A stretch of DNA of 55,351 nt, from positions 1 to 55,351 of the forward strand of contig JAEEML010000025.1 of the NCBI GenBank assembly GCA_016283195.1. Direction: 5' to 3'. Every line of letters starts with the position of its first letter. Positions within the stretch are counted from its first letter, which is position 1. The stretch is from Deltaproteobacteria bacterium. Its GTDB lineage: Bacteria > JAEEML01. The position numbers were made by a program, and so were the translations under genes. The notes beneath the pieces were generated by a model. It did no database searches. It had not been told where the DNA came from and saw only the letters and a program-made list of their open reading frames with translations. Shown piece after piece: positions 1 to 55,351 of the stretch.

Positions 1-223
1 ATAATACCGTTGAGCTCCGCTTCTTTAGCTGTCGCCGCTTCCTGAGTAGCAGTTAAGTTGTTATTCAGCTCATTAATGGATTCATCGCGCTCAGCGATAA
101 TGCCATTGAGCTCCGCTTCTTTAGCTGTTGCCGCTTCCTGAGTAGCAGTTAAGTTGTTATTCAGCTCATTGATAGATTCATCGCGCTCAGCGATAATACC
201 GTTGAGCTCCGCTTCTTTAGCGG
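1..223. repeat. 96-bp tandem repeat (32 aa coiled-coil unit), about 2.3 copies visible, may continue left of the window
   Basis: Units begin at 1, 97 and 193. Units 1 and 2 differ at 5 of 96 positions. Confidence 0.9.
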
Positions 224-1043
224 CAGCGGCAGATTCGGTATCGCTCAGAATAGTTTTGGTATCATTTAACTCGGTAGTTAAATTGGCAATTTTATCATCG
301 CGGGTAGCAATTTCGCTGGTGGCTTGATTACGCAACTGGTTAAAAGCCTGTTCAGCCATCTCCATCTTTTTGATGGTGTCTTGCTCTTTTTCGGCCAGAG
401 TATTTTGTAATTCGGCAATTTCGTTGTCTTTGGTCTCGCGCAAACTGGCTATATCGGCTTCAAGTTGCTCAATAGTGGCTTGGCGACTTTCCAAATCAGC
501 GGTAGTTTCTTGTCTATACGCGCTATAAGCAGTGCGCACCTGATTCAAATCATTTTCAATCGAGGCTATACGCGCATCTCTTGAAGAGAGCATTTGATCG
601 GCATTATCAAATTCGCGCTGTTTTACTTGCCAGATTTGCGCAATAATAGCCAGATCGCGTTCGCGCTCATGGAGTTTTTCACGCAGTTGTTGGATTTTGG
701 CATCCGGGCCATCAAGGTGAGTTTTGGCCGGACGCGGCGGCGGCGCACTGGTGTTCACTCCGCGCACTGAAGTAAAAACACGTTGCAAGAAGGCCAAATC
801 TTCGGCTGTTACTTCTGATTTTATAACAGAATCTTCGCCACCTTGGCGCCGCGGCGGTGGTTTGGGACCACTGCTGATAGGCGGCGGCACAGCCGGCCCG
901 GCGGGAATGGCTTCAATAGCCTCAATTTCTTCTATCTCTTCCAACTCTTCCGTGCCAGGCCGTGAGGGCTCCTCCTCTAAGTTATCAAGAGCGGAAAAAT
1001 CATCACCGGATAGTGCATCAAGTTCATTGTCAATGTCACTCAT
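1..1043 (-). CDS. Acidic/Pro-rich N-terminus followed by long coiled-coil protein (3' end outside the window)
   Basis: Reverse-strand reading frame from ATG at 1043 (MSDIDNELDALSGDDFSALDNLEEE...) open to position 1. Heptad-like E/A/L/N/Q-rich sequence (ELNGIIAERDESINELNNNLTATQEAATAK). Not in the supplied ORF list because it runs off the edge. Confidence 0.85.
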   Translation of the reverse strand, partial: MSDIDNELDALSGDDFSALDNLEEEPSRPGTEELEEIEEIEAIEAIPAGPAVPPPISSGPKPPPRRQGGEDSVIKSEVTAEDLAFLQRVFTSVRGVNTSAPPPRPAKTHLDGPDAKIQQLREKLHERERDLAIIAQIWQVKQREFDNADQMLSSRDARIASIENDLNQVRTAYSAYRQETTADLESRQATIEQLEADIASLRETKDNEIAELQNTLAEKEQDTIKKMEMAEQAFNQLRNQATSEIATRDDKIANLTTELNDTKTILSDTESAAAAKEAELNGIIAERDESINELNNNLTATQEAATAKEAELNGIIAERDESINELNNNLTATQEAATAKEAELNGI

Positions 1044-1083
1044 AAAACCACCTCTATTCTAGTTACTAATATCTTAGTGTTTC

Positions 1084-1512
1084 TTAATATTTATCTTCTG
1101 TCGGCTTAATAGCCAGAGCCTCAATAGCTATCTGGGCTTCGGCCGGCAGGGCAGCTACTCCGATGATGGATATAGCCGGAAAAGAGCCGGGAGCAAAATA
1201 TTTGTGCATAATTGGATATAGTGCTTTTTCGTTTTTAATATCAGTAAGATATACTCTGACTTGTGCTAGTTCGGTTGGGGCAAAACCGCCATCTTTTACC
1301 AGGTTAATAAGGTTATTGAGCACTGTTTCGGCCTGTTTGTTAAAATCCGGGCCGACAAGTCTCCCGGCTGTTACAAATGGCAGTTGCTGGCTGATAAAAA
1401 GCATTTTATCGGGGAGATCTGCCAATAAGGCCTGCGGGCCGACTCCCAAAGAAGGGGGAGTGCGCCGTGATTGTATTGCCTGATGTGTTTTGCTCTTGGG
1501 ACCTACTGCCAT
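1084..1512 (-). CDS. RidA/YjgF/UK114 family protein
   Basis: Family-like C-terminus (ISIIGVAALPAEAQIAIEALAI) and central LxNLxxLVKxGGF. Start moved to ATG 1512 (MAVGPKSK...) because GGAGG lies 5 nt upstream of it; the listed 1545 start is less likely. Confidence 0.8.
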   Translation of the reverse strand: MAVGPKSKTHQAIQSRRTPPSLGVGPQALLADLPDKMLFISQQLPFVTAGRLVGPDFNKQAETVLNNLINLVKDGGFAPTELAQVRVYLTDIKNEKALYPIMHKYFAPGSFPAISIIGVAALPAEAQIAIEALAIKPTEDKY

Positions 1513-1716
1513 CTTATCCTCCATGCAGTAAAAAACCGTGCGCATTATATTTTAAGAAATTGCGCTTGTCGATAGTCAGTAACGAGCTTTTTTGCTAAAT
1601 TGTGAGCCTCTTTTATGGCTGTTTTGAATTGTTTTTGCGAAAAACAATTAATCAGTGCTTGACATTTAACAGCACCGCTACTACTATTCCTGGCCGCAAA
1701 GGAGTGGAAAATAGCT

Positions 1717-2262
1717 ATGTTTTCCATATATGCACATGAAATCGGTGAAGAAGGCCTGGAGCACGAGGAAGAGCTCTCTTCTGAAGACCTCGCTGTTATT
1801 GCCGAAAATGACGTTGTTTATAAGCCTTTAGGCGGGTGGCTTAAAGTAAAATTAAGCCGCGTGGATGACTATATTCGGGTGAATGGCACTATAGAAGCTC
1901 AGGTTGAAGCTACTTGTGTGAGTTGCCTGGACACCTTTAAAGTAGAGCAAAAATTGCCTCTTGAGCTTTTTCTCTCTCCCGGCGAAGATATTGATGAAGC
2001 TTCAGCCGATGAAGAAGAAATTTTGGTTGAGGATGAAAAGAGCGGCATTGACCACTATAATCCTGAAGAACCGATAGAAATAGGGCGGATGGCTATTGAA
2101 CTTTTGTGTATCGCTTTGCCGATGCATCCGCGTTGTAAAGAAGATTGCAAAGGCCTTTGTCAGGAATGTGGGGCCAATTTGAATCACGAAACATGTAACT
2201 GTCGCCATATTGCCGACCCACGTTGGCATGCATTGGCGAATATTAAATTAGATAATAAATAA
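1717..2262 (+). CDS. yceD: DUF177/YceD family protein
   Basis: CVSCLDTF motif and C-terminal Cys cluster (CKEDCKGLCQECGANLNHETCNC), immediately upstream of rpmF. Confidence 0.9.
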   Translation: MFSIYAHEIGEEGLEHEEELSSEDLAVIAENDVVYKPLGGWLKVKLSRVDDYIRVNGTIEAQVEATCVSCLDTFKVEQKLPLELFLSPGEDIDEASADEEEILVEDEKSGIDHYNPEEPIEIGRMAIELLCIALPMHPRCKEDCKGLCQECGANLNHETCNCRHIADPRWHALANIKLDNK

Positions 2263-2290
2263 GCGTCATTAACGCATCTAGGAGGAGAAA

Positions 2291-2473
2291 ATGCCAGTAC
2301 CAAGAAGACGTAAATCACATGCTCGTAGCCGCACCCGCAAGGCGCATGACTTTTTAACCGCTGGCCGGGCGGTGACTTGTCCGCAATGTCAGAGCCCCAT
2401 GCGTCTGCACCGTGTTTGCATGGAATGTGGCTACTATATGCACAAACCGGTTATTGAAGTCCAAGAAAAGTAA
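2291..2473 (+). CDS. rpmF: 50S ribosomal protein L32
   Basis: MPVPRRRKSHARSRTRKAHDF...CPQCQ...CMECGYY; zinc-ribbon L32. AGGAGG upstream. Confidence 0.97.
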   Translation: MPVPRRRKSHARSRTRKAHDFLTAGRAVTCPQCQSPMRLHRVCMECGYYMHKPVIEVQEK

Positions 2474-2494
2474 TTATCTGATTTCATTAACAAA

Positions 2495-3028
2495 ATGAGC
2501 CATCCTGAAGCAGCCCCAGTTTTGGCAAAATTGCTCTTTGCTGTACTTTATAGCGATGAGAGTGAGTGCCAAAAAGCCAGGGAGCTGCTTGAGGAGGCTT
2601 ATGGCTCCATAGACTCCCGGAGCGCCCCCTATCCATTTGCCGATACTGATTATTATGCCGCGGAAATGGGTGAGGGGCTTAAGCGTATCTTTTTTGCCGT
2701 GGAAAAACTGTTTCCCCCGGAAAATCTGCCGTCTGTCAAGCATAATTGTGCAAAAATAGAACAGGAACTCAGCAATTCCGGTTGCCGCGTGGTGAATATC
2801 GACCCCGGTTATTTGGACCTTGGAAAATACGTGCTGGCCTCTTACAAACCGGCACCCACCAAACTTTACCTTGGTGCCGGTGTTTATGCCGATGTGACAC
2901 TCCTTTTTCAAAATCGCACATTTTCGCCGCTGCCCTGGTCTTTCCCGGATTTTAGAAGCGGCATTTATAATGAATATTTGCTAAAATTACGCTATGAATA
3001 TCGTCGCCAAAGAAGAGAATATTTGTGA
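2495..3028 (+). CDS. DUF4416 family protein
   Basis: 177 aa; PKLLFAVLYSDE-like start, NIDPGYLDLGKYVLASYKPAPTKLYLGAGVYADVTL and PLPWSFPDFRS..Y are typical of the family. Confidence 0.75.
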   Translation: MSHPEAAPVLAKLLFAVLYSDESECQKARELLEEAYGSIDSRSAPYPFADTDYYAAEMGEGLKRIFFAVEKLFPPENLPSVKHNCAKIEQELSNSGCRVVNIDPGYLDLGKYVLASYKPAPTKLYLGAGVYADVTLLFQNRTFSPLPWSFPDFRSGIYNEYLLKLRYEYRRQRREYL

Positions 3029-3056
3029 TTAATTACCGCTAAATATTGGAGTAATT

Positions 3057-4529
3057 ATGAATTATCATCCTCTTGTTTACGAGGTGCAGACCAGGTGTTG
3101 GCTACGTGAGCTTTCTCCTAAAAGTGAGCTTATCAGTTTGGCTAATGTGCCGGATGAAGCGCTTTCAGCTATAAAAGCCCAAGGTGCCGATTATCTCTGG
3201 CTCATGGGCGTCTGGCAAACCGGGAAAGCCGGGCGCCTTGAAGCGCTTAATCATCCTGATTTGCAGCAATCCTACCGTGAGGCACTGGCGGATTTTGTAC
3301 CGGCTGATGTGGTCGGCTCGCCTTATGCTGTGGCGGCTTACCGTGTCTCGCGTGATTTTGGTGGTGATAAGGCGCTTAAAAAATTTAGAGAACGCCTTAA
3401 AGTTCATGGACTTAAACTTATTCTTGATTTTGTTCCCAATCATGTGGCACTTGATAATGAATGGGTTGGTGAGCATCCGAATTATTTTATTGAAGGCATA
3501 GCCGATGATGCTGCAAATGGTCTGGGGCGCAAAGTGGCCACCAGGGAGGGCGAAAAGGTTTTTCTCCATGGCCGCGATCCGTACTTCCCACCCTGGACCG
3601 ATACTTTTGAGCTGAACTGGAGCGAGCCGGAGCTCATAAAAGAGCTCACTAAATTGCTTTTGCGCTTGGCTACCATGTGTGACGGTTTGCGCTGCGATAT
3701 GGCTATGCTGCTCCTTAAAAAAGTTTTTGCCAAGACTTGGGGGAGAGAAATTACCGGCACCGAAGAGCCGTGGCATAAACTCATAAGCGCAGTAAAAAAA
3801 GAGTTTCCTTCGTTTCTCTTTTTGGCCGAGGCCTATTGGAATATGGAGTGGGATCTCACAGAACAAGGCTTTGACTACGTTTACGATAAACGCCTTTATG
3901 ACCGCCTTTTGCACGGCGATGCCGCTTCTTTACGAGCGCATCTTTCTATGACGAGCGATTTTCATCGCAAACAGCTCCGTTTTTTGGAAAATCACGATGA
4001 ACCGCGGGCCGCCGGTGCTTTTTCTCTTGAGCGCCACAAAGCAGCTCTGGTTATCCTTTCCGGACTTCCGGGAATGTGGCTTTTGCATCATCATGAGGCC
4101 GATGGGGCGCAGATTAAATTGCCAGTGCAACTGGCGCGTTATCCTCATGAAGAAGTAAATCAAGAACTACATGAATTTTATCAAAAAATACTTACTATAA
4201 CCGCTAATATATCAAAAGGCTGCCGCTGGGTATTATTACCTGTGCGCAGGGCGTGGGAGGAAAATTACACCGCTTACCAATTTATTGCTTATGCTTTGAT
4301 TGCTGACGGCCAAATAAAAAATATTGTTGCCGTTAATTTTGCGGAGCGGGGCGGAGAGTGCTATCTTGATTTGGGAGAGTTTGAACTTTTGGAGAAAAAA
4401 TATAAATTATTCGATATGTTAGCTGGAGTAGAATATGAACGCGACGGTGACGAATTGCGCCAGAAAGGTCTTTATATTTCCTTGCCACCTTGCGGTTTCC
4501 ATTATTTTGCTGTTGTCTATGGGGATTAA
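3057..4529 (+). CDS. GH13 alpha-amylase family glycosidase
   Basis: LILDFVPNHVA, DGLRCDMAM (nucleophile Asp), FLAEAYWNMEW (acid/base Glu), FLENHDEPRA. Confidence 0.88.
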   Translation: MNYHPLVYEVQTRCWLRELSPKSELISLANVPDEALSAIKAQGADYLWLMGVWQTGKAGRLEALNHPDLQQSYREALADFVPADVVGSPYAVAAYRVSRDFGGDKALKKFRERLKVHGLKLILDFVPNHVALDNEWVGEHPNYFIEGIADDAANGLGRKVATREGEKVFLHGRDPYFPPWTDTFELNWSEPELIKELTKLLLRLATMCDGLRCDMAMLLLKKVFAKTWGREITGTEEPWHKLISAVKKEFPSFLFLAEAYWNMEWDLTEQGFDYVYDKRLYDRLLHGDAASLRAHLSMTSDFHRKQLRFLENHDEPRAAGAFSLERHKAALVILSGLPGMWLLHHHEADGAQIKLPVQLARYPHEEVNQELHEFYQKILTITANISKGCRWVLLPVRRAWEENYTAYQFIAYALIADGQIKNIVAVNFAERGGECYLDLGEFELLEKKYKLFDMLAGVEYERDGDELRQKGLYISLPPCGFHYFAVVYGD

Positions 4530-4548
4530 ACTGTGCTAGAAGGTACCG

Positions 4549-4577
4549 TTGACTCTTGGTTTTGAGACTCTCATAAG
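4549..4577 (+). promoter_or_regulatory. Candidate sigma70-type promoter for the beta-barrel/TPR/pseudokinase operon
   Basis: TTGACT (4549-4554), 17-nt spacer, CATAAG (4572-4577), 63 nt upstream of the ATG at 4640. Pattern match only. Confidence 0.35.
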
Positions 4578-4639
4578 AGTTCAAACATTGAGTAGCAATA
4601 GAGGCCTTGTTGGTGACGGTGCCTCGTTTGGGGTTATAC

Positions 4640-5503
4640 ATGAATTTAAGATTAACCGGTTTTTTCTGTGTGGCGGTACTTATTTCCATGCAGTTAGCTC
4701 TGCCTGCCCATGCCCAGACAGAGGAAGAGCTCTTAGGCGGTCTTCCTACTGAGGAACCTGCCGAAAATCCTGCTCCCAGAGCTTCCAAGGCCTCAGCTAA
4801 AGAAGATGAAAAAGCTGAAGCGGCGGAAGTGAAAGACGACAAAGCTGCCAACGATAAGGCCGAAGCCGCCGAGAAGCAGGAAAAGAAGAAAAAAGAAGAG
4901 CTTGAATCGCGCAAAGATATCATCAAAAGTGTGCAGCGCCGGCCTGTTTTGAAGAAACATCGCTTGGAGCTTAATGTCTTCGGCGCTATGACTATTAACG
5001 ATCCGCTCTATTTGACGTTTGCTTTACAAGGCAGCGCCCACTTCTTCTTGGCTGAATCGCTTTCAATCGGTGTTGGTATTGCTTACCTTTTTGATGCTGT
5101 TACTCTTGGCGGCGTGGCTGATGTGCGGCGTAGCGAACGCGCTGTTCCTTCGGTCTTTGAACGCCCGAATATGGCTGGCACCATCGAGATGACTTTTAAC
5201 CCGCTTTATGGCAAAGTGTCATTCCATAATGCTGCTATCGGTCATGTTGATACTTACCTTATCGGCGGCTTCGGCGGTGTTTTTAATTTTCACAAAACCG
5301 GGCGCCCTGCCGGTGTTATCGGCATTGGCCAGCGCTTTAATTTACTCAGCTGGCTCAATATTAAATGGGAACTACGCGATTATATTTTCAATGATACCAT
5401 CGAGAGTAATTATGGCACCAATTCTGATATTCAAAACTACTTCATGCTGAATATCGGGGTTGGCTTCTTTATCCCTCCAACTTTTTCTTATAAAATAAGG
5501 TGA
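4640..5503 (+). CDS. Outer-membrane beta-barrel protein, GltA/GltB (NfsA/NfsB)-like
   Basis: Signal peptide (MNLRLTGFFCVAVLISMQLALPAHAQ), charged linker, then barrel strands; followed by a paralogous barrel and a large TPR protein. Start set at ATG 4640 rather than 4607. Confidence 0.7.
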   Translation: MNLRLTGFFCVAVLISMQLALPAHAQTEEELLGGLPTEEPAENPAPRASKASAKEDEKAEAAEVKDDKAANDKAEAAEKQEKKKKEELESRKDIIKSVQRRPVLKKHRLELNVFGAMTINDPLYLTFALQGSAHFFLAESLSIGVGIAYLFDAVTLGGVADVRRSERAVPSVFERPNMAGTIEMTFNPLYGKVSFHNAAIGHVDTYLIGGFGGVFNFHKTGRPAGVIGIGQRFNLLSWLNIKWELRDYIFNDTIESNYGTNSDIQNYFMLNIGVGFFIPPTFSYKIR

Positions 5504-5514
5504 GGTGCAATAGT

Positions 5515-6396
5515 ATGAACCGTACACACCGTATTTATAATATAATTTCTTTGGCTACCTGTGCACTATTTTTGCTGGCAAGCCAAAATGCCGAAGCTCG
5601 CAGACGTACTCCCACAGCCAAACCGGCCGCCGCGGCAACAGTAGAAAGCCGTTCCGGTTTGGAAGGTGAAGAAGAACAGCAGGGCGAAGCAAAAGATCCA
5701 GCTGCCAGGGCTGAATCTGCCAGAGCCGATGAAGAAGCTGCTGCCGAAGTTGCCGAGAAAAAAGCCAAGACTTCTGTCGGTGTTCCGCTTTCTCAGCGCA
5801 TTAAGGCGGTTACCAGTCAATCGTTTATTCACAAAAAACGCTTTTTAATCGGGCCGGTTATCGGCACAACCATCAATGACCCGTTTTATGCCAGCTTGGC
5901 ACTTGGGCTGAATGCCGGTTTTTATGTTACCGAGCATTTGCTTATTGGTCTTAGCGGTGAATTTTTGCCGGTCAATGGGCCAACTAATCTGGTTAAAGTT
6001 GTGGGGCGTGCCGAAGGTAAAGAGGCCGCTCATTACTATGCCCCGATGTATTTTGCTTATGTGGATGTTAACTGGGTGCCTTTCTACGGCAAAATGTCCA
6101 TAATGGCCGAAGGCGTTTTGCATTATGATTTTTATCTTGTGGGCGGTCTTGGTATCGCCGGTATGCGCTCGACTGATGAAAATGTTGATTACCCGCCACT
6201 TAGTATGTCTGGTAAGTTGGGTATCGGCGCTCATCTTTTTGTTAATAAATGGATTGGTATTCGCGTTGAATTAACCGATCGTATCTCTTACGGCGCGCGC
6301 TACATAGGTGATGTACCTGGTAAAGAAGAGGCCAGTATACAAAATATTATTGGGCTCACTGTCGGCGCTGATTTTCTATTTCCCAGAAGCTGGTAA
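5515..6396 (+). CDS. Outer-membrane beta-barrel protein, paralogue of the preceding gene (GltB/NfsB-like)
   Basis: Signal peptide then A/E/K-rich linker; shares TINDPxYxxxALxxxxxFxxxExLxIGxxxxxL and FNPLYGK/WVPFYGK with the upstream gene. Start set at ATG 5515. Confidence 0.7.
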   Translation: MNRTHRIYNIISLATCALFLLASQNAEARRRTPTAKPAAAATVESRSGLEGEEEQQGEAKDPAARAESARADEEAAAEVAEKKAKTSVGVPLSQRIKAVTSQSFIHKKRFLIGPVIGTTINDPFYASLALGLNAGFYVTEHLLIGLSGEFLPVNGPTNLVKVVGRAEGKEAAHYYAPMYFAYVDVNWVPFYGKMSIMAEGVLHYDFYLVGGLGIAGMRSTDENVDYPPLSMSGKLGIGAHLFVNKWIGIRVELTDRISYGARYIGDVPGKEEASIQNIIGLTVGADFLFPRSW

Positions 6397-6408
6397 GTGA
6401 GGTTGGAT

Positions 6409-8523
6409 ATGTATATGAATAAAGCGGCATATTTCCAATTTCTGCGTATTGTGACTGTATCAGGGCTCGTAATGATCCCCTCTTTGGCTAAGGCTCAGGA
6501 TATGAGCGGCGATATGGGTTTTTCTCTTGACCTAAATGCCCCGGCCGGTGATAGCGGCGGCTTTGCTATTGATCTTGGCAGCGCCCCAAGTTCCGATGCC
6601 GGCAATAGCGGTGGTATCAGTATAGACCTTGGTAGCGGTACTATGGATGCCGGTAGTGATGGCGGCTTTGTTATCGACCTTGGTGATAGCGGCGATTTTT
6701 CCATCGGCGAAATAGATCTTGACTTTGGTTCCGGTGAAGAGGGCGATGGTCTTGATTTTGGCAGTATTGATATGTCTTCCATTTCCGAGATTAAGTCGGT
6801 GGAGCGGGAACAATACGAAGAAGCCTTGAAGCTTATGCGTAACGAGCGCTGGGAACTCGCTGCCGCCAAGTTCTTCCATATTTTAAATGATGATGCCTAT
6901 AAAGAGTTTTATTTTGAATCAGAATATCAATTGGCTAAAGCGCTCTATAAGATGAATCTCTTCCATCCCTCTTTGGAACGCTTTAAAGTGATTCTCAATA
7001 AAGGCCCTGAGCACCCGCGTTATAAAACATCCATTGAATGGGTTTTCTTTATTAGCCGTAAAATTGCCGATCAAAGCGAAGTTCTCAGAGAACTGGCTAA
7101 ATTCCGCAAAGTTACCTGGCCAAAGCAATATCGCAATGAGTATCGTTTCCTTTTGGCTAAGTATCTGTTTTCCCAAGCGCAAATTTTTGAAATTCAGCGC
7201 ATAAAAGACGAAGAAGCGGCAAAACGCAATAAAAAACGCCAAAAATCATTTGATTTCAAAGAGTTTGAAGAGCAACAGTCAGAAGATGACTGGGGCGAGA
7301 CCTTTGTTATTTCCACTGATGACGATGATGAAGATAATTCCTTTGATTTTGGTGAGATAGATCTCAGTGACGGTATGGTTTTTGATATAGAAACCGAAGG
7401 GCAAATGCGTGCCGAGACAGCTCCGTTGCCCACAACAGCTAAAGAAGCTATTGATTTAGCTTTGGAATTGCTTTCAAAAATTTCCGACAAGAGTCAGTTT
7501 AATGCCCAAGCACGTTATTTGGAAGGTCTTCTTCATTACCTGAGCGGCTCGCGCATGGATATTGAAACCAGTGTTAAATCTTTTGTGCAGGTTGTGCGTA
7601 TTTTAGATCCGCGTAAAGCTAAAAAGACTGACCCGGTTCTGCGGGAAGCCGCATTTTTGACACTAGCCAGAATTCACTATGAATTCCGCCAGTTTGACCG
7701 CAGTGTTTTCTATTATGATCGTATTAACCGCGATAGCGATGCCTGGCTCACCTCGCTTTTGGAATCCAGCTGGGCCTATTACCAACGCGGTGATTTTGAA
7801 AAGGCTTTAGGTAATCTTGTTACTCTGCATTCTCCGTTCTTTAATGATGAATATTTCCCGGAGTCCCAAATTTTGAGAGCTGTTATTTATTATGAAAATT
7901 GTCGTTTCCCGGAAACGCGTGAAATTGTTGAAAACTTTATGAAAGATGCCCGCCCGGTTTTGAAGTATTTGCAATCTTATGTAAAAGATAAACCGGATCC
8001 GGAAAAGCTCTATGAGCAAATTGATATGATGCTTAAATCAAAGCGCCGCCGCACTACCGATGAGCTGGCCAATAAAGTTATGCGTCTGGTGACTATGGAT
8101 CAAGATGTGGTTACCGCGCGTGAAAAGGTGGCGGAAATTGATAAGCAAATTGCTATATTAGATAAAAAATCCGATGATTTTAAGAGCACCAATATGTATG
8201 CTCAATTGATTGAGGAGCTGACATCTTTGCGTAAAGTGAGAATGCGTGAAGGCGGCCAGCTCTTAACAGAGCGTTTCAATAAAGAAATCAATGCCTTAAA
8301 GTCGCTTCTTTCTCAGGCTCTGAGTATTCGTATTGAAGTAAATAAACGTGAGCGCGAAATCATTCGTCAAAAAATGCTTGGTGAGGATGCTGGTGTTACT
8401 CAGCGTGCTTATGAGGCCTCTGTAGTAGTTGATGATGAACACCTTTATTGGCCTTATGATGAAGAATATTGGCGCGATGAACTTGGTACTTATGAATATA
8501 CTTTAAGCTGGGGTTGTAAGTAG
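6409..8523 (+). CDS. TPR-containing secreted protein, GltC/NfsC-like
   Basis: Signal peptide (..FLRIVTVSGLVMIPSLAKAQ), Gly/Asp/Ser-rich N-terminal repeats (GGFxIDLG), then TPR-like helical repeats; abuts the two barrels. Confidence 0.6.
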   Translation: MYMNKAAYFQFLRIVTVSGLVMIPSLAKAQDMSGDMGFSLDLNAPAGDSGGFAIDLGSAPSSDAGNSGGISIDLGSGTMDAGSDGGFVIDLGDSGDFSIGEIDLDFGSGEEGDGLDFGSIDMSSISEIKSVEREQYEEALKLMRNERWELAAAKFFHILNDDAYKEFYFESEYQLAKALYKMNLFHPSLERFKVILNKGPEHPRYKTSIEWVFFISRKIADQSEVLRELAKFRKVTWPKQYRNEYRFLLAKYLFSQAQIFEIQRIKDEEAAKRNKKRQKSFDFKEFEEQQSEDDWGETFVISTDDDDEDNSFDFGEIDLSDGMVFDIETEGQMRAETAPLPTTAKEAIDLALELLSKISDKSQFNAQARYLEGLLHYLSGSRMDIETSVKSFVQVVRILDPRKAKKTDPVLREAAFLTLARIHYEFRQFDRSVFYYDRINRDSDAWLTSLLESSWAYYQRGDFEKALGNLVTLHSPFFNDEYFPESQILRAVIYYENCRFPETREIVENFMKDARPVLKYLQSYVKDKPDPEKLYEQIDMMLKSKRRRTTDELANKVMRLVTMDQDVVTAREKVAEIDKQIAILDKKSDDFKSTNMYAQLIEELTSLRKVRMREGGQLLTERFNKEINALKSLLSQALSIRIEVNKREREIIRQKMLGEDAGVTQRAYEASVVVDDEHLYWPYDEEYWRDELGTYEYTLSWGCK

Positions 8524-8537
8524 TTTAGAGGTTTTTA

Positions 8538-10370
8538 ATGTCCAGTTCCCTGCTTTTTGGGAATTATGTTCTGCTTGGTCGAACTCATCAAAGTGCGGTG
8601 GTTGATACTTATATCGCCCACTCAATCAATGAGCTTGAGGCACCTGTTTTTTATCAACTTGAGCGCCTTAGAAGTGCCGCTCGTAAAAATCTCACCGATG
8701 CCCAAAATGTTTTTCAGGAAGCTACCGCTCGCCTGGCGCAAATTGATTCCCCGGAAGTGCCAAGAGTTATTTCTTCCGGCTCTCTCGAAGGGGAAATATA
8801 TTGGGCACGCCACTATATAGATGCGCGACCTCTGGCGCAGGTCCTTAAAAAGTTAGCCCACTTAAAGGTTTCTCTTAGTGATGCTATGGTGGCGCATATT
8901 GTTGGAAAATTGGCCGGGACATTGCCTGATGTTTTAAAACTTGATGGCACATTCCCTTTGATAGCCCCTTATCCGCGCCATGTTTTAGTTGGCTTTGACG
9001 GCCGCATATATAATGCCGATATCGGTCTTTCTTTTTGGCTTTCTGCTCAGCCTAAGAGTGAGCTTACCGAAGAGCGCTGGCGTCTGCCTTATATTGCTCC
9101 GGAAGAATTAAATGGCGGTAAAGTTGAGCAAAAGACGGCTGTTTATGTTTTAGGAACGCTCATGTTTGAGCTTTTGGCTGGGAGGCGTCTTTTTGCCAAA
9201 GGTAGCGATAAGGAGATTGTTAAGCGCATAGCGGCCGGTGAATATACGCAAATTAGCGCTTTAAAGTCGGCTATAAGTAGCGAATTAGCTGATTTACTTA
9301 AATCTATGTTGGAACTTCTTCCGGAAAATCGCCCTTCAGGTGGCGAAATTATAGCTGCTCTGGCTCCGTTGGCAGAAAATGGCGAGAAAGATTGGAATGA
9401 GCTTATTGCTAAGCATTTCCAGGAAGAAAAGGCGGCCGATGAAGCTAATATGGCTACTCTTAAGGATAAAGTAGCTAAATTCAAAGCAGAGCAGGAAGGT
9501 AGCGGTAGCGCAAAAGCAGAAGCTAAGTCTAGGCGCCAAGAAGTTGTTACCGAAGAGATAGGTGCAGATGAGCCTGCAGAAGAGCAGGAAGCAAAGCCGG
9601 TGCGCCGAGACGAAAGCGCTATTCCCACTGCCGAATTGGCAGTTCCGCCGGAAGCAGTAGATGCCAAAAAGGAATTTGAAGCCTTAGGCGCTCAATCTGA
9701 TAATGTAGCTGATGCTGCTACATCAATTATTGCTGCTAATTCTATCGCTCTTGGTAATGATGATCCATTTGGTGAGACTTTGCAAAATGCCGATGAATTG
9801 CAAGCCAAAATAATAGCTGCCAAAGAATCAAACGCTGAGCCGCAAGAAGAAAAGTCTCAAGATAAAGGCGAGAAAAAAACAAAAGAGAAAAGCAAAAAAG
9901 ATAAAAAGAAAAAAGCCGCAAAAGAGGTAACTCCTGCTCCGGCCCAAGTGCCTGCCGCAGCTGTGGGGCCAATGGCACAGCAACAGCAGTTAATGCAACC
10001 GTTGCAGCAGTTTCCTGAAGCCCAGCCGCTTATACCTCCGGGATATCAACCAAATGCATATATGGATAATTTTAACATGATGCAGCCAATGTATCCGCAA
10101 AGCACTATGGGAATGATGCCTCCGCAAACACCGCCTGAATCTAAAGGAATTGGGGCTGTCGGCTGGGTGCTTATAGTGCTTTCAATTGTAATTTCAATGA
10201 GTTTGGTGCTTGGAGCGCTCCTTTATTCCAAGGGCCGTTTGCCGCAACTAGAGCGTTTTGGCTTGCCTCATGTAGAAGCTCCGGCAGTAAATACTGGGCC
10301 GGCTATAGTACCTAGCGGGGTTATTGTTGAACAGCCCAGTAACAAGTCGGACAATAATCAAAATAAATAA
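8538..10370 (+). CDS. Ser/Thr protein pseudokinase with charged linker, Q/P-rich segment and C-terminal TM helix
   Basis: Kinase-like landmarks (FGNYVLLG..., PRHVLVGFDGRIYNADIGLS, YIAPEELNGGKVEQKTAVYVLGTLMFELLAGRRLF) without the Gly loop, VAIK Lys or HRD Asp; TM GWVLIVLSIVISMSLVLGALLY. Confidence 0.75.
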   Translation: MSSSLLFGNYVLLGRTHQSAVVDTYIAHSINELEAPVFYQLERLRSAARKNLTDAQNVFQEATARLAQIDSPEVPRVISSGSLEGEIYWARHYIDARPLAQVLKKLAHLKVSLSDAMVAHIVGKLAGTLPDVLKLDGTFPLIAPYPRHVLVGFDGRIYNADIGLSFWLSAQPKSELTEERWRLPYIAPEELNGGKVEQKTAVYVLGTLMFELLAGRRLFAKGSDKEIVKRIAAGEYTQISALKSAISSELADLLKSMLELLPENRPSGGEIIAALAPLAENGEKDWNELIAKHFQEEKAADEANMATLKDKVAKFKAEQEGSGSAKAEAKSRRQEVVTEEIGADEPAEEQEAKPVRRDESAIPTAELAVPPEAVDAKKEFEALGAQSDNVADAATSIIAANSIALGNDDPFGETLQNADELQAKIIAAKESNAEPQEEKSQDKGEKKTKEKSKKDKKKKAAKEVTPAPAQVPAAAVGPMAQQQQLMQPLQQFPEAQPLIPPGYQPNAYMDNFNMMQPMYPQSTMGMMPPQTPPESKGIGAVGWVLIVLSIVISMSLVLGALLYSKGRLPQLERFGLPHVEAPAVNTGPAIVPSGVIVEQPSNKSDNNQNK

Positions 10371-13348
10371 CCATATAAAATATAAAAGTTATTAGTCCAT
10401 TCAGGACCAATTCCCCGTGCAAAGCCGATGCTTAGGGTGCCGGCTTCATAGTAGGCGATTTTTATATCGAGGCGTAATTCCGCTCCGGGGCCGATGGCTA
10501 GGCGCCCATTTTGCATATCTTTCAGCGAATCAACCAAATAGGCGGCATCGCAGAAAAAGGCCAGGTGCAATTGGTCAAAGTATATAGGCAGGGTGGAAAT
10601 GCCGCGCTGGATGCGCCAAAGCAAAAGGCGCCATTCAAGTGTGCCCTTGATATAGCTATTGCCGGAAAGTGCAGCCATATTAAAACCGCGCAGATAATTT
10701 AAAGTATAAGAGCCCAAAGAAGAAATGGCACCGGCTATATTGCTGATTTCCGGCCCGCCGAGCGAGTAAAGGTAGTTTGGCGAATCCGGGCTAAAGCCAA
10801 AGGCCCCCTGAATGCGCCAGGCTAAAGTGGAACGTAGTGTTGGAATATTTTGATATTGTTGATAATTATAGCTTAGATGGTAACTCTCCTGAGTTGAACC
10901 GAAGGCCTTATGTTCACACTCCAAGCCTAAAGAGAAAGAGAGCCCTCTGGCATTGTGCAGACTTTGGTAATACGAACGCACGGTGGAAAAGTTAAAATAA
11001 AAACCCAGCCGGCCAAAATGGTTGTCCGGCAATTCGATTTTTTCCTTACTCTCCGGAAAATAGCGCTCTCTAAAGAATGGGCGGTAAAAACTAAAGCGGT
11101 AACTTAGAGAAAAACTCATGCTATAGCGCCAGCGGCTTATCGGATAGCTTAAACTGAGTGAGGCACTGGTGATTTTATGGGCCAGGCGCCTTTCCCAGGG
11201 GCGGGAAATGGAGGCGCGGCCCATGCCAAGGTAGTGAGAAAAGCCTAAGCCGATGTTGATAGGCCAGAAGCCTGTGGAATAGCTAAGGCTTACTCCTGGA
11301 TAGTAACTGGCTAGGCCATAATCTAAGGAAAATGAATAATTATGGTGATTTAATATGTCACTTCCCGATGTGGTAAAACCAAGACTATAGCCGTAAGGAT
11401 CCTGCGTAAGTGTGGGCAGCCATAGGCGCGGCAGTAAGGTATACCAAGGAGAATATTTCTTTTTAGACCAGTTTTGCTGCTCTGCACTTTGGGTAAGGCT
11501 ATTATTGGTATTTGTGGCAGTTTTAAGCGGCTCATTAAGTGAATTATGGTCAGCTATATTGGCTGCTATTGGCGAAAAGAGGGCCTGGGCCGGGCAAGGT
11601 ACTGTAGCGCGTTCAAGCCACGCTTCGCGATTTTGTGGTAACATGGCTACATTATAGCCATTCTCACCAAGTTTAAGAAAATAGAGGGCCTTGCCGGCTT
11701 CCAATGGATAAAATGCCCCGGCTATTTCATCGCTAATTTGATAAAGATGGCAAATATCATTGCCAGCCGGGGTTAAAGCAAAGATATTAAAGGTTTCATC
11801 GTCCAAATCGCCATGAAAATAAAGAATATCACCATTTGCAGAAAAGTGCTGCCCACTGAGCAAATGGCCACCTGGAGAAAAGCGGGTTTTATGGCGATAG
11901 CTATTGCCAGCGCGACGAAAAATATCAAAATAGCGCTTGCCGCCCTCTGTCCAGGTGGCAGTGATGATGAGATTATCGTCAGGTGAAAATTGCGGATAAT
12001 AAAATACCTCGGAATTATTGGCTTTTTTTATTAACTTCTTTTGGCTGAAATCGCTGCTGGCAAGCCATAGAGAGGAAGTGTTGCCTTCGTTTATTACATA
12101 AGCTAGCCATTTCCCATCATGTGAGAAAACCGGCTGAAAAATGCGCTCCGGTGCTTTTTTAGCGCGGTGCGAAACATGGCGTCCTTTGGATAACTCCATG
12201 AGCTCATTATAAAAAGTAAAAGTATTCTGCCATTCGGTGATAGTGAAAAGCAGGTGGCCATCTTCAGGTGAAATGGCTGGGTGACTGCTGCTTTGGGCTC
12301 TGGATACTTTGCGCACCTTGTTGGTATTTAGATCCAGACGGTATAAGCGGCTGTCATCATTGCCGTTGCCGCTGACAAAATAGATATTATTCTCATAAAG
12401 CAAAAGCGGGCTCTTGCTGTGGCCGTTTTGGGTGAGAAGCGTACTTTTAGGCAGAGCACGAGCCGCTATGGCCTCTCCTTTGGCCTTAGCTGCACTGTTT
12501 AAATTGCTTATAAGCAATTTGTAAACGTCATTTATTTTAAGATTACCGGCACTAAAAGCCTTGGTTTGGATAAAGTAGGGAATAACAGAAGTGCCATATA
12601 GATGTGAATAGGCCGCCGGCCATCTATTGCCGCTTAATTCTCCGAAAAGATTGATCATATGGCCGCCGAAAAGGTAAGGAATAGTGCCATAAGGCCACTT
12701 GGCGGCGGCATTAGTTATTTGGTCTAATTTTGGCAGCTCGCCGGCGGCGGCCAGGGCGCGCAGGTAGCCGGTCATCAGCGGCGAATTCAAGCGGCCCGGT
12801 GTGCCGTTCAAAGATTCGGCATAGACAGCATAGCCTTCAATAAGCCATTGTGGCTGAATAGAATTAGGGCTCCACCAGGGGCCAAAGATGGTGTTAAAAG
12901 CTTTGGGCAGGCCGTGCACGGTATCCAGTTGCAAAATATGCATATATTCATGAGTGAGCAGGCTGTCGGTGCGGTCGGCCATATCCATGAGCTCGCTCAA
13001 ATCGGTGGGCGGCGTAACATAATATTTTATTATGGGCATGGGGCTGGTTTGGGCGCTGCCGTTGGCGCTATCAGTGTGGTCGGTGATAAGCAAAACCACT
13101 TTTGAGGTGGGATAATGGCGCATAAGCGGGCCGAGATCCAAATAGCGCTGCTCCAGGATAAGAGCGCTTTTTTCGGCCAGGAGTTCCAGCTTTTCTGGGT
13201 AATAAATAATAAAGTGCTTAGTTGAGAGCTGCTGCCAGTTTAGTGCTGGATCATAGCCGGCTCTAAGGGGCGCAGCGCTCAAAAAGCATAGCAAAAAAGC
13301 TAATATTCCTGCCTTGATAGCGCCGCTTATAAGCCGGGTTTCAGCCAT
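10358..13348 (-). CDS. Exported gluzincin-like (HExxH) protein with TolB-type beta-propeller and C-terminal outer-membrane barrel
   Basis: Signal peptide; HEYMH in LLTHEYMHILQLDTVHG; repeated F/YSPDD/HDGKWLAY propeller motifs; barrel-like C-terminus ending ...FYILYGYLF. Confidence 0.7.
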   Translation of the reverse strand: MAETRLISGAIKAGILAFLLCFLSAAPLRAGYDPALNWQQLSTKHFIIYYPEKLELLAEKSALILEQRYLDLGPLMRHYPTSKVVLLITDHTDSANGSAQTSPMPIIKYYVTPPTDLSELMDMADRTDSLLTHEYMHILQLDTVHGLPKAFNTIFGPWWSPNSIQPQWLIEGYAVYAESLNGTPGRLNSPLMTGYLRALAAAGELPKLDQITNAAAKWPYGTIPYLFGGHMINLFGELSGNRWPAAYSHLYGTSVIPYFIQTKAFSAGNLKINDVYKLLISNLNSAAKAKGEAIAARALPKSTLLTQNGHSKSPLLLYENNIYFVSGNGNDDSRLYRLDLNTNKVRKVSRAQSSSHPAISPEDGHLLFTITEWQNTFTFYNELMELSKGRHVSHRAKKAPERIFQPVFSHDGKWLAYVINEGNTSSLWLASSDFSQKKLIKKANNSEVFYYPQFSPDDNLIITATWTEGGKRYFDIFRRAGNSYRHKTRFSPGGHLLSGQHFSANGDILYFHGDLDDETFNIFALTPAGNDICHLYQISDEIAGAFYPLEAGKALYFLKLGENGYNVAMLPQNREAWLERATVPCPAQALFSPIAANIADHNSLNEPLKTATNTNNSLTQSAEQQNWSKKKYSPWYTLLPRLWLPTLTQDPYGYSLGFTTSGSDILNHHNYSFSLDYGLASYYPGVSLSYSTGFWPINIGLGFSHYLGMGRASISRPWERRLAHKITSASLSLSYPISRWRYSMSFSLSYRFSFYRPFFRERYFPESKEKIELPDNHFGRLGFYFNFSTVRSYYQSLHNARGLSFSLGLECEHKAFGSTQESYHLSYNYQQYQNIPTLRSTLAWRIQGAFGFSPDSPNYLYSLGGPEISNIAGAISSLGSYTLNYLRGFNMAALSGNSYIKGTLEWRLLLWRIQRGISTLPIYFDQLHLAFFCDAAYLVDSLKDMQNGRLAIGPGAELRLDIKIAYYEAGTLSIGFARGIGPEWTNNFYILYGYLF

Positions 13349-13353
13349 GAAAT

Positions 13354-14118
13354 TTAGCTTTCGTTATTAACAGCCATTTGCACATATACCAGGGAGAGCA
13401 GGGTAAAGACAGTGGCCTGGATAAAACTCGTCATCATGCCCAAAAGGACAATGGGAATCGGCACAAGCGGAGCGCAGAGGCCAACAAAAACGCCAACTAT
13501 TTTGTGATCGCCCATCATGTTGGCCATAAGACGCACGCTTAAAGAAAAGGGGCGGGCGATGTGGCTTACCATTTCAATTACCAGGAAAAAGGGAGCCATA
13601 AACCACCCCCACCAGGTGCCGGCGGGGTTCACTGTGTGGGCAATGTAATGTAAACCTTGCACTCTAAAGGCCCAAAAATTGTAATAAATAAAGACAAATA
13701 TAGCGGCTGCTACCGTGGTGTTCCAATTTTCGGTTGGCGGAATAAACCCCGGCAAAAGGCCCAGTAAATTAGAAAAAAGCACAAACATACCGAGAGCGGC
13801 AATAACCGGAAAATGTTTGGCGGCATTGGCAGGCCCTAAAAGCTCGCGGCACTGTTTGTAAACCATCTCCAGAAGCACTTCTATAGCGCCCATAAAAGAA
13901 GGATTGGGAGCAGGTAAAATGCGCTCCTTATCGCTATAAGAAAGGCGGTAGTGCAGGCCGATAGTCAGCATGATAATAAAGACTAAAATAGCGCCGATAA
14001 CATGTTGTAAAACAATAGGCGCGCCTTCCACCAGAGAGGCCGGGAGGCGGGAAGCTATATTCTCTTGTAAATCCATAAAACCCGGCACTATATCGAGCCA
14101 GGTAGCGGGATGTTCCAT
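13354..14118 (-). CDS. atpB: F0F1 ATP synthase subunit a
   Basis: ARPFSLSVRLMANMMGDHKIVGVF (essential Arg), LLGLLPGFIPPTENWNTT, C-terminal FTLLSLVYVQMAV. Confidence 0.95.
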   Translation of the reverse strand: MEHPATWLDIVPGFMDLQENIASRLPASLVEGAPIVLQHVIGAILVFIIMLTIGLHYRLSYSDKERILPAPNPSFMGAIEVLLEMVYKQCRELLGPANAAKHFPVIAALGMFVLFSNLLGLLPGFIPPTENWNTTVAAAIFVFIYYNFWAFRVQGLHYIAHTVNPAGTWWGWFMAPFFLVIEMVSHIARPFSLSVRLMANMMGDHKIVGVFVGLCAPLVPIPIVLLGMMTSFIQATVFTLLSLVYVQMAVNNES

Positions 14119-14162
14119 CTGCTTGCTCCAACGGAGGCTAAATATTAAGCGCTCCGGTAGAT

Positions 14163-15545
14163 CTATTTACTACATAAATTGCGGCGCAGGAAGTGGCCGG
14201 CGCCAAATTTTCCTAAAAATTTGCCATCTTGGGCAATAATTTGCCCATGGCTTATGGTGCAAACAGGCCAGCCGCTTAAATGCATGCCTTCATAAGGTGA
14301 GCAATCGCTCATGGTGGCCATATTTTCGCCGCTTTTTAGTGTGATCTCTTTATGTGGATCAAAGATAACTACATCGGCATCTTTGCCAATATTTAGCGCG
14401 CCTTTTTGCGGCAGACCATGAATTTTAGCCGGATTAGTGGCGATGAGGTCAACCCAGCGCTCCAGTGAATAAAACTTTAGATCGGCGGCCATGTGGTAAC
14501 TAAGTGGCAAAAGCAGGTCCACACCGGGCAGGCCAAAAGCCATTTTGTGATAATCGCCGCCCCAGCTCTCTTTTTGCTGGCGATTAAAGGCGCAGGTGTC
14601 GGTGCCCAAAAGGTCAACAGCACCGGCCTTTATGGCTTCTTGCATGGTTCTTACCTCATCTTTGTGGCGCACCGGCGGGCAACTGGCGTAGAGATAGCCA
14701 TCGGGCCTTTTGTAGAGCTCGTCATTTAAGAGAAAATATTGCGGGCAGCTCTCTCCAATGACATCTATGCCACATTCTCTCGCCGCTTTGACCATCATTG
14801 CCGACCTGGCTGTTGACATGTGCACTACATAAAGATGGCCGCCGGTGGCCTCAGCCCAGGTAATGGCTCTTTGCACTGCTTCCCATTCGGTAATGGGCGG
14901 GCGGCTCATAATGTGAGCGTAGGCGCCATATTTTTCTTTATGCGCCGGGTCGCTATCTACCTCTTTTTGCAAAAGCGAGATGAGAAAGTCGTTTTCGCAG
15001 TGCACTTCAATTCTAAGGCCTGTCTCTTTGGATATAGTGAGCAGTTGCCATAAAACATCATCGCCGGCCATCCAACCTCTATCTTTATAATTCATATAAA
15101 GCTTTATGGAGCTCACGCCGAGAGCCGGCATAGCGCGGATTTGCTCTTCATTTACGGCATTGCCAAGTACCGACATGTGAATGCCGAAATCAATGCAGGA
15201 GTGGCCACTAGCCTCATTATAGCGCTCTTTGAAGGAATCTTCTAAAGACTGGCCATCGTTTGGTGTGGCAAAGTCAATAATGGTGGTGACACCGCCCAAG
15301 GCCGCCGCTCTGGTGCCGCTCTCCATGTTGTCCACTGTATCGCCAACAGGCAGGTGTAGGCCCAAGTGCACATGGCCATCTATGGCGCCGGGGATAACCA
15401 GCTTATCTTTGGCCGAAAGCTCTTTTTCACCATGTAAATCTTCCCCGATGGCCGCTATTTTGCCGTTTCGTATGGCCACATCGGCGGCAAAAATGGCGCC
15501 GCCACTAATACAGGTGCCTTCGCGAATAACAAGATCATAGCTCAT
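14163..15545 (-). CDS. Dihydropyrimidinase / D-hydantoinase family amidohydrolase
   Basis: IPGAIDGHVHLGL, SSIKLYMNYKDRG (carboxylated Lys region), YVVHMSTARSA, DLLGTDTCAFNRQQK. Confidence 0.9.
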   Translation of the reverse strand: MSYDLVIREGTCISGGAIFAADVAIRNGKIAAIGEDLHGEKELSAKDKLVIPGAIDGHVHLGLHLPVGDTVDNMESGTRAAALGGVTTIIDFATPNDGQSLEDSFKERYNEASGHSCIDFGIHMSVLGNAVNEEQIRAMPALGVSSIKLYMNYKDRGWMAGDDVLWQLLTISKETGLRIEVHCENDFLISLLQKEVDSDPAHKEKYGAYAHIMSRPPITEWEAVQRAITWAEATGGHLYVVHMSTARSAMMVKAARECGIDVIGESCPQYFLLNDELYKRPDGYLYASCPPVRHKDEVRTMQEAIKAGAVDLLGTDTCAFNRQQKESWGGDYHKMAFGLPGVDLLLPLSYHMAADLKFYSLERWVDLIATNPAKIHGLPQKGALNIGKDADVVIFDPHKEITLKSGENMATMSDCSPYEGMHLSGWPVCTISHGQIIAQDGKFLGKFGAGHFLRRNLCSK

Positions 15546-15569
15546 GAAAAACTCCGTATATTCAGCAGG

Positions 15570-17054
15570 TTAAATTGGTAAAGCCAGGCGCAAGGAAAGG
15601 CCGGCGGTAAAGTGGTTGGCCTTATAAGTACCGGCGGCAATCTCTTCTTGCATGATTAATGAGCCGTCTTTCATTTGGATATCAATGGCTGGTATAATGC
15701 GCGCATTAGAATGCTCAACAGTGGTGGTAAAGCTGTGAATGTAAGCAAATGAGAGATCGATGGTAAATATTTTTGCAATGGTTATGCCGAGACCGGTAGC
15801 CACCCCGATTTTTGGCAAATCCATGCGTGATGTATCCAAATATTCATTAGGAATGGCTCCGCGTTCCCAAAAAAAGCCGCCGCGCAGGGCCAGCATATCG
15901 CCAAGAGGATAATAAGCACCACCAAGGCTGAGCAGCACGCTGGTGCGCCAATGACGTGGCAGAATAATAGTGCCAAAGGTTTTAACACCGTCTATGAGCC
16001 CCAAAGCTTCCAGAGTTTTGTTGTAGAGCTTTATGTTCTTGGTATCGACATAAATATTATCGAGAGTGCTCCAGTCTTCGATTACCGCCGAAAGTTCTAA
16101 ATCCCACTTGGGATAGGCCAGTTGAACAGAAAGACGATAAATATCTGGAATATAAAATGAAATAAGAATAGAATCTTTTTGATCATGGCCGCTTAGCTGC
16201 ATTCCGCCGGTGCTTTTAGTCAGATCTTCAACCGTTTCACCAAAGGTAATATCCAAGCTGCCGTCTGCCCTGGCTTCGATGCCTTTGCTGAAAGAGGCCG
16301 CAAAGCGTACTGGGCCGAAGGGGCCGACTCTAAGGCCCAAAGCAAATGAGCCGGTAAAAGGATCGCGGCCGTCAACTAGAATGGCATTGTCAAAACCGGG
16401 ATCTTCGGAGCCCAGCATATCCGCGCCCATGACCATTGATTGGTGGAATTGCATGTGGATGCCTTGCAAAATAAAGCCGATATCTACTTTAGGATGCAGA
16501 CTAAAGCCCACCCCCAGCTGGAAGTTAATCTGCACCGGACTGCTGACGATGACCGAATAGCGCTGCGCGCCGTCGGCCGGATAATATTCATTGCTGCCAA
16601 GCGGCCCCTGAACGGCAAAGGCTAAAGTAAGCAAGTCTTTGATATTATAACTTAAAGCTGCGGCCGCCGGGCCGATGGAAGTGCCGGTGTTCTCACCAAC
16701 ATCTATGCCGAAAGCCGGCAAAGTCATAAAGGGACCGCCCTGGTTTTTAACAGTTTTAAAATTTGCCAAATCTTCATTGCCGGGAACACCGGCTCGTTTA
16801 AAAGATGATGATTGGTAACCAATATTAGTATCTATTTGAAATTGTAAGCCTTTTAAATCAACTAGTGCAGCCGGGTTCATCCATAGCGCTTCCAAAACGC
16901 CGCCTGGACGCACAATATTGGCACCGCCCCTGGCCATGGTGGCGGCGCCGCGTGTCGGTAAATAATAGCCGCTGGCCAGAGCAGCATCAGCGCTAAAAAA
17001 AGTAGTTGCAAATAAGGTAACTGCCAGAGGCAGTGTCAAATGGTTATACTTCAT
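15570..17054 (-). CDS. OmpP1/FadL/TodX family outer-membrane transporter
   Basis: Signal peptide, GYYLPTRGAATMARGGANIVRPGGVLEALWMNPAAL, C-terminal FTAGLSLRLALPI. GGAGG 5 nt before ATG 17054. Confidence 0.85.
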   Translation of the reverse strand: MKYNHLTLPLAVTLFATTFFSADAALASGYYLPTRGAATMARGGANIVRPGGVLEALWMNPAALVDLKGLQFQIDTNIGYQSSSFKRAGVPGNEDLANFKTVKNQGGPFMTLPAFGIDVGENTGTSIGPAAAALSYNIKDLLTLAFAVQGPLGSNEYYPADGAQRYSVIVSSPVQINFQLGVGFSLHPKVDIGFILQGIHMQFHQSMVMGADMLGSEDPGFDNAILVDGRDPFTGSFALGLRVGPFGPVRFAASFSKGIEARADGSLDITFGETVEDLTKSTGGMQLSGHDQKDSILISFYIPDIYRLSVQLAYPKWDLELSAVIEDWSTLDNIYVDTKNIKLYNKTLEALGLIDGVKTFGTIILPRHWRTSVLLSLGGAYYPLGDMLALRGGFFWERGAIPNEYLDTSRMDLPKIGVATGLGITIAKIFTIDLSFAYIHSFTTTVEHSNARIIPAIDIQMKDGSLIMQEEIAAGTYKANHFTAGLSLRLALPI

Positions 17055-17120
17055 AAGAACCTCCAACGAGCGTGCATAATAGTCTTATTTGTTGTCAGTG
17101 GCAAGCCTCCAAAGTTTTCT

Positions 17121-19430
17121 TTAGAGCTTCATGCCTTTAAGTGCGGCAAAAGGATTGATTTTTGGCTCGCGGCCGGCAGCTGTGCTTTGCCGGGACTTGT
17201 TGCTAAAATTCTTTTTTGATTGCGCATTGTTAGAAACGCTACTATGCTGGGCGGGAGAGATATTATTTTGTGTATCGTGGCGGGCGCTCAGTGAAATGCG
17301 CTTTCTTACAACATCCACATCAAGCACCGTGACTTTGAGTTTATCTCCCAGCGATACTTCGGCTGCCGGGTCGCTGACAAAATGATCGGCCAACTGGCTC
17401 ACATGGATGAGGCCGTCTTGATGGACGCCGATATCCACAAAGGCACCAAAATTAGTGATATTGGTGACAATGCCTTCGAGCTCCATGCCGGGCACTAAAT
17501 CTTCTATAGTGCTCACATCTTCGCGGAATTTGGGCGGCGCAAAATCTTCTCGCGGGTCCAGGCCCGGTTTTAAAAGCTCGGTTACAATGTCGTTCAAAGT
17601 AGCCATGCCAACGTCTGCACTAACATAATTATTTAATTTTATTCGCTTTACTTCTTCACTTGAGCCAATGAGTGCAGTTAAATTTACTCCCAGATCGCGG
17701 GCCATTTGTTCTACCAGCGCATAGCGCTCCGGGTGCACGGCACTGGCATCAAGCGGGTTTTTTGCACCGCGAATACGCAAAAAACCCGCGGCCTGTTCAA
17801 AAGTTTTCGGGCCAATACCCGGCACTTTTAAGAGCTCTTTGCGGCTTTTGAAGCTGCCGCTCTCCTGGCGGTATTTGGTGATGCGCCCGGCGGCCACCGC
17901 GCCAATGCCGGCCACATAAGAGAGCAGGGCGGAGCTGGCGGTATTTAGTTCCACACCTACATAATTGACGCAGCTTTCCACCACATCATCGAGTTTTTTC
18001 TTTAATAGCTGCTGGGAAACATCATGTTGATATTGGCCTACGCCGATGGATTTGGGATCGATTTTTACCAGTTCGGCCAAGGGATCCTGCAACCTTCTGG
18101 CAATGGAGATGGCGCCGCGCACTGTGAGGTCTAAATTGGGAAATTCCTCTCTGGCTATGTCCGAGGCACTATAGACCGAGGCGCCTGATTCGCTGACCAT
18201 GACCACAATAATTTTGTCTTGCAGAGCTTTGTTTTTCAAAAGTGTGCGCACAAAGCTCTCTGTCTCACGGCCGGCTGTACCGTTACCGATAGCTATGGCA
18301 TAGGGCGCGTGCCTGGTGATAAATTCTCCAAGGACTTTAGTGGCTTCGGCTTCACCGCCAGTATGTGGATAAATAGTGATATTTTCAAGATAATTTCCAT
18401 TGTTATCAAGTGCTGCACATTTGCAACCGGTGCGAATTCCCGGGTCGATACCGATAACGCTTTTGCTGCCCATGGGCGCCGCCAGCAGGAGTTGGCGCAA
18501 ATTCTTGGCAAATACTTCCACGGCGCTTTTGTCGGCTTCAAGTTTATAAGTTGTGCGCAAATCGTTTTCGATGCTTGGGGCCAAAAGGCGGTTTAAACTG
18601 TCCTCTATAGCTTCATTTAGCAGGCAGTACCAAGGACTTTTGGGTTTCCCGGCCATAATGTTGATAATTGCCGGCAAAAGCGCCTTTTCATCCACTTCAA
18701 GGCTGGTGCGCAAAACACCCTCATTTTCGCCGCGCCGGACAGCTAGAAAGCGGTGAGAAGGCATCTCTGCCAGTTTTTCGCTATAATCATAATATTGTTC
18801 AAATTTTGTGGGCTCTTTGCTGGCTTTTGGCACCGCTTCGGCATGTAATACCGCATATTTGGCAAAATAATTGCGTACTAGGCTGCGTACTTCGACATTT
18901 TCGCTAATTAATTCGGCTACAATATCCTTAGCTCCGGAAAGAGCAGCGCTAGCACTTTCTATCCCCATGTCTTTATTGATATATTTTTCAACTTCTGCTT
19001 CTGGTGTGCTGGCGGTTCCCTGGGCCAAAATGAGCTCAGCCAAAGGCAAAAGGCCCTTTTCTCTGGCTATAGTGGCTCGCGTGCGTCTTTTGGGGCGATA
19101 TGGTAGATATAAATCTTCGAGCTCTGTTTTGGCTGTGCAGTTATAGAGAGCCTCTTTAAGTTCCTGGGTCATTTTCCCTTGCTCATTTATGGAATCTATG
19201 ATAGCTAGGCGCCGTTCGTGGAGCTCTTTTAGGTAGGTAAGACGCTCTTCAATGGTGCGGATTTGCACTTCATCTAAACTGCCTGTGCGCTCTTTGCGAT
19301 AGCGGGCGATAAAAGGAACTGTATTACCTTCTTGTAAAAGAGATATCGTAGCGGCGATTTTGGCGGTTGGCAGTTGCAATTCCGCACTTAATAAGTTTAC
19401 GGGATCAAAGGAAATGTTGATTTCTGACAT
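17121..19430 (-). CDS. tex: Tex-family RNA-binding transcription accessory protein (YqgF-like, HhH and S1 domains)
   Basis: TVPFIARYRKERTGSLDEVQIRTIEERL, IGIDPGIRTGCKCAALD, SIGVGQYQHDVSQ, KVPGIGPKTFEQAAGFLRI, S1 domain GMELEGIVTNITNFGAFVDIGVHQDGLIHVSQL. Confidence 0.97.
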   Translation of the reverse strand: MSEINISFDPVNLLSAELQLPTAKIAATISLLQEGNTVPFIARYRKERTGSLDEVQIRTIEERLTYLKELHERRLAIIDSINEQGKMTQELKEALYNCTAKTELEDLYLPYRPKRRTRATIAREKGLLPLAELILAQGTASTPEAEVEKYINKDMGIESASAALSGAKDIVAELISENVEVRSLVRNYFAKYAVLHAEAVPKASKEPTKFEQYYDYSEKLAEMPSHRFLAVRRGENEGVLRTSLEVDEKALLPAIINIMAGKPKSPWYCLLNEAIEDSLNRLLAPSIENDLRTTYKLEADKSAVEVFAKNLRQLLLAAPMGSKSVIGIDPGIRTGCKCAALDNNGNYLENITIYPHTGGEAEATKVLGEFITRHAPYAIAIGNGTAGRETESFVRTLLKNKALQDKIIVVMVSESGASVYSASDIAREEFPNLDLTVRGAISIARRLQDPLAELVKIDPKSIGVGQYQHDVSQQLLKKKLDDVVESCVNYVGVELNTASSALLSYVAGIGAVAAGRITKYRQESGSFKSRKELLKVPGIGPKTFEQAAGFLRIRGAKNPLDASAVHPERYALVEQMARDLGVNLTALIGSSEEVKRIKLNNYVSADVGMATLNDIVTELLKPGLDPREDFAPPKFREDVSTIEDLVPGMELEGIVTNITNFGAFVDIGVHQDGLIHVSQLADHFVSDPAAEVSLGDKLKVTVLDVDVVRKRISLSARHDTQNNISPAQHSSVSNNAQSKKNFSNKSRQSTAAGREPKINPFAALKGMKL

Positions 19431-19549
19431 AATAACTCCATGTACGAAAGACTATTCTTCCGTCTTTGCCGGTTTTTAGTGAAAGTCTCCTAATACTGCA
19501 AGCAAATTAACTTTAACCATGGCTATTGTTGCTGTTTGGGGAACATCAG

Positions 19550-21682
19550 ATGATGGCACTTTGGAAAAATTTTTTTAAACGTAATGCGCTTACCTTAATT
19601 ATGGCTATTGCCGGAGCGCTTTTGGCCTATTTGGCCCTCATTACTTTGCGCTTTGAGCTACTTAATGAGCTTAATCTCACCTGGCAGCAGGCCTTGCAAG
19701 GTGAAATTAACTACGGAACCCAATATGATATGGCGATTTTGCTTAGCGGCTGGACCGTTTGTCTCGCGCTATATGTCCTTTTCGGCCTTGCGCCAAAGGT
19801 GCCGGTAATAATTATTAACTGGGTGATATATATACCAAATTTGTCTAATTTACTCTTTTTTAAATACTTTGGCATGCGTCTTGAGTGGGACCTCGTAAAA
19901 GAGCATATTGTGGATTTACCCAGTGTGGCTGATAGCGCTGTTGCTTTATCACTTAATGTTGCTACCATATTGTCAATAATCACCATGCTGGCCTCCAGCG
20001 TGCTCATTGCTTTATGCCCAAAATGGCATTCCTGGCCACCGCACCATTTTACCAAAAGGTGGCAGGATATTTTGCTCTTCTCCAGGCTGCCGATGCTTTT
20101 TATAACTGTTTTATCTCTTTTGACATCTTTGGGACTTTGGAATTTTTGGGTAGATACTCAAAGAACAGGCCTGCTTTCCTCGCAAATTATCAAAATTTGG
20201 GTGGATCAAATATGTGGTTACCAGGTTTTTGCCAATAAGAGTGCCGCGACCTTTGTGCTGGCTAAAAATACCAAGCCGCCACTTGAAAAACCAGCGGAAA
20301 TTCTTGCTGACTACCGGAAATTATTAGAAAAAAGCCCATATAAAAGCAGCGAAAATTATGCTGATGGTTTTAGTGATTATCCGCTGGAGCCGGAACTTAT
20401 TAGCGCAGGAGATCCGGCTTGGCCGCTTTTAAGCACTTTGGAAAAAGATGATAATTTTAGCCAAAAGATGCGGGAAAATCTGGGCCTTCCTGCTACGGGA
20501 AAACCCAATGTAATCATGCTGTTTGTGGAATCATTCCGGGCTTATGAGTTTTTGCATCCGGAATTTGGCCCCTTTACATTTCCCCAGACCAAGGAGCTTC
20601 TGGCAAAGCATGGAATTTTCTTTCCAAAAACTTATAGCAGTTCCTGGGCCTCCGGCCAAACAGCCCGCGGCCAGTTTTCTACCGAGTGCTCAATAATGCC
20701 CAATAACCAAGGGCAGCCGACCTATGTCGCTTATACTGCCCTTAGTATTTTGTGTTTGCCGGAGTTTTTGCGGCAAAATGGCTATGAAACTGTGTGGACG
20801 GCTACTATCAGCAGCTCTTTTCACACTATGGGCCTCTGGGCCAGCTTGCATGGCTACAATAAATTTTATGATGGCGATTATTTTGAAGGCAAAGTTCCTC
20901 CTATAGAGCCGGGGTGGGGCAAAGAGGATTATGGCTATTTGGAAGAGAGTGTAAAATTGCTGGAAAGTATCGCCAAAGAGGGCAAGCCTATCTATGCTAA
21001 TTTGCAAACATTATCTACCCATCACCCGCATAGTATTATGCCTGGTTATGAAATACCAGATTATCTTAAAGAAAAATATAAAATGAATGATGAATACGAA
21101 AAATTCTTCTCCCGCTGGCGCTACGAAGACGCGGCATTGGGGAATTTTTTTAATAAGCTCTTTGCTTCCGAGCTAGGCGACAATACCATAGTTATTATGG
21201 TTGGCGACCATGCCTCCCCGGGGCGTAGCGGTGACAAAGTGCCGATTTTGGCTTTGCAGGAGCGCCATAGCCGCATTGTTTTGGCCTTAGTTACTAAAAA
21301 TATGAAAAAACCGGCGGAAATTCCCTGGCCGGTGCACCAAATAGATATTGCGCCGACAGTTGCTCATATAATTGGCCTTAGCGGTAAAGTGAGCTGGCTT
21401 GGGCGCGGCCTTTTTGCCCGGCCCGGTTCGCCTTGGATTTATTCTTTTGGTGGTGGGCGCCAGCAATTTGTTCTAGGCGAACGGCACTGCTATAAACTTC
21501 CCGGCCGCGAAAACTGTTTTGATGTAAAAGAGGGCGATCCGCTCTTTGCGAAAAAACCAACGCCCCAGAGTTTTAATGAAAAAGATGAGAAAATGTTAGA
21601 TTATGTCGATACCTTTTACCGCGCCAACCTGGAAGCTATAGCCGGGAATAAGATATATCCCTATCAAGCTAGACAGTATTAA
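19550..21682 (+). CDS. LTA synthase/phosphoglycerol-transferase family sulfatase-like membrane enzyme
   Basis: N-terminal TM helices; NVIMLFVESFRAYEF, SSWASGQTARGQFSTECSIMPN (candidate nucleophile Thr), IVIMVGDHASP. Confidence 0.85.
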   Translation: MMALWKNFFKRNALTLIMAIAGALLAYLALITLRFELLNELNLTWQQALQGEINYGTQYDMAILLSGWTVCLALYVLFGLAPKVPVIIINWVIYIPNLSNLLFFKYFGMRLEWDLVKEHIVDLPSVADSAVALSLNVATILSIITMLASSVLIALCPKWHSWPPHHFTKRWQDILLFSRLPMLFITVLSLLTSLGLWNFWVDTQRTGLLSSQIIKIWVDQICGYQVFANKSAATFVLAKNTKPPLEKPAEILADYRKLLEKSPYKSSENYADGFSDYPLEPELISAGDPAWPLLSTLEKDDNFSQKMRENLGLPATGKPNVIMLFVESFRAYEFLHPEFGPFTFPQTKELLAKHGIFFPKTYSSSWASGQTARGQFSTECSIMPNNQGQPTYVAYTALSILCLPEFLRQNGYETVWTATISSSFHTMGLWASLHGYNKFYDGDYFEGKVPPIEPGWGKEDYGYLEESVKLLESIAKEGKPIYANLQTLSTHHPHSIMPGYEIPDYLKEKYKMNDEYEKFFSRWRYEDAALGNFFNKLFASELGDNTIVIMVGDHASPGRSGDKVPILALQERHSRIVLALVTKNMKKPAEIPWPVHQIDIAPTVAHIIGLSGKVSWLGRGLFARPGSPWIYSFGGGRQQFVLGERHCYKLPGRENCFDVKEGDPLFAKKPTPQSFNEKDEKMLDYVDTFYRANLEAIAGNKIYPYQARQY

Positions 21683-22505
21683 TAACAGGATTTTCGCCAA
21701 TATCTTGAATAATTTCGCCAACTTCTTGCACTTCGATATATGAGCCGGAAAGCGGATTTTTGATGCTTGTCACCGGGCTTTTAATAGTGGCGGTGACTAG
21801 AGAGCGCTCAAAAGCCAGGTCACAGGACGGTTCCATGACGCAATCAATGAGGCAGAGATTTTTGGCATAGCAGAGCGGCTGGGTGCCGCCGATACGGCAA
21901 CGAATGAGGGTGAGATTTTGCGCATACCAACCTAAATATTCTCCCATTAGAGTGCTGTCGATAACTGTGGTATTTTGGCTGTGCCAAAAGGCATCTTTGG
22001 TGTCTAACTTAGAATTATAAATAGTGGCGTTTTCTACATATTGAAAAGAATATTTGCCATGCATTTTTAAATCACTGATGGTTAAATCAGTGCTTTTTAA
22101 AAGGGCATATTCCGCCGTAAGCTCACTTTCTTCTATGGCGATATTATGGCAAAACCAGCCGAATTCCGCAGAATTTATGGTGCAGTTTTGTATTTTAATC
22201 CGGGAACATTCTCTGAGAGTTTTTATGCCGTTTAATTTGCAATTTTCAAGAGATATGTCTTTGTCATACCATAGCGGAGCGCGGCAGGTTGTGCTCATGT
22301 CGGCAGCGATTACTCGCCCGTGCTCCACATGCCAGAGGGGATAGCGGAGGTTAAAAACACAATCATTTACTGTGACGTTGCGGCACTCTTTAAGGGCCGA
22401 TTCGCCGTCCTTAGGGCCGGCAAAAGTGCATTTTTCAATGCGGGCACCATTAAGGCCATAGAGGGCGCGCTCTTCATCGAGTGTTAGATTTTTGTATTCT
22501 TTCAT
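21669..22505 (-). CDS. DUF3737 family protein (right-handed beta-helix)
   Basis: Repeating IxxCxxxS/ENCxLxG rungs; family-like sequences (LWYDKDISLENCKLNGIKTLRECSRIKIQNCTINSAEFGWF, KYSFQYVENATIYNSKLDTKDAFWHSQN). Confidence 0.85.
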   Translation of the reverse strand: MKEYKNLTLDEERALYGLNGARIEKCTFAGPKDGESALKECRNVTVNDCVFNLRYPLWHVEHGRVIAADMSTTCRAPLWYDKDISLENCKLNGIKTLRECSRIKIQNCTINSAEFGWFCHNIAIEESELTAEYALLKSTDLTISDLKMHGKYSFQYVENATIYNSKLDTKDAFWHSQNTTVIDSTLMGEYLGWYAQNLTLIRCRIGGTQPLCYAKNLCLIDCVMEPSCDLAFERSLVTATIKSPVTSIKNPLSGSYIEVQEVGEIIQDIGENPVINTV

Positions 22506-22523
22506 GGATAACCTCGCCAGATA

Positions 22524-24437
22524 TTAAAGCATTTTTATACTTTCAAGAGAACCATCAAGTATTTCCACTACAGCTTTAATGCGGGCATCACCGGCAGCTT
22601 TTTGGTGCATCTCGCGCAGGCGATTTTTGGCTTTGGCCGAAGCCTGCTCACATAGCGGTGGCTCGGCATTTTGGCTAAGCTCGTTAACAATTTCTATTTT
22701 TATGGGGTGTTTAAAATATTTTTCGGCAAAGTCACGCGCTTTTTTCATGTGCTCAGGCGCGGCTAAATAGCTGCGATAAAAGTCATTTCCCTTAAAACAG
22801 AGTTGAATTACATCAGGTGTAAAAGCATTAAGATAAGCATGCTCCAAAACCGGTGCCAGAGCTGGGTCGTAATTGTTGAGCTGTTTTACAAAATCCGCCC
22901 AACTCGGCCCCTCTTGGCCGGGATTCAGAGCCGGGGCTTGCGGCATAGGGGCAAATTGCTCTTTTGCTGTTTCCTTTTGCGGCACCTCTACCGGCGACGC
23001 GGGCGGGGCAACGCTTTCCCGGGCTAAAATGTAACTATCGGCTGGGTGTGGTGGCTCTTCCTCCGGCGGCATGGAAGCCGGCGCCGATAGTTCAGGAGCA
23101 GCCGGTGGCGGCGGAGAAGGCGGAGAAGGTGGCAATGGCGGCTGAACAGCTACCGCTATTTCTGCCGGTTTGGTTTTAGGTAGCTCCGGTTTAGCTATAA
23201 CTTTCGGCGGCTCCTGCTCCATGCTTTTTTCCGCCGGCATGGGGGCAATCGGCGGGGCCTTTATTGTATAATCATCAGGCACGGACGGCTTAACCGGGGC
23301 ACCGGCGTAAATACTACGCAATTCGTTTAAAATAGCGCTTAAATTATTGGTATGCTCCACGGCGCTACAGCGCAAAATGGCCATATCCAGGATTAATTTT
23401 GGGATAGGGGCATTTCTCAGCTCACGTATTGTGGCAGAAATAAAAGAGAAAAAGCGCTGTAAATCAATTGGCCCGGCTGCCTGAGCCAAGCGGCGCATAG
23501 TAGCCAGTTCACTTTCGGAGCGTTCTAATTGATCCATCGGCAAACCGGCGGAAATAACTGCCAAATCGCGCAATTGCTCGGCTAAAAGCGATGTAAAATC
23601 AACCAGATCATGCCCGGCGCCATAAACATAATTTATAGCGGCTATAGCTCTTTCCGGCTTACGTTCCACAATGCCGATGAGGGCCTCTTCCACATAGTGG
23701 CGATCTACAGCGCCAATGGCTTCGATGACCCGCTCTTCGCTCAAATCATCGCCGCAAAAGGCAATAGCCTGCTCCAAAAGAGACTGGGCATCGCGCATAC
23801 TGCCTTGTGATTCGCGGATAATGACCCTGAGGGCATCGCTACCGATATTTATTTTTTCGGCTTGCATCATCTCCGTAAGGCGGGCCAGCATTTCACTACC
23901 TGGCACGCGGCGAAAATCAAAGCGCTGGCAGCGTGAGAGAATGGTGATGGGAATCTTTTGCGGCTCGGTGGTGGCAAAAATGAATTTTACATGGGGCGGC
24001 GGCTCTTCCAGCGTTTTTAAAAGCGCATTAAAAGCGCTGGTGGAGAGCATGTGCACTTCATCGATGATGTAAATCTTAAAGCGGCTTTTGGCCGGCAGAT
24101 AGCGCACGCTTTCTCTAAGTTCGCGGATATTATCAACGCTGGTATTGGAAGCGCCGTCTATTTCATAAACATCAGGTGAGCTGCCTTCGCTGATTTCTAT
24201 ACAATTTGTGCACTTGCCGCAGGGGTTGACACTGAGCCCCTCTTCGCAATTCAGGGCTTTGGCTAAAATGCGGGCTGCCGAAGTTTTGCCCACGCCGCGG
24301 CAACCGGTAAAAAGAAAAGCATGATGCACTCTGCCGGTGGCAATGGCGTTGCTGAGCGTTTGCACAACGTGCTGTTGGCCGACAAGTTCTTTAAAATTGG
24401 TTGGGCGCCATTTACGGGCCAGAACAAGGTAACTCAT
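22524..24437 (-). CDS. dnaX: DNA polymerase III subunit gamma/tau
   Basis: MSYLVLARKWRPTNFKELVGQQHVVQTL, GCRGVGKTSAARILAKALNCE, Cys zinc module, Pro-rich linker. Confidence 0.98.
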   Translation of the reverse strand: MSYLVLARKWRPTNFKELVGQQHVVQTLSNAIATGRVHHAFLFTGCRGVGKTSAARILAKALNCEEGLSVNPCGKCTNCIEISEGSSPDVYEIDGASNTSVDNIRELRESVRYLPAKSRFKIYIIDEVHMLSTSAFNALLKTLEEPPPHVKFIFATTEPQKIPITILSRCQRFDFRRVPGSEMLARLTEMMQAEKINIGSDALRVIIRESQGSMRDAQSLLEQAIAFCGDDLSEERVIEAIGAVDRHYVEEALIGIVERKPERAIAAINYVYGAGHDLVDFTSLLAEQLRDLAVISAGLPMDQLERSESELATMRRLAQAAGPIDLQRFFSFISATIRELRNAPIPKLILDMAILRCSAVEHTNNLSAILNELRSIYAGAPVKPSVPDDYTIKAPPIAPMPAEKSMEQEPPKVIAKPELPKTKPAEIAVAVQPPLPPSPPSPPPPAAPELSAPASMPPEEEPPHPADSYILARESVAPPASPVEVPQKETAKEQFAPMPQAPALNPGQEGPSWADFVKQLNNYDPALAPVLEHAYLNAFTPDVIQLCFKGNDFYRSYLAAPEHMKKARDFAEKYFKHPIKIEIVNELSQNAEPPLCEQASAKAKNRLREMHQKAAGDARIKAVVEILDGSLESIKML

Positions 24438-24459
24438 TTTTCACCAAATTACTTAATAG

Positions 24460-24480
24460 AGCGGCTCCCCGAAAGCCGCT
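24460..24480. promoter_or_regulatory. Perfect 7-bp stem-loop in the queE-dnaX gap; terminator-like on the + strand (TTTCTTTCT follows), 5' UTR hairpin for dnaX on the - strand
   Basis: AGCGGCT-CCCCGAA-AGCCGCT. Confidence 0.55.
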
Positions 24481-24562
24481 TTTCTTTCTACTACTCAAAG
24501 CGGGCCAAAAGCAAGAGTTTAGAGAGCAGGGCATAATGCGGAGCGGCGGCAATAGTACACCT

Positions 24563-25204
24563 TTACTCCACTCCCACCACCTTATGCAACTGAATACTAA
24601 GACGCCACTCGGGATGCTCTTCACAGTAGGCGACAGCTGAGGCTAAGTTGCTTTTATATTTAATATTATCGCATGGTTGCAGAAAAAAGTATTTAAAAGA
24701 AAGCGTGGCTAATTTTTCTAAATCCAGCCCCTCTTGCGGATAGACGGCTTTTAACTCGCTGCCGCTCGTTTGCTTTAGCTTGGCTCCGGCTTTGGGGCTC
24801 ACGGTCAGCCAGTCGATGGGCAGGGTAGTGGCAATGGTGCCGTTGGTTTCGCAGGCAACGGTGGCTCCGGCTGCATGGCAGGCTTGGCAGAGAGCTTCAT
24901 CGAGTTGCAAGAGCGGTTCACCGCCGGTAAAAATAATATATGGCTTTGTTCCGGCCGATTGGGGCCAAAGTTTCAGGGCTTTTTGCGCCAGTTCGCCGGC
25001 ATCAGCAAAAATGCCGCCGCTTTCTTTGGCCGGAGCTCTCAAATCAGTATCGCAAAAATGGCAAATAGTACCACTAGTTAGGCGATCTTCTTCGCGCCCG
25101 CTCCAGAGATTGCACCCCATAAAGCGGATAAATATTGCCGGCCGGCCGGCCTCGCGGCCTTCGCCTTGGAGAGAGTAAAAAATCTCTTTTACGGCATAGC
25201 TCAT
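24563..25204 (-). CDS. queE: 7-carboxy-7-deazaguanine synthase (radical SAM)
   Basis: MSYAVKEIFYSLQGEGREAGRPAIFIRFMGCNLWSGREEDRLTSGTICHFCDTD; FTGGEPLLQ. Confidence 0.93.
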   Translation of the reverse strand: MSYAVKEIFYSLQGEGREAGRPAIFIRFMGCNLWSGREEDRLTSGTICHFCDTDLRAPAKESGGIFADAGELAQKALKLWPQSAGTKPYIIFTGGEPLLQLDEALCQACHAAGATVACETNGTIATTLPIDWLTVSPKAGAKLKQTSGSELKAVYPQEGLDLEKLATLSFKYFFLQPCDNIKYKSNLASAVAYCEEHPEWRLSIQLHKVVGVE

Positions 25205-25225
25205 ATAAACCTCATAACATGCTGA

Positions 25226-26632
25226 TTATACAATATTTTCGCAGGCATCATGCAGGGCTTCGGCCAGGGTAGGGTGGGCATGGCAGGTATATTTTACCTC
25301 ATGGGCAGTCATTTTTTTATCTACCAGAATAGTGGCTTCGGCAATGAGCTCGCTGGCATGGGGGCCAAAAATTTGTACGCCGATAATTTCTTTTGTCTCG
25401 GCTTTGGTCACCACTTTAACCAGGCCATCGGCAGCTAACGGCTGGCCATTTTGTAAACCCATCATGGATTGCGCGCGGCCATTGGCCGCAAAGTAGCTTT
25501 TGCCGCAAACTGTCTTAAGCCCCAGCTTTTTAGCTTTAGCCTCGCTTAGCCCAACAGTGGCAAGTTCCGGTTCTGTATAAATAACAGCCGGAATATTAGA
25601 AACCTGTACCTTTGCATTTTTATTGATTAATTTTGCAATGAGTACTCTGGCTTCTGTTTCGGCTTTGTGGGCCAGCATCGGGCCCTTAATGGCATCGCCG
25701 ATGGCATAAATACCGGCTTTTGTGGTGGCGTAATTTTCATCAACAACAATATATCCGCGCTCATCCAATTGCACGCCGGCCTCAATCAATCCCATATCGG
25801 TGGTATTGGGGCGGCGACCGACAGCCACCAGCACTTTGTCGGCCAAAAATTCAGTTACCTCTCCGCTAAGTTCGCATTGCACAAAAGCGGCTTCATATCC
25901 TTCGCCCATTGCTGTGGTTTCGCGGCGAACAGCGATTTTTAGCACTTTGGCGCCGGTATAAATATCAAGGCCACGTTTTTTGAGCGCTCTTTCAAATAAA
26001 ACAGCTATTTGCTTATCATCAAGGCCAGCTATTTGGGGCAGCATTTCCAAAATAGTGACCTGGCTGCCAAAAAATTGCCACACTCTGCCGAGCTCCAAAC
26101 CGATGGCTCCGCCGCCGATAATTACCAACTTATGAGGAGCTTTACCAAAGGAGAGCGCATCAGTTGAGGAGACAATATACCGGTGATCAAAAGGAGCAAA
26201 GGGCAGTTCTGCCTCTTTTGAACCAGGTGCCAAAATGATTTTATCGGCCGAAATTTGTTCTGTGTTATCGCCATTTTTGCAGAGCAGAGAGCCATCTTTT
26301 TGCAAAAAAGCCCGGCCGGTGAAAATAGTAATGCCCCTGGAGAGCATTAGCTGATTGATACCTTCTGCCAGCTTGGCAATTATAGCTTCCTTGCGAGACA
26401 TTTGCCAGGCAAGAGTAGATTCTTCATAAAATGCAGGCCTCATAAAATCTCTAGCTTCAAGCAGCACTTTTGAAGGAATGCATCCTCTATTCAGGCAGGT
26501 GCCGCCGAGATTTTTATCCTGCTCGATAAGAGCAACCTTTAGGCCGGCTTTGCCCGCCTCGGCTGCCGCCACATAGCCGGCCGGCCCGCCGCCCACAATA
26601 GCCAAATCAAAATTAGTTACCGGTTCCATCAT
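25226..26632 (-). CDS. lpdA: Dihydrolipoyl dehydrogenase
   Basis: GGTCLNRGCIPSK redox motif, GGGAIGLELG, AIGDAI, CHAHPTLAEALHDA. Confidence 0.95.
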   Translation of the reverse strand: MMEPVTNFDLAIVGGGPAGYVAAAEAGKAGLKVALIEQDKNLGGTCLNRGCIPSKVLLEARDFMRPAFYEESTLAWQMSRKEAIIAKLAEGINQLMLSRGITIFTGRAFLQKDGSLLCKNGDNTEQISADKIILAPGSKEAELPFAPFDHRYIVSSTDALSFGKAPHKLVIIGGGAIGLELGRVWQFFGSQVTILEMLPQIAGLDDKQIAVLFERALKKRGLDIYTGAKVLKIAVRRETTAMGEGYEAAFVQCELSGEVTEFLADKVLVAVGRRPNTTDMGLIEAGVQLDERGYIVVDENYATTKAGIYAIGDAIKGPMLAHKAETEARVLIAKLINKNAKVQVSNIPAVIYTEPELATVGLSEAKAKKLGLKTVCGKSYFAANGRAQSMMGLQNGQPLAADGLVKVVTKAETKEIIGVQIFGPHASELIAEATILVDKKMTAHEVKYTCHAHPTLAEALHDACENIV

Positions 26633-27212
26633 CGTTTTGCCCCCCCTTTCCCGGCAATTTAACCAGAGCGGTTTGCAGAATATTCCACACTTGCTGGCTG
26701 TTTAAAAAACGGGTGGTAAATTGGCCAAAACTGATGGTATCGCCAAAAAAGAGCTCATACTCTTTGCGCGGCTCCAAGGGAAATGAATTTATAGTAGTAC
26801 CGTTGGTCGAGCCTAAGTCGCTGATAGTAAAACGCTTTTTTTGCTCGTCATATATAAAACAGGCATGGCGCTTGGAAATACGGCTATCGGGAATAACAAT
26901 ATCAGAAAGATTAGTGCGCCCTAAGCTGATGCGCTCTTTAAAAGGATTTATGGCTTTTTTGGTGATGGGCACCAAAGCATAATCTATGAGTTTATGGTGC
27001 AGCCGCCAGCCTCGCTCTTCCAGGCGATTTAGCTCTTCCAGGCGGTTTAATAAATCCGGCGCCATGGCCGCCACCTGGGTGGAGACGGTAAAACGTTTTT
27101 GATCCGGGGGAGTTGCCGATTCAATGAGCAAAAACGGGTAGTTGTGCTTGGCAACAAATGTTTCGCAATCCAGCATGCGTTCTTCAACATACTTATCCAA
27201 AGATTCCATCAT
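26613..27212 (-). CDS. FHA domain protein
   Basis: ISLGRTNLSDIVIPDSRISKRHACFIY...FTISDLGSTNGTTINSF. Confidence 0.9.
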   Translation of the reverse strand: MMESLDKYVEERMLDCETFVAKHNYPFLLIESATPPDQKRFTVSTQVAAMAPDLLNRLEELNRLEERGWRLHHKLIDYALVPITKKAINPFKERISLGRTNLSDIVIPDSRISKRHACFIYDEQKKRFTISDLGSTNGTTINSFPLEPRKEYELFFGDTISFGQFTTRFLNSQQVWNILQTALVKLPGKGGQNDDGTGN

Positions 27213-27291
27213 AATTGTGGTACTCCCCCGCTATTTTAGCCGCATAAGCACAAAATAAGCACCTGCAAACTAGTGATAAATGTTTTGGACG

Positions 27292-27963
27292 TCAAGAACT
27301 ATGCGCAAAGAGAGCGGCATATTTAAAAAAGCGGCTGGCTTTGCCGGGAGCCGTTTTAACGGGGAAGCCGAGCTCATCTAATTTGGCTGCAAAGTAAGCT
27401 GATAATTCTTCTTTATAGAGAGCCGGTATTTCAATTTCCAGCTCAAAGGCCAGATTGTCACCGGGAAAAGTCACGCAGTCGTATTCCAGACGGAGGTTTA
27501 AATTTGCTCCGGCTGTCAGAGTTACTGATTTTTCCCAGATGTTTCTGCGATTAGTAAAGCTGCCGGCGTGGTAAAAATCTGCGCTTTGGTAATCATCACC
27601 CACTATTTTTGCCCAGGCCGGCGTAGCGAGCTCCGGAATTTTTTGCCGCAAGACAGCAAGCGGCGATTTTTGCCCATGCAGAATAGCGCTTCCCGTTTCC
27701 CGATCAATTTCTGTTTCGGCTTCCAGGCGCTCAGCCAAGGCACCTATTACCTTTCCGCCGCTCTTGGCCGTTAAAATAAAGCGCCCGTTTTCTTGCCGCA
27801 AACGCACTATATAGGAGCGCGGGCGGCCGTCTTTAGGCAAAAAAAAGTGATTTACTTGCCAAAGCGTGCCTATTTCTTTATCTCCGAGCGCTTTTGCCAG
27901 GTTAGCTAAATCTTTTTCACTATCAAGCAGATATTTTAATTCCAATTCGGTATGAGGCGTCAT
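27292..27963 (-). CDS. CYTH domain protein (class IV adenylate cyclase / thiamine triphosphatase superfamily)
   Basis: ELELKYLL, SYIVRLRQENGRFILTAKSG, LRLEYDCVTFPGDNLAFELEIEI. ATG 27963 preceded by GGAGGA. Confidence 0.85.
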   Translation of the reverse strand: MTPHTELELKYLLDSEKDLANLAKALGDKEIGTLWQVNHFFLPKDGRPRSYIVRLRQENGRFILTAKSGGKVIGALAERLEAETEIDRETGSAILHGQKSPLAVLRQKIPELATPAWAKIVGDDYQSADFYHAGSFTNRRNIWEKSVTLTAGANLNLRLEYDCVTFPGDNLAFELEIEIPALYKEELSAYFAAKLDELGFPVKTAPGKASRFFKYAALFAHSS

Positions 27964-28070
27964 TCTTTCCTCCACGCGCCGATATTCTACACAAATACTA
28001 AAGAATCTGGTGGCCCAAAAAGCAAGTTGGTGTATAGTGGGCGGGGCCTTTTGTAAAAAGAGGAGGGCTT

Positions 28071-28649
28071 ATGGCAAATCTCATAGACTATGTACAAAAT
28101 AGCGATCTCGAATATGCCTGCGCCGGGCGGCCGGTATTAATCAAATCCGCTCTTAGCGAGGAGGTGGTTATTGCCGAGACTTCGGCCAAAGCACCTGCCG
28201 GTTTTGGCGGCGGGACTAATGGTTTTCCGGAGCCGACAGCTGTTTTTCACCATGAGACAATAGCTATGATGATGGCCGGTAAACATGATAAAGTTGAAGA
28301 ACTGGCCAAGCTGGTAAAGCCCGATTCTTTGGTTTTGCCGCTGGTTTCCAAAGGCGGTGTTTGGGCTAATGTTACCTTGGGACGAAGCGCTGCGGCCGAT
28401 TTACACCTTGATGATCCCACCGCATCGGTTATTCATGCCACCTTTGAAATAGGTGCTCACGATTATCCTTTTGTGATGAAGGATATGGATTCTTCCAACG
28501 GCACCTATGTAAATTGCGAGCGCATTCAGCCTTATGTGCCGGTTAATCTGGCCAGCGGTGATTGTGTGCGCTTCGGTCACTCCATTTTTTATTTTCTTAA
28601 TGATAGCCATTTTACCGATTTACTTGAACTTTTTAGAGAAAAACAGTGA
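28071..28649 (+). CDS. FHA domain protein
   Basis: VTLGRSAAADLHLDDPTASVIHATFEI...FVMKDMDSSNGTYVNCERI. Confidence 0.88.
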   Translation: MANLIDYVQNSDLEYACAGRPVLIKSALSEEVVIAETSAKAPAGFGGGTNGFPEPTAVFHHETIAMMMAGKHDKVEELAKLVKPDSLVLPLVSKGGVWANVTLGRSAAADLHLDDPTASVIHATFEIGAHDYPFVMKDMDSSNGTYVNCERIQPYVPVNLASGDCVRFGHSIFYFLNDSHFTDLLELFREKQ

Positions 28650-29584
28650 ATGCTACTTTAGATTGGTTGGCAACGACCTACCATACATTTTTTTCCGTTT
28701 TCTTTTTTTGCTTCGGAGCCATCATCGGCTCTTTCTTAAATGTGGTTATTTACCGTTTGCCAAACGGTCTTTCCATCGCTTGGCCCGGATCGCATTGTCC
28801 AAAGTGCAACCACCACATTTCCTGGTACGACAATGTGCCGATTTTTAGCTGGCTTATTTTGCGCGGAAAATGCCGCCACTGCCATGAGCCGATAGCTATT
28901 CGCTATCCACTAGTGGAGCTTACAGGCGCCATTTTGCTCTGGTCACTCTTTATGCATTTTGGCCTCACACCTTATTTCGTGGCTAGCGCTGTTTTGGCCC
29001 TTATGCTGCTAGCTATCTCTTTTATCGATCTGGATAATTTTTATATACCTGATGTCTTGTCTCTGCCGGGCATTGTTTTGGGCATTCTCTTTGCCCTCTG
29101 GACCGGGCAGCCAACTTGGCAGGAAGCGCTTTTGGGGGCGGTAATCGGTGCCGGAATTTTGGCTCTGGTGCTGGTTTTGTTCCAAAAAATCACCGGCCGC
29201 GAAGGCATGGGCTGGGGTGATGTAAAACTAATGGGGATGCTTGGCGCTTTTTGCGGTGTTTGGGCGCTGCCCGCCATTTTATTTATCGGATCTCTGGTGG
29301 GTATTATAGCGGCCGCCATTTGGTTGGCCGGCAATCACCGGCCTGAAGAAGCCAAAGAAAAAGAAGAAATCAAAAAAGAACAAGAGAACACGAAAAAAGC
29401 CCAAGAGGCGAAAAAGAACAAAAAAGCCAAAGAGTCTAAGCTTGTGGAAGAAGATGACGATTTTGAAATCCCGGCCGGCGCGATACCTTTTGGCCCGTTC
29501 CTTTCTATCGGGGCTCTTTCCTGGGTTTTTGCTGATAGGCTGATTATGGAGCTTTTTCAGCGCTTTCAGGAGCTCTTTATATGA
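28646..29584 (+). CDS. pilD: Prepilin peptidase / N-methyltransferase with a Lys/Glu-rich insertion
   Basis: GAIIGSFLNVVIYRLP, CPKCNHHISWYDNVPIFSWLILRGKCRHCHEPI (two CxxC), SFIDLDNFYIPD, GMGWGDVKLMGMLGAF. GTG start overlapping the preceding stop. Confidence 0.95.
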   Translation: MNATLDWLATTYHTFFSVFFFCFGAIIGSFLNVVIYRLPNGLSIAWPGSHCPKCNHHISWYDNVPIFSWLILRGKCRHCHEPIAIRYPLVELTGAILLWSLFMHFGLTPYFVASAVLALMLLAISFIDLDNFYIPDVLSLPGIVLGILFALWTGQPTWQEALLGAVIGAGILALVLVLFQKITGREGMGWGDVKLMGMLGAFCGVWALPAILFIGSLVGIIAAAIWLAGNHRPEEAKEKEEIKKEQENTKKAQEAKKNKKAKESKLVEEDDDFEIPAGAIPFGPFLSIGALSWVFADRLIMELFQRFQELFI

Positions 29585-31008
29585 GGCGCCATTTAGTGGC
29601 TCTTTTGAGCACGGCTTTCGGTACCGCGCTTTTTATTATTACTATACTGGCCATGAGCGCGCTATTTACCAATCTGCGCGAGGAGCGGGCCTACAGCGCT
29701 TTGCAAAAAGCCTCACTGGTAGCCACGCTGGCCGGCGCCAGCAATATGCCGGCAGAAGCGCTTATAAGCGAGATGCAAAAGCACCTTGCTCTTTTGGGGC
29801 AAGAAGTAGCCATTACCGACCAAAACGGCCAAATAATTGCTGGTAGTGATGAGGCGCTTACAGGGCAAAATATTGCCGGTTTTAGTTTGCCTCTTTTCCG
29901 CGATGCCTCTCTGCCGCCTATTGATGTGCGGGCGGCTTATTACAGTGCGCCAATTTTGCGCAACAACAAATTTAACGGTTATGTACTGGTAAAGCAGAAT
30001 TTTTCGGCCACCGCCGCCGGTGTTTCCAAACGCAGCCACCTTTTAATCGGTACGGCTCTCATACTCTTTATTTTACTGGTCATAGCCAGTGATTTAATGG
30101 TGCGGCGCATTATTTTCAGGCCGGTTAATCGCCTGGAAAAAATTGTGGCTTCTTGCGGATTTTCCGACTTGCTGAGTGCCGATAAAGAGAGCCACGAACT
30201 ATCGACTCTTGGCCACACTATTGCTCAAATGAATATTAAACTCCAGGAAGATCGCGATTTTCAAAAAGAGCAACTGGAAAAATTAAAAGAAGCCCACCAT
30301 GAACTTGAGATTACAAAAACGGCTCTTACTTCGGCCGAGCGCGTAGCTTTTGCCGGGCGCCTGGCCTCTTCAATAGCGCATGATGTGGGCAATCCGCTGG
30401 GAGTGGTGCAGGGCTATTTAACTATGCTGGAAGCTCTTAATAGCAGCGAACAGCACCTGGTTATTCAAAAAATGCAACGCGAGTTGGATCGCATTACCTC
30501 GGCTATCCACTCTTTGCTGGATGTCAGCAGACCGATAACTTTGGAACGCGCACCGCTGGAAATAGCACCGTGGCTGGCAGCATTATGCGAAAATTTAACT
30601 AAAATGGCCCGGCTCACCGGCGTATCTCTCAGCCTGGAAAATTCCCTGCCGGCCGGTTTTACTTTTTCTCTGGATAAAGAGCGCCTGACAGCTGTTTTAG
30701 AAAATTTAATTATAAACGCGGCCGATGCCATGAATAGTAATAGTGCGGATAAAGAGCGCAAAATAAGAATAACGGCGGCTTTAAATGATAAAAATTTGAA
30801 AATTAATATAATAGATAACGGCCCGGGTATAAGCCAGGAAAACCGCGAAAAAGTTTTTGAGCCTTTCTTCTCTACCAAACCGGCCAACAGGGGTAGCGGG
30901 CTCGGTTTATATACGGCCAAACAAATAATTGAGCTGCATGGCGGAAAAATAAGTTTGACGAATGAAATAGATGGTGGCCTTAATGTTGCAGTTCTGCTCG
31001 CGGCGTGA
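29581..31008 (+). CDS. Membrane sensor histidine kinase
   Basis: Two TM segments, ASSIAHDVGNPLGVVQGYL H-box, NLIINAADAM, DNGPGISQENREKVFEPFFSTKPANRGSGLGLYTAKQII. Confidence 0.95.
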   Translation: MRRHLVALLSTAFGTALFIITILAMSALFTNLREERAYSALQKASLVATLAGASNMPAEALISEMQKHLALLGQEVAITDQNGQIIAGSDEALTGQNIAGFSLPLFRDASLPPIDVRAAYYSAPILRNNKFNGYVLVKQNFSATAAGVSKRSHLLIGTALILFILLVIASDLMVRRIIFRPVNRLEKIVASCGFSDLLSADKESHELSTLGHTIAQMNIKLQEDRDFQKEQLEKLKEAHHELEITKTALTSAERVAFAGRLASSIAHDVGNPLGVVQGYLTMLEALNSSEQHLVIQKMQRELDRITSAIHSLLDVSRPITLERAPLEIAPWLAALCENLTKMARLTGVSLSLENSLPAGFTFSLDKERLTAVLENLIINAADAMNSNSADKERKIRITAALNDKNLKINIIDNGPGISQENREKVFEPFFSTKPANRGSGLGLYTAKQIIELHGGKISLTNEIDGGLNVAVLLAA

Positions 31009-31105
31009 TATGTTAATCTCGTTCGCATGTGAGACGCATCCTGCAGACTCTCTGGAGCTTGCGGCGCGTTAGAATTGTAAACCCTAGCAAAGGAAGCGTA
31101 AGTAC

Positions 31106-31624
31106 ATGAAAATTTACCGCAAATTAATCCCAAGCATTGCTAAGGAAATTGTTCGTAACCTTTTAAATGAGAAACTGATTGAGGTCATTGATGGTCACCG
31201 CGATGATGCCGAATTGGATATTTGCGGCGTTCTGGTGAATTTTCTGAATGAAGAAGAGCGCCTGAACAGTGATGCTCGTGATCTCATCAAGCACCGCGGT
31301 TTGCCAATTGAAAAGCTGGGTATTGTTAAGAAGAACCTGGCTGAAAGCCGCAATTTCGCTGTTGGTGATGAGGCTGCCGATTGGATTCTCGAAAAAATGG
31401 TCGATGCTCTTTTTGCCTCAAATCACATTGGCGAAGTATATGCCGAAGATCACGATTTGAAACGCGTTATCAATGCTGTGCTTCGGCGTTATCAGGGTGT
31501 TGATGAACAAATCGATAAAGATGTGCGGGCGCGTCTCCGCCATGTGCGTGAAGGAACGCCCGAATGGGAAGTAGAATACGAGCGCATTATCGGTCAAATG
31601 CGTCGCACCCATGGAGTTGCCTAA
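31106..31624 (+). CDS. DUF507 family protein
   Basis: MKIYRKLIPSIAKEIVRNLLNEKLIEV... DVRARLRHVREGTPEWEVEYERIIGQMRRTHGVA. Confidence 0.8.
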   Translation: MKIYRKLIPSIAKEIVRNLLNEKLIEVIDGHRDDAELDICGVLVNFLNEEERLNSDARDLIKHRGLPIEKLGIVKKNLAESRNFAVGDEAADWILEKMVDALFASNHIGEVYAEDHDLKRVINAVLRRYQGVDEQIDKDVRARLRHVREGTPEWEVEYERIIGQMRRTHGVA

Positions 31625-31630
31625 GCGAAC

Positions 31631-32338
31631 ATGCCATCGGTATTTTTACTGCTGGATTCATCAACAGCAAACAGTGCGTGGGCTTTTGTGCGTGCAGGTG
31701 AGCTGGTAGCCGGAGGAAACGAAATAGCTCCTCCATCGGCCAGTGTTACTTTGGCGGCCCACCTTGAAGCTATCTTTCGCGAGCATAAAGAGCTACTTAG
31801 CGAGCTTGCTGGCGTTTATGTGGGCACGGGGCCCGGTAGTTTTACCGGTCTTAGAGTGGCTTTGGCTCTGGGGAAGGGCATTGCTTATGCCTCACATGTG
31901 CCGCTTAGAGGCTTTTCATCTCTCCTTGCTATAGCTTATAGCGCTTGGTCACAAAAACCAAATGCGCCTTATGTGGCAGCCATTATTGATGCCAAAAAAA
32001 GTGAGATTTACGGCGCGCTCTATCAGGTAAAAGATGGGGAATTACAAGAAGTAATAGCTCCTAAAGCTTATAACCCGGCCGCTTTTTCCAGTGAAGTGGC
32101 TAATAAGCTTAATGGTGATAAAGTGCTGCTTTGCGGTACCGGGCTTTCTTTGGTGCAAATTGATAATTGCCAAAAGCTGGATATTGCCGCTACTGCTGAT
32201 GGACTAGCCAAGTTGCTGAATATTTTACCGAAACAAAAAATGGACGAAGGAGAACTTTACAATTCTTGGAATTTGCGTCCATTTTACGCTAGACTGTCGG
32301 AGGCGGAAATCGGCCTCCTGGAGCGGGAGAAAAAATGA
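31631..32338 (+). CDS. tsaB: tRNA t6A biosynthesis protein TsaB (YeaZ)
   Basis: LLLDSSTANSAWAFV, GVYVGTGPGSFTGLRVALALGKGIAYA, AIIDAKKSEIYGALY. Confidence 0.93.
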   Translation: MPSVFLLLDSSTANSAWAFVRAGELVAGGNEIAPPSASVTLAAHLEAIFREHKELLSELAGVYVGTGPGSFTGLRVALALGKGIAYASHVPLRGFSSLLAIAYSAWSQKPNAPYVAAIIDAKKSEIYGALYQVKDGELQEVIAPKAYNPAAFSSEVANKLNGDKVLLCGTGLSLVQIDNCQKLDIAATADGLAKLLNILPKQKMDEGELYNSWNLRPFYARLSEAEIGLLEREKK

Positions 32339-32919
32339 AAAAGAATTTGTGGCTTTTAAGTATTGCGCTAATGGCAATGAGTTTTTCCGCTTGCTCAAAG
32401 CCGGGTACTGCGGCTCTTGGTAAGCCGCGAGCTGTTTTAGCAACAAATATGGGTGATATCACCCTGGAACTCGCCCCGGAACATGCGCCGCTCTCGGTTA
32501 AAAATTTCCAGCAATATTGCAAAGATGGCCACTATGATGGCACTATTTTTCACCGCGTTATTTCCACTTTTATGATTCAGGGCGGCGGTTTTACTGCCGA
32601 CATGGTGCAAAAACCCACCAGAGAGCCCATAAAAAATGAAGCACAAAATGGCCTTTCCAATGTGCGCGGCAGTGTGGCTATGGCCAGGACCGCTATTGTT
32701 GATAGTGCCACCGCTCAGTTTTATATCAATGTCGTGGATAATAAATTCCTCGATTTTAGAGCACCGGATCCCAGAAATTTTGGCTATGCAGTATTCGGAT
32801 CGGTAGTACAAGGAATGGAAGTAGTCGATAAAATTAAGGAAGTCCAGGTGGCAACCAAAAATGGAATGGAGAATGTTCCCGTTTCACCGATAATTATTAA
32901 TAGTTGCCAGCTTAAGTAG
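32335..32919 (+). CDS. Cyclophilin-type peptidyl-prolyl isomerase, predicted lipoprotein
   Basis: Lipobox-like MSFSAC; DGTIFHRVISTFMIQGGGF; GSVAMARTAIVDSATAQFYINVVDN. ATGA overlap with tsaB. Confidence 0.93.
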   Translation: MKKNLWLLSIALMAMSFSACSKPGTAALGKPRAVLATNMGDITLELAPEHAPLSVKNFQQYCKDGHYDGTIFHRVISTFMIQGGGFTADMVQKPTREPIKNEAQNGLSNVRGSVAMARTAIVDSATAQFYINVVDNKFLDFRAPDPRNFGYAVFGSVVQGMEVVDKIKEVQVATKNGMENVPVSPIIINSCQLK

Positions 32920-32952
32920 TAAATAAGGTTTCTTCTTTTAGGAGCTGATACC

Positions 32953-35901
32953 GTGGCGATCAATAAAGAAAAAGTATTACAAAATGCCCAAAAGTATTTC
33001 TTGAAAGGCGCAATTGATAAAGCTGTAAAAGAGTATCAGAAAATTATCGAAGAAGATCCCAATGATGTGCGTGTTTTGCTGAAAATCGGCGATTTACACA
33101 CCAAGTTGGGCGAGACTTCCGAGGCGACAAAAGCCTATTTGCAAGTGGCTGATTTTTATTCTAATCAGGGCTTTTATTTAAAAGCTGTTGCCGTTTATAA
33201 GCAAGTGCTCAAAATAGATGATACCCTGGTTGAGGTAAATGCGAAATTAGCTGAGCTATATCAGCAACTTGGGCTTATTGGCGATGCCATTACCCAATAT
33301 CAGCAAGTGGCGGTGCAGGCCGAGCGGGCAGGTAATAATCAGGAAGCGCTGGAAATACTGCGCAAGATGATTGACTTGGAGCCGGAAAATGTGCCCTGCC
33401 GCATTAAGCTGGGCGAGCTTTTGGCCAAAGAGGGTATGCGCAAAGAGGCTATTCGCGAGTTTGCTTTGGCCTCAGAAACCATCAAAAAGCAAGGGCGTAT
33501 AGATGACTATATGCGCGTTGCCGAGCGCCTCTCACACCTCTTACCGGAAAATGTGCAACTAATTCAGCAACTTGCAAATTATTATGTGCAAAAGGGCGAT
33601 GTAAAAAGAGCGCTTTCCAAGCTGCAAATTTGTTTCCGCTATGCTCCGCAAGATGTAATGACTCTGGGGCTTTTGAGCGAAGCTTTTGTGCGCCTTGGGC
33701 AAAATGATAAAGCTGTTTCCGTTTACCGTGAGCTTATTAAGATTCATAAAGCGCGGGGCGATATTGCTCCGGCTTTTGCTTATGCCGATAAACTCTTGGC
33801 TTTAAAGCCCGATGACCCGGAGTGCTTGGAGTTAACCGGCCGAAAGGCTCCGGAAAGTCAAGTGCCGGCCCCCGAAGAGACATTTACCGATATTAGCGGC
33901 AGCGCTCTTGATTTTACTTTGCCGCCTCCGCCCACAGATATGGACGGCATGATGATGCCCTTGGACGAGATGGAAGTTTCGGTAAAACCTGTAGGCGCAG
34001 GGAATGAGTCTCCGCAAGTGCTGGGGCGCATTGTCGCCAACAAGAAGAGTGTCAGCGAATTGACTAATATAACTATCCCCGGTGGCGGTGCGTCTTTTAT
34101 GCCTCCTCCTACTGAGGAAGATAATAGCGAATTTGAGCGACTCTTTGGCGAAGTAAAAGTCTTTTTGCAATATGGCCTTAAAAGCAAAGCCTTTGAGCAG
34201 CTGAAGACTTTGATGCGCCGTTTTCCCAGGCAGGCCGGCGGTTGGAAAGAATACCGCGAATTAGCCATTGCTCTAGGCAATGATTTTGAACGGCAAAAGG
34301 CCGAATCGGCTTTGGCTTCTCTTGGTATTACCTCATTTGATAGTGAGGTTGAAGAGCCGGCGGCGGCTCAGGCACCGGAGGTAGCAACACCAGTGGTGGT
34401 AGCTCCGGTAACCGAGCCTAAGCCCCAAGAAGAAGAGGATGGCGAAGAGTCCATTGATGTGGATATTTCTTCCGGCGATGAAATAGAAATCGATCTTGAC
34501 GGCGAAGAAGAGCCGGAAGAAGAAGTGGCCGAAGAGCCGGCGGCAGAAATGCCTATTATGCCGGTGGCGCCCATTAGCTTGGCTGAGAAACCGGTGGCAG
34601 AAATGCCTATTATGCCGGTGGCGCCCATTAGCTTGGCTGAGGAACCGGTGGCAGAAATGCCTATTATGCCGGTGGCGCCCATTAGTTTGGCTGAAGAGCC
34701 GGCGGCAGAAATGCCTATTATGCCGGTAGCGCCGATTATGCCGCTAGAACCGCTGCAACTTGCCGATATATCACCGGATATAGCCGAAACACCAACACCG
34801 GCTCCCTCTGCTCCGGCAGTAGATGATGGCGATTTCAACCTTGGCGCCGAACTTGATGATATAGTTCTTGAACTCAATGAAAGTGCCCCCGCAACTAATG
34901 AGCCGGATAACGATGACCAAATTTCCATGCACGAAGTGCTGGAAGAGTTTAAGCGCGGTGTAGCGGCTACCGTTTCCGATGAGGATTATACCACTCACTA
35001 TGATTTGGGCCAGGCTTACAAGGAGATGGGCCTTATTGACGAAGCTATCTTCGAATTTGAAAAAGCCGCCCAGTTTACTGCCAAAGAAGTTGACGCCTTA
35101 ACCATGATCGGCCTTTGTTATGCCGATAGCGGCAGAGCGGAAAAAGCGGTCGAAGTATTTAAAAAAGCTCTTAATTCCGATAAAATACAGGCTAATCAGA
35201 GAATTGGCCTGCGCTATGAACTTGCCAATGCTTTGGAGCTCGAGGGCAATAAAAAAGAAGCTTTGCAACTGTTTCAGAATGTTCATGAAGCCAATCCTGA
35301 CTACCGCGATGTAACGGCGCGCTGCGAAGCTTTGAAAAAACAAATGCATCCCCAGGAAACACCGCTAAATGTGGTAGCTACCGATGAGCCGACTTTTGAC
35401 CCATCACAACTGCTCTTTGATGATGATGACCTAGGGAAAGAAGTTGAAACAGCGCCTGCACCGGCTCCTGTTGCGGTTCCGGCTCCCGCTCCGGCTCCCA
35501 AGCCGCAGGCTACTCCAGCCCAGGAGCCGGTTATTTCGGTTATGCGCACCGCTACGCGCGATATTCACGAAGAAGCTACTATTCCCGGGCTCAGAGTGCC
35601 ACAGGATTTGCTTAATGAGATTGCTGCCGATGAAGCTAAAAAAGCTCAAGTAGCGCCGGCACCCGCGCCGGCACCAACGCCAGCGCCGGCTCCCAAACAG
35701 CCGGTTAAACAGCCGGTGGCACCGGCTACTAAGCCCACTGCTAAAGACCACGATAGCCGCCTTAATGCCTTACTTGGTGATTTGGATCTTGGGCTCATTA
35801 CCAAAAAAACTTCTTCCACTTCCAAAGCTGCAGGCTCTGGTGGCGAACAACGGAAAAGCGGCACACCCTCCGAAGTAAAGCACAAAATCGGATTTTTATA
35901 A
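32953..35901 (+). CDS. Large TPR-repeat protein with disordered Pro/Ala/Glu-rich linkers
   Basis: N-terminal TPRs (KGAIDKAVKEYQKIIEEDPNDVRVLLKIGDLHTKLGE...), second TPR block near residues 670-790, repetitive linkers. Confidence 0.85.
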   Translation: MAINKEKVLQNAQKYFLKGAIDKAVKEYQKIIEEDPNDVRVLLKIGDLHTKLGETSEATKAYLQVADFYSNQGFYLKAVAVYKQVLKIDDTLVEVNAKLAELYQQLGLIGDAITQYQQVAVQAERAGNNQEALEILRKMIDLEPENVPCRIKLGELLAKEGMRKEAIREFALASETIKKQGRIDDYMRVAERLSHLLPENVQLIQQLANYYVQKGDVKRALSKLQICFRYAPQDVMTLGLLSEAFVRLGQNDKAVSVYRELIKIHKARGDIAPAFAYADKLLALKPDDPECLELTGRKAPESQVPAPEETFTDISGSALDFTLPPPPTDMDGMMMPLDEMEVSVKPVGAGNESPQVLGRIVANKKSVSELTNITIPGGGASFMPPPTEEDNSEFERLFGEVKVFLQYGLKSKAFEQLKTLMRRFPRQAGGWKEYRELAIALGNDFERQKAESALASLGITSFDSEVEEPAAAQAPEVATPVVVAPVTEPKPQEEEDGEESIDVDISSGDEIEIDLDGEEEPEEEVAEEPAAEMPIMPVAPISLAEKPVAEMPIMPVAPISLAEEPVAEMPIMPVAPISLAEEPAAEMPIMPVAPIMPLEPLQLADISPDIAETPTPAPSAPAVDDGDFNLGAELDDIVLELNESAPATNEPDNDDQISMHEVLEEFKRGVAATVSDEDYTTHYDLGQAYKEMGLIDEAIFEFEKAAQFTAKEVDALTMIGLCYADSGRAEKAVEVFKKALNSDKIQANQRIGLRYELANALELEGNKKEALQLFQNVHEANPDYRDVTARCEALKKQMHPQETPLNVVATDEPTFDPSQLLFDDDDLGKEVETAPAPAPVAVPAPAPAPKPQATPAQEPVISVMRTATRDIHEEATIPGLRVPQDLLNEIAADEAKKAQVAPAPAPAPTPAPAPKQPVKQPVAPATKPTAKDHDSRLNALLGDLDLGLITKKTSSTSKAAGSGGEQRKSGTPSEVKHKIGFL
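34543..34738. repeat. 54-bp tandem repeat (AEMPIMPVAPISLAEEPV), about 3.6 copies
   Basis: GCAGAAATGCCTATTATGCCGGT recurs exactly at 34543, 34597, 34651 and 34705. Confidence 0.95.
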
Positions 35902-35947
35902 GCACTATATGAATTCTGTTACCTATTTGTATTTTGGATAATTTAAG

Positions 35948-37843
35948 ATGAGTGATGTGATAAGCCAAGATGAGATTTTAGTGGCCGCTGCCGAAGCGGA
36001 CGCTACTGCCACTAAAGTCGCTTATGATGAAAATGCCATTAAGACGCTGGATCCTTTGGCCCATATCCGCTTGCGCACCGGTATGTATATCGGCCGCATC
36101 GGCGACGGCTCCACGCCAAACGATGGTATTTATGTGCTTTTAAAGGAAGTTATCGATAATTCCATAGACGAATTTATTATGGGGCAGGGTAAGCGCGTGG
36201 TGATAAGGCGTGATAATCGCACCATCTCCGTGCGCGATTATGGGCGCGGTATTCCGCTCGGCAAATTGGTGGAATGTGTCAGCATAATCAATACCGGCGG
36301 CAAATATAATGATGATGTTTTTCAGTTTTCGGTGGGTTTAAACGGCGTCGGCACCAAAGCAGTAAATGCTCTTTCCGAATCTTTTGAAGTTATAAGCTAT
36401 CGCGATAAAGAATTTCGCCGCGCCCTCTTTTCTCGCGGAAAACTACTGGAGGAAACTTCCGGCACCACCACAGAAATGAACGGCACTTTTGTGAGATTTA
36501 CGCCTGATGCGGAAATTTTTGGCGAATATGCTTTTAACGATGCCTTCATCGCCCGCCGCCTGCGTTATTATGCTTACCTGAATACCGGCCTCAAGCTGGT
36601 TTATTACAGCAGCACCGGCAACAAAGAGACTTTTTCTTCCGAAGACGGCCTCATTGATTTATTAAAAGAAGAAATCGGTGAAACCGAGCTGATTTACGAT
36701 ATTGTGCATATAAAAGCCGACCACCTGGAAGCCGCTTTTACCCACTTGCAGAGCGGCTACGGCGAAAAGTATTTCAGCTTTGTCAACGGGCAATACACCA
36801 GCGACGGCGGCACCCATCAGGCCGCTTTCCGCGAAGGCCTTTTAAAGGGCGTCAACGAATATGCGCAAAAGAATTATGCCGGTGAGGATGTGCGCGAATG
36901 TATTGTCGGCGCTATTTCCATCAAAATAAAGGACCCGGTTTTTGAAAGCCAAACCAAAAACAAATTGGGCTCCACTGAGGTAAAAGGTTGGATTATAAAG
37001 ACAATTAAGGATGAGGTTGACCTCTGGTTGCACAAAAACGAAGAGGTGGCCAAGGCTCTTATTTCCAAAATCGAGCGCAACGAAAAGCTGCGTAAAGAGC
37101 TCTCGGCGGTGCGTAGCAAAGCCAAGGAGCTGACCCGCAAAACAGCCATCCATATTCCTAAGCTCACCGACTCTAAATTTCACTTTAACGACCAGAGCGG
37201 CGACCGGCGCGAAGATACCATGATCTTCCTCACCGAAGGTGATTCCGCCGGTGGTGCCATGGTGCAATCCCGCGATGTGATGACCCAGGCCATATTTCGC
37301 CTTAGAGGCAAAGTAAAAAATACCTATGGCGAAAAGCGCGATGTTATTTATAAAGTTGAAGAATTATATAACATTATGAAGGCGCTTGGCGTGGAGGATT
37401 CCACCGAAAATCTGCGCTACAATAAGGTGGTAATCGCCACCGATGCCGATGATGACGGTATGCACATACGCCTGCTTTTGCTCACTTATTTTCTGCTCTT
37501 TTTTGAAGATTTAGTAATAACTGGGCATATTTATATTTTAGAGACGCCACTTTTCCGCGTGCGCAACAAAAAAGAAACTCTCTATTGTTACACCGAAGCG
37601 GAGCGCGATGCCGCTATCAAAAAACTTAAGGGTACGCCGGAAGTGACGCGCTTTAAAGGTTTGGGTGAAATCAGCCCCGATGAGTTTAAGCCGTTTTTAG
37701 GTGAAAAAATGCGCCTTATTCAGGTAAACTCCGGTTCTTTGGGGCAAATGGGCGACACACTCAAATTCCTTATGGGCGATAATACGCCCAAACGCCGTGA
37801 TTTTATTATGCAAAATCTTATTTCCGATATTGCCATAGGCTGA
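35948..37843 (+). CDS. parE: Type IIA topoisomerase ATPase subunit (ParE/GyrB-like)
   Basis: RTGMYIGRIGDG, EVIDNSIDEF, GLNGVGTKAVNALSE, FLTEGDSAGGAMVQSRDVMTQAIFRLRGKVKN. Confidence 0.9.
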   Translation: MSDVISQDEILVAAAEADATATKVAYDENAIKTLDPLAHIRLRTGMYIGRIGDGSTPNDGIYVLLKEVIDNSIDEFIMGQGKRVVIRRDNRTISVRDYGRGIPLGKLVECVSIINTGGKYNDDVFQFSVGLNGVGTKAVNALSESFEVISYRDKEFRRALFSRGKLLEETSGTTTEMNGTFVRFTPDAEIFGEYAFNDAFIARRLRYYAYLNTGLKLVYYSSTGNKETFSSEDGLIDLLKEEIGETELIYDIVHIKADHLEAAFTHLQSGYGEKYFSFVNGQYTSDGGTHQAAFREGLLKGVNEYAQKNYAGEDVRECIVGAISIKIKDPVFESQTKNKLGSTEVKGWIIKTIKDEVDLWLHKNEEVAKALISKIERNEKLRKELSAVRSKAKELTRKTAIHIPKLTDSKFHFNDQSGDRREDTMIFLTEGDSAGGAMVQSRDVMTQAIFRLRGKVKNTYGEKRDVIYKVEELYNIMKALGVEDSTENLRYNKVVIATDADDDGMHIRLLLLTYFLLFFEDLVITGHIYILETPLFRVRNKKETLYCYTEAERDAAIKKLKGTPEVTRFKGLGEISPDEFKPFLGEKMRLIQVNSGSLGQMGDTLKFLMGDNTPKRRDFIMQNLISDIAIG

Positions 37844-37859
37844 CCGGTGGAGGTGGTAT

Positions 37860-40013
37860 ATGTCTAATCTTACCGGAATTATGGAACAATATTTCTTGCA
37901 ATATGCCAGCTACGTCATTCTGGACCGGGCTATTCCCGATATTCGCGATGGCCTAAAACCGGTGCAGCGGCGTATTTTGGCCACTCTTTTTGATACAGAT
38001 GACGGCAAGTTCACCAAAGTGGCCAATGTTGTTGGTGAAACAATGAAGCTCCACCCCCACGGCGATGCCAGTATTGGCGATGCCCTGGTGACTCTGGCCA
38101 ATAAAAATCTATTCATTGATAAGCAGGGAAATTTTGGTAACCCGATCACCGGCGACAATGCCGCCGCCCCTCGTTATATTGAATGTCGCCTGAATGATCT
38201 GGCTAAAAAAACTCTTTTTAATAAAGAACTTACCGAGTTTGTGCCCAGCTATGACGGCCGTAAACAGGAGCCGGTTTATCTGCCGGCCAAGTTGCCGCTG
38301 GTTTTGCTGCTGGGCGTAGATGGCATTGCGGTTGGTATGGCCACCCATATTTTACCGCACAATCTTATTGAGCTCTTAAAAGCGCAAATAGCCTATTTGC
38401 AAGGCGAATCTTTTAAACTGGCTCCCGATTTCTTTACCGGCGGGCTGGTCGATGTCAGCGAATATAACGATGGTCTGGGCAGTGTGCGCGTGCGGGCGCG
38501 CATCAATAAAAAAGACGATAAAACTATTGTAATTACAGAGATTCCTTATAGTACAACCACCGAGAGTCTCATTGAGTCTATCGAAAAACAGGCGCAAAGC
38601 GGCAAAATAAAAATATCTTCCATCGATGATTTTACCGCCAAACATGTGAATATTGAAATTTCATTGCCGCGCGGTGTGCATGGCGACGAAGTGATTCAGC
38701 AGCTATATGCCTATACTGATTGCGAAAAGACCCTCCCATCGAGTATCACCGTTATCAAAGACGCTCAGCCGGTAGTGCTCTCCATAAAAGAGGTTATCAG
38801 TTATCTAACCGAACAGCTACGCGAGCAGATTAGAAAAGAGCTGGAAATTGAAAAAGGCCATTTGCTGGATAAGCAACACTGGCTGACACTAGAGCAAATT
38901 TTCATTGAAAATCGCGTATATAAACGCATAGAAGAAGCTAAGACCGAGGCCGAAGTGCGCCGCCAGGTAGAGACCGGCATGAATGAATTTGCGCATCTCT
39001 TTATCCGCCCGCTTAGGGCCGAAGATGTGGATAAGCTGCTGGAATTACAAATTCGCCGCATTTCCCGCTATGACATGGAGAAAAACCGCCGCGATTTGGA
39101 AAATATTGTTCGCGCTCTTAAAGATGTTGAACGCAAATTAGCTAATCTCACCGGCACAACCATTCAATATATCGAAGATCTTATAAAGACTTATAAGTCT
39201 GCTTTCCCGCGTAAAACCGAAGTGGCGGCCTTTACCAAGGTTGACCCGCGTAAGGTTGCCAGAGCCACTTTAAAAGTGAGCTACGACCCGGATAAGGGCC
39301 TCTTTGGCAGCTCAGTCAAAGGGCCGCTCTTTAACATGACTTTGAGTGAGTACGATAAAGTAATAATTATTCACAAAAATGGCGTATATACCATTAGTGC
39401 GCCGACGGATAAGGCTTTTATCGGTACCGACATTTTCCAAATTGAGCGCTTTGAACCAGAAGGTGGGCTCTATTATACGGTAGTTTATAAAGATCTCAAC
39501 AAGATGTACTATGCCAAGCGCATCCGCATCAAGAGCTTTGTCACCGCCAAAGAATACAATCTAATCAAAGATCAGCTTGGCACTATCGAATTGATTCTGC
39601 CAGGTAATGCCCGCGGTACTTTGCACATGAAGCTTGTTTTACAGAGTAAGCGGCAGCGCATAACTCGCCTCGTCACCGATTTACTCACCATTCCCGAAGT
39701 TAGCCCGGCCGCCCGCGGAGCGCGGCTTTGTGCCAAGCCGCTCAGCAAAATTACCTATGAGCCGCTTAAAGATGGCAAGGTAGCGGCGGCTAATAATACG
39801 CCGCCAGCGGATAATACGCTACCACAGGCTGATTCACCGTCACCAACGGAAAATTCTCAGCCAGCACAGGAATCTGAGACAAAAGAGGAATTACCAAGTG
39901 AAGAATCTGAGCCGGAAGAGGTGGTTCTACCTGAAATTGTTCCGGAATATTCGCAAACATCACTTTTTGACGATGAAGAAGAAGTGCAGAATGAAGAGCA
40001 AGATAAGGTTTGA
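37860..40013 (+). CDS. parC: Type IIA topoisomerase breakage-reunion subunit (ParC/GyrA-like)
   Basis: YASYVILDRAIPDIRDGLKPVQRRIL, LHPHGDASIGDALV, NFGNPITGDNAAAPRYIECRL (catalytic Tyr). Confidence 0.9.
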   Translation: MSNLTGIMEQYFLQYASYVILDRAIPDIRDGLKPVQRRILATLFDTDDGKFTKVANVVGETMKLHPHGDASIGDALVTLANKNLFIDKQGNFGNPITGDNAAAPRYIECRLNDLAKKTLFNKELTEFVPSYDGRKQEPVYLPAKLPLVLLLGVDGIAVGMATHILPHNLIELLKAQIAYLQGESFKLAPDFFTGGLVDVSEYNDGLGSVRVRARINKKDDKTIVITEIPYSTTTESLIESIEKQAQSGKIKISSIDDFTAKHVNIEISLPRGVHGDEVIQQLYAYTDCEKTLPSSITVIKDAQPVVLSIKEVISYLTEQLREQIRKELEIEKGHLLDKQHWLTLEQIFIENRVYKRIEEAKTEAEVRRQVETGMNEFAHLFIRPLRAEDVDKLLELQIRRISRYDMEKNRRDLENIVRALKDVERKLANLTGTTIQYIEDLIKTYKSAFPRKTEVAAFTKVDPRKVARATLKVSYDPDKGLFGSSVKGPLFNMTLSEYDKVIIIHKNGVYTISAPTDKAFIGTDIFQIERFEPEGGLYYTVVYKDLNKMYYAKRIRIKSFVTAKEYNLIKDQLGTIELILPGNARGTLHMKLVLQSKRQRITRLVTDLLTIPEVSPAARGARLCAKPLSKITYEPLKDGKVAAANNTPPADNTLPQADSPSPTENSQPAQESETKEELPSEESEPEEVVLPEIVPEYSQTSLFDDEEEVQNEEQDKV

Positions 40014-40067
40014 CATGGCTTTAAGCAGCTGCTATGTAAAAGTCAATTTTACTCCTTAGCGGAGATT

Positions 40068-40742
40068 ATGGAGAAGCACATGGGCGCAGAACAAGAAGTT
40101 GAAAATCGGATGATTAAAGAATTTGCCAAGGGGTCAGTCATTTTTAATGATGGCGATGCCGGCGACGTTATGTATGCCATTCAGCAAGGCAAAGTGCGTA
40201 TAAATAAAACTGTTCGCGGTGTAGATAAGACCTTAGTGGTTTTAGGCCCTGGCCAGTTCTTTGGCGAAATGGCTATTTTAAACAGCAAACCCCGCTCGGC
40301 AACAGCTATTGTTGAAGAAGATGCTAAGCTGCTGGAAATAAACAGTAAAGCATTTGAGGCCATGCTTAGGGCCGGTAATGCGGTGAGTGCCAATATCGCT
40401 ATTACTTTGCTCAAAATTTTGGCCAGTCGTTTGCAAGAATCCGATGACCAAATCGAGAATCTTCTCTTGCGTGACCCCAATAGCCGCGTGGTTGACGGCC
40501 TCTTAAAGCTGGCCAAAAAAGGCGTTCCCGAAGCTACAGGCGGTGTGCGCATTGATGTAACTTTGAAAGAATTGGCTGCCAAGCTGGGCCTTGATTTAGA
40601 ACAAGTGAACGAAGTCCTGAATAAGCTCATTAAAGCCAAATTGGTGCGCATTTTGGAAGAGGGTATGCTGCTCAATGATGTTGACAGCATGAAGGATTTC
40701 CTGGCCTATCTTGAGATGAAAGAAAAATTTGGCGATATCTAA
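40068..40742 (+). CDS. Cyclic-nucleotide-binding (Crp/Fnr-like) protein
   Basis: FNDGDAGDVMYAIQQGKVRI, GPGQFFGEMAILNSKPRSATAIVEEDAKLLEI; C-terminal helix-turn-helix-like region. Confidence 0.88.
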   Translation: MEKHMGAEQEVENRMIKEFAKGSVIFNDGDAGDVMYAIQQGKVRINKTVRGVDKTLVVLGPGQFFGEMAILNSKPRSATAIVEEDAKLLEINSKAFEAMLRAGNAVSANIAITLLKILASRLQESDDQIENLLLRDPNSRVVDGLLKLAKKGVPEATGGVRIDVTLKELAAKLGLDLEQVNEVLNKLIKAKLVRILEEGMLLNDVDSMKDFLAYLEMKEKFGDI

Positions 40743-40781
40743 TCTCTTCTTAAAAATAATCCTTATATTTTCGGTAATTAG

Positions 40782-42077
40782 ATGACTGACACTGCCAGTG
40801 AGTTAGAGGCTCTTGTGGCTGCCTTGGGTGCGCCGCAGGAGTATCTGCGGATGCGTCCCGGGCTGGCGCGGATGCAGGAACTTTGTGCCAAACTTGGCCA
40901 CCCGGAACAAAAGGTGCCGGTGATCCAAATAGTTGGCACCAACGGCAAAGGTTCCACGGCCTTTTATTTGAGCCAGATGCTAATGAGCACTTTGGGAGGT
41001 CCTATAGGCTCCTATTTTTCGCCACATTACCAAAGAGTTAATGAGCGAATTCGTTTAAATTCCAAGGAAATAGGCGATGCTGAACTTTTAGCAGCGCTTA
41101 AAGAAGTGCAGAAAGCCGCCCAAACTATGGTGGAAAAGCCCTCATTTTTTGAAGTGCTGACCATGGCGGCCTTTCTTATTTTTGCCAAAAAAAAGGTTAG
41201 GGTGGCTGTGATGGAAGCCGGTCTTGGCGGGCGCTACGATGCCACTTCCGTTGCCGCAGCCGAGATGGGTATCATTACTGAGGTCGGTTTAGACCACTGC
41301 CACATTCTCGGCAACACTATTCCCTTAATATTGCAGGAAAAAATAGCAGCCTTTGGCCAAGCGAAAATTATTATTGCCGGCCCGCAGAGTATTGAAGCCA
41401 GGCAAGAGCTGGATCAATATAGCGGCCCGGCGCGCCTATTGCTGGCGGGGCGCGATTTTGATATCCAGGAAGACGACAGGCTCAAAGTTTTGGTAAAAAG
41501 CGGGCAGGGTGAATGGCTTTTGCCTCGGGAAGTTCCCGGGTATTATCGCCGCCGGGCCTTGGGACTTGCGCTTTTGGCTGCTGCCATTTGGGCAAAAAAT
41601 TTAAATCACTGTTTAGAACTTGCCAAAATTACAGCTGAATTGGAGATTTCTTTCCCCGGGCGGCTGCAAATTATTTCTAAAGATCCGCTTATTATTGCCG
41701 ATATTGCCCATAATCCGCCGGCCGTAAAAAGCCTGCTTAATGCCCTAAAAGAAATAAAGCCGGCCGCTACTCAAAAAAAATGGCTCCTTATTTTTGCCAC
41801 CATGAAAGACAAAGATTATGCGGAAAATATTAAACTCTTAGCTCCTCTGGCTACCCATTTTATCTTGCCGGATTTAGCTTTGCCTCGAGCAGCCAGCCCT
41901 GATTTACTAGCCGAAATTATAAAAAATTTTTCTAATACTTCTGCCGAAATTGTAGCGGATATTTCTGCTGCCTGCCAAAAAGCAACCACTCTTCTGGCCA
42001 CAGGAAAATATGCCGGGCTTTTGATTACCGGCTCCAATTTTTTGGCTGGGCCGGCTAGTAGAATTTTAAAAAATTAG
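40782..42077 (+). CDS. folC: Folylpolyglutamate synthase / dihydrofolate synthase
   Basis: VIQIVGTNGKGSTAFYLSQML, EAGLGGRYDATSV, ITEVGLDHCHILGNTI, DIAHNPPAVKSLL. Confidence 0.93.
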   Translation: MTDTASELEALVAALGAPQEYLRMRPGLARMQELCAKLGHPEQKVPVIQIVGTNGKGSTAFYLSQMLMSTLGGPIGSYFSPHYQRVNERIRLNSKEIGDAELLAALKEVQKAAQTMVEKPSFFEVLTMAAFLIFAKKKVRVAVMEAGLGGRYDATSVAAAEMGIITEVGLDHCHILGNTIPLILQEKIAAFGQAKIIIAGPQSIEARQELDQYSGPARLLLAGRDFDIQEDDRLKVLVKSGQGEWLLPREVPGYYRRRALGLALLAAAIWAKNLNHCLELAKITAELEISFPGRLQIISKDPLIIADIAHNPPAVKSLLNALKEIKPAATQKKWLLIFATMKDKDYAENIKLLAPLATHFILPDLALPRAASPDLLAEIIKNFSNTSAEIVADISAACQKATTLLATGKYAGLLITGSNFLAGPASRILKN

Positions 42078-42135
42078 CCATTTTTTTGCTGCCCGGCTCT
42101 CTTTTTGTCATATTGGCTATTTGGAGGGCTTTCGT

Positions 42136-43746
42136 ATGCAAAAACATCTCCTTTGTTTGTGCGCTTTTTTTATTATATTTCCCTGTGCCGCGCTTCATGC
42201 CGAAGAGCCTGAAGAAGATGATATAATTATTAAGACAATTAGAGCTCACCTGCAAGCCAGAGAGGCTGAAGAACAAAGGCAATTTGATAACTGGAAAGAC
42301 GAAAGTGTGATTATTAATAATACCATAAACGAAGAATTACAGCGCATTATAAGGCGCCATTTAAATGGTATTCCCGCTTGGTTTCATGTCGAGGATTATG
42401 ATTTACCGGCCACTTACACTAAAGAGGTTGAGGCCACCATTCGCTATTTTTCCGGCGCCGGACGCGGTTTTTTTAATAAATGGTTAAAGCGCTCTATAGA
42501 GTTTCGGCCGATTATTGAGCCCATTTTGGAAAAAAACGGCGTGCCCAAAGATTTATTTTTTCTATCCATGATCGAAAGCGGCCTTTCTATGAAAGCCTAT
42601 TCACATGTTGGTGCCGCCGGTCCCTGGCAATTTATGCCGAATACCGGCCGGCATTATAAATTGCGTGTCGATAACGATGTTGATGAGCGTATGGATCTCA
42701 TTAAATCGACGGAAGCTGCTGCTAAGTACCTGAAAAATCTCTATAAAATGTTTGGAGACTGGAACTTGGCCATGGCCTCATACAATGCCGGCGAAGGGCG
42801 AGTGGCCGGTGCTATAAAACGCTGTGGCACCAATGATTATTGGGAACTTATTGCCAGTGATAAATGCCTGCCGGTCGAAACCATGAATTATGTACCCAAA
42901 GTTCTGGCAGCAGCTATTATTTACAAAAATGCCGATAAATACGGTTTTGAAATCCCGAAGCCCATATATGTTGAGCCACTCAAATTCGTGATTATGCCTC
43001 ATGATTTAACTTTTTCGCAGATTGCTGCCCAAACTGGTGTGCCACTGACGGAAGTTGTGCGCTATAATTACGCTTTGCGCCAGCTTAAAACACCTAATAC
43101 CGGTACTTTTAAATTTTATGTAAAGAGTAGTTTAGCGCCTAAAATAGAACGGGCGCAGCAAAAACTGGTTAAACTTTCGGCGCAGAATAAAGTAAAGGCA
43201 CAGGCCCTCATAGCAGCCAAAAACGCTCCAAAAGTTCACACTGTTAAAAGTGGAGACACTCTGTGGGCCATTGCCGTGAAATACGGTTGCAAAACTGCTG
43301 AAATAATTAAGCTAAATGGCATAAAAAACAACAGCATCAGGGTTGGAATGAAGCTAAAATTGCCGTCCTCCGCCAAAGTATCCGGCGGAAAAGCTGTGGC
43401 GGTAGCCGATAATAAAACGGGGGCTAAAGCCAAAAATACGCCAGCTCCGGCGGCTCCAAAAGCGACAGTAGCTTCTGCAAAAGCCGCCAATAAGGCCACT
43501 AAAACAGCTACTCCGGCTAAAAAGACCGCAGCTCCGGCTAAAAAAGCAGTTGCCAGCAGAAATAATCGCAAGACAAAAAGCGGAAAAAATATTACTATGG
43601 TCAAAGTGCAGGCCGGAGACAGCCTGTGGAAAGTGGCCAATAAGTACGGAATGACCGTTAGTGAGCTGGTTTCAATGAATAAAAATATAGATACCAAAAA
43701 AGCTCTGAAAGCGGGGACACTATTGGCTGTAGTTGACGACAATTAG
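42136..43746 (+). CDS. MltD-type lytic transglycosylase with two LysM domains
   Basis: SLT motif FFLSMIESGLSMKAYSHVGAAGPWQFMP, MASYNAGEGRV; LysM VHTVKSGDTLWAIAVKYG and VKVQAGDSLWKVANKYG. ATG 42136 preceded by GGAGG. Confidence 0.95.
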   Translation: MQKHLLCLCAFFIIFPCAALHAEEPEEDDIIIKTIRAHLQAREAEEQRQFDNWKDESVIINNTINEELQRIIRRHLNGIPAWFHVEDYDLPATYTKEVEATIRYFSGAGRGFFNKWLKRSIEFRPIIEPILEKNGVPKDLFFLSMIESGLSMKAYSHVGAAGPWQFMPNTGRHYKLRVDNDVDERMDLIKSTEAAAKYLKNLYKMFGDWNLAMASYNAGEGRVAGAIKRCGTNDYWELIASDKCLPVETMNYVPKVLAAAIIYKNADKYGFEIPKPIYVEPLKFVIMPHDLTFSQIAAQTGVPLTEVVRYNYALRQLKTPNTGTFKFYVKSSLAPKIERAQQKLVKLSAQNKVKAQALIAAKNAPKVHTVKSGDTLWAIAVKYGCKTAEIIKLNGIKNNSIRVGMKLKLPSSAKVSGGKAVAVADNKTGAKAKNTPAPAAPKATVASAKAANKATKTATPAKKTAAPAKKAVASRNNRKTKSGKNITMVKVQAGDSLWKVANKYGMTVSELVSMNKNIDTKKALKAGTLLAVVDDN

Positions 43747-43766
43747 TAATTCTTTTGGAGTTAATT

Positions 43767-45839
43767 GTGCTAAAACACAAAGTATTTTTGCTCTTTTGCG
43801 TGCTTTTTTCCCTTTCTTCGACAGCATACGCAGAGCAAATAACCGGCAGCTTGATGAGTCGGCAGCGCTTTATTGAAAAGCAATTAAAAGAGGGTGTTTA
43901 TACAAGCGAAGAAGCTCTTCTTTACAACTATTTAGCCATAAAAAAGCCGGAAAAATTACCTGGCGAGCTGGCTTTTTTGCCTAACGAAAAGCGCCTGAGC
44001 GCTACAGAAATTTTTTTGCAGGTTTTTCAAGGACTTAAGCAAAAACGTTTTTCGCCGCAGTTGGAGGCATTTTTTCTGGAAGATGTTGATGAGCGGCCTA
44101 ATAGCGCTGGCTATGTTGATTCCGATAAATACCCGCTACGTGTGCACTGGACAAATGAAGCTTATAAAAATTTAGCTGTATCTGCCTTGGATTTTGCTGA
44201 ATATGCCTGGGAAACCGAGACTAACATGGGCTTTAATGCGCCGCTCACCGATGACGGAGCCGGCGGTAATAACAGTATTGACATATATATAGGCACCGAT
44301 GCGGCCGGAGCTGCCGGTTATACAAGGCCGGTTGCCTGGAATCTTGATACTGATATATCTGATTGTTATACCTATATTGTCATTGCCGCCGACAGCTCAA
44401 ATGCTCTTAAAACAACCGTGGCCCATGAGCTTAACCATGCCATGCAAGCTGCCCATGATTGCCTTGAACCGTCGTCGATTTGGGAAAATACTGCAACTTA
44501 TGTAATGGATAAAGTTTATCCGGATATAGGCGATTATATTTATTATTTTCCATATTACCAATCTTATCCGCATTATCCTTATGACTATTTTGAGGAAGGT
44601 AGTTTGTATCAATACGGCGGTATGCTGGAGGTGGCTTTTTTAGAAGAATATTACGGTAATAACGATGGCAAACTTATCGCGGCGGTTTGGCGTGGGCTAG
44701 AACAAACTATACATGATTATGCTGACAATCATCCTAATTATATAGAATCTATTACCTCTGCCATTGCCAAAAAAAAGCCTGGCAGCACCTTTGAAGACTT
44801 TTTAACCGGCTTCACGGAATGGCGCTATTTTATTGGAGAAAATGATGATGGCAAACATTTCTCGCGGGCCGGCAAGTGGCTTTATTGTAATTATTCGCGA
44901 GGCTCATGCGAAGTTGAAATAGATAATTATGTTACTTTAAGCCAAGCTAACCCCAATATTAGTGGCAGCAATCTTGAGGCTATGGGGAGAATGAGCTCAT
45001 CCTATGTGGAAATAGACCTACCCAAAAATATCGCGGCCGATATGTTTGTTAAACTTGAAGCCGGCGAGAGCCGCTGGGGAGCAAAACTATTTTGCAATAA
45101 CAATAGTAAAACCAAGCCAGCAATAGTGCCTTTGACAATGGATGAAGCCTTACAAAGCGGCGAGGCAATTGTGCATTTGGGTGAATACGACCAATGTGTG
45201 CTGGCGGTAACGAATTTAGGGCCGGCCAATTATTCACCAAGTGGGGCTAATGCCGGATTAAAGTATAAATATGCATATCAAATTGGCTTGCTCAGTAATG
45301 ATTTACCGGATCCGGAGCCGTTTTCGCTTTCCGCTAATTTGTTTGAATGCAGCGGCGGGCAAACTTTGACTATTAGCGGGATTAATTTTTTCCTGGGTAT
45401 GCAGGTGACAATAAATGGCGCAGCTGCCACAATAAAAAATAGCTCTAGTGTGGAAGTAACTGTAATTACACCAAATATTTCCACATCAGGTTTTTACGAA
45501 GTGGCTCTCTCAACAGCCGATGGCGACAAAGTGGTGTTTAAAGACAAAGTGCTTTATAACGGCGATACTTGCTCTTGTGAGTGTAATATAAGTAATACTT
45601 GCGATGAAAATTGCTCTTGTGACCCGGAATGTTTGCTCTGTACTTGCGATGTTGATACCGCCTGCAGCGCAAATTGTCTATGCGATCCTGAATGTATCAC
45701 AGTAGATAAGGAACCTAGCCAAGGTTGCAATTGCAGTGCTACTTCTCAAGAGCATAATCTTATTGAATTTATAGTATTTTTGGCGCTTTCAATGCTTGTG
45801 TGCGCCTATTTTAAATTACGTAGTCGCCATATTGATTAA
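43767..45839 (+). CDS. Exported HExxH metalloprotease-like protein with IPT/TIG-like domain, Cys-rich repeats and MYXO-CTERM-like tail
   Basis: Signal peptide; TTVAHELNHAMQAAH; CDENCSCDPEC...CSANCLCDPEC; GCNC then TM IEFIVFLALSMLVCAYF then KLRSRHID. GTG start at 43767 with GGAG upstream. Confidence 0.75.
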   Translation: MLKHKVFLLFCVLFSLSSTAYAEQITGSLMSRQRFIEKQLKEGVYTSEEALLYNYLAIKKPEKLPGELAFLPNEKRLSATEIFLQVFQGLKQKRFSPQLEAFFLEDVDERPNSAGYVDSDKYPLRVHWTNEAYKNLAVSALDFAEYAWETETNMGFNAPLTDDGAGGNNSIDIYIGTDAAGAAGYTRPVAWNLDTDISDCYTYIVIAADSSNALKTTVAHELNHAMQAAHDCLEPSSIWENTATYVMDKVYPDIGDYIYYFPYYQSYPHYPYDYFEEGSLYQYGGMLEVAFLEEYYGNNDGKLIAAVWRGLEQTIHDYADNHPNYIESITSAIAKKKPGSTFEDFLTGFTEWRYFIGENDDGKHFSRAGKWLYCNYSRGSCEVEIDNYVTLSQANPNISGSNLEAMGRMSSSYVEIDLPKNIAADMFVKLEAGESRWGAKLFCNNNSKTKPAIVPLTMDEALQSGEAIVHLGEYDQCVLAVTNLGPANYSPSGANAGLKYKYAYQIGLLSNDLPDPEPFSLSANLFECSGGQTLTISGINFFLGMQVTINGAAATIKNSSSVEVTVITPNISTSGFYEVALSTADGDKVVFKDKVLYNGDTCSCECNISNTCDENCSCDPECLLCTCDVDTACSANCLCDPECITVDKEPSQGCNCSATSQEHNLIEFIVFLALSMLVCAYFKLRSRHID

Positions 45840-46776
45840 TAGATTTTGTGCCGCTGGCATTTAACTGGACAATAGTTGTAAAGGGCGGCACCGATTTGGT
45901 GAGCCAAACATTACCCCCGATAATCGCGCCTTTGCCGATAGTAACCCGGCCAAGAATAGTAGCTCCGGCATAGATAATAACGTCATCTTCAACGATAGGA
46001 TGGCGTTTAACTCCTTTAATCGGCTGCCCGTTGGCATCGAGGGCAAAATTCTTAGCTCCAAGCGTAACTCCTTGATATAAGCGCACATTGTTGCCAATTT
46101 CCGCTGTCTCGCCAATAACTACGCCAGTGCCGTGATCAATGAAAAAACTATGGCCGATTGTGGCTCCCGGGTGAATATCGATGCCAGTTACACTATGAGC
46201 ATATTCTGTAATAATTCTAGGGAGTAACGGCACTTTTAATGTGTGCAAAACATGGGCGATGCGGTAGTATGTAATGGCCAGCATACCTGGGTAAGAAAAG
46301 ATAATCTCATCGGTGCTGGGAGCTGCCGGATCGCCAATAAAGGCGGCTTCTACATCGGAATTTAGCACTTTTTGCAACTCAGGAAGGGCTAAAATGAACT
46401 CATCTGTGAGCTTTAAGGCCAGAATTTCGCATTCTCGGCATGGTCCGTCATCACTACAGGTGAAACAGAGGCCACGCTTAATTTGCTCAGAGAGGAGCCT
46501 TCTGGCGCGATCTACGGCTGTTCCTACATAATAAGTGGCACTGGCCGCGGAAATATCATTTATGCCAACATAGCCGGGAAAAAGGGCTGCGCGAATAACT
46601 TCCACCGTCTCAATAATGACATCGCGTGAGGGAAGACTTATTTCACAAACCTTGCGGCGATGCTGGACATGGCGGCGAATGGGCATACTATCGGCGCTGG
46701 TGAGTTTTTTTACTGTTTTACTGATAATGGCGTTTTCGCCTTCGTTACAAACCTGACAATGTTCTTTGTTATTCAT
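45811..46776 (-). CDS. cysE: Serine O-acetyltransferase
   Basis: Left-handed beta-helix GIDIHPGATIGHSFFIDHGTGVVIGETAEIGNNVRLYQGVTLGA; GKGAIIGGNVWLTKSVPP. Confidence 0.92.
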   Translation of the reverse strand: MNNKEHCQVCNEGENAIISKTVKKLTSADSMPIRRHVQHRRKVCEISLPSRDVIIETVEVIRAALFPGYVGINDISAASATYYVGTAVDRARRLLSEQIKRGLCFTCSDDGPCRECEILALKLTDEFILALPELQKVLNSDVEAAFIGDPAAPSTDEIIFSYPGMLAITYYRIAHVLHTLKVPLLPRIITEYAHSVTGIDIHPGATIGHSFFIDHGTGVVIGETAEIGNNVRLYQGVTLGAKNFALDANGQPIKGVKRHPIVEDDVIIYAGATILGRVTIGKGAIIGGNVWLTKSVPPFTTIVQLNASGTKSINQYGDYVI

Positions 46777-46824
46777 AACCAAACCTCGGGCCCAAGGCGG
46801 GCAAAAGGGTTCTATAGTAAAATT

Positions 46825-46838
46825 CTGGAATTTTCCAG
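46825..46838. repeat. Inverted repeat CTGGAA-TT-TTCCAG upstream of cysE (possible operator)
   Basis: Perfect 6-bp arms, 2-nt gap. Confidence 0.4.
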
Positions 46839-47218
46839 TACTAGTTACGTGAAGGACAAAAATCTCTCAAAAACAACAATTTAAATTACCTGGCAAAAAT
46901 CAGTGTATATAAATTTATAAAAACATGATTGTTTTCAATCTATTAAGGGAAAACACTAGAGAAGGTTTTAATTAAAGCCATGTATTAACTTTTGCAGTTA
47001 ACTTATTGAATAATAAACGATATATGCAAATATAGATAAATAAGCTAGCTTTTTTAAGTAACTTATTGTATTTCAAGATAAATTATCTGAATAATGCAAA
47101 AAATCAGACTTTTGAGACGCAAAAGGCTATTAATTAGCTATAAGATTTGTTAGTTTGCAGGCGAAATTATGCCAGTTTTAAAAGTGCTTTAGTTTCGTGA
47201 AGTTATGAACCACAGATT

Positions 47219-47240
47219 TTACATAAGTTACATTATGTAA
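47219..47240. repeat. Inverted repeat TTACATAA-GTTACA-TTATGTAA in AT-rich intergenic region (operator or small hairpin candidate)
   Basis: Perfect 8-bp arms, 6-nt gap. Confidence 0.5.
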
Positions 47241-47515
47241 ACTTTTTATATGGGGTGCCCTGCTCCGCTGACTGGGTAAAAATAAAGCATAAAAAACACC
47301 TAAAATTGCTTCGAAGCTAAAATTTGCCGCCGATGGCTGGCCGGCTATTTTGCTCATAGCCAAACTCTCGCGGTTACCCAGGTGCGGTTTTGGAGATTAG
47401 TGTCACTCTTTTTCTGATTTGTCTATTTTTGGCGATTTTCGCGGCTCTTTGTATTACGATTACAATTTTTGCAAAAATCGGCTATTTAGTTTTTGGTTAA
47501 CACAAGGCAGACGAC

Positions 47516-48718
47516 TTAAATGGCAGCGTAAGCGTAAATCAACCCTTTGGCGGTCATGAAATAGAGAAATTCGCCGCCGAGAGCCATTTCCGGAGTAAAT
47601 TCCCCGCCCACATCTATGGCATGAAGCGGCCGCCCACTATTTAAATCAATAGTTAAAATGCCGTCATGGGTGGTTGGCAACAGAATGGTTTTTTCGTTTG
47701 GCATAAAAAGCAATTCACCTGTTTGCCCGCTCTTAAAAGCAGTTTCCCAGATGGTAAAGCCTTGATAATCCAAGGCATTTACAATGCCGCTTGGCTGAGC
47801 TATTACCAGTCCGCTTCCGGTATTGACAATGGAAGAAACCATATATTCATCGTGATTCCAGAGAACCACTCCGTTATTGGCATCAATGGCAAAGAGGCCA
47901 CCATTATATGAAGCGGCATAAATAATGTGCCGCCCAACCTCTCCGCCAAAAACTGGTGTGGCATCAACATCGGTAAAGCGCATTTTATTGGTATCTTTTT
48001 TAGCCAGCATGGCTTTAAAAGCAACGAGGCCATTTTTCTTGGAAAGAGCCAGAAGATAACCGTCGGCCAGCCCAACATATATAGATGGCAAATCCGGCAA
48101 TGAAACAACCGGCGTATGGCCGCGAACAGTCATTTCCTGTACGGCGCCTCTGTGGGTATAAGACCAGATTTTCTCACCGGTAAGTGCCGATAATTTAAAG
48201 AAATTGCCCTTTTCAGTGGCAAAATAAATCGCCGCGCCGCCGGCTTCGTTTTCAAAATAAGGCTTCGCCAGCACAGCTCCGCCTTGTGAATCGGTGCGCC
48301 ATAGCTCTTGGCCGTTTTCCAAGTTATATGCCAAGAAAATACCATCCAGGGTGCCAACAAAAAAAGCTGTTATTTTTTTGCCCTTTAACTCAATATCGGC
48401 AAGTAGGCCCGGAGCACCTATGGGCGGGGCTTTATCTTTTTTCCATTCTATGTGGCCATCTTGATCCAAACAGCGCAGGTGGCCGCCATCGGTACCGATA
48501 ACCACCCTGCTGCCGTCTTTTGTGGTAACAGGTGAACCATGGTTGCCGATAGTAGAATCTATGCGAGCATTCCAATAATGGCGAAAAATGCGTTCTTTTA
48601 TGGTAACGTAATTATATTTTGTGGCAGATTCCTCAGCCAGTACAGCCGGTGTGGCAATTAAAGATGTAAGGCAAAATGAAGAGATAAGCGGTCTAAAAGA
48701 GCGACTTAATTGCGGCAT
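47516..48718 (-). CDS. PQQ-like beta-propeller protein (BamB-like)
   Basis: Signal peptide; repeated propeller motifs (LRCLDQDGHIEWK, YNLENGQELWRTDSQG, FAIDANNGVVLWNHD). Confidence 0.8.
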   Translation of the reverse strand: MPQLSRSFRPLISSFCLTSLIATPAVLAEESATKYNYVTIKERIFRHYWNARIDSTIGNHGSPVTTKDGSRVVIGTDGGHLRCLDQDGHIEWKKDKAPPIGAPGLLADIELKGKKITAFFVGTLDGIFLAYNLENGQELWRTDSQGGAVLAKPYFENEAGGAAIYFATEKGNFFKLSALTGEKIWSYTHRGAVQEMTVRGHTPVVSLPDLPSIYVGLADGYLLALSKKNGLVAFKAMLAKKDTNKMRFTDVDATPVFGGEVGRHIIYAASYNGGLFAIDANNGVVLWNHDEYMVSSIVNTGSGLVIAQPSGIVNALDYQGFTIWETAFKSGQTGELLFMPNEKTILLPTTHDGILTIDLNSGRPLHAIDVGGEFTPEMALGGEFLYFMTAKGLIYAYAAI

Positions 48719-48736
48719 AATAAATTCACAGAAATT

Positions 48737-49504
48737 TTAAATAGAAGCTAATTGAGTTTCGGCCAAGGCGGCAAAAGCAGAAGTACCATCGCTATTTTTG
48801 GCGGCCTCAATGACCTTTTTAAAGAGCTCTTTAGCTTTTTCTGCATTGTTCTTTTGCATATAAATGCGGCCTTGGTGATAATCAGCGGCTTCCACCATGC
48901 TCTTGTCGGCAGATTCGCTCAAGCTGGCAAATTGTTTGAGAGCATTATCTAAATCACCGGCCGATTCATAAGAGTAGCCCAAAAGCTCAACGGCTCTAAA
49001 ATGGAAGGTATCTGTTTTGCTGGATTTTGTTAAATATTCCTTTAAAACCTGCACTGCTTCTTGTGGTTTATAATTATTGTAAAGAGCAATGGCTTTGCGG
49101 AGTCTGGCAATCTGCCCGACACCGTTTCCGTTTTGTGAGGCAATGGTGTCATCAAGAGCGCGAATAAGAGCTTTGGTTTTGTCTTCTTCGCTACCGAAAT
49201 GTTGTCTTTGGGCTTTCTTTTCTTCATCGGAAAGACCGGAAACAGAAGGAACTTCTTCATTTACAGAAGCGTCAAGTACGCGCTGAACAGCAAAGAAAGA
49301 ATCGGAAGCGAGAGCTTTGGAATGCTCGATTAGCATCATTGAGCCCCAAATTCCCAAAACAGCGGCCGAAGCCAAGCCAATTGTAAGAAAAACCTGTTTT
49401 TTGTGGCTATTATACCACTCAGCTGCCTCATTGGCGGCACCGATAAAAGCATCTGGTTGTTTTAATTTCTCTTTTCTGGTGATTTTCTTTTTAATAACAG
49501 TCAT
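48737..49504 (-). CDS. YfgM-like membrane-anchored TPR protein
   Basis: Single N-terminal TM (QVFLTIGLASAAVLGIWGSMMLI) then TPRs; directly upstream of the BamB-like gene. Confidence 0.7.
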   Translation of the reverse strand: MTVIKKKITRKEKLKQPDAFIGAANEAAEWYNSHKKQVFLTIGLASAAVLGIWGSMMLIEHSKALASDSFFAVQRVLDASVNEEVPSVSGLSDEEKKAQRQHFGSEEDKTKALIRALDDTIASQNGNGVGQIARLRKAIALYNNYKPQEAVQVLKEYLTKSSKTDTFHFRAVELLGYSYESAGDLDNALKQFASLSESADKSMVEAADYHQGRIYMQKNNAEKAKELFKKVIEAAKNSDGTSAFAALAETQLASI

Positions 49505-49575
49505 CTCATTGGCTCCGGCTTTTTGTCCAATACCTTGACAAAAAGCGCAAAATGGTATTCATAAGCTCCGCCGTT

Positions 49576-49625
49576 ACTCGGCCTCAAGGAGCGTACCAAG
49601 TCTCCTTATATGCAGTTGGCCGAGT
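49576..49625 (+). promoter_or_regulatory. Nested stem-loop leader of the RNase G/E gene
   Basis: Outer perfect 8-bp arms ACTCGGCC (49576-49583)/GGCCGAGT (49618-49625); inner perfect 6-bp arms AAGGAG (49586-49591)/CTCCTT (49602-49607). Confidence 0.6.
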
Positions 49626-49642
49626 TGTCAAGAAGGTTTAAA

Positions 49643-51115
49643 ATGAAAGATATATTAATAAATGTCTCTGAACCGGCTTTGCGTCGCGGTGCAGTGCTGG
49701 AAGATGGCAAACTGAGTGAATTACTTATAGAAAAAAGTGATGAACCGGCTTACCGCGGTTGCGTTTACCTGGGACGCATTGTAAATTATGAAAAATCCCT
49801 AAAAGCGGCTTTTGTTGATATAGGGCGTCAGCGTCACGCTTTTTTGCCTTTAAATGAAATTATGCCGACATATCTTGGTGGCAAAAACGAAAATCCCAAG
49901 AAAAACCAAGAAGTTCTGGTGCAGGTCACCAGAGAAGAAAATATGCAAAAAGGCGCTATGATCACTACTTATATCTCACTTGCCGGCCGGTATTTGGTTT
50001 ATATGCCCCAAGTGGCCGGTCATAATGGTATATCGCGAAAAATTAACGATGAGGCTGAGCGACAGCGCTTAAAAGGTATTCAGGAAATAATTACTCCCAA
50101 GGGCTCCTCAACTATTATGCGCACTGCCTGCCTTGATTGCTCAAAGAGTAAGTTGGCGGAAGATTTAGCTTTTTTGAAGCGTCTTTGGGCAAAGATGCAG
50201 CAGCGGATAAAAAAAACCGCCGCTCCGGCAATCATTTATGCCGAGGAAGATTTTGTTTCCAAAATTCTGCGCGAATATTTTAGCCCCGATGTAGAGGAAA
50301 TTCTCATAGACGATGAGGCCTCATTTAAAACGGGCCTGGAATATTTTCGCTGTATTTCTCCGCGGATAGCCCAAAAGAAATTGAAGCTTTATAATGATAA
50401 AGAGCCCTTATTCTTCCGCTACAAATTGGAAGAGCAAATTAAAGAAGTTTTTAAGCCCAAAGTGTACCTCAAAAGCGGTGGCAGCATAGTTATAGAACAA
50501 ACCGAAGCCCTCGTTTCTATTGATGTAAACTCCGGAAAAACAAGAGAAAAAAATCCGCCTGACACATCTTTAAAAACTAATATCGAAGCGGCTTACGAAA
50601 TTGCCCGCCAACTCAGGCTACGCGATTTGGGCGGCATTATTGTCATTGATTTTATTGATATGGAGAGCAAAGGCCATGAGCAAAAAGTGCTTGAGGCTTT
50701 GCATGAAGCGCTGAAGCTGGACCGCGCCCGCGTTAAAGTCGGCCCCTTTTCGGCCAATGGCACGGTTGAACTGAATAGGCAGAGAAGAAACTCCAAAATA
50801 TCAAGCAGTTTAATGCAAGTATGCCCATGCTGTAACGGCACCGGCCACCTTTTGCCACCGCTTTTACAAACCATAGCCATTATGGAGCGCCTGAAAGCTG
50901 GTCTAAGCCGGGCCAGAGAAGTAGGCGATTTTAGTGGCCAGAATTTTTTCCTGGAATCTTCACAAGTTAACGCTTTTATGCTCTTAAATGAACATCGTGC
51001 CGAGCTATATACTTTGGAGCAGGAATTCGCTTGCTCTATTGCCATTACCCCTGCTGCCCCGCTTTTTGACGCTTCCGAAGGTGGCCTTTCTATTTCCGTC
51101 ACTTATAAAAGATAG
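49643..51115 (+). CDS. rng: Ribonuclease G/E family
   Basis: MKDILINVSEP...YLGRIVNYEKSLKAAFVDIG, LVSIDVNSGK, GGIIVIDFIDM, CPCCNGTGH. ATG 49643 preceded by AAGAAGGT; the 49610 start lies inside the hairpin. Confidence 0.93.
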   Translation: MKDILINVSEPALRRGAVLEDGKLSELLIEKSDEPAYRGCVYLGRIVNYEKSLKAAFVDIGRQRHAFLPLNEIMPTYLGGKNENPKKNQEVLVQVTREENMQKGAMITTYISLAGRYLVYMPQVAGHNGISRKINDEAERQRLKGIQEIITPKGSSTIMRTACLDCSKSKLAEDLAFLKRLWAKMQQRIKKTAAPAIIYAEEDFVSKILREYFSPDVEEILIDDEASFKTGLEYFRCISPRIAQKKLKLYNDKEPLFFRYKLEEQIKEVFKPKVYLKSGGSIVIEQTEALVSIDVNSGKTREKNPPDTSLKTNIEAAYEIARQLRLRDLGGIIVIDFIDMESKGHEQKVLEALHEALKLDRARVKVGPFSANGTVELNRQRRNSKISSSLMQVCPCCNGTGHLLPPLLQTIAIMERLKAGLSRAREVGDFSGQNFFLESSQVNAFMLLNEHRAELYTLEQEFACSIAITPAAPLFDASEGGLSISVTYKR

Positions 51116-51218
51116 TGGCTTGAAATTATAGCCCGGATTTGGCAAAAGGTATGTGGCAATTGCGCCGTGCAGGAATATAAAAACTGTGCTGTACTGTTTA
51201 TTTTCAAAGGAGTTTTAA

Positions 51219-51707
51219 ATGGATAAAAAGATTATGCTCGCTTATTTTTCCGCAGCGGGACATACAAGACGCATCGCCCAGGCTCTGGCTGATAAATTAG
51301 CAATAGATTGCATTGAAATTAAACCGGTAATTCCCTATAGCCCAAGCGATCTCGACTGGTATGATCCCAATAGTCGCACTTTCAGAGAAATGCAAAATGA
51401 GAAAATCAAACCGGCTATGCAGCCTATAAGAGCTGATCTTAGTAGCTTTGATATATTGTTTTTGGGCTTTCCTGTTTGGTGGTACACATACCCGCGTATT
51501 GTCGGTGTTTTTTTGGATTTGCTTAATTTAAAAGGAAAAATTATTGTGCCTTTTGCTACTTCCGATGGTAGCGATATAACTTCTTGCGCCCGTAATTTGG
51601 AAAAGAATTACCATGAAGCAATTATTCATCCGGGCCGTATTTTGTCCGGCAATCTGAATAGAGAATTGCTCAATGAATGGCTCTCCGACTTGGGACTTTC
51701 CTTTTGA
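51219..51707 (+). CDS. Flavodoxin family protein
   Basis: LAYFSAAGHTRRIAQALADKL, DILFLGFPVWWYTYPRIVGVFLD, VPFATSDGSD. Confidence 0.92.
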   Translation: MDKKIMLAYFSAAGHTRRIAQALADKLAIDCIEIKPVIPYSPSDLDWYDPNSRTFREMQNEKIKPAMQPIRADLSSFDILFLGFPVWWYTYPRIVGVFLDLLNLKGKIIVPFATSDGSDITSCARNLEKNYHEAIIHPGRILSGNLNRELLNEWLSDLGLSF

Positions 51708-52411
51708 AACAAGCTATTTACCTATTAATATTGTCTTTTTTTGCTGCCTTGCCGTCTGCCTCCGCTGCCGCAGGCAATGGCCATGGCGAGGCCGGTCTTG
51801 TGCTGCAAAGCGGGCGCAATTATATAAAAGGTGCTTATGGTGAAGCAGCGCTGCGCGGTAGCTATGAATGGCGCGGTTTGGAAGCGGCTTTGACCTTGGG
51901 TCTGCGCGGCACAAAGGCGCAAAATAATGCTTTTTTCTCCGGCCTCACCGCTGAGGTGGCCTACACTGTGCCCATTCCGCATTTTCCTTTTGAATTTCGC
52001 TTGGTTTATAACTTTTCACCCCACTTTGAATCCACCATTATGGAGCACGATTTAGTGCTTATGGGCAGTTATCAAGGGCGCCATTTAGCCACAGGACTCG
52101 GTTACCAGGTGCGTTTTAACCGCTCACTTGATGGCCTCACCAAATATGTGGAATATTCCAACTATTTATATTTATTTGAAATTTATATTTGGCCCCAAGG
52201 GCATAAATATAATATCTATGGCGGAGTGAAAAACTACGACATCTTAAATTATGGTTTGGATCCGCTATTTTATCTGGCTACCTATTACACTCTGCCCGGC
52301 GGTGGGCCGCGCCTCTTCTTGGCCTGGCTCTATCAAGGAGCCGGTGTGGGGCCCATTCTCTTTAACCATTTTGATTGGAAAGTGCGGGTGGCTTTATTAT
52401 GGCAATTCTAA
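51704..52411 (+). CDS. Small outer-membrane beta-barrel protein of unknown function
   Basis: Signal peptide (LKQAIYLLILSFFAALPSASA) and terminal Phe (...RVALLWQF) typical of BAM substrates; likely TTG start overlapping the flavodoxin stop. Confidence 0.6.
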   Translation: MKQAIYLLILSFFAALPSASAAAGNGHGEAGLVLQSGRNYIKGAYGEAALRGSYEWRGLEAALTLGLRGTKAQNNAFFSGLTAEVAYTVPIPHFPFEFRLVYNFSPHFESTIMEHDLVLMGSYQGRHLATGLGYQVRFNRSLDGLTKYVEYSNYLYLFEIYIWPQGHKYNIYGGVKNYDILNYGLDPLFYLATYYTLPGGGPRLFLAWLYQGAGVGPILFNHFDWKVRVALLWQF

Positions 52412-53217
52412 AAATAATGCTGCCGGCCTTGGGTTTAATTTGGCTAACTGGCTGTAATTTCAATCTTTTAAAATTTGCTTATACCGATTACGATGTAAAC
52501 GCCCGCTTTCATGATTCCATGGCACTAAATGAAGCCGATCCGCCCAAAGATCTTACTCTAACCACTGAGAATTATACTCTTTTAGTGGCCAGTGATTTGC
52601 ACCTTTCAGACAACGAAAAGGCCATGGACGGCTTTTTTGCTCAGGTGGCGGCGCAAAAACCAGCAGCTGTCATCTATAATGGCGATCTTTACAACGGCCG
52701 CGAAGAATTTGCTAATATGGCGCAGCGCCTTTTGGAAGAAAAGACAGGAGCTCCGCACTACTATGTGGCCGGCAATCATGATCAATATTTTGGCTGGCCG
52801 GTTTTTATGGAGCGCTTCGGTAGCTCCACTTACACTTTTGTAATTAATGCCGGCGCGGCACAAGACCTCGTAATTATATTGGAAAGCGGCAGCAGCACTT
52901 TGGGTAAAGAGCAACTGGCCTGGCTAAAAGAACAGCTTAAAAAGCGCGAAAATTACCGCCATTGTCTCATTTTTACCCATAGCAATCTGGTAATTCACAG
53001 CTTTAATTTTGGCACCTATCCCGAAGATGAATTGCACGAACTTTATGCTCTCTTTCATGAATATAAGGTGAGCGCTGTTATTAGCGGCCATTCACATGTG
53101 AGCGATAGCAAAGAGATTTTGGACGTGCACTATTTCAATACCGCTGCCGCCAAAAATAAGCATTATGGCATATTGACGGTAAATAACGAACTTGACTTTA
53201 AACCTGCTGATTTTTAA
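52399..53217 (+). CDS. Calcineurin-like metallophosphoesterase, predicted lipoprotein
   Basis: Lipobox IWLTGC; SDLHLSD, NGDLYNGRE, AGNHDQY, GHSHVSD metal motifs. Confidence 0.85.
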   Translation: MAILKIMLPALGLIWLTGCNFNLLKFAYTDYDVNARFHDSMALNEADPPKDLTLTTENYTLLVASDLHLSDNEKAMDGFFAQVAAQKPAAVIYNGDLYNGREEFANMAQRLLEEKTGAPHYYVAGNHDQYFGWPVFMERFGSSTYTFVINAGAAQDLVIILESGSSTLGKEQLAWLKEQLKKRENYRHCLIFTHSNLVIHSFNFGTYPEDELHELYALFHEYKVSAVISGHSHVSDSKEILDVHYFNTAAAKNKHYGILTVNNELDFKPADF

Positions 53218-53228
53218 GAGGTTTTTTT

Positions 53229-54506
53229 ATGCCCAGCTATTTGGAACGCCGCAATATTCTTATTGCCGGCAAGATGAATGCCGGTAAAAGCACCCTCTTT
53301 AACCTGCTCACCCAGGCGGAAAATTCCATTGTTGATGCCACCCCGGGGACAACTGCCGATACCAAAATAGCCGTTATGGAAATCCACGGTTTGGGGCCGG
53401 TAAAGCTTTTTGACAGCGCCGGCATTGATGAAACCGGCGAACTGGGCGAAAAAAAGCGTGCCAAGGTCTATGCCAATTTAAAAAGCGCCGATTTGCTGCT
53501 TTTGGTTATTGGCAGCAAAGGCACTGTTTTTACATGGGAAATTGAGCTTTTGGAAAAGGCGGTGCTTTGGGGCAAAAAAGTGGCTATTTGCCTAAATTGC
53601 TTTAACGGCGCGCCCGGCCGTTTGCCGGTTGAACTTAATAAATGGGCTGCCATGCCATGCCTTGCCATAGATGCCACGCAGAGTGCTGATAGAGGTAAGC
53701 TTCTTGAATTTATTAAGGAAAACTGTGAGCGAGAAGTAGAGTCCCTGCCCCTTTTGCCCTTTGTTACAGCTGGTGAGCACTATATTTTAGTTATTCCCAT
53801 GGATGATGAGACGCCCGAGGGCCGCCTTTTGCGCCCGCAAACTTTGGCGCTGGAATTTATAACCCGGCGCTTTGCCTGGCCCACCTGCTATCGCCTCGAT
53901 TTAAAAAAAGCGCGCTCGGCCGATGAAAAGTTAAAAGCAGCGGAAAAGCAGCGCTGGCTTGATTTTTTGGCCTCTTTTACGCCAAAACCGGCAGCTATAA
54001 TTACCGACAGCCAGGCTATAGACGTTGTGGACTCTTGGACTCCGGCGGAAATAGAGCTCACCACTTTCTCTATTATGATGATAGAGCAGCAATCGCGCGG
54101 GCGCCTGGCTCGTTTTGTTGCCGGGCAAAAGCAAATTTCCGCCCTAAAAGCCGGCGATAAAGTGCTAATTTATGAAGCTTGCAACCATTCGCGCATCGGT
54201 GAGGACATCGGCACGGTGCAAATTCCTGCTATTTTGCAAAAAATTGCGCCCGGAGTTGTAATAGACCACGCTTTTGGCCGTGCTCTTGGTGAAATAGAAA
54301 ATCTTAAGCAATATAAAGTGGTTATCCATTGCGGCGGCTGTATGCTGAGCCAGCAGGTTTTGGCTGCCAGATTAAAAGAGCTGGACGAAAAAGGTGTATT
54401 TTACACTAATTATGGGCTTTTTTTGGCCGGAAGACTGGGTGAAGCGGCGCTAAAGCGCGTGGTTAGGCCATTTATTGGCAGCTTATTGTTTTTGTTTGGC
54501 TTTTAA
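53229..54506 (+). CDS. hydF: [FeFe] hydrogenase H-cluster maturation GTPase HydF
   Basis: N-terminal GTPase (GKMNAGKSTLFNLL, DATPGTTAD), C-terminal CNH...(46 residues)...HCGGC, the CxHxnHCxxC cluster motif. Confidence 0.95.
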   Translation: MPSYLERRNILIAGKMNAGKSTLFNLLTQAENSIVDATPGTTADTKIAVMEIHGLGPVKLFDSAGIDETGELGEKKRAKVYANLKSADLLLLVIGSKGTVFTWEIELLEKAVLWGKKVAICLNCFNGAPGRLPVELNKWAAMPCLAIDATQSADRGKLLEFIKENCEREVESLPLLPFVTAGEHYILVIPMDDETPEGRLLRPQTLALEFITRRFAWPTCYRLDLKKARSADEKLKAAEKQRWLDFLASFTPKPAAIITDSQAIDVVDSWTPAEIELTTFSIMMIEQQSRGRLARFVAGQKQISALKAGDKVLIYEACNHSRIGEDIGTVQIPAILQKIAPGVVIDHAFGRALGEIENLKQYKVVIHCGGCMLSQQVLAARLKELDEKGVFYTNYGLFLAGRLGEAALKRVVRPFIGSLLFLFGF

Positions 54507-54622
54507 GGGTAGGTACATGAAGTTCAGTTCAGTCGCTTTATTTAATATTAGCACATATTCAACAAATCATCAATGCACAGTTTACAATTTTCCAATAATC
54601 TTGCTCACATAGAAGGTATATC

Positions 54623-54886
54623 ATGAATAATAAAGATGCAGATTATGAAACCGAGCGGAAAAAGGCTTTTCTATATATCGAAGACGGCGAATATGATACG
54701 GCCAGTGAAATATTAGATGAAATTTGGGAGGTGGATCCGGAAAATGCCTGGGTTTATATAGGGCGCTATTTAATAGAAAATAAGTTGGAATCGCTGGAAG
54801 ACTTAGAATACGATGAATCGTATGATGTACTAGAGAATTCCGACCACACAACTTGGCTTGAATATAATGAAGAAAGTCGCTATTGA
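54623..54886 (+). CDS. Small acidic TPR-like hypothetical protein
   Basis: 87 aa, ATG, preceded by GAAGG; FLYIEDGEYDTASEILDEIWEVDPENAWVYIGRYLI resembles a TPR pair. Confidence 0.55.
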   Translation: MNNKDADYETERKKAFLYIEDGEYDTASEILDEIWEVDPENAWVYIGRYLIENKLESLEDLEYDESYDVLENSDHTTWLEYNEESRY

Positions 54887-54995
54887 GGTTAAAGATCAAG
54901 GCTTTTTCGGTTCAATATTTGGTTCAACACACACAGAATATAAAACAGTTACTGAAAGATTAATCATTTACCAGATAATAATGCGGCTAAAGTAA
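54867..54995 (+). pseudogene. Short ORF (MKKVAIEVKDQGFFGSIFGSTHTEYKTVTERL...) that may be the displaced N-terminus of the downstream FISUMP gene
   Basis: 42-codon frame overlapping the previous gene. A single added A in TTAATC at about 54959-54962 would join it to the FISUMP frame as ...VTERLNHLPDNNAAK... Confidence 0.4.
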
Positions 54996-55351
54996 CCCAA
55001 TATGGCTATTTATATACATGGAAAGAGGCCCAAAGAGCCTGTCCTCCTGGTTGGCGCTTGCCAAGCAAAGCAGATTTTGAAGAATTACTAGATTATGTCG
55101 GCAAGGATAACCAAACACGGGCGAAAAACTTAAGAGCCACCACCTGTGATGATGGTCTTGACACTTATGGCTTTGGGGCGCTTCCCGCCGGCCGCTACGA
55201 GGGTGGCGCTTACTACCTTTTCGGTTACTGCGCCTACTTCTGGTCGGCCACGGAGGGCGGTACCTACCGCGCCTACAGCCTGTACTTAGGTAATGGCGGT
55301 GCGTATCTGGACAACGACTACAAGGTTTACGCCTTCTCCGTGCGTTGCCTC
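54956..55351 (+). CDS. FISUMP (Fibrobacter succinogenes major paralogous) domain, partial; no in-frame ATG start, runs off the window
   Basis: YGYLYTWKEAQRACPPGWRLPSKADFEELLDYVGKDNQ...LPAGRYEGGAYYLFGYCAYFWSATEGGTYRAYSLYLGNGGAYLDNDYKVYAFSVRCL. Confidence 0.8.

Follow-up and report, generated by a model that had tools for sequence, protein, structure and literature searches.

A predicted Glt-type gltB-gltA-gltC operon followed by a Ser/Thr pseudokinase gene in a deltaproteobacterial genome

A candidate Glt-type gltB-gltA-gltC operon, followed after 14 nt by a gene for a membrane-anchored Ser/Thr pseudokinase, was found in a Deltaproteobacteria bacterium (GTDB JAEEML01, assembly GCA_016283195.1). 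The window, that is, the whole analysed stretch of contig JAEEML010000025.1, comprises 55,351 nt. Other candidate components of the machine are dispersed over several contigs of the same genome. Tentatively, we favour the reading that this is a dispersed Glt machine of the gliding type, with the pseudokinase as a lineage-specific adaptor co-expressed from the gltBAC operon.

The gltBAC genes

The region contains four genes on one strand, with intergenic gaps of 11, 12 and 14 nt.

4640..5503, plus strand: barrel 1, GltB-like exported outer-membrane beta-barrel, 287 aa from the ATG (TIGR04565, 78.3 bits)
5515..6396, plus strand: barrel 2, exported outer-membrane beta-barrel, GltA-like by position, 293 aa (TIGR04565, 80.2 bits)
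6409..8523, plus strand: GltC, exported TPR protein, 704 aa (NF033756, 493 bits)
8538..10370, plus strand: Ser/Thr pseudokinase, 610 aa (PF00069, 47.8 bits)

The gltC gene may start at 6397 or 6409, which with the end at 8523 gives 708 or 704 aa. A preliminary description had assigned the module to positions 4549-10370. The four plus-strand genes are indeed there, but the start at 4549 lies upstream of the barrel 1 open reading frame, which begins at 4640.

Both barrels score above the cut-off of the OMP_myx_plus model TIGR04565 (60 bits), and the TPR protein above that of the NCBIfam model gliding_GltC, NF033756 (450 bits; E 1.5e-147). These profile matches bear out the original description of a GltABC/NfsABC-like module, and the protein lengths agree with its two adjacent paralogous barrels of about 290 aa followed by an exported TPR protein of about 705 aa. 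The two barrels upstream of gltC are 28% identical to each other. Barrel 2 also matches PF13505, with 20.7 bits, below the cut-off of this Pfam model. Signal-peptide-like N-termini were observed by eye on both barrels and on GltC. In barrel 1 the signal peptide, a charged A/E/K-rich tail and the C-terminal barrel follow each other. The window GltC shares 38% identity with a GltC from the Myxococcaceae. It has an acidic insert of about 70 aa, and its N-terminal tail contains four GF.LDL-like motifs. In a search against solved structures, kinases and TPR proteins were the only matches.

The trio is assigned to the Glt type because it passes the family models and because the window GltC is placed with GltC of M. 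xanthus, and not with NfsC, in a maximum likelihood tree of 35 proteins (branch support of the M. xanthus GltC clade 100/99). In the same tree the second GltC of the genome, encoded on contig C134, joins one Myxococcaceae NfsC (support 100/97), and the window GltC lies outside this group. In the barrel tree, barrel 1 falls with the first barrels (gltB position) of the glt loci of Myxococcota, although the support is moderate (SH-aLRT 91) and the branch is long; the placement of barrel 2 is loose. Contig C134 carries a separate Nfs-type cluster (loci L039 and L041) that includes a GltG-like protein and CglE and is joined, in place of AglRQS, to a TolQ-TolQ-ExbD-TonB-TPR set. The GltG of this contig is nearest to NfsG. 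The GltC tree and this separate cluster rule out an Nfs identity of the window trio. The identification as Glt was thus correct, and it can be made more precise: a Glt type is predicted for the trio, and the Nfs-type paralogue resides elsewhere in the genome.

The motif G[LF](xL)DL occurs four times in the N-terminal tail of the window GltC (aa 37-91) and once in the acidic insert (aa 322). Four copies compare with 0.03 expected by shuffling, a descriptive figure, as the motif was chosen after viewing these sequences. The GltC tails of relatives contain about 0.94 copies per 100 residues versus 0.07 in the rest of GltC, again as a description only. Similar motifs are seen in the N-terminal tails of GltC and GltB in most of 80 relatives, and are absent from the Nfs-type GltC of C134.

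The pseudokinase

The product of the fourth gene matches PF00069 with E 1.7e-12. The kinase-like domain (residues ~7-275) is followed by a linker rich in Lys, Ala and Glu and then by a segment rich in Pro, Gln and Met, which contains PPGY at residue 500. A single transmembrane helix, as read from the sequence, spans ~540-563 and leaves a periplasmic tail of about 47 aa. In the alignment to active kinases, the glycines of the Gly-loop and the whole HRD motif are lost, the VAIK lysine is replaced by Q, and DFG is changed to DIG with the aspartate kept. The APE motif and the C-lobe arginine are also kept. The protein is predicted to be a Ser/Thr pseudokinase that has lost its catalytic motifs. 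Its structure model is unreliable (mean pLDDT 47) and too poor for a structure search. The intact frame of 610 aa, together with the loss of catalytic residues, argues that the protein has been kept for some non-catalytic role, not necessarily in the Glt machine.

The gene starts exactly 14 nt past the gltC stop codon. The domain match, the motif loss, the single transmembrane helix and this spacing all agree with the membrane-anchored pseudokinase described previously. No terminator-like site was found between gltC and the pseudokinase gene, and this, together with the short spacing, suggests that the two genes are co-transcribed.

The pseudokinase gene converges with a gene on the minus strand (10358-13348) encoding a protein of 996 aa with a gluzincin-like HEYMH motif (by eye), a match to a TolB-like propeller, and a C-terminus of the Omp85 family. 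Two FHA-domain-like proteins, also recognised by eye, are encoded in the window at 26613-27212 (minus strand) and 28071-28649 (plus strand).

Genes downstream of gltC in relatives

The gene neighbourhoods were compared at 80 related gltC loci; in a few cases the available sequence stops at gltC or shortly downstream. All 80 are distant, with GltC at most ~40% identical. A profile search found no kinase directly after gltC at any of these loci, and in this sample of distant relatives the synteny of the pseudokinase with the barrel-barrel-TPR genes is thus not observed. The next gene encodes an MFS transporter at 29 loci, PlsX at 22 (both named by eye) and GltD at 14 or more. The MFS and PlsX genes are often as tightly spaced, and several next genes overlap gltC by a few nucleotides. 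At locus L121 a kinase of 1151 aa is encoded near gltC, but on the opposite strand and with another gene between. No clear ortholog of the pseudokinase was found in 11 related genomes, where the matches (~18-32% identity) look like ordinary kinases. In M. xanthus gltC is followed by MXAN_2542, which does not belong to the operon and is dispensable for gliding (PMC4488436). The adjacency of gltC and the pseudokinase gene is by itself weak evidence, because it is seen at none of the 80 loci, the protein has no clear ortholog in the 11 genomes, and MXAN_2542 is not a part of the operon.

One possibility is that the trio forms a Glt gliding module next to which the pseudokinase gene lies incidentally, its product playing no part in the machine. 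The relatives, with MFS, PlsX or GltD genes in this position and never a kinase, are consistent with this, as is the precedent of MXAN_2542. The genome contains 24 Pkinase matches, from which we estimate the chance of a kinase as the next gene to be about 1% per locus. On the other hand, the 14-nt spacing with no terminator-like site points to co-transcription, and the intact full-length frame despite catalytic loss points to some non-catalytic function. Incidental adjacency is almost as likely as the adaptor reading. As to the suggested new cytoplasmic control component, the existence and tight spacing of the pseudokinase are confirmed; such a role is possible, but a kinase in this position at none of the 80 loci speaks against it.

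Other components of the machine

Neither mgl nor agl genes, nor any further glt genes, occur in the window itself. This had been stated previously and is correct for the window; it does not hold for the genome, where such genes were found on other contigs, although AglRQS proper was not among them. Contig C6 encodes a GltG of 664 aa with an FHA domain and a TonB-like tail. It matches NF033760 over the full length with 449 bits, under the cut-off of 650, and most closely resembles the gltG products of Glt clusters. This gene is preceded, at a distance of 51 nt, by a CglF match. GltJ-like Zn-ribbon proteins are encoded on C31 and C136, and their zinc ribbon and GYF regions are N-terminal; the C136 protein has the Pfam domain GYF_2. 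The mglB and mglA genes are on C138 and C167, whose ends overlap by exactly 141 bp, and thus form one operon. MglB was recognised by PF03259 (62 bits) and NF052242 (86.5 bits against a cut-off of 200, set for a Thermus-type model), and MglA by PF00025 (31.8 bits) and by inspection of the sequence.

A TolQ-ExbD-ExbD-GltG131 locus with a Ser/Thr kinase gene downstream was found on C131 (L053). No kinase was observed within the 1.5-kb flanks of GltG131 orthologs in Myxococcota relatives. In the TolQ tree the C131 motor groups in a clade sister to AglRQS, apart from the M. xanthus set, which was recognised by Asp28 of ExbD; this marker residue is D28 of AglQ (PMC3858216). The tree rules out this motor as AglRQS, and no other TolQ gene with two ExbD genes of the AglRQS type was found in the genome. 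The M. xanthus AglR homologue MXAN_3003 showed no binding to GltG or NfsG in a two-hybrid assay (PMC3858216). TPR proteins resembling GltD and GltE are encoded on C171. Their assignment to the Glt type is uncertain, and GltD and GltE of this type were not identified with certainty in the genome. This result, the sister-clade placement of the motor and the MXAN_3003 assay count against the favoured reading.

Because the window lacks further glt genes, it had been suggested that this may be an export or surface-assembly version of the machine. This inference fails, because gltG, cglF, gltJ-like genes, mglBA and a TolQ-ExbD-ExbD set occur elsewhere in the genome. In M. xanthus, gltA-C and gltD-H are separate clusters too (PMC3858216). 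Thus these sequence data are best read as a Glt-type machine with dispersed genes, whose output is most likely gliding. An Nfs-like role of the window module in surface-polymer transport or envelope assembly, and not in gliding, would fit the failure to find AglRQS proper and the ability of Nfs to move surface polymer (PMC3858216), but is improbable, as GltC and GltG both group with their Glt-type counterparts, the Nfs-type cluster is separate, and MglBA, CglF and GltJ-like proteins are present, whereas the Nfs set has no paralogue of GltI, J or K (PMC3858216).

Possible role of the pseudokinase

In the dispersed Glt-type machine, the GltB and GltA barrels and the periplasmic TPR protein GltC would form the outer part of an envelope-spanning, proton-driven surface machine of the Agl/Glt type. 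Its inner parts would be the separately encoded GltG, CglF, GltJ-like proteins, MglBA and TolQ-ExbD-ExbD motor, and its output would most likely be gliding. The pseudokinase, whose gene may be co-transcribed with gltBAC, could act as a membrane-anchored non-catalytic adaptor on the cytoplasmic side.

Two ways of docking can be considered. The PPGY motif resembles known ligands of GYF domains, and the Pro-rich segment of the pseudokinase might bind a GYF domain in one of the GltJ-like proteins. Alternatively, the pseudokinase could be phosphorylated and serve as a scaffold that an FHA domain recognises. Reading of phosphothreonine by the C6 GltG is doubtful, since its FHA domain has Ala/Ile versus the canonical Ser/Asn (by eye). 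The stronger proposal, that the pseudokinase is a lineage-specific Glt part that docks on a GltJ-like protein or GltG and adds to or replaces control of the AglZ type, seems to us rather doubtful. To our knowledge, no part of the Glt machine has a kinase fold. A scaffold mechanism is plausible, because pseudokinases serve as scaffolds in other envelope systems, namely EssB/YukC of T7SSb and MviN with FhaA (PMC12599244). Bacterial pseudokinase families with motifs of their own have been described, among them ActPs, CP1, DYD, DLHK and GLW (PMC12599244).

By this analysis, a GltBAC module together with a large part of the Glt/Nfs/Mgl set occurs in a lineage whose GltC is about 40% identical to that of its nearest named kin. 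Should the pseudokinase prove to be a part of the machine, the kinase-fold scaffolds of secretion and cell-wall systems would serve surface motors as well, and the protein would provide a handle on the cytoplasmic control of the Glt machine.

Comparison with known systems

The closest counterpart is GltB-GltA-GltC of M. xanthus (MXAN_2539-2541), with the same barrel-barrel-TPR order, signal peptides and family models, and with a GltC that groups with the window protein. The flanks differ. The downstream gene is the pseudokinase gene here and the MFS gene MXAN_2542 in M. xanthus, and the upstream gene encodes an amylase-family protein on the same strand here, whereas in M. xanthus it is the divergent cglC. 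The window GltC further differs from that of M. xanthus in its four GF.LDL-like motifs and acidic insert. The NfsA-NfsB-NfsC proteins of the M. xanthus spore-coat machine are paralogous and share the gene order and families, but the window GltC groups with Glt. For the fourth gene, the analogy is with EssB/YukC of T7SSb and the pseudokinase domain of MviN, where a membrane protein with a catalytically inactive Ser/Thr kinase fold acts as an envelope scaffold (PMC12599244). Unlike these, the window protein keeps the aspartate of DFG, as DIG, and is linked to the glt genes by position only.
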